Of a stretch of DNA of 39,387 bases, positions 1 through 39,387 are shown one piece after another. Position 1 is the stretch's first letter. The number at the start of each line of letters is the position of its first letter. The DNA is from Halobellus captivus. GTDB taxonomy: Archaea; Halobacteriota; Halobacteria; Halobacteriales; Haloferacaceae. The notes below the pieces were generated by a model. That model had not been told where the DNA came from and searched no databases. It was given only the letters and a program-made list of their open reading frames with translations. The stretch covers positions 1 to 39,387 of the forward strand of contig NZ_VJXQ01000003.1 in the NCBI RefSeq assembly GCF_007655485.1. Direction: 5' to 3'. The position numbers were made by a program, and so were the translations under genes.

Positions 1-730
1 CGAACCACCAAGGCTAACATCAGATCCCATCTGTACGGCGGACCGCAGGGGTGGAATCCTCATCTCTTGCGGACATAGGCATACGTCGGATAGGGCCATA
101 AAGGCTCCGATCCGCGCTGCTGCCGACCGAAGTCGGCGTGTCCGATCGGGCGCGGGGTTGAACCGCACCCAGTCGCGGTGTGTCGTTCGCATTCATCCGA
201 AACCGACTCGAACACTTAAGCCCGTCGTATCTCCTTCGGCCCGAGACCGGGTCGAAGGCGAACGGGGTTCGAGAGGTTCCGTCGTAGATCCCAGCCGGGG
301 TGACCCGGGTGGGCTTCCGCGTATTTTACCGAATGCCGGGGTGACATAAAAGACCGTCGAACCGTCCCCGCCACGTTATGCGATTTCACACCCAAGAGGG
401 TCAAAAAGAACGGACGTGAAACTGCGCTCACAGCTTGCTTCGTTCCCGAACGACAACGCGTAGCGGGCGACATTATCGGCCGCGCTGAGAGACAACACGT
501 ACGCATCGCTCAGCGATGATAATATCGCGCGGTCGGAGGCCGACACGTCATCCCTCGCGTGTGGCGTGCGGTCTGGTCGGATGATAACCGCGCGAGCGCA
601 ACTCGTCTCGGCGCGGGGAAAGTGATGTCGGATCCGCCCGACGGGATGGCAGAAGGAAGTGAGAACGGCAACCGAGACGCGAAGAGCGGCTCTAACCGAA
701 GTGCAGACGGGAACGCCTCGCGCGCGGAGA
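1..730. other. Non-coding stretch, possibly containing a structured RNA
   Basis: I see no convincing protein gene here; the open frames overlap each other on both strands and lack recognisable motifs. The first ~170 nt contain nested inverted repeats: a 6-bp stem around GCCGAC/GTCGGC with a CGAA loop near 121-136, flanked by an outer CCGATC/GATCGG pair, and a small GGGCC/GGCTC hairpin with an ATAAA loop near 93-107. This could be part of a stable RNA gene cut by the window edge, but I could not match it to rRNA, tRNA or RNase P RNA. SRP RNA is only a guess. From ~200 to 730 nothing is identifiable. Confidence 0.3.
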
Positions 731-1063
731 TTATCTCTCGATGTGTTCGATGCCCTGCTTCGCGACGTTGCCTCGAGTGACGGTGGAGACCTCGTTCTGC
801 TGCATCCACCCGGGCTTGTCGTTGGGTGCAGTGTCGTGCCACGCCCACGCTTCGTACACGTGCACGCGGTCTGTGCCGCGTTCGAGCAGTCTGATCTCGG
901 TCGGGTTCTCCTTCGCCTCGTCTTCGGACTCGTAGGAGTCATACCCCTCGAGTCGACGCGCCGCCTTCAGCGCGGCCTGACGCGGCATCCGGCCGGTGAA
1001 CTGTTTGGTCTTCTCGCCGTCTTCGAGCATTACGAAGTTCCGTTTGCCGTCCTCTCGTACCAT
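731..1063 (-). CDS. MC1-family non-histone chromosomal protein
   Basis: This is a 110-residue DNA-bending chromatin protein of the archaeal MC1 family, which binds double-stranded DNA as a monomer. The family signature is clear: an RNFVM start to the domain, a QAALKAARRLEG helix around residues 28-40, and the block RLLERGTDRVHVYEAW around residues 57-73. The protein is slightly longer than methanogen MC1 (~93 residues), mainly through an acidic insert (DSYESEDEAKEN) in the loop before the RLLERG block, as expected for a halophile. A TATA-like box (ATATATTTATG on the minus strand, about 1103-1112) lies ~40 nt upstream of the ATG and predicts a leader of ~17 nt. It is transcribed away from the next gene. 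Confidence 0.93.
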   Translation of the reverse strand: MVREDGKRNFVMLEDGEKTKQFTGRMPRQAALKAARRLEGYDSYESEDEAKENPTEIRLLERGTDRVHVYEAWAWHDTAPNDKPGWMQQNEVSTVTRGNVAKQGIEHIER

Positions 1064-1355
1064 CGATATGTACCTCTATGCCAACGATACGCACAGTCTG
1101 GCATAAATATATCGGCAAAAATCGACTGCGGCGGCGGGGTCGAGGGCCGAACAGTCGACAGCAGACCGCTCTCCCGACGAGCGCGCGGGAGCGAAAACCG
1201 GCCCCGATCGCGTCGGTTTGGGACCGATCGCGTGAGTTCGCGTGCGAATATTGCCGCGGAGCCGACGTCAGCCACACTGTTTCGGGACGAATCGAAGCAA
1301 AGCGTAAACAACACTTATGTATGTGCTGTGGCGAAGCATCGCGTAGACAGCTCCG

Positions 1356-1553
1356 ATGGTTCGGAAAAAGAAGCTCAGCCCGAGTGGCGCGAAAGACGAA
1401 GATGGCGAGTATCACAACGTCCACGTCAACCTCCACGAAGACGAACTCGCCGTGGCCGGAATGGAAATCGGCGACGAAGTGTTCGTTCGGGTCCGAGACG
1501 GCAAGATCATCATTCAGAAGGCGGACCCAGACGCGGTCGAACACGACTTCTGA
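1356..1553 (+). CDS. Small AbrB/SpoVT-like haloarchaeal protein
   Basis: This is a 65-residue acidic protein conserved in style among haloarchaea. The central block (VNLHEDELAVAGMEIGDEV followed by FVRVRDGKIIIQKAD) has the beta-hairpin pattern of AbrB/MazE/SpoVT swapped-hairpin domains, preceded by a basic VRKKKL start. Its role is unknown; DNA binding as a dimer is plausible from the fold only. The ATG at 1356 lies ~37 nt after a TATA-like box (CACTTATG near 1310-1317). pyrD starts 75 bp downstream on the same strand with no obvious promoter of its own, so the two may be cotranscribed. Confidence 0.75.
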   Translation: MVRKKKLSPSGAKDEDGEYHNVHVNLHEDELAVAGMEIGDEVFVRVRDGKIIIQKADPDAVEHDF

Positions 1554-1628
1554 GCCCCCGATGATCCGAGGTACCGACCGATCGGCACAGGTCCGCCGGA
1601 CGAGCCAGACCCCGCGCGCGAGAGAATC

Positions 1629-2735
1629 GTGATCCGTTCGATGTACCGCGCGCTTCGCCCGATTCTGTTCTCACTGCCCGCGGAGACCGCACACGGGACG
1701 GTGCACCGCGGACTGAACGCGATCCAGCGCACGCCCGTCGAGCGGTTCCTCCGGGATCGGCTCGTCGTCGACGACGACAGGCTCGCCGTCGACGCGTTCG
1801 GACAGTCCTTCTCGAATCCGATCGGCGTCGCCGCCGGGTTCGACAAGAACGCCGAGCTACCCACTGTCCTCGGCGCGCTCGGCTTCGGCCACGTCGAGGT
1901 GGGCGGCGTCACCGCGCACGCCCAGCCCGGGAACCCGCGCCCGCGGATGTTCCGCCTCGTGGAGGATCGGGCGATCATCAATCGAATGGGGCTCAACAAC
2001 GAGGGCGCAGACGCCGTGGCCGAGCGGCTCCGTTCGACCCCCGACCCGGGACTCCCCGTCGGCGTCAACGTCGCGCTCTCGGAGGCGACCGACGCCGCCG
2101 ACGCGCCCGCGGACTACCGATACACCTACGAGCGCGTCGCGGACGTTACCGAGCGAAGCTCGATAGCCAGCCGGACGCAGTCCGGCAACGTCGCCGACTA
2201 CCTCGCGGTCAACGTCTCCTGCCCCAACAGCGAGGGGATGCGCGAACTGCAGAACCGCGAGTCGCTGGAGGCGATTCTCGGCGAGTTAGTCGACGCGGGC
2301 GCGTCACCGCTCCTCGTGAAGCTCTCGCCCGATCTGCCCGACCCCGCGATCGAGGACGCGCTCGCAGTCGTCGACGACTTCGACCTCGACGGCGTCATCG
2401 CGACCAACACGACGACCGATCGTCCGTCAGGGCTCGAAAGCCCGAACCGAGCGGAGACGGGTGGACTCTCCGGAAAACCGATCGAGAACCGCGCGACCGA
2501 GATGGTCCGCTTCGTCGCCGAGCGGACGGACGTCCCCGTCGTCGGCGTCGGCGGCGTCTCCGACGCCGCGGGCGCGTACGCGAAGATCCGTGCGGGCGCG
2601 AGCCTCGTCCAACTGTACACCGGCCTCGTCTACGAGGGGCCGACGCTCGCGCGCGACATCAACGAGGGACTGCTCGAACGGCTCGAACGAGACGGGTTCG
2701 ACAGCGTCGAGGACGCAGTCGGCGCGGATCTGTAA
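1629..2735 (+). CDS. pyrD: Dihydroorotate dehydrogenase (quinone type, class 2)
   Basis: Oxidises dihydroorotate to orotate in pyrimidine synthesis, with FMN as cofactor and membrane quinone as acceptor. The 368-residue length, the N-terminal helical extension (MYRALRPILFSLPAETAH), the FMN-binding block (NPIGVAAGFDKNAE, 63-76), the VGGVTAHAQPGNPRPRMFRL stretch and the phosphate-binding GVGGVSDAAGAYAKIRAGAS are typical of class 2. The motif NVSCPNSEGM (195-204) puts Cys198 at the catalytic-base position, where the E. coli class 2 enzyme has Ser. An insert of about 13 residues just before this motif coincides with two perfect DNA hairpins (2150-2186). The start is GTG at 1629; an in-frame ATG at 1641 is an alternative. 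The stop codon lies in a 26-bp tandem duplication. Confidence 0.95.
   Translation: MIRSMYRALRPILFSLPAETAHGTVHRGLNAIQRTPVERFLRDRLVVDDDRLAVDAFGQSFSNPIGVAAGFDKNAELPTVLGALGFGHVEVGGVTAHAQPGNPRPRMFRLVEDRAIINRMGLNNEGADAVAERLRSTPDPGLPVGVNVALSEATDAADAPADYRYTYERVADVTERSSIASRTQSGNVADYLAVNVSCPNSEGMRELQNRESLEAILGELVDAGASPLLVKLSPDLPDPAIEDALAVVDDFDLDGVIATNTTTDRPSGLESPNRAETGGLSGKPIENRATEMVRFVAERTDVPVVGVGGVSDAAGAYAKIRAGASLVQLYTGLVYEGPTLARDINEGLLERLERDGFDSVEDAVGADL
2150..2186. repeat. Pair of perfect hairpins inside pyrD
   Basis: There are two adjacent inverted repeats within the coding sequence: CGAGC-GAA-GCTCG at 2150-2162 and GCCGGAC-GCA-GTCCGGC at 2170-2186. They coincide with an in-frame peptide insert (about ERSSIASRTQSGN) between two conserved parts of PyrD. 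This could be a small palindromic element inserted without breaking the frame. Confidence 0.7.
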
Positions 2736-2779
2736 CGCGGCCGGAGAATCTGAATCTGTAGCGTGGCCGGGAAAAACAG
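2728..2779. repeat. 26-bp tandem duplication across the pyrD stop codon
   Basis: Two degenerate copies at 2728-2753 and 2754-2779 share the start ATCTGTARCGYGGCCGG (15 of the first 17 bases identical). The pyrD stop codon TAA (2733-2735) is in copy 1, and copy 2 carries TAG at the same place. Confidence 0.6.
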
Positions 2780-2798
2780 GAGACGCTCGCGACGAAAG

Positions 2799-5441
2799 TC
2801 AGTCGGCGCGGTGGACGATCACGATCGCGTCGCCCGCTTCGAGCATCTCGCCCTCGCCGACGTACCGCCGCTCCTCTTCGATCTCGAACATCTCCGCCGC
2901 CAATTCGACGCCCGCGACGCGGAGTTTCCCATCCACCGTCTCGTACTCGCCCTCCGCGAGCGCGGCTTCGATCTCGGAGACCTGACTCCCGAACTCGGGG
3001 CCGACGAGCGAGTAATCGAGATCGACGCCGGTGACGACAGATTCGATCGCCGGGCGCTCATCGAGCGTGTCCAGCTCCCCGACGTGCATCACGCTCGAGA
3101 TGTCCGCCTCGAACCCGGAGACGTCGCCCCAGATCTCGACGCGATCTATCTCGGCGTTCATCGGAAGTTGCTCGTCGCTCTTGTACTTCCGGAGCGCGCC
3201 GACCACCGCCATCGCCGTTTCGCCCGCTTCGACGTCGGCGTCGACGCCGAGCGGTTCGGGCCACCCGCTGCGGTGGATGCTCTCGGTCGCGTCGTGCATA
3301 TCGTACCACAGCTCCTCCGTCGCGTGCGCGAGAATCGGCGAGAAGAGCTTCAGGAACCGCCGGTGCGCGACGTCGAGCGTGTACGCCGCGGAGGCGTCGC
3401 CGTCGTTGTCGCGGACGCGCTGCTTCGCGATTTCGAGGTAGTCGTCACAGAACGTGTGCCAGAAGAAGCCCCGGAGGCCGTCGCGGGCCTTCGAGAACTC
3501 GCGGCTCTCGAACAGGTCGGTGACGCGCTCGATCTCTCGGTCCAGTTCCGCGAGGAGCCAGCGGTCGAGTTGGGCGAGGTCCTCGTGCTCGAACGCCCCG
3601 GGCGCGTCCTCTGTCAGACTCTCGACGAGTTTCGAGGCGTTCCAGAGCTTTCGCAGGAGCTTCTCGCCAGCGCGGAGCCCCTTCTCCGAGTAGGGGAGGT
3701 CGTCGCCGACGGCCGACCCCGCCGCCCAGTAGCGCGCGGCGTCGACGGGGAACTTCGAGACGACCTCGTCGGGCGAGACGACGTTCCCCTTCGACTTCGA
3801 CATCTTCTCTCGGTTCTCGTCGAGCACCATCCCGTTGATCATCACGCTGTCGAACGGCACCTCGCCGGTGTGTTCGTAGCACTTCACGACCGTGTGGAAC
3901 AGCCAAAACGAGATGATGTCGTGGCCCTGCGGCCGGAGATCGAACTGGTAGAGTTCGGGGTTCTCGAACGAGAATCCGTCTTCCTCGTCCCAGTCCCAGC
4001 CCGCGTTGATCAGCGGCGTGAGAGAGGAGGTCGCCCACGTGTCGAAGACGTCGTCCTCGGGCTCGAACTCGTCGTGGCCGCACTCGGGACAGGCGTCGAC
4101 CGGGGGCTCGTCGCTCAGCGGATCGACCGGGAGGTCCGCTTTCTCCGCGAGCACGACGTGCTCGCAGTCGGCGCAGTACCACACCGGGAACGGGATCCCC
4201 GAGGATCGCTGCCGGGAGATCGCCCAGTCCCACTGGAGCCCCTCGATCCAGTTCTTGTATCGCGTGAACATCTTCTCGGGGAACCAGTCCATCTCGCGAC
4301 CGGCCTGCAGGTACTCCTCGCGCTTGTCGAGCAGTTCGATGTACCACTGGTCCTTCACGAGGAACTCGACGCTCGTCCCGCAGCGCTCGTGGACGTTCAC
4401 GGTGTGCGTGATCGAGCGGCGGTCGAGGAGCGCCCCCGCGTCGTCGAGGTCGTCGACGATTCGCTCTCTGGCCTCCTCCGAGGAGAGCCCCTCGTACCCG
4501 CCCGCGACGTCGGTCAGCGTGCCCGATTCGTCGATGGCGATTCGGAGGTCCAGATCGTGCGCCTGGTACCACTCGATGTCGGTCTGGTCGCCGAACGTAC
4601 AGCACATCACGATACCGGAGCCGGTCTCCATATCGACCCGCTCGTCGGCGATGATCGGTACCTCGTGATCGAACAGCGGGATCCGCGCCTCCTCGCCGAC
4701 GAGGTACTGGTTCTCGTCGTCGTCGGGGTGGACAAACACCGCGACGCAGGCGGGCAAGAGTTCCGGGCGGGTCGTCGAGATGGTGAACGTCTCCAATTCT
4801 CCCTCCCCGGCGTCGGCATCCGCCCCGCCAACGACCTCGAAGGCGATGTCGTGGAAGTGACTCGGCTGTTCGTCGTCCTCCGTTTCCACCTGCGAAATCG
4901 CCGTCTCGCACTCGGGACACCAGATCGCAGGCGCGCGCTGGCGGTACTCTCTACCACGGTCGTGGAGGTCGATGAAGGAGAGCTGTGAAATGCGACGAAC
5001 CTCGGGCGAGATCGTCTGATACGTCTGGTTCCAGTCGATCGAGATGCCGAGGCTCTGCATCTTCTCGGTGAACTCCGCCTCGTACTCCGCACAGACCTCC
5101 TGAGTCATCCGCTGGAACTCCCGGCGCTCGTAGTCCTGGTGGCGGACGTCGAGTTCGTCTTCGGCCAAACGCTCGGAGGCGATACCGTTGTCGTCGTAGC
5201 CGAACGGGAAGTAGACGTCCTTGCCGCGCATCCGGTTGAACCGAGCGACGAAGTCCTGCAGCGTGAAGCCGTAGACGTGGCCCCAGTGCAGGCTCCCGGA
5301 TACCGTCGGCGGCGGCGAGTCGATCGAGAAGGCGGTGTCGGGGTCCTCCGCACTCCCCTCGTACGCGTAGGTCTCGTCGTCGACCCACCGGTCTTGCCAC
5401 TTCCGTTCGACGGTTTCGGGGTCGTATTCTCCGCTCGGCAT
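2799..5441 (-). CDS. valS: Valyl-tRNA synthetase
   Basis: Class I synthetase that charges tRNA-Val and edits misactivated Thr. The 880-residue protein has the ATP-binding HIGH variant HWGH at 52-55 and the KMSKS loop at 546-550 (followed by KGNVV). Between them is the CP1 editing region (TISTTRPELLPACVAVFVHP). There are Cys pairs of zinc-ribbon type (CPEC at the start of the editing region; CADC and CPEC before the second half of the Rossmann fold). The C-terminal half contains the helical anticodon-binding domain. The ATG at 5441 follows a TTAAC promoter-like element ~33 nt upstream. The gene is convergent with pyrD (63 bp apart) and begins a run of four synthetase genes on the minus strand. 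Confidence 0.97.
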   Translation of the reverse strand: MPSGEYDPETVERKWQDRWVDDETYAYEGSAEDPDTAFSIDSPPPTVSGSLHWGHVYGFTLQDFVARFNRMRGKDVYFPFGYDDNGIASERLAEDELDVRHQDYERREFQRMTQEVCAEYEAEFTEKMQSLGISIDWNQTYQTISPEVRRISQLSFIDLHDRGREYRQRAPAIWCPECETAISQVETEDDEQPSHFHDIAFEVVGGADADAGEGELETFTISTTRPELLPACVAVFVHPDDDENQYLVGEEARIPLFDHEVPIIADERVDMETGSGIVMCCTFGDQTDIEWYQAHDLDLRIAIDESGTLTDVAGGYEGLSSEEARERIVDDLDDAGALLDRRSITHTVNVHERCGTSVEFLVKDQWYIELLDKREEYLQAGREMDWFPEKMFTRYKNWIEGLQWDWAISRQRSSGIPFPVWYCADCEHVVLAEKADLPVDPLSDEPPVDACPECGHDEFEPEDDVFDTWATSSLTPLINAGWDWDEEDGFSFENPELYQFDLRPQGHDIISFWLFHTVVKCYEHTGEVPFDSVMINGMVLDENREKMSKSKGNVVSPDEVVSKFPVDAARYWAAGSAVGDDLPYSEKGLRAGEKLLRKLWNASKLVESLTEDAPGAFEHEDLAQLDRWLLAELDREIERVTDLFESREFSKARDGLRGFFWHTFCDDYLEIAKQRVRDNDGDASAAYTLDVAHRRFLKLFSPILAHATEELWYDMHDATESIHRSGWPEPLGVDADVEAGETAMAVVGALRKYKSDEQLPMNAEIDRVEIWGDVSGFEADISSVMHVGELDTLDERPAIESVVTGVDLDYSLVGPEFGSQVSEIEAALAEGEYETVDGKLRVAGVELAAEMFEIEEERRYVGEGEMLEAGDAIVIVHRAD

Positions 5442-5586
5442 TCTCGGGAGAAAATACCGGCGGGCGGCGTGTTAAGTCACTCGATTACCGGCTTCAGGGG
5501 CGAAGACGGGACGGGTGATTGTGAGGAGGACGAAGGCGGAGAGAGCGAAGTCAGAGCGGAACAGATCGCGAAGAGAGTGAAATCAG

Positions 5587-5658
5587 ATCCAGTCGTTGCC
5601 AAACGCCTCAAACCACTCGTCGTCGAATACCCCGAACTACTCGTCGCCGAGCGCTTCG
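5587..5658. repeat. 24-bp tandem repeat across the pheT stop codon
   Basis: Three degenerate copies (5635-5658, 5611-5634, 5587-5610; read on the minus strand) share a core like TTCGRCGACGAGTRGTT. The first contains the last codons of pheT and its TAG stop; the other two are non-coding copies downstream. Confidence 0.55.
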
Positions 5659-7382
5659 AGATCGAACTCGAAGGCCGCGACCGGCAGTTCGAGGTCGTGC
5701 TCGACCAGGATCTCCGGATGGAGTTCGCCGACGACGCCGACGGGCTCGCCGTCGATCACGACCGACGCGACGCGACCGTCGATGAACGAGGGGTGCTCCG
5801 TCGGCGGCGTTTCGAGATCGACGTCGAAGTCCCGACAGATCGTCTGCAGGCGCGCCTTCGCGTCCTCGTAGGTGGCGTCGTGGCGAGCCAGCACGCCCGC
5901 GACGTGTCGGCGCTCGCGAACCCGGGTGTTGACGTCGTCGTCGCGTTCGGCCACGAGGCCGACCTCCGCGAGATCCTGCGGGTACGCGCGGTGCGTGTTG
6001 TTCTCCAAGACCATCGCGAGCGACGGCAGCGCCCACGGGCGGAGGATCTCGTAGTCCTCGCTGTAGGGTTCGGTGATCCGAACCGGGTCGCCGCCGCCGA
6101 GGATGTCGCTCCCGACCTCGACGTTCATCCGCTCGTAGACCTCCGTCTCGCTCGTCATATGGAAGTTCAGGAGGTCCTCGAAGCCGAGACCGGTCAGGAC
6201 GTTTCGGGTCGCCGCTTCGAGCCGGGATCGCTCGTGGCGGCCGCCGACCGTGCCGACGTCGGGGTACCGCGGTTCGAGCTCGTCGAAGCCGTACGCGCGA
6301 CCGACGTCGTCGACGAGGTCGAGCGGGTGAAGCACGTCGACGCGGTACGGCGGGATCGACACCTCGTAGGACGTGGTCTCGGGATCTTCGGAATCCACCA
6401 CGACCGCGCCGAGCCCGGAGCGCTCGAAGAGGTCGACGACCTCCTCGCTCGCGAACTCGACGCCGAGCATCCTCTCGATGCGGTCGTGGGAGACGGACTT
6501 CGTCTCGACCTCGAAGTCGGGGCGGACGAGCGTCCGTTCGCCCTCCGGCGACGACTCGCCGTAGACGATCTCGACGTCCTCGATCGTCGCGCCGCGCGCC
6601 GAGAGCGCGTAGCAGATGATGTTGCACATCCGGTCGATCGTCCACTGATCAGTGCCAGTAAGTTCGACCAGCAGATCCCGCGAGTCCGTCGACACCTCGG
6701 TCCGGCGACCGTTGATGACCGGCGGGAACGAGAACAGCCCGAGTTCGTCGTAGATCGCCGGGTAGCGGTCGTATTCGCGGACGATATCCGCGTACTTCTC
6801 GCCGGTCGGGTGCTCCTCCAGCACCGCGGCGGGCGTCATCTCTCGATCGCTGTCGAGCGGGACGAACGTGTCGCCCTCGGGGTCGATACCGGTGTAGGTG
6901 ATCGAATTGCCGTCACCCTCCTCGGAGAGCACGTCACCCTTGATCGCCACCAGGTCGTGAATCCCGATCGCGCCCTTCGCGCGCTTGCGACCCATCGTCG
7001 CGTGGAGTTTCTCCTGGAGCTGGATCAACGAGTCCAGCGCCGCCTCGTCGAGGGTGACGCCGCGGACGATCGCACCCGTCACGTACGGCCGCTCGTCGGG
7101 GACGTTGGCGTCGACGACGTACGTGAAGTCAGGATCGTTGGTGTCGGGGACGGCCACGCCGCGCGCGTCGCCGTAGTGATAGCGGAGCGAGCGCGCGACG
7201 CCCTCGACGGAGAGCCGATCGAGGCGGTCGGGACCGAACTCAAACTGCAGCAGGCCCTCCTCGGTCTCGCCCTCGTACTCCAGGCCGAGGCCGAACAGGT
7301 CGGATTTCAGTTCCTCGTCGCCCTTCTCCTCGTGACCGGTCAGCTCCCGAAGCTCGTCGGGATCGATGTCGACGACAGGCAT
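5637..7382 (-). CDS. pheT: Phenylalanyl-tRNA synthetase beta subunit
   Basis: Beta chain of the alpha2-beta2 PheRS; it holds the editing site and supports tRNA-Phe binding while the alpha chain does catalysis. At 581 residues it has the short archaeal/eukaryal form without the bacterial N-terminal tRNA-binding domain. The B3/B4 editing domain (KRAKGAIGIHDL region, ~130-300) is followed by a B5 domain (~300-380, SIPPYRVDVLHPLDLVDDV) and a catalytic-like C-terminal part. The start codon at 7382 shares its base with the end of pheS, so the two are translationally coupled. There is no gap for a promoter between them. The 3' end is duplicated downstream. Confidence 0.96.
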   Translation of the reverse strand: MPVVDIDPDELRELTGHEEKGDEELKSDLFGLGLEYEGETEEGLLQFEFGPDRLDRLSVEGVARSLRYHYGDARGVAVPDTNDPDFTYVVDANVPDERPYVTGAIVRGVTLDEAALDSLIQLQEKLHATMGRKRAKGAIGIHDLVAIKGDVLSEEGDGNSITYTGIDPEGDTFVPLDSDREMTPAAVLEEHPTGEKYADIVREYDRYPAIYDELGLFSFPPVINGRRTEVSTDSRDLLVELTGTDQWTIDRMCNIICYALSARGATIEDVEIVYGESSPEGERTLVRPDFEVETKSVSHDRIERMLGVEFASEEVVDLFERSGLGAVVVDSEDPETTSYEVSIPPYRVDVLHPLDLVDDVGRAYGFDELEPRYPDVGTVGGRHERSRLEAATRNVLTGLGFEDLLNFHMTSETEVYERMNVEVGSDILGGGDPVRITEPYSEDYEILRPWALPSLAMVLENNTHRAYPQDLAEVGLVAERDDDVNTRVRERRHVAGVLARHDATYEDAKARLQTICRDFDVDLETPPTEHPSFIDGRVASVVIDGEPVGVVGELHPEILVEHDLELPVAAFEFDLEALGDE

Positions 7383-8923
7383 CAGTAGGTCACCTCCGCG
7401 CCGCGGAGGAAATCAAGGTCCGCGAGCGTCCCGTGCAGGTCGCGGATGTCCTCCGCGCCCGTGGTGAGCATCGCGAGTCGCTCCAGAGCGAGCCCCCACG
7501 CCATCACGTCGTGCTCGACGCCGAGCGGTTCGAGCACCTCGTCGCGGAACATCCCCGAATTTCCGATCTCGATCAGTTCGCCCGTCGTGGGATGGCGGCC
7601 GAACAGCTCGAAGGACGGCTCCGTATAGGGGTTGTAGTGCGGTTTGAACTGGACGTCGGTAATGCCGAACTGCTCGTAGAACTCGACGAACGTGCCCATC
7701 AGGTCCCGTACTGAGAGGTCCTCGGCCATCACCCAGCCCTCGATCTGGAAGAACTCCAGTAAGTGGGTCGCGTCCAGCGTGTCGTTGCGGTACACCTTCT
7801 CGACGGAGAAGTACCGCTGCGGCGGTTCGAGGTCGCCGATCTGCGTGCCGGAAAGGTAGCGCATCGACAGCGACGTGGTGTGTCCGCGGAGCGCGATCGC
7901 TCGCGCGAAGTCCTCGGACCACGGCGAGTGGTAGCCGTCGCCGTCCTCGTCGACGCCCTCGCGATGGGTGCGCTCGACGCGGTCGACGAGGTCTTCGGGC
8001 AGGTCCTCGATCGGCGGCACGTCGAGCGCGAAGCGGTCCCAGTGAGTCCGCGCCGGGTGGTCCTGCGGCATAAACAGGCAGTCGTTGATCCAGAAATCCG
8101 CGTCGGCGTGGGGGCCGTCCATCTCCTGGAAGCCCATCCCGACGAGGACGTCCTTCACGCGCTCTGCTGTCTGGCGGAGCACGTGGGTCTTGCCGCCGCG
8201 GACCTCGGGTGCGTCGGCCTCGACGTTGTACTCGGTGAACTCGACGTCTGCCCACTCGCCGGAGGTGAGCATCTCGGGAGTCAGTCGGTCGACCGTCTCG
8301 GCGGCCTCGACGCCCTCCATCAGCGCCGTGACGCCCGCGTCGGTGAGCGTGACCGTGCGGACAGTGCGCTCGTGACGCTCGATGAGGTTCCGCGACACGA
8401 GTTGGTCGAGGACGTCGCCGTCGACGTCGGCGAGTGTGTCTGCTTCAGCGCGGGTCTCACCGTCACCCTCGGCGTTCGCGAGAGCGACGAGCGCGACTGC
8501 CTCGGGATCGGATTCGGTGTCCGCGTCGCCGTCGGCCGACAGTTCGCCGCTGTCGATGTTGCCGTACCCCTTCCGTCCGAAGTTCGCCAGCGCGATGTCG
8601 ACCTCCGGGCCGTCGAGGTCGGCCGCGCCGATGACGCGGCCCATCTGCACCGGACCGTCGGCCGCGCCAGCCTCGACCGCGGCGCGGTACAGTCGCACCT
8701 CGGGGAGCCCTGCGTCGACGTACGCCCGGCCCTCGTCAGTCAGTTCGTACGCCACCGACTCCGCTTCCGCGACGCCGAGGAAACCGCCGTCGCGAAGCTC
8801 GAAAACGGCCTGCGTCGCCGTCTCCGGCTTCAGGCCCGTCTCTTCTGCAAGGTGGTCGATCGACAGTTCGTCCGTCGCGCTCGCGGCGTTCAACACCGCG
8901 ACCTGTGGTTCGGGTAATTTCAT
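7382..8923 (-). CDS. pheS: Phenylalanyl-tRNA synthetase alpha subunit
   Basis: Catalytic chain of PheRS, a class II synthetase joining Phe to the 2'-OH of tRNA-Phe. In this 513-residue protein, the first ~220 residues are the winged-helix/DNA-binding-like repeats seen in archaeal and eukaryal PheS. The class II core follows: DHPARTHWDRF, RGHTTSLSMRYL, motif 2 around 368-385 (YFSVEKVYRND with LLEFFQIEGWV), and motif 3 near 470-490 (VMAWGLALERLAML). It is the first gene of a pheS-pheT operon. The 411-bp upstream spacer separates it from a divergent amphi-Trp gene. Confidence 0.97.
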   Translation of the reverse strand: MKLPEPQVAVLNAASATDELSIDHLAEETGLKPETATQAVFELRDGGFLGVAEAESVAYELTDEGRAYVDAGLPEVRLYRAAVEAGAADGPVQMGRVIGAADLDGPEVDIALANFGRKGYGNIDSGELSADGDADTESDPEAVALVALANAEGDGETRAEADTLADVDGDVLDQLVSRNLIERHERTVRTVTLTDAGVTALMEGVEAAETVDRLTPEMLTSGEWADVEFTEYNVEADAPEVRGGKTHVLRQTAERVKDVLVGMGFQEMDGPHADADFWINDCLFMPQDHPARTHWDRFALDVPPIEDLPEDLVDRVERTHREGVDEDGDGYHSPWSEDFARAIALRGHTTSLSMRYLSGTQIGDLEPPQRYFSVEKVYRNDTLDATHLLEFFQIEGWVMAEDLSVRDLMGTFVEFYEQFGITDVQFKPHYNPYTEPSFELFGRHPTTGELIEIGNSGMFRDEVLEPLGVEHDVMAWGLALERLAMLTTGAEDIRDLHGTLADLDFLRGAEVTY

Positions 8924-9334
8924 TTCTTTCGTGAGTCTCGCCGCAGCGTCGGTCGTTGTCGCGTCTACCGACCGGCCGCCAGTTAGCAGTTCCGAAGACC
9001 GCGGATCGTTCCCGCTTCCGTCGAGGTGTCTGGGGTCGGGGTGCAGTCCGTGCGCCGGGTCGGGCGGTTTCGCCGCCGATCACGACGCACCGTCAAAACG
9101 ACGACACGCCGCGCTCGGGAGATTCACCGCCCTCACTCGATTCTAAAAAGAAGCCGGACCCACCGCTGTCTGTCGGTTGCATGTCGACGCCGCGCGCTGA
9201 GGAATCGGGTCCGGAGCGCATACGTGATCGCCTCCCGCTCCCAAAAGAAAACGATTGCGAAAGTATGAGAGGAAATAGCACGAAAATGGCTGTCAGGGGG
9301 CGCGTTTATCAATCGAAAGGGCGTACTGACACCA
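8924..9334. other. Divergent spacer between pheS and the amphi-Trp gene
   Basis: I see no gene in this 411-bp spacer. It presumably carries the pheS promoter at its left end, although I could not pick a clear TATA box. At its right end it carries the promoter of the next gene (GTTTATC near 9304-9310, ~28 nt before the ATG). A/T-rich patches near 9144-9156 and 9241-9290 could be transcript ends or regulatory sites, but no inverted repeat stands out. Confidence 0.4.
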
Positions 9335-9622
9335 ATGCCCGAAGAAGTCCTGTTTAAATCCGAGAGTCGTCAGAGCCGAGAATCGATCGCGACGTACCTG
9401 CGCGCTGTCGCGGATAAGCTTGAAGGGAGCGAGCCCGTCACGCTCAGCGCTGGCGGGGAGTCGGTGACCCTGGAACCGCCCGCACAGCCGACGTTCGAGG
9501 TGAAAGCCGAACGGGAGGGGCCAGCGGACGGCCCCGGCGAACTGAGCATCGAACTGGAAATCGAGTGGGACGAAGGCAGCGACGACGGCGCTGACGGCGA
9601 CGGCGAGTTGACGATCGAGTAG
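9335..9622 (+). CDS. Amphi-Trp domain-containing protein
   Basis: This 95-residue acidic protein is of the amphi-Trp type, a small family common in haloarchaea whose function is not established. The visible family features are the amphipathic start (EEVLFKSESRQSRESIATYLRAVADKLEG), the short beta strands VTLSAGGESVTLEPP, and the C-terminal ELSIELEIEW containing the conserved Trp before a very acidic tail. The TATA-like GTTTATC ~28 nt upstream implies an almost leaderless mRNA. The gene is convergent with trpS (24 bp apart). Confidence 0.8.
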   Translation: MPEEVLFKSESRQSRESIATYLRAVADKLEGSEPVTLSAGGESVTLEPPAQPTFEVKAEREGPADGPGELSIELEIEWDEGSDDGADGDGELTIE

Positions 9623-9646
9623 CGTCGGGAGCCGGTAGCAGTCAGG

Positions 9647-11452
9647 TCAGTCGTCGCCGGGCGCGACGCCGCGGCGCGGCGATTCCAGCGAGATGTCCAG
9701 GTCTTCGAGGACCTCCTCGGCCTCCTCGCGCTTCTCCTGGTGATCTTCCAAGAACTCGCGCATCAGTTCCGCGGCCTGCTCCTTGCAGCCGCCGCAGAGG
9801 CGCTCGCCGCCGACGCACTCGTCGTAGACCTCCTTCGCGAACTCGTCGTCGTCGCCAGCGAGCAGGTAGGCGTACAGTTCGTAGACCGGACACTCGTCGG
9901 CTTTGCCGCCCAGCCGCCGCTGCTCTTCTGCGGTGTCGCGACCGCCGGTCGTCGCCGATTTCACTTTGTTATATCCATCCGCGGGGTCGTCGAGAAGCGA
10001 GATGTGCGACGCCGGGATCGACGACGACATCTTCCCGCCCGTGAGGCCGGTCATAAACCGATGGTAGATCGACGACGGCGGGACGAATCCGTAGCCGCCG
10101 TGGTCGAGTTCGATCTCTCGGGCCAGTTCCTCGGCCTCGGTCGCGTCGAGGTCGAACGCGTCGACGTGCTCGTCGTAGCGGCGCTTCTCGCCCTCGATCG
10201 CTTCCACGAGCGCCTCGAAGGCCGCGTCGGTCGCGTTACGGTCCAGGAAGCGAACGCGGGGGCGGAGCGGTTCCATCCCGCCGTTTTCGAGCTTCTCGAT
10301 CGCCGATTCGACGACGTCGTCGGCGACGACGACGCCCAGTTCGTCGAGAGCGTCGCCGAGGTCCCCGTCGGGGGCCCCGCCGTCGGTATCGGAGCCAGCG
10401 CGCTCGGCGAGCCACGCGCCCGCCTCCCCGCAGCGCGGGCGCTCGGGCGCTTCGGCGTACGCCTCTCTGGCCTCGTAGACCGCACCGACGAGCGCGCGCT
10501 CGGCGTCGTCGAGCTCGAAGCTCGCGTACGCCTCTGTCATCTTGAAGAAACGCATCCGGGCGGCGAGGTCGCGCGCGAAGCGGACGTGCGGGTCCTGATC
10601 GGGGCCCACGGGGATGACCGTCGGCTTGGGCGAGTCGAGTTGCGGGTAGAGGATGTCGGCCATCTGCGTGACGACCGACTGCATGTGTGAGACGTTGGTC
10701 TCGCCGTCGAAGCCGTAGATCCCCTGGAACTCCGAGAAGTTCGCCTTCGAGCCGAGTTCGAAGGCGAGGTCCTGCAGTACGCGGTTTTCGGACTGCCGGT
10801 ACAGTTCGCCCTCCTCGGGGTCGAAGCCGAGCGCGAGCAGGCTGAGGAGGTAATCGCGGGCGTGCTCGTCGATCTCCCCCCAGGTCATCCCGCGCGCGGA
10901 GTGCGCTTCGAGGTCGGCGATCAGCCCGTAGGCGTCCGCTCCCTGCTCTTGGTGCCAGATGATCTCGTCGAAGACGAGCTTGTGGCCGATGTGCGGGTCG
11001 CCGGTCGGCATAAATCCGGACAGGACCGCCGCGTCCTCGCCCTCCCGAAGCGCTTCGGCGACGGGGTCGTAGTCGCGGTGCCCGAAGATGACGCCGCGGC
11101 GCATCAGATAGTGCGGGTTCGGAACGTCGGGGAGGACGTCGTCGAACTCCTCGATGCCGAACTCCTCGAAGAGCTTTCGGTAGTCCGAGACCGTCGAGGA
11201 ACCCCACGGGTCGAGCGCGACGTCGTCAGCGCCCGCGGCGGAGTCGTCGCCGGTGCCGCCGTCCGTCCGCAGTCGGACGGATTCGGGCGCTGCTGTTGCG
11301 TCCGTCGCATCCGGCGCATCCGCTACGTCCGTTGTATCCGCTACATCCGTTGTATCCGCTACGTCTGTCGCATCCGGTGCATCTGCTCCGTCCGGCCGCA
11401 CTGTCTCGGTGACGTCGCCGTCGTCGGAGTCGCGAGCGTGGTCTCGTGTCAT
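9647..11452 (-). CDS. trpS: Tryptophanyl-tRNA synthetase with repeat-rich N-terminus and Cys4 motif
   Basis: Class I synthetase charging tRNA-Trp. The HIGH site is at 154-157 (GDPHIGHK) and the KMSKS variant GGKMSSS is near 470. The first ~75 residues are a low-complexity acidic extension built from [V/T/A][A/T/P]D triplets, encoded by 9/18-bp tandem repeats, so the 601-residue length is above normal and the core starts near residue 78. Near the C-terminus Cys521, Cys546, Cys553 and Cys556 have the spacing C-x24-C-x6-C-x2-C, close to the [4Fe-4S] motif known in Thermotoga TrpRS (C-x22-C-x6-C-x2-C). The start ATG overlaps the endA stop by 4 bp, so the two are one operon. Confidence 0.95.
   Translation of the reverse strand: MTRDHARDSDDGDVTETVRPDGADAPDATDVADTTDVADTTDVADAPDATDATAAPESVRLRTDGGTGDDSAAGADDVALDPWGSSTVSDYRKLFEEFGIEEFDDVLPDVPNPHYLMRRGVIFGHRDYDPVAEALREGEDAAVLSGFMPTGDPHIGHKLVFDEIIWHQEQGADAYGLIADLEAHSARGMTWGEIDEHARDYLLSLLALGFDPEEGELYRQSENRVLQDLAFELGSKANFSEFQGIYGFDGETNVSHMQSVVTQMADILYPQLDSPKPTVIPVGPDQDPHVRFARDLAARMRFFKMTEAYASFELDDAERALVGAVYEAREAYAEAPERPRCGEAGAWLAERAGSDTDGGAPDGDLGDALDELGVVVADDVVESAIEKLENGGMEPLRPRVRFLDRNATDAAFEALVEAIEGEKRRYDEHVDAFDLDATEAEELAREIELDHGGYGFVPPSSIYHRFMTGLTGGKMSSSIPASHISLLDDPADGYNKVKSATTGGRDTAEEQRRLGGKADECPVYELYAYLLAGDDDEFAKEVYDECVGGERLCGGCKEQAAELMREFLEDHQEKREEAEEVLEDLDISLESPRRGVAPGDD
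11292..11393. repeat. 9/18-bp tandem repeat encoding the TrpRS N-terminal triplets
   Basis: Near-identical 18-bp units lie at 11322-11339 (GCTACGTCCGTTGTATCC), 11340-11357 and 11358-11375. More diverged 9-bp half-units run from ~11292 to 11393. On the minus strand they encode runs of Val-Ala-Asp and Thr-Thr-Asp. Confidence 0.8.
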
Positions 11453-12630
11453 GGGGTCAGTCGGGCTACCGAGAGCCAGTCTATCTGGCCGTTCGCCGCG
11501 GTGAGCGCAAAAACCATTCGCTTCCGGACCCCTCCGGCGAGCCGGACGTCCAGCGAGAGGTCGCGTGGATAGAACGCGTGCTCGGGCGCGAGCACGCGCA
11601 CGAGGTCCGTCGAGTGGCTCAGCGAGTCGACGTCGGTGAATGCCTCGTAGACGCGGAAGTCCGCGCCGAACTTGAATCCGCTCTTGGGGACGACGCCGCG
11701 GTCCCGGAGCGCGGCGTAGGTTCGGAGCCGTCGATCGAACCGCTCGCCCTCGACGTCGCGGCCGATCGCGACGACGTTCTCGGCGTCGACGTCGACGACG
11801 CCCCGCTCGGCGAGGTACGCTCCCTCGACGAGCGAGAGCTGCAGCGGCCCGCTGTCGGCGTTGCGGCCGAAGAGCCGCTGGCCGTAGAAGTGGTCCTCGT
11901 AGAGGTCGTCGGCGTCGTAGCAGACCACGCGGTCGTCGAACAGATCGGCGTCGACGGCGTCACCTCGATCGGCGTCGACGACGCTCTCGCGCGCGCCGGA
12001 CTGCGAATCGTGTTCGTCGTCGGCCGTCGCACCGACCGCCGGATCGTCGTCCGTGTCGAAGTACGTCAACTCACCGTCCTCGTCGACGACCGCGAGGACG
12101 ACGCCGCCCAGCGACGCCGCGGGGACGGCCTCACGCTCGCCCGCGACGCGGATTCGGTAGGCGACCTCGTCGTCCCACGGGCCCTTGCCGCGGGGGTAGA
12201 CGACGAAGTCGGTGGCGGCGGCCCCCGTTTCAGTGCCGGTATCGCTCGCGACGGCGTCGTCGACGCCGGGCCAGCCCTCCCGCGCGGGCGAGAGGTAGAA
12301 CCCGCGGTCGCGGAGGTCCTTGTAGACCGCGAAGCGAAGCGCCGCGCCCGTTCGAACGAGGAACGTCCGGAAATCCAGGCGCGAGGCGTCGACGTCGGAC
12401 GCCATCCGAGACGCGTCAGTCGGATCGTCTTCGGATTCGTCGGTGGAACCGTCTTCGGATTCGTCGACGACGGCGTCTAAGTCCCCGCGCGAGAGGAGGT
12501 GCGCCGCCTCGACGGGTGCCAGTTCGATGCGGTTGCGATCGAGCGGGCGACCGTACCCGCGGGCGTCGTAGAACCGCTGTCTGGCGTTGCCGCCGACGCG
12601 GACCACGCCGTCGGCCAGTGTCCCGTCCAT
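11449..12630 (-). CDS. endA: tRNA-splicing endonuclease EndA
   Basis: Cuts introns from precursor tRNAs at bulge-helix-bulge sites; in haloarchaea the best-known substrate is tRNA-Trp. The 393-residue protein has the duplicated arrangement of haloarchaeal EndA: two N/C-domain pairs, the first degenerate (near 100-190) and the second active. The second contains KSGFKFGADFRVYEAF, SLSHSTDLVRVL and LAGGVRKRMVFAL, supplying the Tyr, His and Lys of the catalytic triad. A long acidic linker separates the halves. I chose the ATG at 12630 because a TATA-like GGATAATC (12667-12674, minus strand) predicts a transcript start ~13 nt before it; the open frame runs further upstream, and an ATG at 12657 is too close to that box. 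It is cotranscribed with trpS. Confidence 0.9.
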   Translation of the reverse strand: MDGTLADGVVRVGGNARQRFYDARGYGRPLDRNRIELAPVEAAHLLSRGDLDAVVDESEDGSTDESEDDPTDASRMASDVDASRLDFRTFLVRTGAALRFAVYKDLRDRGFYLSPAREGWPGVDDAVASDTGTETGAAATDFVVYPRGKGPWDDEVAYRIRVAGEREAVPAASLGGVVLAVVDEDGELTYFDTDDDPAVGATADDEHDSQSGARESVVDADRGDAVDADLFDDRVVCYDADDLYEDHFYGQRLFGRNADSGPLQLSLVEGAYLAERGVVDVDAENVVAIGRDVEGERFDRRLRTYAALRDRGVVPKSGFKFGADFRVYEAFTDVDSLSHSTDLVRVLAPEHAFYPRDLSLDVRLAGGVRKRMVFALTAANGQIDWLSVARLTP

Positions 12631-12916
12631 ACTGGTTGTGGGTGTCGGCGGCGACATAGGGGCTGCGATTATCCGGGCAATATCGAGGAAGTGGTGCGGT
12701 AAACGCCGGAGCGAAAGAGCCAGTGATACCGCTGTGAGCCCCCGCGTGGTCGATTCGGAGCCCCTGCGAGCCCACCCGACGGCATCGCACCTCACCCTCC
12801 CCGGACGACTCCTCTCACGCGGCGTTCGCTCGTCGCCGCTCGCACGACTCGGCCGCGGGACGGGGCGCGCGGCAGCACGCGCACGAGGTCGATGAGCTGT
12901 CGCGAACCGGAAGCAC
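12631..12916. other. Spacer with endA promoter
   Basis: Beyond the TATA-like element for endA (GGATAATC, minus strand, 12667-12674), this is a GC-rich stretch in which I find no gene. It contains short direct and inverted GC-rich words but no clear tRNA or hairpin terminator. Confidence 0.35.
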
Positions 12917-13657
12917 TCACGTCTCGAATCGGTCGCACGTCGCGTCGAGACACCGTCGCCCGCGTGCGGTCTCGAAGAGTGGGAGCCCGCAGTCGCAGTC
13001 GTCGACGACGACGCCCGCCGGGATCGCAAAGGCGGTGTCGCAGTCGGGGTAGGCGTCACACCCCGCGAGCAGACGACCGCCGCGGCGGATGATTCGCAGA
13101 TTGGACCCGCAGTCGGGGCAGGTCCACTGGCCGTCGAAGCGCTCGCGGACGGCGTCGTCGAGGGACTCACACGAGCGGTCGAGACAGAGTTCGAAGGCGT
13201 CGCCCGCCTCCGCGCGGATCTTCGGCAGACCGCACGAGTCGCACGTCTCGTCGAGGACGGTCGCGCCCGCGGGCAGCGGATACCTGACGTCGGTGTCGAG
13301 TCCGCAGACGTCGCCGCTCGCGCGCACCAGCGGTTCTCCCGTCCCAGGATGAGAGCCGACGGGAACGCCCGCCTCGGTCACCGGGTACTCGGCCCACCCG
13401 GCGGTCTCGTGGGAGACGACCCGGAGGGTCTGCCCTCCAGCGCGGGCGACGAGGCCGAACCCACCGTCGGCGGTCTCGACGGTCAGCGAGTCGGGGCGGG
13501 TGAGCCACGCGACGGGCTGATAGCCGTCGGCGTCGTGGACGAGTACCGTTCGGTCGGGTTTGACCACGATCGCGACGCGGCCGCGCTGCGTACGGGCGCG
13601 GGTGCCCTCGAACGTCGTCGTACAGTCTCCGGCGAAGACCCGAATCGTCTCGGACAT
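12917..13657 (-). CDS. NucS-like N-terminal domain fused to C4 zinc fingers
   Basis: Two parts are visible in 246 residues. Residues ~5-85 (VFAGDCTTTFEGTRART, then VVKPDRTVLVHDADGYQPVA and WLTRPDSLTV) resemble the N-terminal DNA-binding domain of the NucS/EndoMS mismatch endonuclease. The rest carries three Cys4 clusters of the topoisomerase I C4 type: C139/C142/C158/C163, C180/C183/C200/C206 and C221/C223/C236/C241. The nuclease domain of NucS is absent, so this is probably a DNA-binding protein without catalysis. I chose the ATG at 13657 because upstream in-frame sequence has no family resemblance and would run into the divergent HAD gene. The function is unknown; a role in DNA repair or topology is inference. 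Confidence 0.75.
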   Translation of the reverse strand: MSETIRVFAGDCTTTFEGTRARTQRGRVAIVVKPDRTVLVHDADGYQPVAWLTRPDSLTVETADGGFGLVARAGGQTLRVVSHETAGWAEYPVTEAGVPVGSHPGTGEPLVRASGDVCGLDTDVRYPLPAGATVLDETCDSCGLPKIRAEAGDAFELCLDRSCESLDDAVRERFDGQWTCPDCGSNLRIIRRGGRLLAGCDAYPDCDTAFAIPAGVVVDDCDCGLPLFETARGRRCLDATCDRFET

Positions 13658-13732
13658 ACGACGGGCGTGGTCCCGCCTTCGGTGATAAGGGCTCTCACGA
13701 AGCTCTTTGACCGAGGGCGATTTGCTCCCTGT

Positions 13733-14386
13733 ATGGACGTTCCCGACGACGCAGTGTTGTTCGATATGGACGGCGTGTTGGTCGATTCGGAGACGTACTG
13801 GCATCGGTTCGAGGACGACTGGGTCTTCGCGGAGGCGATCGAGAGCGGGTCCCCCGCCCACGAGGAGGTCACGGGGATGCCGTACTACGAGATCTACGAC
13901 TACCTCGAGGAGACCTACGGGACGGCCGTGAGCAAAGACGAGTTCACCGCGAAGTACGAGGAGCGCGCGGTGTCGCTATACGGCGAACAGGTCGAGCTGA
14001 CGGAGGGCGTTCCGGAGCTGTTCGAGGCGATCCGCGCCGACGGCCGGGCGCTCGCGATCGTCTCCTCAGCGCGACGGGCCTGGATCGACATCGTCCGCGA
14101 GCGGTTCGGCCTCGACCCGCTCGATTTCGTGTTGAGCGCCGAGGAGATCGACGAGCCCGGGAAGCCGGAGCCGTACGTGTACGAACACGCGGCGGCGGAA
14201 CTGGGCCTCGAACCGTCCGAGTGCGTCGTCATCGAGGACTCGGTCAACGGCATCGAATCCGCCGCGTGCTCGGGCGCGTTCACGATCGGCTTCCGCTCGA
14301 CGCACAACGCCGAGTTGGATCTCTCCCGGGCCGACGTCGTCGTCGAGAGCTGTGCGGAGTTGCGAGAGGTTCTCGAAATCGACTGA
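13733..14386 (+). CDS. HAD-superfamily hydrolase (phosphatase/phosphoglucomutase-like)
   Basis: A 217-residue soluble HAD subfamily I protein. Motif I is LFDMDGVLVDSE with nucleophile Asp11 and acid Asp13. A helical cap follows (to ~residue 80), then motif II IVSSARR, a Lys in GKPEP (motif III) and motif IV VVIEDSVNGIESA. This layout matches Gph/beta-phosphoglucomutase-like phosphatases; the substrate cannot be told. The ATG at 13733 directly precedes the conserved domain; the open frame extends upstream but that part overlaps the opposite gene. Confidence 0.88.
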   Translation: MDVPDDAVLFDMDGVLVDSETYWHRFEDDWVFAEAIESGSPAHEEVTGMPYYEIYDYLEETYGTAVSKDEFTAKYEERAVSLYGEQVELTEGVPELFEAIRADGRALAIVSSARRAWIDIVRERFGLDPLDFVLSAEEIDEPGKPEPYVYEHAAAELGLEPSECVVIEDSVNGIESAACSGAFTIGFRSTHNAELDLSRADVVVESCAELREVLEID

Positions 14387-14428
14387 GCGGCCCAGAAAAC
14401 CTAATTCCGTGTCCTCCCGACTGATCAT

Positions 14429-14644
14429 ATGGCCGAACGCACGGGGACGGCGGCGCTCATCGAAGCGCTCCGCGACCGCCGTCGAAACGCGGCCGCGCTC
14501 CTCGTCGTGATCGGGGTACTGATCGGGGCGGCGCTGGTCGGATCGAGGGGCGCGTACTTCACCGCAGCGCTGGTGGTCTTCTCGGTCTGGATGGCCTGGT
14601 TCGTGCTCGCCTGCATCGAGTGGATCAAGCGCGCCGACTTCTAG
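14429..14644 (+). CDS. Small two-helix membrane protein
   Basis: A 71-residue protein with a basic N-terminus (ALRDRRRN) followed by two hydrophobic segments, about 22-40 (AALLVVIGVLIGAALVGS) and 43-65 (AYFTAALVVFSVWMAWFVLA), ending in CIEWIKRADF. The positive-inside pattern suggests both ends are cytoplasmic. A TATA-like CCTAATTCC ~27 nt before the ATG supports the start and a leaderless message. I do not recognise a family. It is convergent with the helicase gene (12 bp between stops). Confidence 0.7.
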   Translation: MAERTGTAALIEALRDRRRNAAALLVVIGVLIGAALVGSRGAYFTAALVVFSVWMAWFVLACIEWIKRADF

Positions 14645-14656
14645 CGAACCCTCGGG

Positions 14657-17008
14657 TTATCGGTCAACGTCGACCGTCCGTGTCGCCTGCACCGGATGCA
14701 GCGGCTCGTCGGGAAACGTTACTTCGACCACGAACTCCAGTTCGTCGGCGTTCGCGCCGAAGACGCCCACCGGAACCGAGAGCGAATCGGAGAGGTACGC
14801 CTCCTTCGAGCTCATCTCCACGCCGTTGACAGTCACGCGGATTCCCGCCGCCGCGCTCCCGCCCGCGTTGCGCACGGTGACGTCGACCATCTCGCTCTCC
14901 CCGGGTGCGATGCGGTCGGGGAACTCACCCCACGAGACCTCGATGGCGGGGAAGCCGCGGGCGTTTTTCGCGATCCGTTCGGCGACGCCAGCGGACAGTC
15001 CGGCGCGTTCGAGTTCGTCGGCACCGGCATCGGCAACGTCCGCGGGGCTGTGGAGACCGCCCGTCGCGAGGGTGCGCGCGCGGTTCGGGCCGATGCCGTC
15101 GACGGCGGTGAGACCGACCGCGTCGCGCGGCACGCCGTGTTCGACCCGCGCTTCCACCCGGCGCGCGAGATTGGCCGCGCGCGGTCCAGCGAACTCGGCG
15201 AGGAACTCCCGAAGCGCCGAGAGGAGCCGCAGCGCGTTCTGCCGGATGATCCACGCGTCCGAGCGGAGGTCCGCGGGCGTGCTGTTTACCATCCCCGCGT
15301 GGAGGATCGCAAGCACCTTTCGCGGGCCGTCCTCCAGCCCCGTCGACACGTCCGAAAGCACCGCGTCGACCGCGTCGGATTCGGACTGCCGCGCGGAGAC
15401 GGAGTCGAACTCCTCCGCGCCCGCGACGGTTTCGAGGATTCCGTCCGCGGAAATCGTCTCGCGCTCGCAGAGGTCGTAGAACCGCTCTGCGGTCTCCAAT
15501 CGGAGGTAGTACTTCGAGGCGAGACGGCCGAGCGCCGTCCCGCGGACCGAGAGGTCCTCGCCCATTTCGACGAAGCCGCGAGCGACGAGCGATTCGAGCG
15601 TCTCCCGCACGCGTCCGCGGAGGTTCTGGAAGTCGTACGCGTCGGGTTTCGATCGGGCGCGTTGGTAGTAGAACGTCGTCTCCAACCAAGACATCACGTC
15701 GTCGAGGTCGCGGATCGTCCCCATCGCGATTTCGGCGTTGAGGTGCGAATCGAGGTCTTCGGCCAGCCGCGACTCGATCTCCTTGCCCTCGCGAAGCAGT
15801 TTCCGGTACTTGTCGGCGTCGGCACGGTCGCAGACGACCCAGCCGTAGCCGACGTCGTCGTAGCCGGGGCGACCCGCGCGCCCGAGCATCTGGAGGATGT
15901 CGAGCGGCGAGATATCGACCTCGCCTTCGAGCGGGTCGTGGTACTTGGTGTCGCGGATCACGACGCAGCGCGCGGGGAGGTTCACGCCCCACGCGAGCGT
16001 CGACGTCGAGAAGAGCAACTGGATCTTCCCGTCCTTGAACCACTCCTCGACGCGGTCGCGGTCGTCCTTCGCCAGGCCCGCGTGGTGGAAGCCGACGCCG
16101 TCGGGGGCGGCGTTCGCGAGTTCGTCGTCCGCGAGTTTCTTCGCCTCCGTGTGGAAGTCGTAGTCGCCGCGCGCGCCCATCGGAACGTCGCGTTTGGCGA
16201 TCTCGTCTCTCGACTTTCCGGCGGCGCGCACCGCGTCCTGTCGCGAGGAGACGAACACGAGCGCCTGCCCGCCGTCGCGGATGTGCTCTTCGGCGAGGTC
16301 GAGCGCGGTGTACAGTCGGCGGTACTTGTCGGCGAAGGCGTTGTCGCCGTGCGTGTACGTCCGCACGCCCGCGTGGAGATCGACCGGGCGGTACTCGTCG
16401 TCGAACTCGAACGTCGTCTCCGGCGGCGCGTCGAGCCACGCCGCGACGTCCTCGATGTTCGGCATCGTCGCCGAGAGCGCGACGATGCGCGGGTCACAGA
16501 TCCGACGAAGTCTGGAGACGGTGACTTCGAGGACGCCGCCGCGCGTATCGGAGTCGAGGAGGTGGACCTCGTCGATGACGCAGCAGTCGACGTCGGCGAT
16601 GAACGAGTAGCGCGCGGAGTCGTGCTTCCGCGTCGCGGAGTCCGTCTTCTCCGGCGTCATCACGAGGATGTCCGCGCGCTCGGCGCGCCGCGGGTTCAGG
16701 TCGCGCTCGCCGGTGACGACGTAGACCGAGTAGCCCAGCGATTCGAAGCGCTCCCACTCGGACTCCTTCTCGTTGGTGAGCGCGCGCAGCGGCGCGATGA
16801 AGAGCGCCGTGCCGCCGCGCTCCAGCGCCCGACAGATCGCGAGTTCGGCGAGGGCGGTCTTTCCCGACGCGGTCGGGGCGGCGGCGACGACGTTCTCGTC
16901 GCGTTCGAGGATCGCGGGCGCGGCCTCTCGCTGCATCCGATTGAACTCGTCGAATCCGAAGGCGTCGGCGAAGTCGGGGACAACCTCTGCGACTTTCACG
17001 CGGTGCAC
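14657..17008 (-). CDS. Ski2-like helicase with Brr2-type C-terminal unit (Hel308-related)
   Basis: A superfamily 2 ATP-dependent helicase of 783 residues. Walker A APTASGKT is at 44-51, the DEVH box at 146-149, motif III SAT at 179-181 and motif VI QMLGRAGRPG at 373-382. A winged-helix region (~400-500) and a helical bundle follow, then a helix-hairpin-helix module (~631-685, LTAVDGIGPNRARTLATGG) and a C-terminal beta-sandwich (~688-783) with a CARDB/Ig-like pattern (IAPGESEMVDVTVRNAGG). That order is the Sec63-type tail of eukaryotic Brr2/Hfm1 helicases rather than the short tail of classical archaeal Hel308. The start is GTG at 17008; a GTG at 16999 is an alternative. DNA unwinding in repair is likely; RNA substrates cannot be excluded. 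Confidence 0.88.
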   Translation of the reverse strand: MHRVKVAEVVPDFADAFGFDEFNRMQREAAPAILERDENVVAAAPTASGKTALAELAICRALERGGTALFIAPLRALTNEKESEWERFESLGYSVYVVTGERDLNPRRAERADILVMTPEKTDSATRKHDSARYSFIADVDCCVIDEVHLLDSDTRGGVLEVTVSRLRRICDPRIVALSATMPNIEDVAAWLDAPPETTFEFDDEYRPVDLHAGVRTYTHGDNAFADKYRRLYTALDLAEEHIRDGGQALVFVSSRQDAVRAAGKSRDEIAKRDVPMGARGDYDFHTEAKKLADDELANAAPDGVGFHHAGLAKDDRDRVEEWFKDGKIQLLFSTSTLAWGVNLPARCVVIRDTKYHDPLEGEVDISPLDILQMLGRAGRPGYDDVGYGWVVCDRADADKYRKLLREGKEIESRLAEDLDSHLNAEIAMGTIRDLDDVMSWLETTFYYQRARSKPDAYDFQNLRGRVRETLESLVARGFVEMGEDLSVRGTALGRLASKYYLRLETAERFYDLCERETISADGILETVAGAEEFDSVSARQSESDAVDAVLSDVSTGLEDGPRKVLAILHAGMVNSTPADLRSDAWIIRQNALRLLSALREFLAEFAGPRAANLARRVEARVEHGVPRDAVGLTAVDGIGPNRARTLATGGLHSPADVADAGADELERAGLSAGVAERIAKNARGFPAIEVSWGEFPDRIAPGESEMVDVTVRNAGGSAAAGIRVTVNGVEMSSKEAYLSDSLSVPVGVFGANADELEFVVEVTFPDEPLHPVQATRTVDVDR

Positions 17009-17224
17009 CCCCGAGCGGGCGAGGCGGCGACACCCGTCGGAACGGAGTGAGTCCGGAAAGAGATCGGAGCGAAACAGGTCATACAGAACAGGGAGACCTC
17101 CGGCGGCAAAGTCGTTTCTCCATCGGCATCACCGACGACGACTCCGCCGGATCGCCGTCGATCACGCGACCGAACGGCGCACCGCGACCCCATCGCTCAT
17201 TAGCTCCGGAATCGAAGCGACGCC

Positions 17225-17500
17225 ATGCGAATCGAGTGCGTCTTTTTCGGACCGCTCCGCGATCCGGTGGGAACGAAGACAGTCGTCGTCGACACCGACA
17301 GCGGGACCGTCCGCGAACTGCTCACCGAACTCGAAGACACCTACGACGGGTTGGACGGCAGGCTACTCGACGGAGAGCAGCTGTCCGGCGAAATCGTCGT
17401 GACGTGGAACCGTCGCCACGTCCAGCACGAAGATGGGCTGGAGACGGCGCTTTCGGAGGATGACGTGATTCGGCTGACAACGGCCGTCTACGGGGGATGA
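17225..17500 (+). CDS. SAMP/MoaD-type ubiquitin-like small modifier protein
   Basis: A 91-residue beta-grasp protein ending in Gly-Gly (AVYGG). The fold pattern is IECVFFGPLRDPVGTKTVVV, a helix VRELLTELEDTYDGL, then a strand VVTWNRRHV and DDVIRLTTAVYGG. The C-terminal diglycine is the site that E1-like UbaA adenylates, either to form isopeptide bonds on target proteins (sampylation) or to carry sulfur for molybdopterin/tungstopterin. It is convergent with an aldehyde ferredoxin oxidoreductase whose cofactor needs MoaD-type sulfur transfer, which favours a cofactor role. A TATA-like TCATTAG ~28 nt upstream fits a leaderless start. The stop codon is within a degenerate tandem repeat. Confidence 0.85.
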   Translation: MRIECVFFGPLRDPVGTKTVVVDTDSGTVRELLTELEDTYDGLDGRLLDGEQLSGEIVVTWNRRHVQHEDGLETALSEDDVIRLTTAVYGG

Positions 17501-17546
17501 GGCGCGGTCTACTCTATGGATGCGAGACGCGGTTTACCGTGGATGA
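17486..17546. repeat. Degenerate ~21-25-bp tandem repeat across the SAMP-like stop codon
   Basis: Three diverged copies begin at 17486 (GTCTACGGGGGATGAG), 17507 (GTCTACTCTATGGATG) and 17532 (GTTTACCGTGGATGAG). The first holds the final Tyr-Gly-Gly codons and the TGA stop (17498-17500). Confidence 0.5.
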
Positions 17547-17579
17547 GAATAGCAGAATCGGGCGCGAACGCGACAGCGG

Positions 17580-19253
17580 TCAGTCGTCGGCGGGTGTCGG
17601 CGACGAACCGCCGAAGCGGGCCTCGGGGACGGTTCCGTCGGCGTTCCAGTTTCGGGCCGTGTAGTACGCTTCGATCGCGGCGTCGACGTCGGGAATCTCG
17701 TAGGGGAGTTCGTCGTCAGCGCGGTCGAATCCGCGTCGGTTGTTGAAGTGCCGCTCGCGTTCGACGACGCCAGCGCCCACGTCGAGGAGTTCCTCGTAAT
17801 CCGCGTCGAACAGCACCTCGAAGGCGTCCTCGTCGATATACTGCCCCGAGAACGCGCACACGACGCCCGAGTCCCGGAACGCACAGAAGTCCTCCTGTTC
17901 GACGAGCGTCTCGACTTTGTCCGTGGTGCCCTCGGCCTCGATGACGCCGCCGTACGTGAGCCCCATCATCTCGGCGTACAGGTGGTCGCCGCCGCGGTTG
18001 GAAACGGCGTACTGGAGGCCCAGTCCGTGCAGGACGCGTCCGTCGTGGGCGGCGAACTCCATCCCCTTCATCGTCATATCCTCGACGCCCAGTTCGTCGT
18101 GAGCGCGGTGGACGCCCTCGGCGAGCAGGTCGCCGACGCCCTCGCGAGTCGCGATCCGCTCGGTCACGTCCCGAGCGAGGGCGGCGTTTCCGAACTCGCC
18201 CTCGCTGGCGAGGTAGGCGGCGACGGTGACTCCCGCCGAGATCGTGTCCATCCCGTACTCGTCGCAGAGCTCGTTCGCCGCCATCACGTCGACGATATCG
18301 CCGACGCCCTGGCTCGAACCGAACGAGTAGACCGTCTCGAACTCCGGGCCCTCGGTCTCGATGCCGCGCTCCTCGTCGCGGGTCGGAAGCTTGCAGGCGA
18401 AGGCGCACTGCGAGCACGCGCCCTTTTTGTACTTTTTCTCTTCGACGGCCGCGCCGCCGATGTCGGCGGCGTGCTCGAACTCGTACTCGGAGAAGTACCG
18501 CGTCGGCAGCGAGAAGTTGTCGTTGATGAACTCCGTACCGCCGGTCGTGCCCTGTCGCTTCATCGAATCGTCGGCCGTGGCCGCCGCGCGGTGGATCTCC
18601 CCGGCGACGTCGGCGGGCACCTCAACGGGCGGTCGAGAGTCGCCGTCGAACGTCACTAGCTTGACGTTCTTCGAGCCGAGCACCGCGCCGAAGCCGCCGC
18701 GGCCGAACGCCCGCGTGTCGAACGTCATCGCGCTGGCGAACCGGACGCGGTTCTCTCCCGCGGGGCCGATCGCGACGCAGTTGTCCGGACCGAGTTCGTA
18801 GTGTTCCTCGGCGTAGTCGCTCACCTCGCTGATGAGCGCGCCCTCCAGTTCCGGTACCGCCTCGAAGGAGACGCCGTCGTCGCGGACGTGAACGGCGAGC
18901 AGTTCGTCGCTCGCGCCGACGAGTTCGACGACGCTGTTGCCCGTTCCGGTGAAATTTCGCGAAAGGTAGCCACCGGCGTTGCTCGAACAGAGCCCGTCGG
19001 TCAGCGGCGACACCGCCGTCATATTCATCCGGCCGGTGAAGCTCATCTGCGAGTGCTGAAGCGGTCCCGTCGAGAGGTACACGCGGTTCTCCGGCCCGAA
19101 CGGGTCGGCGTCGAACGGGATCCGATCGTGCGCGAGGCGCGTCGCCGTCGCGCGGCCGCCGATCGTCTCGGCGAGGAGGTCGTCGATGTCGGTTCGCGTC
19201 GCGGTTCGCTCGGAGAGGTCGACCCTGAGAAGCGGACCCTTCGCGTGGAGCAT
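17580..19253 (-). CDS. Aldehyde ferredoxin oxidoreductase family protein (tungsten)
   Basis: Oxidises aldehydes to carboxylic acids with a tungsto-bispterin and a [4Fe-4S] cluster, passing electrons to ferredoxin. The 557-residue protein begins like the family (GPLLRVDLSERTATR, then a GG near residue 30). It carries SFTGRMNMTAVSPLTDG, a region resembling the pterin-binding FGRGGFGAVLGSKNVKL, and the cluster ligands CSQCAFAC (CxxCxxxC) with a fourth Cys in SGVVCAFSG. I chose the ATG at 19253; the open frame continues upstream, but that part is repeat-derived and not family-like. A TATA-like box at 19375-19382 (minus strand) would give a ~95-nt leader. The MoaD-like gene at 17225 is its convergent neighbour. 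Confidence 0.9.
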   Translation of the reverse strand: MLHAKGPLLRVDLSERTATRTDIDDLLAETIGGRATATRLAHDRIPFDADPFGPENRVYLSTGPLQHSQMSFTGRMNMTAVSPLTDGLCSSNAGGYLSRNFTGTGNSVVELVGASDELLAVHVRDDGVSFEAVPELEGALISEVSDYAEEHYELGPDNCVAIGPAGENRVRFASAMTFDTRAFGRGGFGAVLGSKNVKLVTFDGDSRPPVEVPADVAGEIHRAAATADDSMKRQGTTGGTEFINDNFSLPTRYFSEYEFEHAADIGGAAVEEKKYKKGACSQCAFACKLPTRDEERGIETEGPEFETVYSFGSSQGVGDIVDVMAANELCDEYGMDTISAGVTVAAYLASEGEFGNAALARDVTERIATREGVGDLLAEGVHRAHDELGVEDMTMKGMEFAAHDGRVLHGLGLQYAVSNRGGDHLYAEMMGLTYGGVIEAEGTTDKVETLVEQEDFCAFRDSGVVCAFSGQYIDEDAFEVLFDADYEELLDVGAGVVERERHFNNRRGFDRADDELPYEIPDVDAAIEAYYTARNWNADGTVPEARFGGSSPTPADD

Positions 19254-19773
19254 TTCCGGAAAGTACGGGAGCCAGCAGGTAGTTTTTTCGCCAGGAGCGA
19301 GAACCCAGACCCGACTGGGAGCGCCTCGTCGACAGCTTCGAAGCCTCGCTGTTCTCGGCGGTTTCAGCCGATCGTTTATATCCGAAGGCGAGGCCAGCGT
19401 CCCTGTGACGTGAAAGCCATCCCGCGTCGTGCAGCAGTTGCTCGGCACGGCGGCGCGGGCACGCGGGTGACGGCGTTGGCGGGGCCGCCGTCGCGCGTCG
19501 CGAGCGGGTGCCGACTGTTTGCCCAGACTGCGAGCCGTGGCTATGGTTGCGTTTGAAGCTGACTTGCTCGACCGACCGCAGGACGAGACGCAGCCAGAGT
19601 ACACGACAGACGCACCGGAGTGCACAACAGACGCTCGGGAGTGTACGAAAGGCGCATCAGAGTGTACGAAAGGCGCATCAGGACGCACGCCGTCGTGCGA
19701 TCGGGTGAACGAGGAGTTGCGAACGTTACCGTCTAACCCGCAGGCTTTTGCTCGGGCGCTCGAACAACGGGGT
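19254..19773. other. Divergent AOR-lipA spacer with inverted and tandem repeats
   Basis: This 520-bp stretch has no convincing gene. A 7-bp inverted repeat GCCTCGC (19343-19349)/GCGAGGC (19388-19394) brackets a smaller TCGGC/GCCGA hairpin and a TATA-like GTTTATATCC that could serve either strand. Further right is a 21-bp tandem repeat (19595-19678). A GGCTTTTGC element near 19742-19750 is the likely lipA promoter. Confidence 0.5.
19595..19678. repeat. 21-bp tandem repeat, four copies, upstream of lipA
   Basis: Units lie at 19595-19615, 19616-19636, 19637-19657 and 19658-19678. The last two are nearly identical (core GAGTGTACGAAAGGCGCAT) and the first two are diverged (GAGTRCACRACAGACGC). Read in frame they would add seven-residue peptides to the LipA N-terminus, but the unit is more likely non-coding because the LipA family start lies at 19774. 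Confidence 0.8.
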
Positions 19774-20703
19774 ATGAGCGGTAGGCGGAAGCCGGACTGG
19801 CTGAAGATGCGCCCGCCGTCGGGGCGGCGGTTCACCGACATCAAGCAGACGCTCCGAGATCGCGACCTCCACACCGTGTGTGAGGAGGCGAACTGCCCGA
19901 ATATGGGCGAGTGCTGGAGCGGCCGCAACGGCCCGGGAACGGCGACGTTTATGCTGATGGGCGATCGCTGCTCGCGCGGCTGTAACTTCTGCGACGTCGA
20001 GACCGGCGGGATGGAGGCACTCGATCCCGACGAACCGGCGAACGTCGCGGACGCCGTCGCGGAGATCGGACTGGACTACGTCGTGCTCACGTCGGTCGAT
20101 CGCGACGACCTGCCGGACCAGGGCGCGGGCCACTTCGCGCGGACGATCCGCGAGATCAAAGAGCGCGATCCGGGGATCTTAGTGGAAGTGCTCATTCCCG
20201 ACTTCCAAGGCGATCCCGGGCTGGTTCGAAAGATCATCGACGCCGGACCCGACGTGATCGCGCACAACATCGAGACGGTCGAACGCCTCCAGTGGCCGGT
20301 GCGGGATCGTCGCGCCGACTACGAGCAGTCGCTGTCGGTGCTCGAACAGGTGTCCGAGGAGTCCGATGTCTACACGAAGACCTCGATAATGCTCGGTCTC
20401 GGCGAGTACGATCACGAGATCTACCAGACGCTGTCGGACCTGCGCGAGGCCGATGTCGACGTCGTCACGCTGGGGCAGTATCTCCAGCCCTCGCGGACGC
20501 ACCTCGACGTCTTCGAGTACGTCCACCCCGACGCGTTCGAGACGTGGCGGCGGGTGGCCGAAGACGAACTGGACTTCCTCTACTGCGCGTCGGGGCCGAT
20601 GGTCCGGTCGTCGTACAAGGCCGGAGAGCTGTTCGTCGACGCCGTGCTGCGCGAGGGCAAGAGCGTCGAGGCCGCCCGACGGGAAGCCCGCGCGGCCGAC
20701 TGA
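19774..20703 (+). CDS. lipA: Lipoyl synthase (radical SAM)
   Basis: Inserts two sulfur atoms into the octanoyl group carried by lipoyl proteins such as glycine-cleavage H protein and oxoacid dehydrogenase E2. In this 309-residue protein the auxiliary cluster ligands are C36, C41 and C47 (CEEANCPNMGEC) and the radical SAM cluster is C66, C70, C73 (CSRGCNFC). The C-terminal RSSY motif (VRSSYKAGE), which supplies a cluster-ligand serine, is present. I chose the ATG at 19774 because it begins the conserved part and sits ~28 nt after a TATA-like GGCTTTTG; the open frame extends to 19519 through the 21-bp repeats. Confidence 0.95.
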   Translation: MSGRRKPDWLKMRPPSGRRFTDIKQTLRDRDLHTVCEEANCPNMGECWSGRNGPGTATFMLMGDRCSRGCNFCDVETGGMEALDPDEPANVADAVAEIGLDYVVLTSVDRDDLPDQGAGHFARTIREIKERDPGILVEVLIPDFQGDPGLVRKIIDAGPDVIAHNIETVERLQWPVRDRRADYEQSLSVLEQVSEESDVYTKTSIMLGLGEYDHEIYQTLSDLREADVDVVTLGQYLQPSRTHLDVFEYVHPDAFETWRRVAEDELDFLYCASGPMVRSSYKAGELFVDAVLREGKSVEAARREARAAD

Positions 20704-20762
20704 TCCCAATTTGGGGACGACGCTCCCCACAGGATTTTCACGCTTGCTCTCGGAGTCGGCGT

Positions 20763-21656
20763 ATGCCCGGAATGGACGAGGAGACCGCCGAACTGGTGTT
20801 TTCGGTTCGGGAGGACTCCCGGCGAACGGCGGTGCTGTCCCACCTCGCAAACGGCGCGAAAACCGTGCGAGACGGATCGGACACCGCGGTCAACGCGAAC
20901 GCGAAGGCGTTGCTCTCGGCGTTCGTCGACGACGGACTGGTCGATCGAGACGGAGACACGTACGCGCTGACGGACTTCGGCGAGCGCGTTCACGAGTACG
21001 CGACGCGGGACTGGAACCCCTCGAACAAGGGGACCAAACGCGCCGCGACGTTCGAGACGCTCGCCGACTGCGAATGGCACTGCTCGGCGTGTGAGCTCCC
21101 CAGCTCTCAGCCCGCGAAGGACATCCAGATGCTCCGCAAGGAGGGCTTCGAGTTCGTCCAGAACACCGGGCAGGGGCAGGGCGACTACCGGCACTGCGAG
21201 ACGTGTGCGGACACGACTTTCCATCGAAAGCTCAAGTACCCGTTCCCGACGCAGAAATCCATCACGCGACAGGAGATGCCCAACTCGTTCAAGCGACGCG
21301 TCCGCGACCACTACGACCAGCGCGACGCGTTCGACGGCTCCGCGCCGAGCACGACGCTTGAGGTCGATCACCGCGTGCCGGAAGTTCGGTGGGACGAGTC
21401 CGAAAGCTTCGACTACGACTCGATGAGCGACGAGGAGATCGAATCGCACTTCCAGATCCTCACGCGGACGCACAATCTCCTGAAGAGCCGCAAGTGCGAA
21501 TCCTGCGTCGAGAGCGGTGAGCGTCCGGCGTTTATGGAGATCGAATACTACTACGAGGGCGACGCGAAGTACGACGAGGACGTCGGCTGCGTGGGCTGTG
21601 GGTGGTACAACCCCCACGAGTGGCGCGCAGCGTTGCAAGCGGAGATCGATGGGTAA
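20763..21656 (+). CDS. HNH endonuclease of restriction-enzyme type
   Basis: A 297-residue protein with an N-terminal winged-helix-like region (~1-80, ending LTDFGERVHEY), Cys clusters C103/C107/C110 and C145/C148, and a beta-beta-alpha-metal core. The core shows Asp202-His203 in LEVDHRVPEVRW, Asn238 and Lys241 in RTHNLLKSRKCESC, then C245/C248 and C276/C279 that probably bind zinc. The EVDHR...N-x2-K pattern is that of type II restriction endonucleases of the HNH class. A C5-cytosine methyltransferase lies 3 kb downstream on the same strand, a possible partner. The ATG at 20763 is ~28 nt after a TATA-like GGATTTTC; an ATG at 20772 is an alternative. The target sequence is unknown. Confidence 0.8.
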   Translation: MPGMDEETAELVFSVREDSRRTAVLSHLANGAKTVRDGSDTAVNANAKALLSAFVDDGLVDRDGDTYALTDFGERVHEYATRDWNPSNKGTKRAATFETLADCEWHCSACELPSSQPAKDIQMLRKEGFEFVQNTGQGQGDYRHCETCADTTFHRKLKYPFPTQKSITRQEMPNSFKRRVRDHYDQRDAFDGSAPSTTLEVDHRVPEVRWDESESFDYDSMSDEEIESHFQILTRTHNLLKSRKCESCVESGERPAFMEIEYYYEGDAKYDEDVGCVGCGWYNPHEWRAALQAEIDG

Positions 21657-21684
21657 GCGAGGAAACGAAGAAGCACGGCAGTGA

Positions 21685-21757
21685 GGAAGTGAGTCAGCGA
21701 GGAAGTGAGGAAGTGAGGAAGTGAGTCAGTGAAGAAGCGAGGAGGTGAGGTCGCTGT
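21685..21757. repeat. 8/16-bp tandem repeat after the HNH gene
   Basis: Runs of GAGGAAGT, in places followed by GAGTCAGY, fill the spacer between the convergent HNH and permease genes. They form purine-rich imperfect 8-bp units with a 16-bp higher-order unit. Confidence 0.75.
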
Positions 21758-21769
21758 GGCTTAAGTCGA

Positions 21770-23164
21770 TTAGAGCCGCTCGGCGTCGGGGTCGACGTCG
21801 TGACCGCCGAAGACGCCGTTCGCTTCGAGAAGGTAGTAGATTACGACGTGCGCGAGGAACGCAGCGACGAGTCCGTTCAGCGCCGCGCCCGCCGGACCGG
21901 GTAGCACCTGCGGAGCCGCGAGACCGGGCACGACCTGCCCGGCCGTGAGAACCGCGACGATCGCGCCGACCGCGTATGCGAGGACGCCCGTCCAACGGAC
22001 GTTCGCGAATCGAACGTCACCCATCTTCGGGACGCGCATCCGCCAGCAAAGCAGGAAGTCGGCGATGAGAACGCCGCCGAGCGGCGGGACGTACTGTCCG
22101 AGCGTCGAGAGCCAGGGGAGAAGCAGGCTGTCGGCACCGACGAGCGCGAGAATAATACCGATCGCGCCGCCGACGAGGATGAAGGGCCGCTTCCGATCGA
22201 ACTCGAAGGCCTCGCTCCCGGCGACGCCGAACGCGTAGGCCGCGTTGTCGTTCGTCGTCCAGATGTTGAGAACGAGCGCGATGAGACCGACCGCCGCGAG
22301 TCCCTGCGCGGCGAGCACCTCGTAGAGGTCGCCCGCGGGGGTGACGTCGTAGACCGACCCGCCGACCGCACCGGAGAGAAAGAGGAAGCCGTTGCCGACG
22401 AGGAACGCGATGAGTCCCGCCCAGAAGCCGACGCGCGTGCTACTGGCGAAGCGCGCCCAGTTGGGGGCCTGCGTCCCGCCGCTGATGAACGTGCCGACGA
22501 CGATCGTGACCGCGGCCGCGAAGCCCATTTCGCTGGTCCCGGGGGCACTGAACAGTCCGGAGAACCCGCCGACGTCCTGCACCGCGATACCGATCGAGAG
22601 CAGGCCGACGAGAACGAGAATCGGAACCGCGACGAGCGAGAGCGTCTCCATTCCCTCGTAGCCGAAGTACGCCGTCGCGAGGTGCAGAACACCCCACAGC
22701 AGGATGAGCGCCGCCGTGAACGTCGGCGTGTCGAGGCCGAAGAACGTCGCCGTCGGGATCGCGACCATCGGAATCGTGACACCGAACCAGCCGACCTGCG
22801 TGCCGCCGAGAATGAAGTCCGCGAACTTCGCCCCCCACCGCCCGAAGCTGTATCGCGCGAGCAGGACCGTCGTCAGCCCCGCCTTCGCGGCGATGCCGCA
22901 CAGCGTCGCGACGTAGACGCCCAAGATCGCGTAGCCGACGGCCATCGCCGTCAGCATCGGTCCGAATCCCATCGCCGCGCCGACCTCAGCACCGGCCCAG
23001 ATCGTGCCCGCGAAGAACACGAAGCCGAGCAGGACAGCCGAGATGCTCACTAACCCCTTCCGCTCGGTGCCGGGAACGTGATCGAGCGGGTAGTCCGGGT
23101 CGGGTAGTTGCTCGTCGCCGAACACGAACCGTCGCCACGCGGACGTGTCGTCTTCTGTTGCCAT
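21770..23164 (-). CDS. NCS1-family nucleobase permease (cytosine permease-like)
   Basis: A 464-residue integral membrane protein with about twelve hydrophobic segments and a charged cytoplasmic N-terminus (GDEQLPDPDYPLDHVPGTERKG). The NCS1 pattern is visible: GFVFFAGTIWAGAEVGAAMG in the first helix, an early RYSFGRWGAKFADF loop, and DNAAYAFGVAGSEAFEFDRKRP in the second half. NCS1 proteins take up cytosine, purines, hydantoins or thiamin with H+ or Na+. Cytosine or a methylated cytosine is suggested by the divergent CodA-type deaminase 124 bp away. A strong TATA-like TTTTATAAAAA sits ~27 nt before the ATG, so the message is nearly leaderless. Confidence 0.9.
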   Translation of the reverse strand: MATEDDTSAWRRFVFGDEQLPDPDYPLDHVPGTERKGLVSISAVLLGFVFFAGTIWAGAEVGAAMGFGPMLTAMAVGYAILGVYVATLCGIAAKAGLTTVLLARYSFGRWGAKFADFILGGTQVGWFGVTIPMVAIPTATFFGLDTPTFTAALILLWGVLHLATAYFGYEGMETLSLVAVPILVLVGLLSIGIAVQDVGGFSGLFSAPGTSEMGFAAAVTIVVGTFISGGTQAPNWARFASSTRVGFWAGLIAFLVGNGFLFLSGAVGGSVYDVTPAGDLYEVLAAQGLAAVGLIALVLNIWTTNDNAAYAFGVAGSEAFEFDRKRPFILVGGAIGIILALVGADSLLLPWLSTLGQYVPPLGGVLIADFLLCWRMRVPKMGDVRFANVRWTGVLAYAVGAIVAVLTAGQVVPGLAAPQVLPGPAGAALNGLVAAFLAHVVIYYLLEANGVFGGHDVDPDAERL

Positions 23165-23288
23165 TGGTCACCGCTTTCGTCGTGTTTTTATAAAATTGGG
23201 GATGTCGACCACATTTGTTGTCACAGATCGGTAGCGACGGCGACGGAGAGCAAAAATTAACCGTCGAACGCCCGCGTCTCCGACTGAG
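23165..23288. promoter_or_regulatory. Divergent promoter region of permease and deaminase genes
   Basis: This 124-bp spacer carries a minus-strand TATA-like TTTTATAAAAA (about 23189-23199) for the permease and a plus-strand AAAAATTAACC (about 23252-23262) ~31 nt before the deaminase ATG. The back-to-back arrangement allows shared control by one regulator bound between the two boxes. Confidence 0.65.
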
Positions 23289-24572
23289 ATGTCCGACTAC
23301 ATCGTCACGAACGGCCGGACGATCGACGGCGACCCCGTAGACGTCGAAATTCGGGGCGGGACCGTCGAGACGATCGCGCCTGCGGGATCGGGAGATACCG
23401 GCGCGTTCGACAAGGACCGGCGGTACGACGCCGACGGCAGACTGCTCACGCCGCCGCTCATCGAGCCGCACGTCCACCTCGACGCGACGGGCACGGCGGG
23501 CGATCCGTCCTGGAACGACAGCGGGACGCTCGCCGAAGGAATCGAGGTGTGGGCCGAGTATAAGCAGGATATCACCGTCGACGATATCCTCGAACGAGCC
23601 ACGAAAACCGTCGAGTGGTACGCCGCCCACGGCGTGACGCGCGTGCGGACTCACGCCGACACGACTGAGCCGTCGCTGACGACCGTCGAGGCGCTGGTGG
23701 AGTTGAAATCGAGGGTGTCGGACCTCGTCGACCTGCAGGTCGTCGCCTTTCCCCAGGACGGCATCCTCACCGACGGGTCACACGAGGACCTGCTCCGGGA
23801 GGCGGCCGGGATGGGTGTCGATCTGATCGGCGGAATCCCGCACAACGAGTACACTCGCGAGGACGGCGTCAAGAGCGTCGAGATCGCGTGCGATCTGGCC
23901 GAACAACACGACCTCCCGTTGGATCTCCACATCGACGAGACGGACGACCCGGGATCGCGGTTCACCGAGGTGCTCGCCAGCGAGGCGCTCAAGCGCGGAA
24001 TCGGGGATCGCGTGACCGCGAGTCACACGACCGCGACGCACTCGTATAACAACGCCTACGCGGACAAACTGATCTCGATGCTCGCCGACAGCGGCGCGTC
24101 GGTCGTGACGAACCCGCCGGACAACTCCGTGTTGCAGGGCGCGTACGACGACTATCCCCGTCGGCGCGGCCACACCCGAATCGACGAACTCCGAGAGGCG
24201 GGCGTGACGGTCGGCATCGGTCACGACTCCGTGCTCGACCCGTGGTATCACTACGGCGTCGCCGACCCGCTCGACGCGGCGTTCATTCTCGCGCACTACG
24301 CCCATATGGCGGGCCGCGGGGACGTCGACGTGCTCTGGGAGATGCTCACCGAGGCGAACGCCGAGATCTTCGGCGCGGACGGCTACGGCCTGCGCGAAGG
24401 AGGCGAAGGATCGCTAGTCGTCTACGACAGCCCCGACGGGTTCAACGCGCTCCGGAGGCAGGCACCCCGAACGCTGGTCCTCCGAGACGGCGAACCGATC
24501 GCCGAGACCGAACCGAGTTCGACGACAGTCCACAGAGCGGACGGGCCGACAACGATCGATTTCAAGCGGTAG
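23289..24572 (+). CDS. CodA-type amidohydrolase: cytosine or 5-methylcytosine deaminase
   Basis: A metal-dependent deaminase of 427 residues, the same length class as E. coli CodA and alignable end to end. All catalytic residues fall at E. coli numbers: His61 and His63 (EPHVHLD), Gln156 (AFPQ), His214 and Glu217 (LHIDE), His246 (TASHTTATHSYN), Asp313 and Trp319. Residue 314 is Ser (GHDSVLDPWY; codon 24228-24230) instead of the CodA Asp314. Loss of that Asp is the known mark of enzymes that accept 5-methylcytosine, giving thymine. The next gene, 70 bp downstream, is a C5-cytosine DNA methyltransferase. The family is certain; the substrate is inferred. Confidence 0.93.
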   Translation: MSDYIVTNGRTIDGDPVDVEIRGGTVETIAPAGSGDTGAFDKDRRYDADGRLLTPPLIEPHVHLDATGTAGDPSWNDSGTLAEGIEVWAEYKQDITVDDILERATKTVEWYAAHGVTRVRTHADTTEPSLTTVEALVELKSRVSDLVDLQVVAFPQDGILTDGSHEDLLREAAGMGVDLIGGIPHNEYTREDGVKSVEIACDLAEQHDLPLDLHIDETDDPGSRFTEVLASEALKRGIGDRVTASHTTATHSYNNAYADKLISMLADSGASVVTNPPDNSVLQGAYDDYPRRRGHTRIDELREAGVTVGIGHDSVLDPWYHYGVADPLDAAFILAHYAHMAGRGDVDVLWEMLTEANAEIFGADGYGLREGGEGSLVVYDSPDGFNALRRQAPRTLVLRDGEPIAETEPSSTTVHRADGPTTIDFKR

Positions 24573-24642
24573 TCCCGTTCTCCCCCACCGGCACCCCGAG
24601 GTAATTAAATACGACCGGAAACGACACCTCAAAAGAAACCGA

Positions 24643-25716
24643 ATGCCGGACTTCGATCTCGATCGCTCGTCGATCACGGTGCTTGATCTGTTCTGCGGCG
24701 GCGGCGGCCTCTCGGAGGGCTTCCTCCAGGCCGGATACGACGTCGTCGCGGGCGTCGACGCCAACGAGGACTTTCTGGCGACGTACGAGCACAACCACGA
24801 GGACGCGCTCGCCATCGTCGCGGACCTCTCCGAAGTCGGCCCCGAGGAGTTCTTCGCGGAGTACCCGATCGAGAGAGGCGAAATCGACGTCGTGATCGGC
24901 GGCCCGCCGTGCAAGGGGTTCAGCATCGCGGGTCATCGCAACCCCGACGACGAGCGCAACTACCTCGTCGGCAACTTCATCGACTTCGTCGAATTCATCC
25001 AGCCCGCGGCGTTCGTGATGGAGAACGTCCCCGGGATCAAGTCGATGGAAGGCGGCGACACCCTGCGGGCGATACTGGAGGGCTTCGAGCGCGCGGGCTA
25101 CGAGAAGACCGCCTACGAGACGCTGAACGCCGCCGACTACGGCGTGCCGCAGAACCGCCGCCGCGTGATCTTCCAGGGGCGGCGCGACGGGTCGCTGCCG
25201 ACGTACCCCGAGCGGACTCACGGCCCCTCGAAGCAGGCGACGCTGACCGGAAAACGGCTGCAGCCGCACGTGACCGTCGAGGAGGCGCTCTTGGAGCGGA
25301 ACGGAGAGGACCGAGCCATCGAGGAGCTTCCGAACCACGACGAGACGGATCACTCCGATGACATGGTCGAGCGGATTTCCGCGGTCGAGCCCGGTGAGAG
25401 CCTCTATGAGAGTTACGGGGACAGCTGGCGGCGACTCCCGCGCGATGAGCCCTCGATCACGGTCAAAGAGAACCACAACGCGCCGTTCATCCACCCCGTC
25501 GAGGACCGGGTCGGGACCGTCCGCGAGTGCGCGGTTCTCCAGTCGTTCCCCGACGACTACGTGTTTCAGGGACCGAAGAGCACGCAGTTGAAGGTCGTCG
25601 GTAACGCCGTTCCGCCGGGACTCTCGAAGGCGATTGCGGAGGCGCTGGCCGACGACCTAGCGGCGATGGAACGGAACGCCGCCGCTGGCGGGAGTGCCGT
25701 CGCCGACGCGGAGTGA
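24643..25716 (+). CDS. C5-cytosine DNA methyltransferase
   Basis: Transfers methyl from S-adenosylmethionine to C5 of cytosine in DNA. The 357-residue protein has the motifs in canonical order: I (LDLFCGGGGLSEGF), IV with the catalytic Cys (GGPPCKGFSIAG), VI (ENVPGI), VIII (QNRRRVIFQGRR), and IX/X (VVGNAVPPGLSKAIAEAL) after a target-recognition region (~190-300). It has its own TATA-like TAATTAAATA ~35 nt before the ATG, so it need not depend on the deaminase promoter. It could be half of a restriction-modification pair with the HNH gene at 20763 or an orphan enzyme. The stop codon is in a 19-bp tandem repeat. Confidence 0.95.
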   Translation: MPDFDLDRSSITVLDLFCGGGGLSEGFLQAGYDVVAGVDANEDFLATYEHNHEDALAIVADLSEVGPEEFFAEYPIERGEIDVVIGGPPCKGFSIAGHRNPDDERNYLVGNFIDFVEFIQPAAFVMENVPGIKSMEGGDTLRAILEGFERAGYEKTAYETLNAADYGVPQNRRRVIFQGRRDGSLPTYPERTHGPSKQATLTGKRLQPHVTVEEALLERNGEDRAIEELPNHDETDHSDDMVERISAVEPGESLYESYGDSWRRLPRDEPSITVKENHNAPFIHPVEDRVGTVRECAVLQSFPDDYVFQGPKSTQLKVVGNAVPPGLSKAIAEALADDLAAMERNAAAGGSAVADAE

Positions 25717-25761
25717 CGTCGCTGACGAGGAGTGACGTCGCTGACGAGGAATGATCTTGCC
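25705..25761. repeat. 19-bp tandem repeat across the methyltransferase stop codon
   Basis: Copies lie at 25705-25723 (GACGCGGAGTGACGTCGCT), 25724-25742 (one mismatch) and 25743-25761 (about five mismatches). The TGA stop (25714-25716) lies in copy 1 and is repeated in copies 2 and 3. Confidence 0.85.
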
Positions 25762-25811
25762 AACGTCGTGTACTCCGAGCGCCGCTCTTTTCACGAACAG
25801 TACTGGATAGT

Positions 25812-25840
25812 GTGTGCGCACACTACTCTTATGTGGTGTG
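25812..25840. promoter_or_regulatory. Palindromic operator and promoter of the toxin-antitoxin operon
   Basis: A perfect 12-bp palindrome GTGTGCGCACAC (25812-25823) lies directly before the TATA-like CTCTTATG (25827-25834), and a further GTGTG half-site follows (25836-25840). The box is ~30 nt before the antitoxin ATG. Binding of the antitoxin or its complex here would block the promoter, the usual autorepression of such operons. Confidence 0.55.
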
Positions 25841-25857
25841 CAGTCTTGGGTTTAGGT

Positions 25858-26109
25858 ATGAGTAGTGAAAGCGTCGACTCCGAGAGTAAGGTCTCGGGGA
25901 ACCAAGCGAACATCCCGGCCCGCATCCGTCGCGAGCTCGACATCGATGACGGCGACAAACTCCGGTGGCAGATCCAAGGAGATGGCACGCTCCGCGTCCG
26001 GGTCGTCCAGCAGCGCAGCGGCACGTTCAGCGAGTTCGACGGCTACGATGGCGACGAGGAGACCGACGTCACAACCGAACACGACGCGTGGGGCGTCGAC
26101 GTCGAATAA
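25858..26109 (+). CDS. AbrB/MazE-type antitoxin (VapB-like)
   Basis: An 83-residue protein whose residues ~8-50 form a SpoVT/AbrB swapped-hairpin DNA-binding domain (SKVSGNQANIPARIRRELDIDDGDKLRWQI, seen in overlapping parts). An acidic tail follows that would wrap the toxin. The stop codon TAA is immediately followed by the ATG of the PIN-domain gene, so the pair is an operon with coupled translation. I chose the ATG at 25858, ~30 nt after the TATA-like box; the longer open frame from 25732 runs through the promoter. A role as antitoxin is inferred from domain and neighbour. Confidence 0.82.
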   Translation: MSSESVDSESKVSGNQANIPARIRRELDIDDGDKLRWQIQGDGTLRVRVVQQRSGTFSEFDGYDGDEETDVTTEHDAWGVDVE

Positions 26110-26544
26110 ATGCCGCGCGCACTCGTCGATACGACTGTCCTCTTCGCCGCCGCCTACCGTCGCGACAGCCTACACGAGGAGGCCTTGTCCATCCTCAGAT
26201 GCATCGACAGCGGCGCACTCCCGGAGGCAGTCGTCCTCGATTACGTGCTTGCTGAGACGTTAAACGGGCTGACGACCCACGCCGGACACGGCGCCGCGGC
26301 GGACTTTCTTGACCGCGTAGAAGAGAATTCACAGTTCCACATCGACTTTCTTACTGGGGACGCGTTTGCGACGGGGAAAGCGCTCTTCCGGCAGTATGAA
26401 GCCATCTCGTTCGTAGACGCCTGCATTATTGCCTATATGCAAACTGAGGGGCTTGGCTACCTTTACTCGTTTGACGACGACTTTGACGCCGCCGAGGACG
26501 TCTTCCGGCTCGATACCCCAAACAATCCGTATCAGCCGGAGTGA
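26110..26544 (+). CDS. PIN-domain ribonuclease toxin (VapC-like)
   Basis: A 144-residue PIN-domain protein. The acidic metal-binding residues of the family are visible: Asp7 (LVDTTVLF), Glu49 (VLAETLNGL), Asp103 (FVDACIIAY) and an Asp cluster at 122-126 (SFDDDFD). VapC toxins cut tRNA or rRNA when free of their antitoxin. The gene starts directly after the antitoxin stop with no spacer. Base composition is somewhat less GC-rich than the flanking metabolic genes, consistent with a mobile origin. Confidence 0.85.
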   Translation: MPRALVDTTVLFAAAYRRDSLHEEALSILRCIDSGALPEAVVLDYVLAETLNGLTTHAGHGAAADFLDRVEENSQFHIDFLTGDAFATGKALFRQYEAISFVDACIIAYMQTEGLGYLYSFDDDFDAAEDVFRLDTPNNPYQPE

Positions 26545-26655
26545 CCGGACGGACGCCGACCATCGGGGGAATATCGTATCGTTTCCAACTGATTACGCAT
26601 CCAATTGGAGACCGGTACAATCGACTGTATGAAGACTCACAACCGATGCGATAGA

Positions 26656-27306
26656 TCAATCGCCGTTCTGCCGCAACACGTTGTACCCCTCCAGCACCTT
26701 GCCGAGTCGGTACATCGAGGCGACGACGACGTCGCAGGACGGGCGCACGGCGTCCTTCGGAATGTACCCCACCGAGAGCCCGGCGACTTCCAACATCGGC
26801 AGGTCGTTCGCGCCGTCGCCGACGGCGATGGTTCGAGAAAGCGGGACGTCGAGGTCGGCGGCGAGCGATTCGAGCGCCTCGTCCTTCGTGCCCGTGATGA
26901 GGGGTCCTTCGACCTCACCGGTGAGTCGACCGCCCTTCATCGGCAATCGGTTCGCGACGATGGTATCGACCTCGACGCCCTCGCGTTCGAGGGCGGCCGC
27001 GACGCCGCGTTCGAACCCGCCAGTCAGGATCGCGACGTGGTGTCCGACGGCCCGCAACCGGTCGATGAGGTCGGCCGCGCCGGGGCGGAGTCGGACCTCG
27101 CCGAAGGCCGCTTCGGCGTCCTCCTCGGAGAGCCCCTCCAGCAGCGAGGCGCGCTTGCGGAGGCTCTCCGCGTAGGAGATCTCGTCGTTCATCGCACGCT
27201 CTGTGATGTCGGCCATCCGGTCGGCGACGTCCTTTTTGTCGCCGAGTAAGACGGTCATCTCCGAATCGGAGAGCGTTCCGTCGAAGTCGAAGGCAACGAG
27301 TCGCAT
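26656..27306 (-). CDS. serB: Phosphoserine phosphatase (HAD family)
   Basis: Last step of serine synthesis: phosphoserine to serine. This 216-residue protein has the HAD nucleophile motif FDFDGTLSDSE (Asp7, Asp9), an SerB-like helical cap (~15-75), motif II ILTGGFERGV, the Lys in ITGTKDEAL and motif IV GDGANDLPML. It is divergent from serA, the first enzyme of the same pathway, across 156 bp. A TATA-like GAGTTAAAAG ~27 nt upstream of the ATG supports the start. Other HAD phosphatases of this subfamily cannot be wholly excluded, but the context is strong. Confidence 0.9.
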   Translation of the reverse strand: MRLVAFDFDGTLSDSEMTVLLGDKKDVADRMADITERAMNDEISYAESLRKRASLLEGLSEEDAEAAFGEVRLRPGAADLIDRLRAVGHHVAILTGGFERGVAAALEREGVEVDTIVANRLPMKGGRLTGEVEGPLITGTKDEALESLAADLDVPLSRTIAVGDGANDLPMLEVAGLSVGYIPKDAVRPSCDVVVASMYRLGKVLEGYNVLRQNGD

Positions 27307-27462
27307 ACGCGGGAGTTGCCGGGGAAGGCTTTTAACTCACCTATCCGCCACCTGCTCGTGAGGCGGCACCATGTGACACAGTAGAATCCTGGTGACAGGT
27401 CACAGCGGCCCGCTCGCACCGATGAAGAAACGTTTAACCGGGAACCAGGGATGGGTTAGGAT
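27307..27462. promoter_or_regulatory. Divergent serB/serA promoter region
   Basis: A minus-strand GAGTTAAAAG (about 27328-27337) serves serB, and a plus-strand CGTTTAACC (about 27430-27438) lies ~30 nt before the serA ATG. Both predict near-leaderless messages. A GTGACA word occurs twice between them (27374 and 27391), possibly a regulator site. Confidence 0.55.
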
Positions 27463-29058
27463 ATGAAGGTCCTTATTACGGACCCGATCGACGACGCCGG
27501 TCTGGAACGCCTCCGAGAGGCGGGCCACGACGTCGAGACGGCCTACGACCTAGACGGTGAGGCGCTCTTAGAAGCAGTCGCGGACGCGAACGCCCTCGTC
27601 GTCCGGTCCGGAACCGAGGTGACCGAGGCGGTGTTCGAGGCCGCATCGGATCTCGTCATCGTCGGTCGCGCCGGAATCGGCGTCGACAACATCGACATCG
27701 ACGCCGCGACCGAATACGGCGTCATCGTCGCGAACGCGCCCGAGGGGAACGTTCGGGCGGCCGCAGAGCACACGGTCGCGATGTCGTTCGCCGCGGCGCG
27801 TTCGATCCCGCAGGCGCACGCCCGACTGAAAGCCGGAGAGTGGGCGAAAAGCGACTACCTCGGCACTGAGCTCAACGGCAAGACGCTCGGTATCGTCGGA
27901 CTCGGCCGCGTCGGCCAGGAGGTCGCAAAGCGGCTCGACGGACTCGGGATGGACCTCGTCGCCTACGATCCCTACATCAGCGAGGAGCGCGCCGACAGAC
28001 TCGGCGCTGAACTCGTCGAATTCGAGAGCTGTCTCGAACGCGCGGACTTCTTGACGGTGCACACGCCCCTGACACCCGAAACGGAGGGGATGATCTCGAC
28101 GGACGAACTGGAACTGATGGGTGGCGGCTACCTCGTCAACTGCGCCCGCGGCGGCGTCGTCGACGAGGACGCCCTCGCCGCAGCGGTCGACGACGGCACG
28201 CTCGACGGCGCGGCGATCGACGTCTTCGCTCAGGAGCCCGTCTCGCCGGATAGCCCGCTACTCGACGTCGACGAGATCATCGTCACGCCGCACCTCGGGG
28301 CATCGACCGAGGCGGCCCAGGAAAACGTCGCGACCTCGATCGCCGATCAGATCGACGCCGCGTTCGCTGGCGAACCGGTGATGAACGCGCTGAACGCGCC
28401 CTCGGTCGACGAGAGCGTCTTCCCGCGCATCCGCCCGTACATCGGCCTCGCCGAGACCGCCGGAAAGGTCGCCGCGCAGCTTCTCGATGGCCGGATCTCG
28501 AAGGTCGATGTCTCTTACGAGGGCGACATCGCCGAGGAGGACATCGAACTCGTCACCGCCTCGGCGCTGAAAGGCGTCTTCGAGCCGCTGGAATGGCAGG
28601 TCAACGCGGTCAACGCGCCGCAGATCGCCGAAGAGCGCGGCATCGACGTCACCGAATCCAAGCGACTGCAGTCCGAGGACTTCCAGAGCCTTGTGACCGT
28701 CTCCGTCGGCAACGAGGAGGAGTCACTCGGCGTCTGCGGAACTCTCTTCGCGGGCGACGACCCGCGGATCGTCCGCATCGACGGCTACCGCGTCGACGCA
28801 ATCCCCCACGGAAAGATGCTCGTCGCACGCAACGCCGACAAGCCCGGCGTCATCGGCTTCATCGGCTCGGTGCTCGGCGATTACGACATTAACATCGCGG
28901 GGATGTTCAACGCGCGTCGCGACAAGGAAGGCGGCGAAGCGCTCACGGTCTATAACCTCGACGACCCCGTTCCGAAGGAAGTCATCGAGACGCTGCTCGC
29001 CGACGAGCGGATGATCGACGTGCGATATCTCACGCTGAACGGCGAAGACGACGAGTGA
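27463..29058 (+). CDS. serA: D-3-phosphoglycerate dehydrogenase
   Basis: Oxidises 3-phosphoglycerate to phosphohydroxypyruvate with NAD, the committed step of serine synthesis. The 531-residue, long (type 1) form has the NAD site GIVGLGRVGQEVAKRL, the 2-hydroxyacid dehydrogenase signatures (NCARGGVVDEDALAAA and the catalytic Arg/Glu/His region, His in TPHLGAST), an intervening ASB domain (~320-450) and a C-terminal ACT domain (~455-531, KPGVIGFIGSVLGDYDINIAGM) that probably senses serine. It is divergent from serB. The TATA-like element ~30 nt upstream fixes the ATG. Confidence 0.96.
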   Translation: MKVLITDPIDDAGLERLREAGHDVETAYDLDGEALLEAVADANALVVRSGTEVTEAVFEAASDLVIVGRAGIGVDNIDIDAATEYGVIVANAPEGNVRAAAEHTVAMSFAAARSIPQAHARLKAGEWAKSDYLGTELNGKTLGIVGLGRVGQEVAKRLDGLGMDLVAYDPYISEERADRLGAELVEFESCLERADFLTVHTPLTPETEGMISTDELELMGGGYLVNCARGGVVDEDALAAAVDDGTLDGAAIDVFAQEPVSPDSPLLDVDEIIVTPHLGASTEAAQENVATSIADQIDAAFAGEPVMNALNAPSVDESVFPRIRPYIGLAETAGKVAAQLLDGRISKVDVSYEGDIAEEDIELVTASALKGVFEPLEWQVNAVNAPQIAEERGIDVTESKRLQSEDFQSLVTVSVGNEEESLGVCGTLFAGDDPRIVRIDGYRVDAIPHGKMLVARNADKPGVIGFIGSVLGDYDINIAGMFNARRDKEGGEALTVYNLDDPVPKEVIETLLADERMIDVRYLTLNGEDDE

Positions 29059-29494
29059 CGCCCCCCTGCGCTGAGGTGTGAGGGTTCGGGATATAAGAGG
29101 ATCCGATTTTCGGGATCGTTCTACTTGCGGGGGTGTTTCAGTTACGGGAGAGTTCCAATTTCGAGGGAGTTCCACTTGCGAGACAGGTTCGTTTCGATAG
29201 ATTGCGTTGCGGTCAGAGACGGTACAGTCCGCATTTCGAGCGGTAGGGTGGCCGTTTGTCGACCGCGAGAAGTGGTACGCTCGTCCAATCGACGGTCGGT
29301 GGGTCTGTTGTCCTCGTGTTTGTGCCACGGATCGAGATGAAACTGAGAAATCGTCCGTCCTCACCGAAATGAGACGTACTCCGACATACATCGATAGTAC
29401 TCGTTTTTGAGTAGTCATACCGACGTTCGGGTGAGCGCATAACAATCGGCCGCCGGATGGAAGTGACACTCGTTGGGAGGGGCCCAACGTAGCA
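29059..29494. other. Low-GC spacer with 17-bp repeats after serA
   Basis: This 436-bp spacer is visibly less GC-rich than its neighbours. It holds a 17-bp degenerate tandem repeat (29101-29202) and an inverted repeat TACTC-GTTTTT-GAGTA (29398-29413). A short open frame (29207-29410) has a CCPRVC-like Cys pattern but only a TTG start; it may be a gene remnant. A TATA-like GCATAAC (29438-29444) and a GGAGG (29475-29479) precede the ferritin-like gene. Confidence 0.45.
29101..29202. repeat. 17-bp degenerate tandem repeat, about six copies
   Basis: Units start at 29101, 29118, 29135, 29152, 29169 and 29186. The consensus is near GTTCCACTTGCGAGGGA, best in the units at 29152 and 29169, with the outer units diverged. 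A TATA-like GATATAAG lies just before the array (29090-29097). Confidence 0.75.
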
Positions 29495-30592
29495 ATGACA
29501 GACAACACAGATCCAACGCCACGCACAACAGAGCGTGTAACAGCGGAAGAAGCGCGCCAGCCAGCGCCCGAAACAGAGCACCAATCGACTCCCGAAGAGC
29601 AACGTGCAACCTCGGAAACAGAATCTCGCCGTTTCGGAGACGGTTCGCGCCGAAGTTTCCTGGGCCGGTCGGCGCTTGTCGGCGGTGCGCTGGTCGCGCT
29701 CGGCGGCGCGACGGGGTCGGTCTTCGGCCAGCAAGAGGACGACGAGACTGACGAGGCCGACGACGCACCAATGGAAGCAACGGCGGCGTTCGACGACGTC
29801 GACGGGACGGACATCGACGTGCTGAACTACGCGCTGTCACTCGAACACCTCGAGAACGCTTTCTATCGCGAAGCGCTCGAATCGTTCGATGAAGAGGACT
29901 TCGTCGACGCCGAGCTCTTGAGTGAGTACGACGAAACGCTCCGAACCGAGATACTCGAACACGTAGAGACGATTGCCGAACACGAAGCGACCCACGTTGA
30001 GGTGCTGACTCAGGCGATCGAGTTGCTCGGCGGCACACCAGCCGAGGAGGCCGCCTACGACTTCGGCGTCGAGACTGTCGATGAGTTCTTAGAACTCGCT
30101 CAAGTGCTCGAAAATACCGGTGTCGCGGCGTATCAGGGAGCCGCTCCGTTCGTCGAGAGCCCCGATCTCCTATCGACCGCGCTCTCGATTCACAGCGTCG
30201 AAGCGCGCCACGCCGCGTTGCTGAACGAACTTACCGGGGAGTCGCCGTTCCCGGACGCCTTCGACTCCGCGCAGTCTCAATCGGAGGTACTCGATGCGGT
30301 CGAGGATCTCATCGGATCCGAGGAGGACGATGATGACGAGGATGAGAACGGTGAAGACGACGAAGCTGACGACGAAGATGACGAAGCTGACGACGAAGAT
30401 GAAGGTGACGAGGAAGAGGAAACGACGACCGAAGATGAAGGTGACGAGGAAGAGGAAACGACGACCGAAGACGAAACGGAAGCGCCGACAACTGAATCCG
30501 AACCGGAGACAACGGGATCGACACCGACCGACGAAGGACCGGGGACCGAAGGGGACGGAACACCCACAAGGTTCCCGATAAACGAAAGCTAA
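29495..30592 (+). CDS. Tat-exported ferritin-like protein with acidic repeat tail
   Basis: A 365-residue secreted protein. It has an unusual ~50-residue hydrophilic leader before the twin-arginine signal GSRRSFLGR (Arg52-Arg53), a hydrophobic stretch LVGGALVALGG, and no lipobox Cys, so it is probably cleaved near GSVFGQQ. Residues ~105-270 form a four-helix ferritin-like domain (Ferritin_2 type) with Glu/His pairs in LEHLENAFY, AEHEATHVEVL and SVEARHAALL that could hold a di-iron site. The tail (~275-365) is Asp/Glu/Thr-rich, made of tandem repeats and without a membrane anchor. Its enzymatic role, if any, is unknown. A GGAGG ~15 nt before the ATG suggests Shine-Dalgarno initiation, unlike most genes here. 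Confidence 0.82.
   Translation: MTDNTDPTPRTTERVTAEEARQPAPETEHQSTPEEQRATSETESRRFGDGSRRSFLGRSALVGGALVALGGATGSVFGQQEDDETDEADDAPMEATAAFDDVDGTDIDVLNYALSLEHLENAFYREALESFDEEDFVDAELLSEYDETLRTEILEHVETIAEHEATHVEVLTQAIELLGGTPAEEAAYDFGVETVDEFLELAQVLENTGVAAYQGAAPFVESPDLLSTALSIHSVEARHAALLNELTGESPFPDAFDSAQSQSEVLDAVEDLIGSEEDDDDEDENGEDDEADDEDDEADDEDEGDEEEETTTEDEGDEEEETTTEDETEAPTTESEPETTGSTPTDEGPGTEGDGTPTRFPINES
30355..30480. repeat. 21-bp and 36-bp in-frame tandem repeats in the ferritin-like gene
   Basis: There are two near-identical 21-bp units of the GACGAAGCTGACGACGAAGA kind, then two copies of a 36-bp unit encoding EDEGDEEEETTT. Both periods are multiples of three, so copy number changes would alter only tail length. 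Confidence 0.8.
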
Positions 30593-30658
30593 ACGCGAGA
30601 CCAGAGAGCGCAGTGGGACCGAAGCGAAACGCGCCCTCGTGTCCGCCTACGCCTACGC

Positions 30659-31924
30659 TTAGTTCGCGCCGATGTGTTCGAGGACGGCGGCCGTTTCGTT
30701 CGGGACTGGTTCGGGCTTCCCGCCCGCCTCGAACGCCGCATCGGGATCTTTTAGCAGATGACCGGTCGTGAGACAGACGACGTCTTCGTCGGCATCGACG
30801 ACGCCGCGGTCGCGAAGTTTTCGCAGACCGGCGACCGAGGCCGCGGAGGCGGGTTCGACGCCGATTCCCTCGCGCGCGAGGTCGCGCTGTGCGTCGGTGA
30901 TCGCCTCATCGGAGACGGCGACCGCCGTGCCGCCCGTCTCGCGAATTCCGGGGAGCGCCTTCGGCGCGTTGACCGGGTTGCCGATACGGATCGCCGTCGC
31001 TCGCGTTTCGACGTCCTCCCAACGCTTCGTGTCCTCCCAGCCGTTTTCGACGGCCTCGACCATCGGTGCCGCGCCCTCGGCCTGCACGCCGGTGAGTCTC
31101 GGGACCTCCGACGGATCGAGCGCGCCGGATTGGACCAGTTCTCGGAAGGCTTTGTACAGTGCGGCGGTGTTGCCCGCGTTGCCGACGGGCAGGACGATGC
31201 GGTCGGGGAATCGACCGTAGTCATCGCTGAACGCCTCTAAGATCTCCAGCCCGATCGTCTTTTGACCCTCGAGTCGGAACGGGTTCAGGGAGTTGAGGAG
31301 ATACACCTCGCCGCGCTGTGCGAGGTCCTGAACGATGTCGAGACAGGAGTCGAAGTTGCCGTCGACTTCGAGGATTCGGGCGTCGTGGAGTGCGGCCTGT
31401 GCGATCTTCCCGGCCGCGACTTTCCCGGACGGGAGGAGCACGAGCGTCTCCATCCCGCCGCGGGCGCCGTAGGCCGCGAGGGCAGCGGAGGTGTTTCCGG
31501 TCGACGCGCACGCGAGACGGTCGACGCCGAGTTCCTTTGCGACGCGGACGCCGACGGTCATTCCGCGATCCTTGAACGACCCGGTCGGGTTCATTCCCTC
31601 GTGTTTGATCCGGAGCGTTTCGACGCCGACGTCCTCGCGGAGGCGCGGGGCCTCGTGCAGCGGCGTGTCGCCCTCGGGGAGGCTGACGCCCTCCTCGAAC
31701 GGAAGTGCTGATCGGTAGCGCCAGACTCCGCGACCCTGACCCTGGAAGTCTTCGAACCTCGGGGGTTCGGCGTACCGCACTTCGAGGAGGTTGCCGTCCT
31801 CGCCGGTGTATCGGATCTCGTCGAACGGGGCGTACGTCTCTCCCGTCTCGATGTCCGCGAGCCAGACGCCGTCGTCGGCGACGTCGGGGACGTCCGGCGC
31901 GGGAGCGGTGAGTTCGAGGCTCAT
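30659..31924 (-). CDS. thrC: Threonine synthase
   Basis: PLP enzyme converting O-phosphohomoserine to threonine. The 421-residue protein has the PLP lysine Lys118 in MNPTGSFKDRGMT, a CASTGNTSAALAAYGA phosphate/substrate loop, and VLPVGNAGNTAALYKAF for the cofactor phosphate. An N-terminal region (DGVWLADIETGETYAPFDEIRYT) replaces the zinc-ribbon seen in some homologues. The stop is preceded by short 6-bp repeats (GCGTAG). It is read away from the HTH gene, with a repeat-containing spacer between. Confidence 0.93.
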   Translation of the reverse strand: MSLELTAPAPDVPDVADDGVWLADIETGETYAPFDEIRYTGEDGNLLEVRYAEPPRFEDFQGQGRGVWRYRSALPFEEGVSLPEGDTPLHEAPRLREDVGVETLRIKHEGMNPTGSFKDRGMTVGVRVAKELGVDRLACASTGNTSAALAAYGARGGMETLVLLPSGKVAAGKIAQAALHDARILEVDGNFDSCLDIVQDLAQRGEVYLLNSLNPFRLEGQKTIGLEILEAFSDDYGRFPDRIVLPVGNAGNTAALYKAFRELVQSGALDPSEVPRLTGVQAEGAAPMVEAVENGWEDTKRWEDVETRATAIRIGNPVNAPKALPGIRETGGTAVAVSDEAITDAQRDLAREGIGVEPASAASVAGLRKLRDRGVVDADEDVVCLTTGHLLKDPDAAFEAGGKPEPVPNETAAVLEHIGAN

Positions 31925-31967
31925 TGTCGAACTCCTCGCGTTCGGTCGTGAAAAGGGGGACGGTTCG

Positions 31968-32052
31968 TCGGTTCCGTACTCGCCGACTACGTCTTGTCGA
32001 TCCCGTACTCGCCGACTACGTCTCGTCGGTTCCGTACTCGTCGATGCTTCGG
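31968..32052. repeat. 29-bp tandem repeat across the HTH gene stop codon
   Basis: Copies lie at 31968-31996 and 31997-32025 (26 of 29 identical; core CCGTACTCGCCGACTACGTC), with a third diverged copy at 32026-32052 inside the coding end. The TAG stop (32016-32018, minus strand) lies in the middle copy and is repeated in the left one. Confidence 0.85.
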
Positions 32053-32393
32053 TGAACGCGCTCAGTCCACTCCTCGAGCGCGTCGTGAAGCATCTCCTTG
32101 GCCTCCGGGAGTTCGGTCCCGGTGTACTGATAGATGTAGCCGCCGGATTCGAGCAGGCGGCGCTCGCGCCCGGCGAGCCCCTTCTCCATCAGCGTCGTCA
32201 GCGAACGGTTGACGTTGCTTCTGTCCCGGTCGAGGATGTCCGCGAGTTCGGCGACCGTGCTTCCGGGGTTGTCCAATAGCGTCAGATACGTCCGGCTCTC
32301 GTGGCGCTGAATCCCGAATACACAGGCCAGTACCTGTTGAAATCCCGGATCGTCGGTCTCCAGGAGGTCGCTCATCTCTGGCACGTCACTCAT
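32016..32393 (-). CDS. Small winged-helix transcriptional regulator (MarR/TrmB-like)
   Basis: A 125-residue protein. Residues ~20-95 form a winged helix: ACVFGIQRHESRTYLTLLDN, the recognition pair TVAELADILDRDRSNVNRSLTTLMEKGL, and a wing RERRLLESGGYIYQY. A C-terminal helix (EAKEMLHDALEEWTERVHRSIDEY) probably dimerises. This is the GbsR/MarR-like form common in haloarchaea; the ligand and targets are unknown. I chose the ATG at 32393 (MSDVPEM); an upstream in-frame start at 32420 would run into the predicted promoter. A perfect 9-bp inverted repeat flanks its promoter, suggesting autoregulation. Confidence 0.82.
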   Translation of the reverse strand: MSDVPEMSDLLETDDPGFQQVLACVFGIQRHESRTYLTLLDNPGSTVAELADILDRDRSNVNRSLTTLMEKGLAGRERRLLESGGYIYQYTGTELPEAKEMLHDALEEWTERVHRSIDEYGTDET

Positions 32394-32454
32394 ACACAGT
32401 ACGTCTTCGCCCCACGACAAAAGTCCCGCGTCGTCGGCAGTTCCGGTACTGTGT
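32394..32454. promoter_or_regulatory. Inverted-repeat operator candidate at the HTH gene promoter
   Basis: ACACAGTAC (32394-32402) and its exact complement GTACTGTGT (32446-32454) lie 52 bp apart on either side of the presumed HTH promoter (CTTTTGTC, minus strand, near 32414-32421). They may be paired binding sites for the regulator itself. Confidence 0.5.
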
Positions 32455-32593
32455 CAGTCGCACAATCGAATCTACTCCGAGACGGGTCCATCATCGAGGC
32501 AGATATGAAGTGATTATTCGGTGCGTGGAGGGAATTCGGCTCTCAAGGGTTAAGTACCGTCAGGTGTGATCTGTGCACAGACGTACGTACGAT

Positions 32594-33619
32594 ATGTGTG
32601 GTTCTGAAACCGGGATAAAGAGGGAAGCCGCGCCGGAGGGCGGTCACCGAGCGCTGATAGAACATTTCCCAAACGGGGTGTTGGTGCTCTTCGATCCGGA
32701 TCTCCGGTATCGAATCGTCGGCCCCGCAGTCCTTCCGTTCTCGAAGCAAGAATCGGCGACGATGGTCGGAAAGGATATTTTCGAGTTGTTCCCGCCGGAC
32801 ACCGCATCGCGTCTCGAAGCCGCACTGGAGTCGACGCTGGAGGGGGCGAAGCAATCGTTCGATATCGAGTTCGATGATCGAATCCACCACATCGAGACCG
32901 GGCCAGTCGATCTCGACGGGGATCCCTACGGGGTGTTAGTGACGCAAAACGTCTCCGAAGCGCGTGAGAGCGCCCAAACGCTCGAACAGCAGAACGAGCG
33001 ACTCGATCAGTTCGCCAGTATGGTGTCACACGATCTCCGGAATCCACTCAACATCGCCAAGGGTCGTCTCGAACTGTTCAGAGAGACGAACAACCCGGAC
33101 CATCTAGAGGCAGTAGCGGATTCACTGGAGCGGATCGACGAACTGACTACCGATCTCACCGGGCTCGCGAGAAGCGACAAGTCAGCCGAGGAGTACGAGC
33201 AGGTATCGCTCGATGCGATCGCGCAGTCCGCCTGGAAAATGATCGACACACGGGAGGCGACGCTCGAGGCAGAGGCCTGCTCGATCGTCGGCGACCGGAG
33301 TCAACTGCAGGCGCTCTTCGAGAACCTCTTTCGGAATGCCATCGGCCACGGGGGGGCGGCCGTGACGGTCCGAGTGGGTCCGCTTGAGGACGGGTTTTTC
33401 GTCGAGGATACAGGGAAAGGGATTCCGTCCGAAAAACGCGAAACCGTCTTTGAACACGGCTTTACGACGGGATACGGTGGCACCGGAACGGGACTCACGA
33501 TCGTCCGGCGTGTGGCCACAGCGCACGGTTTTGCGGTGAGCTTGCTCGACAGTTCGGAAGGCGGCGCCCGCTTCGAATTTCGGTCGCAGGCTGTGGACGA
33601 CGGCAGAAACGCAGTGTGA
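32594..33619 (+). CDS. PAS-domain histidine kinase, apparently soluble
   Basis: A sensor kinase of 341 residues with no membrane segment. The N-terminal PAS-like domain (~20-120; RALIEHFPNGVLVLFDPDLRY to GVLVTQNVSEARE) is followed by a coiled linker. The H-box is VSHDLRNPLN with phospho-acceptor His146, the N-box LFENLFRNAIGHG, G1 VEDTGKGIP and G2 GTGTGLTIV. The response regulator is not nearby, which is common in haloarchaea. I chose the ATG at 32594 because the TATA-like GGTTAAGTA (32548-32556) predicts a transcript start near 32578, past the GTG at 32573. The PAS ligand is unknown. Confidence 0.9.
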   Translation: MCGSETGIKREAAPEGGHRALIEHFPNGVLVLFDPDLRYRIVGPAVLPFSKQESATMVGKDIFELFPPDTASRLEAALESTLEGAKQSFDIEFDDRIHHIETGPVDLDGDPYGVLVTQNVSEARESAQTLEQQNERLDQFASMVSHDLRNPLNIAKGRLELFRETNNPDHLEAVADSLERIDELTTDLTGLARSDKSAEEYEQVSLDAIAQSAWKMIDTREATLEAEACSIVGDRSQLQALFENLFRNAIGHGGAAVTVRVGPLEDGFFVEDTGKGIPSEKRETVFEHGFTTGYGGTGTGLTIVRRVATAHGFAVSLLDSSEGGARFEFRSQAVDDGRNAV

Positions 33620-33688
33620 TTTGACGCGTCAATCGGCCATCGTGTCGGCAGACGTTTACCGGTAATCACTCGATGCGGCTGTCTCAGA

Positions 33689-33928
33689 TCAGTCCACGCG
33701 ACCGTAACCCATCTTTTCGATGCACGAGAGCATTTCGGCTTCTTCGGCGTGTTTGTGGAGCGTTGTCGGCGTATCGCAGTAATACGTCTCGCCGTCGTGG
33801 CGGAGCGATAACTGGTGTGTGCCGCCGAGAAGTTCCGCTTCGACGACGACGCGGCGCCCCTCTCGAAGGGCATCAAGAATCTCCTCACCGGTCAGTTCAC
33901 CGGATTCGACGTGAAGTGGCTCGGGCAC
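33689..33928 (-). CDS. Small conserved-type haloarchaeal protein
   Basis: A 79-residue protein with an N-terminal helix (TGEEILDALREGRRVVVEAEL), beta strands HQLSLRHDGETYYCDTP and a C-terminal helical part TTLHKHAEEAEMLSCIEKMGYG. It looks like a compact alpha-beta fold; the family is not recognised with certainty and the function is unknown. The start is GTG at 33928, ~25 nt downstream of a TATA-like CATATT, so the message would be leaderless. Confidence 0.72.
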   Translation of the reverse strand: MPEPLHVESGELTGEEILDALREGRRVVVEAELLGGTHQLSLRHDGETYYCDTPTTLHKHAEEAEMLSCIEKMGYGRVD

Positions 33929-33994
33929 ACTTCACAATTCACCTGCGGGAATATGACTGTGGGTGTTGGATATCGCGAAACCAGCGCTGAGACC

Positions 33995-34058
33995 CAATTC
34001 GTCGTCGACCGAGGCCGCACGGAAAATCAGTTCGTCGTCGACCGAGATCGGTCATCGG
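33995..34058. repeat. 33-bp tandem duplication across the stop codon of the 34027-34713 gene
   Basis: Copies start at 33995 (CAATTCGTCGTCGACCGAG) and 34028 (CAGTTCGTCGTCGACCGAG). The right copy is the coding 3' end, with the stop codon TGA read on the minus strand at 34029-34027; the left copy is its downstream duplicate. Confidence 0.8.
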
Positions 34059-34713
34059 ACGGCGGCGGCTCGACGCCTTCGGCGGCCTCGGCGGTTTCGG
34101 TCTGCTTTTCGGTGTCGACGTGCCAACGGGTTACTTCGTCGTCGAACTCGCCGAGTCGATCGCTGACTGTCTCTTTCAGTTCGTCGTCGTTGACGTTCAC
34201 CTCGAAGATGAACGATACTTCTCCGTCACCCCGCGCCGATTTCTGGATGTTGGCGCTGACGAGCTCGTTATCGAAGTAATACGGCGCGAGCTGCGTCATC
34301 ACCCGTTGGTAAACCGTGTTTTCGACTCGACGGAGCACACGCCTGCCAGCCGAGTCGGCCGCGCGGGCGACGTACCCGAGCGACTCGGACCACCGCTCGA
34401 CGGCCTCGTCGTTGTCGCCCTCCTCGACGCGTTCGTACGATTCGGAAAGTCGCTCCCCGGCGGTTTGAAGGTCTTCATCGGGTGCTTTCCCTGCTTTTTC
34501 TCCCTCTCCCTCTCCGACGCTCGCCTGCGCGGCGGTCTTCTCGCTCACGTCCTCGCCGAGACGCTCGTGGGACTTCGGCCGCCACTCGTCCCATTCCTCG
34601 AAGGCGTCGCTGTCGACGCCCGCGTCGCGAAGCGCGCGAGTGATCCGTTCACCGTGCTCGACGACGTCACCCCAGGTCCCCCGAACTTTGAATCCGGAGA
34701 CACTCTCTTCCAT
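34027..34713 (-). CDS. Haloarchaeal protein of unknown function (DUF5828-like)
   Basis: A 228-residue acidic soluble protein. It begins EESVSGFKVRGTWGDVVEHGERITRALRDAG, has a Glu/Lys-rich linker (~60-90), a helical middle (ESLGYVARAADSAGRRVLRRVENTVYQRV) and a beta-rich part (VSANIQKSARGDGEVSFIFEVNV), then a disordered acidic tail. I believe this is a haloarchaea-restricted family (DUF5828 from memory, unverified). I chose the ATG at 34713: a good TATA-like TTTTATAC (minus strand, ~34742-34749) lies ~31 nt upstream, giving a leaderless message, whereas the in-frame start at 34779 would precede the promoter. Confidence 0.75.
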   Translation of the reverse strand: MEESVSGFKVRGTWGDVVEHGERITRALRDAGVDSDAFEEWDEWRPKSHERLGEDVSEKTAAQASVGEGEGEKAGKAPDEDLQTAGERLSESYERVEEGDNDEAVERWSESLGYVARAADSAGRRVLRRVENTVYQRVMTQLAPYYFDNELVSANIQKSARGDGEVSFIFEVNVNDDELKETVSDRLGEFDDEVTRWHVDTEKQTETAEAAEGVEPPPSDDRSRSTTN

Positions 34714-34917
34714 CGTCTCGGACGTGGTAGGCACGTGGAAGTATAAAACTCTACTCCGAGTGATGCGAGCGTCCCTCACTGTTCGGTCGGTTGAGTGAGT
34801 GTCGTCTGTTGAGCGAAATCGGTATACTGAGTATGACTACCCATCCTCGGAAGGGGTGAGAACTCTCAGGCTCGGACGACCCGGGAGGCTTTTGTGGTGA
34901 ACCGAAATGTATCGCGT

Positions 34918-35340
34918 ATGGGATACACCGTAGTGAACCAAGGGGCGGTGAGTCCGGCAGACGAGCGGCCGTGCGAACTGCGCCGACTCTCCGAACCTGC
35001 GGGACTGTCGAACGTCGCGATCAACCGATTCCGAGCGGAACCCGGCGAGCAGATTCCGCTGGCGTACCACTACCACGATGAGCAGGAGGAGGCGTTCTAC
35101 GTGCTCTCGGGTACGTTGGTCGTCGAGACGCCCGAAGAGACCTACCGCATCGAGACCGGATCGCTGTTCGCCGCGAGCCCCGGGTCGCCCCACAGAGCGC
35201 ATAACCCCGCGGACGCCGAAGCGGCCGTCGAGATTCTGGCGATCGGTGCGCCTGCGGTATCGGGCGATGCGAACGTCTACGAACCGGACGGAGAGGGCGA
35301 GGCAGACGAGGGGTCCGACGGCGTGACAGGGGGGGACTGA
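34918..35340 (+). CDS. Cupin-domain protein
   Basis: A 140-residue single-domain cupin. Motif 1 is [15 protein letters not shown] (metal-ligand His and Glu residues) and motif 2 is [11 protein letters not shown]. The tail is acidic and disordered. Small cupins bind a metal and can be isomerases, dioxygenases or sensors; nothing here fixes the activity. Its stop is 1 bp from the upp start, so the two form an operon and the cupin may act in nucleobase metabolism or its control. The ATG at 34918 is preferred because a TATA-like GGCTTTTGT lies ~27 nt upstream; the GTG at 34894 overlaps that box. Confidence 0.85.
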
Positions 35341-35341
35341 G

Positions 35342-36022
35342 ATGGCCATCGAGGACCGCGACGACGCCTACCTGATCACTCACGCGCTCGCGAAAGACAC
35401 GCTCTTGCGACTCCGAGACGTCGAAACCGAACAGGTCGCGTTTCGGAAGGGACTCGTCAAACTCGGACGGATTTGCGGCTACGAGATCATCGACGGCGCG
35501 ATGGAAACCGAGTACGTCACCGTCCAGACACCGCTGACGGAGACGACTGGCGAGCGCGTCAAAGGGCTCGACGACGTCGTGATCGTCAACGTCCTCCGCG
35601 CGGCGACGCCGTTCGTCGAAGGGCTGCTGAAGGCGTTTCCGCGTGCGAAACAGGGCGTCATCAGCGCCGGACGCGACGAGACCGCCGGGATGGACGACGA
35701 AGGGAGTTTCCCGATCAGCATCGACTACGTGAAACTACCGGAAATCACCGAAGATGACACCGTTATCGTGGCCGACCCGATGCTCGCGACCGGGTCGACG
35801 ATGTGCACGGTCCTCGATCACGTCCTCGACGCGGCCGACGTCGAACCCGCCGACCTGTTCGTGCTCTCGGCCGTCTCGGCACCCGACGGACTGCTCAGAG
35901 TCGGCGACGCGTTCCCCGATGCGGATCTCCTGACCGTCGCCATCGACGATCACCTCGACGACGACGGATACATCATTCCGGGGCTGGGCGACGCCGGGGA
36001 TCGAGCCTTCCGTACGACGTAA
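35342..36022 (+). CDS. upp: Uracil phosphoribosyltransferase
   Basis: Salvages uracil: uracil plus PRPP gives UMP. This 226-residue protein has the PRPP-binding loop [14 protein letters not shown], the flexible-loop region [20 protein letters not shown], and the uracil-binding C-terminal [13 protein letters not shown]. It follows the cupin gene by 1 bp. It would take up the uracil made if the CodA-type enzyme at 23289 acts on cytosine; it would not use thymine. Confidence 0.95.
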
Positions 36023-36123
36023 GAGCGATACAGACGAGGCCGCTCGATCTCTCGCAGGAGTTCCGGTTCGATTCGGTTCAAGCGAAGTGAACAACTTTAC
36101 CGACGCGCCGCGCAGGGGCACGT

Positions 36124-36336
36124 ATGACCGGGAGCGAACCCTGCGATGCCTGCGGCGACCCGATCGAAGAGGCGCTCGCGCGTACCGTTCAGCTGAACGT
36201 CGACCGCTCGGAAGTCGACAGTCAACGGCTCTGTCCGGCCTGTTTCGCCGACTGGATCGAACGCTATCGCAAGCAGATGCAACCCAAGGCCCCCGAACGC
36301 GAGATCAACGGCGACACCGACATCATCGTCGATTGA
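36124..36336 (+). CDS. Small zinc-ribbon protein
   Basis: A 70-residue protein with two CxxC knuckles, CDACGDPIEE at residues 7-10 and CPACFADW near 38-41, which together can bind one zinc. The rest is charged and ends in an acidic tail. The function is unknown; many haloarchaea encode such small zinc-finger proteins. The ATG at 36124 is ~28 nt after a TATA-like CAACTTTACC. Confidence 0.75.
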   Translation: MTGSEPCDACGDPIEEALARTVQLNVDRSEVDSQRLCPACFADWIERYRKQMQPKAPEREINGDTDIIVD

Positions 36337-36342
36337 GCAAGC

Positions 36343-36378
36343 GCGTCAGGCCGCGTGGGTGCGTCAAACCGCGTAGTA
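36343..36378. repeat. 18-bp tandem repeat across the stop codon of the membrane-protein gene
   Basis: Copies lie at 36343-36360 (GCGTCAGGCCGCGTGGGT) and 36361-36378 (GCGTCAAACCGCGTAGTA), 14 of 18 identical. The stop codon (36364-36366, minus strand) lies in the right copy and is repeated in the left. Confidence 0.65.
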
Positions 36379-37215
36379 GCGCGGGTCGTTCGTAGATCCC
36401 TCGAAAATCGCGAGATACGGCGAGCCGGTTTCGTCGTCCGGGCACGACTCGGTCCGCTCGACCGGGAACGTCTCTCCGGTCGTGTTCGCCGCGTCCAGAT
36501 ACAGCGTCACCGGGTACGTCTTCGAGTCGAAGCTCATCACGTGCTCGTTGTAGCCGTCCTGCACGTTCAGGTGTGCGCTGACCGGCTGTCGCCCCTCCCG
36601 GCTGGGATCGCCCGGACGTCTGTACTCACTCCAGTCACCGGCGGCGCACACGCCGTACCTCGGAGTTTCGACGCGCTCGGGGAGCGGCGTGGGGTTGCTG
36701 ACGACGAGGGACGCCACTCGGACGTCGCCACGGGGCGAGTCGGTGATCTCGATCCGGTTTTCGACCTGAAGCTCGTGGGCGAGGCCGCCGGAAACGACGT
36801 CCACGACGAGTAGCAGCGCAACGAGGGCGGATATGGCACCGAAGAGATACGCGGCGCGCTTTCCGCTCAGAAGTCGGTTGCTGCCGTCGAACCGGGTTCG
36901 CAGTGCGAATAACGCCGCTGCAAGCAGGAGCAACCCGAGCACCGTCGATTCGCTTCCGAGGCTGAACGTGTTCACGAGGTCGAAGAAGATCCCGACCACG
37001 GAAACGACGATGACACCGTAGCTGAGGAGCGTCAGTTGCCGATCCGCGGTCCGCTGTGAGATCGCGAAAATCCCCGTGAGAAAGGCCACCGCTAGAAGGG
37101 TCATCGTAACCGGTGAGAGACCGAAATCGACGTTGAGGATGAAAAACAAGACGGCGATCGTGGTCAGAACCGCCGCCGCCGCATTGAACAACGTTTCCGA
37201 ATCGATATCGACCAT
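36364..37215 (-). CDS. Multi-pass membrane protein with extracytoplasmic C-terminal domain
   Basis: A 283-residue protein. Five hydrophobic segments are visible in the first ~145 residues: ~9-28, 33-50, 59-78, 87-108 and 120-143 (LFGAISALVALLLVVDVVSG). The C-terminal half (~145-283) is soluble and beta-rich, with two widely spaced Cys (VCAAGDW and SCPDDETG) that could form a disulfide outside the cell. I do not recognise a family. The start ATG at 37215 sits ~27 nt after a TATA-like CTTTCTTACG; the open frame continues upstream to 37260 through the promoter. Confidence 0.72.
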   Translation of the reverse strand: MVDIDSETLFNAAAAVLTTIAVLFFILNVDFGLSPVTMTLLAVAFLTGIFAISQRTADRQLTLLSYGVIVVSVVGIFFDLVNTFSLGSESTVLGLLLLAAALFALRTRFDGSNRLLSGKRAAYLFGAISALVALLLVVDVVSGGLAHELQVENRIEITDSPRGDVRVASLVVSNPTPLPERVETPRYGVCAAGDWSEYRRPGDPSREGRQPVSAHLNVQDGYNEHVMSFDSKTYPVTLYLDAANTTGETFPVERTESCPDDETGSPYLAIFEGSTNDPRYYAV

Positions 37216-37365
37216 ACCGCCCGTTCGAGAGCACACCGTAAGAAAGTCCGCGTGAGACAAAGATCGGTTTGAGCCATACGGCTCGCGGAGACGAGTGAAG
37301 ATCGATTCTTGACGCGTCAGACCCCCTTTCTTTCATCTCGAAACTACCAGTGCGCTCGAAATTCA

Positions 37366-38040
37366 TCACTCGATATCGGCGCGACCGCTCGTCGCACTGC
37401 GGATTCGGTCGCGGAGTTCCGAGCCCTCGTCGATCGGAACGCGAACGTCGAACGCGACGGCGGTTTCGTACTGTCCCTCGAACTCGACGTCCGCACTTTC
37501 TAAGATGCCGCGGACCGTGCCGGAGTCGTCGTACTCGACGGTCACGGTGAAACGCTCGTGGGGGACCGTCTCGACGATACCGGCGTCGTCGACTGCCTCT
37601 TTGACCGCCCGCGAGTACGCTCGGGCCAGTCCGCCGACGCCGAGGTTCGTCCCACCGTAGTATCGCGTGACCACAGCGACGACGTTCCTGATCTCGCGTT
37701 GGACGAGAACGTTCAACGCGGGCTTCCCGGACGAACCCGTGGGCTCGCCGTCGTCGGACTGGTACTCGCGAAGCATCGCGGAGGTATCTCGTATCGACGG
37801 CGACGTCGATGACGACGCTGCTGCGTCCGCTGGGACGCGATACGCGGGTACGTTGTGGGTCGCGTCCGGATGTCGATCTCGGATCCGATCGATAACGGAT
37901 TCGGCTTCTGCGACCGTATTCGCGGGGGCGACGTAGCCGATGAACTCCGATCCCTTGATTTCGAAGCGCGCCTCGCCGTGGTCACCCACCGTTCGGAACG
38001 TTTGGGGGTGTGTTTCGGGTCGATCGGAGTCGTCGGTCAC
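37366..38040 (-). CDS. IMPACT/YigZ-family protein
   Basis: A 224-residue protein of the IMPACT (UPF0029) family. The N-terminal domain holds the family signature: GSEFIGYVAPANTVAEAES, SDDGEPTGSSGKPALNVL and VVAVVTRYYGGTNLGVGGLARAYSRAVKEAV. A ferredoxin-like C-terminal domain follows (VTVEYDDSGTVRGILES). Eukaryotic IMPACT regulates Gcn2 and the bacterial role is unclear, so the function in archaea is unknown; nucleic-acid binding is suggested for the C-terminal fold. I chose the GTG at 38040 because a TATA-like CCTTTTCAAC lies ~30 nt upstream; the ATG at 38112 would be before it. Confidence 0.88.
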   Translation of the reverse strand: MTDDSDRPETHPQTFRTVGDHGEARFEIKGSEFIGYVAPANTVAEAESVIDRIRDRHPDATHNVPAYRVPADAAASSSTSPSIRDTSAMLREYQSDDGEPTGSSGKPALNVLVQREIRNVVAVVTRYYGGTNLGVGGLARAYSRAVKEAVDDAGIVETVPHERFTVTVEYDDSGTVRGILESADVEFEGQYETAVAFDVRVPIDEGSELRDRIRSATSGRADIE

Positions 38041-38133
38041 AGTCGACAGTAGCGTCAGTCGCGTTGAAAAGGATTCGCGTGAGGCGTGGGTGCAAGTCTG
38101 GCAGAGAATCAACTCCGGCGTGGACTCGCGGCG

Positions 38134-38637
38134 CTACGCGATGCTGATTCGACGGACGAACGCAAGTTCGGAGAGTTCGTTGAGCAGATCGCCCGGAATC
38201 GGGTCGTCGGTGACGATGTACAGCTTCGGATCGTCGGTGAACTCCGGATCTTCGCTGATCGTCTGTCGAATCGAGATGTCGCGCTCGGCGAGTCGAGACG
38301 TGATCTCGGCGACGATCCCCGGCCGTTCGGCGTCGTTGACTTCGACGGTCAACACCGACAGATCGAGCACCGGCGCGAGGTCCATCAGACTGGGGATCGA
38401 CGAGATGTTTTGAAAGATCCGTCTAAGCTCTTCGTCCTCGAGGATGGCCGTAGACGTCGAATCGACGACGCGGCGGTCGACGTCGATCTCGCGGGCGATC
38501 CCCGTGTTCGGGATCTCGATGCCGCCGGAGACGACGCGCCCGTCGTCGTTGACCGAGAACCCACGTTCGAGGAGCAGGCGGATGACCGCCTGTTGGCTCG
38601 GGCTTCCCTCGAACTTCTGCATAATCTCGTCGAACAT
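38134..38637 (-). CDS. ACT-domain regulatory protein
   Basis: A 167-residue protein with an N-terminal helix-turn-helix-like part (SPSQQAVIRLLLERGFSVNDDGRVVSGGIEI, in segments) and a C-terminal ACT domain (~93-165: LSVLTVEVNDAERPGIVAEI, TSRLAERDISIRQTISEDPEF, LYIVTDDPIPGDLLNEL). ACT domains bind amino acids, so this may be an amino-acid-responsive regulator. It lies downstream of orc1 on the same strand with a 138-bp spacer and its own promoter. A TATA-like element within an inverted repeat lies ~30 nt before the ATG. Confidence 0.85.
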   Translation of the reverse strand: MFDEIMQKFEGSPSQQAVIRLLLERGFSVNDDGRVVSGGIEIPNTGIAREIDVDRRVVDSTSTAILEDEELRRIFQNISSIPSLMDLAPVLDLSVLTVEVNDAERPGIVAEITSRLAERDISIRQTISEDPEFTDDPKLYIVTDDPIPGDLLNELSELAFVRRISIA

Positions 38638-38660
38638 CCGTTCGCAACGTGCACGGCCAG

Positions 38661-38676
38661 CGCTATTATAGTAGCG
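38661..38676. promoter_or_regulatory. Inverted repeat around the TATA box of the ACT-domain gene
   Basis: CGCTATTATAGTAGCG: arms CGCTA and TAGCG flank an AT-rich core that forms the minus-strand TATA element, ~30 nt before the ATG at 38637. A repressor bound here would block TBP. Confidence 0.5.
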
Positions 38677-38702
38677 TTTGGATCGGATTACCGTTCGAAT
38701 CC

Positions 38703-38798
38703 GGTAGCTCGTGAATCGAATTCGGGTTCAGTTGTCGAGTCGAACTCGGACTCAGTTGTCGAATCAAATTTAGGTTCAGTTGTCGAATCGGGCCTGAA
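38703..38798. repeat. 24-bp tandem repeat across the orc1 stop codon
   Basis: Units lie at 38727-38750, 38751-38774 and 38775-38798, all with YTCAGTTGTCGARTC, plus a diverged unit at 38703-38726. The unit at 38775 holds the end of orc1 and its TGA stop (38776-38778, minus strand); the others are downstream copies. Confidence 0.85.
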
Positions 38799-39387
38799 CG
38801 AAGGGTTGGGCGTTCTCGATGTCGCCGAGGCGGGAATCAGAGAGGAGCACCGCTTCAGTTTCGTCGAGCGGGACCGAGAGCGAGATCTCCTTCGTGCGGC
38901 CGTAGCGCCCCTTCGAGACGACGACGGCGTTGACGATCCCGAGCATATCGAGTTCGGAGATGAGGTCCGTGACGCGTCGCTGCGTGAGGACGTCGGCGTC
39001 GATCTCTTCGCACAGGCGCTTGTAGATGTTGAACACTTCCCCGGTGTTGACGTTGTGAACGCCGTTCTTTTCGAGGAGAATCGTCGAGAAGAGGACGATC
39101 TTCGATTGGGTCGGGAGCGTGCGGACGACCTCGACGACCCGATCGAGTTCGATCTTGTCCTGCGCCTGCCGGACGTGTGCCTCCTCGACGGTGTCGGCCT
39201 GTCCGCGTTCGGCGAGCTCTCCCGCGGTCCGGAGGAGGTCGAGCGCGCGTCGGGCGTCGCCGTGTTCCTGCGCGGCGAATGCCGCGCACAGCGGGATGAC
39301 GTCGTCGGTGAGCGCGTCGTCTTTGAACGCGACGTTCGCGCGGTGTTGGAGAATATCTCGGAGTTGGTTCGCGTCGTACGGCGGGAA
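38776..39387 (-). CDS. Orc1/Cdc6 replication initiator, C-terminal part (cut by window edge)
   Basis: Initiator that binds origin recognition boxes and loads the MCM helicase. Only the last 203 residues are in the window; the N-terminal AAA+ Walker motifs lie beyond it. Visible parts, by residue from the window edge: the end of AAA+ (FPPYDANQLRDILQHR), the lid with sensor 2 (HGDARRALDLLRTAGELAE), and a winged-helix domain (QSKIVLFSTILLEKNG, then a recognition region RRVTDLISELDMLGIVN and wing SKGRYGRTKEISLS). The reading frame is open to the window edge. Such genes usually sit beside the origin they serve, so an origin is probably just to the right. The stop is inside a 24-bp repeat. Confidence 0.93.
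   Translation of the reverse strand, partial: FPPYDANQLRDILQHRANVAFKDDALTDDVIPLCAAFAAQEHGDARRALDLLRTAGELAERGQADTVEEAHVRQAQDKIELDRVVEVVRTLPTQSKIVLFSTILLEKNGVHNVNTGEVFNIYKRLCEEIDADVLTQRRVTDLISELDMLGIVNAVVVSKGRYGRTKEISLSVPLDETEAVLLSDSRLGDIENAQPFVQARFDN

Follow-up and report, generated by a model that had tools for sequence, protein, structure and literature searches.

The trpS1 Locus of Halobellus captivus

The window analyzed here, a stretch of 39,387 nucleotides from Halobellus captivus (assembly GCF_007655485.1, contig NZ_VJXQ01000003.1, positions 1 to 39,387), carries on its minus strand trpS1 (9647..11452), a gene for a tryptophanyl-tRNA synthetase (TrpRS) of 601 amino acids. The initial annotation had named this gene a TrpRS, and the profile searches bear this out: the TrpS1 protein reached 1023.5 bits against the NF008928 equivalog (cut-off 891; residues 48-595) and also matched PF00579. 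Between 9647 and 11452 the minus strand, which the initial annotation had left unspecified, is an open frame of 601 residues and the plus strand is interrupted by a stop; the frame begins with an ATG at 11452, and the true start possibly lies further downstream. Both class I signatures are present in TrpS1. The HIGH motif of the class I catalytic domain (H154-H157; 10982..10993, minus strand) contributes three invariant columns (H154, G156, and H157) to the alignment of relatives, and KMSSS (residues 474-478; 10019..10033, minus strand) is the counterpart of KMSKS. Residues 1-77 (11222..11452, minus strand) form an acidic, low-complexity N-terminal extension that is predicted to be disordered and that differs in length between the aligned relatives; residues 1-89 have a pLDDT below 50 in the structure model described below. 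An 18-base tandem repeat of 3.7 copies (11310-11376) lies inside this extension.

TrpS1 is the sole TrpRS that we detected in the H. captivus genome. A second match to TIGR00233 was rejected as a TrpRS, as it is a tyrosyl-tRNA synthetase (NF006330, 441.1 bits), and no gene resembling the haloarchaeal paralogue trpS2 (see below) was found in this genome at an E-value of 1e-60.

The trpS1 gene is part of a tRNA-related run on one strand (2799-13170, minus strand). Downstream of it follow the genes for PheRS alpha, PheRS beta, and a Leu-like class I synthetase (Ile/Leu/Met/Val type). Directly upstream lies endA (11449..13170, minus strand), encoding the tRNA-splicing endonuclease (NF006794, 509.2 bits, cut-off 383, residues 181-573), which overlaps trpS1 by the four bases ATGA; the NF006794 model does not extend to the first ~180 residues of the endA frame. 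A separate gene on the same strand (17580-19928) resembles those for aldehyde ferredoxin oxidoreductases (PF01314, PF02730), and its frame begins ~230 residues ahead of the domain. We found endA as the same-strand neighbour of trpS1 in 42 of 51 distinct haloarchaeal genomes (43/56 loci, some of which have short flanks); the linkage is common, not universal. By its description in the available text of PMC7714728, the endA-trpS1 operon of Haloferax volcanii (TrpS1, HVO_2951) has the same gene order and four-base overlap; that text differs from our reading of TrpS1 in making no mention of a cluster. The gene for tRNA-Trp(CCA) in H. captivus (G000 contig 1, 431702-431881) contains an intron of 106 bases, and its transcript therefore needs splicing. 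In Haloferax, the tRNA-Trp intron is described as guiding 2'-O-methylation of C34 and U39 (PMC7714728).

A Four-Cysteine Site in the Anticodon-Binding Part of TrpS1

TrpS1 possesses a four-cysteine site, C521-x24-C546-x6-C553-x2-C556 (9785..9892, minus strand), whose residues are the predicted ligands of a [4Fe-4S] cluster in the anticodon-binding part of the enzyme. Translation of 9785-9892 on the minus strand reads C-PVYELYAYLLAGDDDEFAKEVYDE-C-VGGERL-C-GG-C, with the codons of Cys521 at 9890-9892, Cys546 at 9815-9817, Cys553 at 9794-9796, and Cys556 at 9785-9787. It reproduces exactly the residues and spacings given in the initial annotation, which had also placed them near the anticodon-binding region; the four cysteines indeed lie between KMSSS and the C-terminus. 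The spacings x24, x6, and x2 fit the motif C-x(21-24)-C-x6-C-x2-C, which the accessible text of Han et al. (2010; PMC2954223) reports chiefly from thermophiles and other extremophiles, among them archaea, and from a single copy in genomes with several TrpRSs. The motif is also mentioned for some bacterial and archaeal TrpRSs in PMC5370408, as far as its available text goes. The [4Fe-4S] cluster on C-x22-C-x6-C-x2-C that the initial annotation gave for the Thermotoga enzyme agrees with the accessible part of PMC2954223, where the cluster is assigned to four cysteines of the anticodon domain from density, X-ray fluorescence, and mass spectrometry, and iron is confirmed. This Thermotoga maritima protein (TM0492; 2G36) shares the anticodon-domain motif with TrpS1. 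It differs from TrpS1 in the x22 spacing and is a far more remote relative, its phmmer match (52.2 bits) being confined to the catalytic part.

The closest known structure is that of the archaeal-type TrpRS from Aeropyrum pernix (3A04/3A05). In sequence, 3a04 was the best PDB match of TrpS1 (268.2 bits), and its four cysteines align one-to-one with those of TrpS1. An AlphaFold2 model of TrpS1 built from 36 sequences (mean pLDDT 82.5) gave 3a04 as the best match both in Foldseek (E-value 6.5e-27) and in VIA-align (Z 44.5, rmsd 2.1 over 357 residues, 43% identity). The A. pernix enzyme differs from TrpS1 in its first-pair spacing, which is x23 compared with x24, and has neither the N-terminal extension nor the insertion that separates the Rossmann domain from KMSSS. 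The model superposes on 3A04, and its residues 521-560 have pLDDT values of 86-93; we infer from the aligned positions that the four cysteines of TrpS1 would converge in space. An Fe-S TrpRS identity is well supported for TrpS1 by homology, namely by the cysteine alignment to 3A04 and the published archaeal motif, and TrpS1 very probably holds the [4Fe-4S] cluster that is already in print for the family. Genes of the SufB/SufD type, which serve cluster assembly, are present in the genome. As a kind, the Fe-S TrpRS is not new, and TrpS1 adds one member to it; our literature search, in the text that it reached, returned no biochemical test of an archaeal TrpRS cluster.

Conservation of the Four Cysteines among Archaea

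All four cysteines were present in 97 of 97 haloarchaeal TrpS1 proteins, in the alignment and in the profile read-out alike, and the motif is therefore not a chance arrangement. These 97 proteins come from 76 genomes of the class (the 30 with the highest scores and 46 drawn mostly from the bottom of the score range) and from 21 genomes of the relatives list; 8 of the latter 21 are also in the class list, which brings the class genomes in which TrpS1 was read to 84 of 145. In the same phylum outside the haloarchaea, where 74 of 124 genomes were read, the profile read-out gave C-C-C-C in 73 of 74 loci, the single other locus (L310) having a contig that ends after the first cysteine. The named archaeal loci add 78 of 80 with C-C-C-C, and they stem from Thermoproteota, Thermoplasmatota, methanogens, Archaeoglobi, Bathyarchaeota, a 'Thaumarchaeota', Woesearchaeota, DPANN, and Haloarchaea. 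Because they were selected from 349 relatives as the top 80 in similarity to a query that bears the cysteines, they give no frequency estimate, even though both search patterns were free of cysteine.

Two named loci depart from C-C-C-C: L217 is cut by a contig end, and the archaeal TrpRS of a Fervidicoccus MAG (L188) reads C-C-C-D at the cluster site. Aspartate serves as the fourth cluster ligand in some ferredoxins, and it could do so in L188. Between the first two cysteines the spacing is x24 in haloarchaea (with one x25) and mostly x23 elsewhere; two values of x27 are an artefact of an extra cysteine upstream that was caught by the search expression. One further TrpRS frame (L338, genome G260) contains a TAG within its matched stretch, perhaps a terminal stop or a read-through codon.

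An Insertion with a Fifth Cysteine

Alignments and the predicted fold place an insertion at about residues 309-455 (10088..10528, minus strand), between the Rossmann domain and KMSSS. It corresponds to a gap in the alignment with the A. pernix enzyme (3A04) and is shorter in methanogens. Folded alone, residues 298-462 reached a mean pLDDT of 90.2. No convincing relative of the insertion was found in the PDB (best Foldseek E-value 0.24, best VIA Z 5.1, profile search E-value 1.3), which is not evidence for a new fold.

The insertion harbours a fifth cysteine, Cys341 (10430..10432, minus strand), in an otherwise variable, haloarchaea-specific stretch. Together with Arg340 it forms a pair that is near-invariant in haloarchaea, with Cys in 96 of 97 proteins (the exception being L024) and Arg in 98%. 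Exactly five cysteines, the cluster four and Cys341, occur in 89 of 98 aligned rows, a count in which P0001 and the duplicate L004 stand as separate rows. In the predicted model Cys341 sits at the start of a helix, where its thiol could be structural or redox-active.

Cluster-Free TrpRSs in Haloarchaea

Besides TrpS1, 43 of 145 haloarchaeal genomes encode TrpS2, a cluster-free, eukaryote-like paralogue. Its best PDB match was the yeast TrpRS (267.3 bits), followed by those of P. horikoshii (261.7) and A. pernix (174.7). The cluster cysteines are absent from all 30 TrpS2 proteins read out of the 43 found; at the four positions we read D-Y-S-L in 25, D-Y-S-M in 4, and -YSI in 1. TrpS1 bore the motif in every haloarchaeal genome read and none of the 30 TrpS2 proteins did, in line with the single motif-bearing copy per genome reported by Han et al. 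(2010). TrpS2 and the eukaryotic cytoplasmic enzymes share enzyme family and fold with TrpS1, and differ from it in having D-Y-S/T-L/M in place of the cluster cysteines. In the human TrpRS these residues are D397-Y420-T427-L430, of which Tyr420 and Thr427 overlap the space of the cluster, according to the available text of PMC2954223. A literature search for a description of trpS2 in Halobacterium found no paper.

Across 8 genomic contexts of trpS2, the recurring neighbours, counted when common to at least 3 of the 8, encode a RIO kinase, a KH protein, a thermosome, and a DUF7351/HTH protein (10 proteins scanned). We had considered that trpS2 might lie in an operon for stress or iron and rejected this, as the neighbours proved to be ribosome-related instead.

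A further cluster-free TrpRS was present in 1 of the 145 genomes (L309/L351; G136 contig 6, 297305-298399). It is an additional enzyme of its host, is devoid of the insertion, and reads D-Y-S-L at the cluster positions. In the tree, L309 groups with the cluster-bearing TrpRSs on a long branch (1.15), and we are unsure of this placement; an AU test over 53 rows rejected a clade of L309 and TrpS2 (p-AU 9.8e-7). A chimeric origin of L309 was also considered; blastp matches along it were similarly strong to several TrpRS types. With two queries, no gene like trpS2 or L309 was found in 101 of the 145 genomes, that of H. captivus included. The D-Y-S-L filling is seen at least twice, in TrpS2 and in L309, which suggests that a packed core is able to stand in for the cluster. 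The cluster-free haloarchaeal TrpS2, the separate D-Y-S-L enzyme L309, and the near-invariant Cys341 are the new details of this study.

Function of the Predicted [4Fe-4S] Cluster

Taking these data together, we regard TrpS1, a haloarchaeal member of the archaeal-type class Ic TrpRSs, as quite likely to hold a structural [4Fe-4S] cluster in its anticodon domain on Cys521, Cys546, Cys553, and Cys556. The motif, its degree of conservation, the fold, and the match to an archaeal TrpRS listed with an Fe-S cluster are direct results; the identity, the occupancy, and the structural role of the cluster are what we infer for TrpS1. Haloarchaeal TrpS1 would have inherited the cluster from a four-cysteine TrpRS ancestor older than most of the sampled archaeal lineages. 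With all four irons ligated by cysteine, the cluster would serve as a structural staple, giving shape to the surface with which the enzyme reads the CCA anticodon of tRNA-Trp, and would be neither catalytic nor mainly a sensor. In the Thermotoga model, a contact between C34 and the cluster is possible via Cys266, as described in the accessible part of PMC2954223; by motif order, the counterpart of Cys266 in TrpS1 is Cys553. A structural role is suggested by the invariance of the site in TrpS1, beside which no other TrpRS was found in most of the haloarchaeal genomes searched, and by the cluster-free paralogues, which refill the four positions with one set of residues.

The initial annotation had further proposed that the cluster links tryptophan charging to the redox or iron state of the cell. 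Its first half, a Thermotoga-type [4Fe-4S] cluster, stands as far as homology can carry it; this second half gained no support. In its fuller form, the [4Fe-4S] cluster would double as a sensor of iron or oxygen, its loss would slow the charging of tRNA-Trp, and TrpS2 would serve as a backup in some species. The oxygen to which a cluster would be exposed in aerobic haloarchaea, the occurrence of TrpS2 in about three of ten genomes with every copy read free of the cysteines, and the extra conserved Cys341 within the insertion all speak for such a sensor. We nevertheless consider it unlikely, given that the four irons would all be ligated by cysteine, that the two queries detected no cluster-free TrpRS in 101 of the 145 haloarchaeal genomes, among them H. 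captivus itself, that the recurring trpS2 neighbours scanned are not stress genes, and that the cluster site is kept in methanogens, which are anaerobes, as well. A structural role on the anticodon side fits better than redox or iron sensing, also because the separate cluster-free enzyme L309 has D-Y-S-L too.

It is very unlikely that the four cysteines form a structural zinc site instead of an iron-sulfur site. Four cysteines with a CxxC pair would suit zinc as well, and Table 2 of PMC3680381, in its accessible text, provides some room for doubt: the Pyrococcus horikoshii TrpRS (3JXE), which has the same four cysteines by alignment and differs from TrpS1 in a GRGPSG-type signature as in the loci L094-L104, is listed with sulfate only; no cluster is given for 3A05; and the entry for 3A04 reads 'Fe-S cluster, Cadmium'. 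The cluster may thus be variable in its occupancy or may have been lost in handling. Against zinc stand its absence from the listing of all three archaeal entries, the Fe-S cluster given there for 3A04 (and for 2G36), the iron confirmed in the Thermotoga enzyme (PMC2954223), and the x6 and x2 spacings, which are identical to those of the Fe-S homologues. That the cysteines are a metal-free relic or pair as disulfides, as a cytoplasm exposed to oxygen might allow, is highly improbable in view of their invariance in the 97 haloarchaeal copies and in nearly all others read, and of their loss affecting all four together except in the one C-C-C-D protein.

Haloarchaea are mostly aerobes, and methanogens are anaerobes. 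C-C-C-C was found in all named loci from Halorubrum, Haloferax, Halorussus, Haloarchaeobius, Halonotius, and Halovivax, genera that we take to be aerobes. Because these genera keep the four cysteines, haloarchaea are an exception to the generalization, made in the accessible text of PMC5279795, that the TrpRS of aerobes retains the domain without the cluster pattern. In aerobically grown H. volcanii, trpS1 is reported to be transcribed (PMC7714728).

Any functional link of the cluster to the methylated C34 is conjecture on our part. A bolder scenario, which we put forward as a long shot, is that the charging of tRNA-Trp in haloarchaea constitutes an iron and oxygen checkpoint in which the sole TrpRS of most species would depend on the cluster, in which Cys341 could detect oxidation or pass it on, and which ~30% of the species would bypass via TrpS2, and that the cluster is tuned to the 2'-O-methylated C34. 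If true, this tuning of the cluster surface to C34 methylation would give a reason for the shared endA-trpS1 operon. The four-cysteine site itself is ordinary for archaea, and its persistence in the oxygen-breathing haloarchaea is mildly surprising. The presence of a cluster-bearing and a cluster-free TrpRS in one cell makes the purpose of the cluster directly testable.

Follow-up and report, generated by a model that had tools for sequence, protein, structure and literature searches.

Does a haloarchaeal cytosine deaminase accept 5-methylcytosine, and is it functionally tied to the DNA methyltransferase encoded beside it? This question arises from a stretch of 39,387 nucleotides of Halobellus captivus DNA, hereafter the window, where a CodA-type deaminase with serine in place of the aspartate of E. 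coli CodA at position 314 is encoded just upstream of a predicted C5-cytosine methyltransferase, and where the original prediction saw a probable 5-methylcytosine deaminase next to a DNA methyltransferase of the type that forms 5-methylcytosine.

The CodA-type deaminase and its residue 314

The ORF at 23289..24572 (+ strand), named codA here on the basis of family match and alignment, encodes a CodA-type amidohydrolase of 427 aa, i.e. a predicted cytosine deaminase. The protein retrieved CodA structures with E = 1e-112 in a search against structures, is 43% identical to E. coli CodA over the full length and matches the family NF005748, also over the full length, at 438.1 bits for a cut-off of 438; against NF006685, it scores 437.5 bits, under the cut-off of 483 for this family. 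Following the numbering of the E. coli CodA crystal structure (the E. coli genomic number being one higher), the residues H61, H63, Q156, H214, E217, H246, D313 and W319 are found unshifted in an alignment to CodA of E. coli MG1655. As judged from sequence, this is a full-length CodA-type deaminase with all metal and catalytic residues kept. Residue 314 is serine and its codon, at 24228-24230, reads TCC. In 35 out of 35 representative homologues aligned from the haloarchaeal clade, which are 60-88% identical, neither this serine nor any catalytic residue varies; such conservation excludes a sequencing error or chance and suggests that the residue matters.

PMC6186785, with reference to Hitchcock 2014, presents position 314 as the 5-methylcytosine discriminator in CodA: 5-methylcytosine is barely used by CodA, the replacement of Asp by Ala at this position confers activity on it, and a 5-methylcytosine deaminase from Klebsiella has Ser there. 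The role ascribed to residue 314 by the original prediction is thus borne out according to this paper, and the unshifted catalytic residues as well as the serine codon, which it had also put forward, are confirmed by the alignment. Serine was further seen at position 314 in a homologue 88% identical to the Klebsiella structure 4R7W, as well as in 1r9z, an E. coli CodA structure that bears the name cytosine deaminase and the chain of which reads GHDSVFDPWY. Since the serine is the same as in the Klebsiella enzyme and occupies the position described there as discriminating, it is plausible that the window CodA accepts 5-methylcytosine and converts it to thymine. Near the pocket, the haloarchaeal clade (N186, I215, P277, D278, V281 and L or M at 316) is unlike both the E. 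coli and the Klebsiella references, so that the substrate preference may differ from theirs in a way that is not readable from the residues. N4-methylcytosine was set aside as a candidate, being no substrate of E. coli CodA according to PMC11898903.

A probable restriction-modification pair around the deaminase genes

The gene downstream of codA (24643..25716, + strand) starts exactly 70 bp after the codA stop and encodes a protein with the motifs DLFCGGGG, GPPCKGF, ENVPG and PQNRRR, by which it is predicted to be a DNA C5-cytosine methyltransferase, probably the modification member of a type II restriction-modification (R-M) pair. The probable restriction half is a type II restriction-enzyme-like protein encoded at 20763..21656 (+ strand, start at 20763 or 20772), matched by the PADLOC model REase_II (E = 8e-28) and by PF05315 ICEA (E = 1.6e-8). 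An HNH-like motif, EVDHR...NLLKSR, is invariant in this protein; the AlphaFold model has a mean pLDDT of 62, low over the HNH-like region, and a sequence search for relatives among solved structures returned none. These two genes probably constitute a type II R-M pair, because the endonuclease-like and methyltransferase genes are linked and, in four genomes, adjacent without codBA. In three Halobellus species devoid of clade codA (G126, G276 and G095), the gene order is lipA - restriction-like gene - methyltransferase - serB - serA, with 390-498 bp and no codBA between the restriction-like gene and the methyltransferase; in a genome of another genus (G109), the two genes are adjacent without the flanking genes or codBA.

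The divergent codB and codA lie between the restriction-like gene and the methyltransferase in the window and in five other Halobellus genomes, and in H. salinus the methyltransferase has been separated from codA by a rearrangement. In the Halobellus tree, genomes with codBA are placed on both sides of those lacking it, with weak support (72 and 53), so that codBA may have been either gained or lost at this site. As codBA is retained at this place in five Halobellus species besides that of the window, some selective reason is possible. In the codBA-less Halobellus, the space between the restriction-like gene and the methyltransferase is taken up by a short winged-helix-like ORF, some 70-77 residues long (L153, L154 and L155), which could regulate the R-M pair. 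In the window, a MazE/AbrB-like and PIN-domain pair, resembling a toxin-antitoxin module, is encoded between the methyltransferase and serB (25732-26544, + strand); no counterpart turned up in the other Halobellus regions with which the window was compared.

The 70-bp gap between codA and the methyltransferase (24573..24642, + strand) carries a TATA-like element, TTAAATAC, which is conserved ~35-40 bp upstream of the methyltransferase start in 10/10 Halobellus copies. As this element is kept with or without codBA, the methyltransferase is likely transcribed separately from codA. Considering distribution, the co-occurrence of clade CodA with any C5 methyltransferase (PF00145) was surveyed over 391 genomes of the class. 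Clade CodA is present in 33 of them, 11 of which encode a PF00145 methyltransferase and 22 none; outside Halobellus, a C5 methyltransferase is encoded in 4/25 genomes with clade CodA vs. 174/353 genomes without it (Fisher p = 0.0014, indicative only because the genomes are related). No positive association of Ser314 CodA with a C5 methyltransferase thus appeared over the 391 genomes. Ser314 is found clade-wide regardless of the methyltransferase, which is the very pattern that the original prediction had itself named as contradicting it. While that prediction was right about the type of enzyme encoded 70 bp downstream, as the gap length and the motifs attest, and while its proposal of 5-methylcytosine acceptance is reasonable given the serine shared with the Klebsiella enzyme, the proposed tie of Ser314 and of codA to the methyltransferase does not withstand this distribution, nor the probable pairing of the methyltransferase with the restriction-like gene, its occurrence without codBA and its own TATA-like element. 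The methyltransferase very likely adjoins codA by position only.

Probable nucleobase salvage and competing readings

On its other side, codA is flanked by the divergent codB (21770..23164, - strand), a predicted NCS1 cytosine permease scoring 400 bits against the NCBIfam equivalog NF008241 (cut-off of 326 bits). Neither this permease gene nor the restriction-like ORF figured in the original prediction. This divergent order recurs across haloarchaea and codB adjoins codA in most members of the clade. The intergenic region (23165..23288) contains an element, TTTTTATAAAATTGGGGAT, similar to one found in several other Halobellus genomes, and may possibly act as a divergent promoter. In one genome (G348), codB and codA are 1.9 kb apart (L054:7030-8938) vs. 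the usual ~0.12 kb, a gap likely holding an inserted gene. Further along the window, upp (35342..36022, + strand) encodes a uracil phosphoribosyltransferase, the enzyme type converting uracil to UMP. Regarding thymine, no thymidine phosphorylase of PF00591 type stands out in the genome, the two matches being TrpD-like by eye; a thymidine kinase and phosphorylases of PNP/UDP type are present, so that thymine might conceivably be used. Among other haloarchaea, some 10-12 genomes have codBA next to genes for molybdenum hydroxylase subunits resembling xanthine dehydrogenase, an amidohydrolase resembling hydantoinase or allantoinase, and an NCS2 permease of xanthine type, a setting which is a nucleobase-breakdown island; no such island was found around codA in Halobellus.

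Taken as a whole, these sequence data point, with somewhat more confidence than doubt, to a nucleobase-salvage deaminase working with CodB, which would deaminate cytosine to uracil and, probably, 5-methylcytosine to thymine as well, and which is lodged inside a separate R-M locus. In this scheme, CodB would import free bases of the cytosine type and CodA would hydrolyse their 4-amino group by means of the standard CodA metal centre, the uracil formed from cytosine being presumably turned into UMP by Upp. Free 5-methylcytosine, originating from tRNA or rRNA turnover or from DNA taken up, would probably be deaminated to thymine by the same enzyme, because the bulky Asp314, next to position 5 of the ring, has given way to serine. 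The C5 methyltransferase would fulfil a separate function together with the product of the 20763-21656 gene, and codB-codA would lie between these two genes by chance. 

Some credence, though clearly limited, can be given to an ordinary cytosine deaminase, in which Ser314 would only relax the pocket, cytosine being the only physiological substrate, with negligible turnover of 5-methylcytosine. A permease above the cytosine-permease equivalog cut-off, the presence of upp in the window, the naming of a Ser314 structure of E. coli CodA as cytosine deaminase and the lack of an obvious thymine-specific route in the genome all agree with this reading, against which stand the discriminating role of position 314 reported in PMC6186785 and the retention of serine in 35/35 homologues, suggesting that the residue matters. 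It is rather doubtful that the main substrate is another base, either isoguanine or a further modified pyrimidine, handled in a nucleobase-breakdown pathway: the E. coli codA annotation, cytosine/isoguanine deaminase, and the breakdown islands of other haloarchaea would fit, but CodB scores as a cytosine permease and Halobellus codA is found outside such islands. The original proposal, a deaminase dedicated to 5-methylcytosine and coupled in function to the methyltransferase next to it, appears very improbable. The same-strand adjacency at 70 bp, which recurs in five other Halobellus genomes, speaks for it and is outweighed by the clade-wide serine, the survey counts and the probable R-M setting of the methyltransferase, which also occurs without codBA and keeps its own TATA-like element; besides, CodA-type enzymes act on free bases and not on DNA. 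Just as slender is the chance that the haloarchaeal enzymes are a clade of archaeal 5-methylcytosine deaminases, and that Halobellus keeps their genes between the R-M genes because the salvage of methylated bases from DNA breakdown benefits the R-M locus.

Should the Ser314 enzyme of the favoured salvage reading indeed accept 5-methylcytosine, it would provide an archaeal example of the breakdown of free 5-methylcytosine, and the whole haloarchaeal clade would offer a ready test set for the selectivity of residue 314 and its neighbours. In any case, with codBA located inside a probable R-M pair that exists without it, this locus cautions against deducing function from adjacency.

Relation to known systems

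Bacterial CodA sequences for comparison were drawn from plasmid records. In a tree built from a quick search, where several deep branches are weak, the haloarchaeal CodA sequences fall together in a single group, and the Klebsiella-type enzymes are placed elsewhere, close to E. coli CodA; on this topology, the window CodA falls outside the clade of Klebsiella-type 5-methylcytosine deaminases, represented by Kpn00632, and shares with them the loss of Asp at position 314. Besides Kpn00632, the other two named bacterial 5-methylcytosine deaminases are Rsp0341 and NCgl0075. Among the relatives encountered, a CodA-like paralogue in which residue 314 is Cys (GQDC) is encoded convergently with Ser314 codA in several loci (L064:10308-11549, L067:7731-8969, L072:10335-11447, L076:10289-11569 and L087:9946-11166), and other haloarchaeal CodA-like proteins without Gln156 (L083, L088 and L090-L093), mostly with Asp or Asn and in one case with Ser at 314, probably use another substrate. 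A Klebsiella-type Ser314 CodA also occurs in a codB-PucR-codA cassette (L163:1441-5176, H61-H89) at least 99% identical across 29 Enterobacterales plasmid records.

With E. coli CodA (PDB 1K6W), the window protein shares 43% full-length identity, the metal and catalytic residues and a codB partner; it differs by Ser314 instead of Asp314, by N186, I215, P277-D278, V281 and L316 nearby, and by a divergent codB, whereas E. coli codB is in one operon with codA. With Klebsiella Kpn00632 (PDB 4R7W/4R85/4R88), it has in common Ser314, the CodA fold and the catalytic residues, but the Klebsiella type, which belongs to a separate clade, displays Q312, G251 and T-E-S-I-H at 277-281, against H312, H251 and P-D-N-S-V in the window protein. 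The uncharacterised Ser314 homologues of Meiothermus/Calidithermus and alphaproteobacteria (L040-L045) exhibit the signatures GHDSV(M/L)DPWY and PDN(A/S)VL as in the window, yet at 46-49% identity and on another branch. As for type II R-M systems combining a C5 methyltransferase with an endonuclease of ICEA/REase_II type, the window resembles them in its linked endonuclease-like and methyltransferase genes, adjacent in four genomes, and departs from them in that its putative pair is split by codB-codA.
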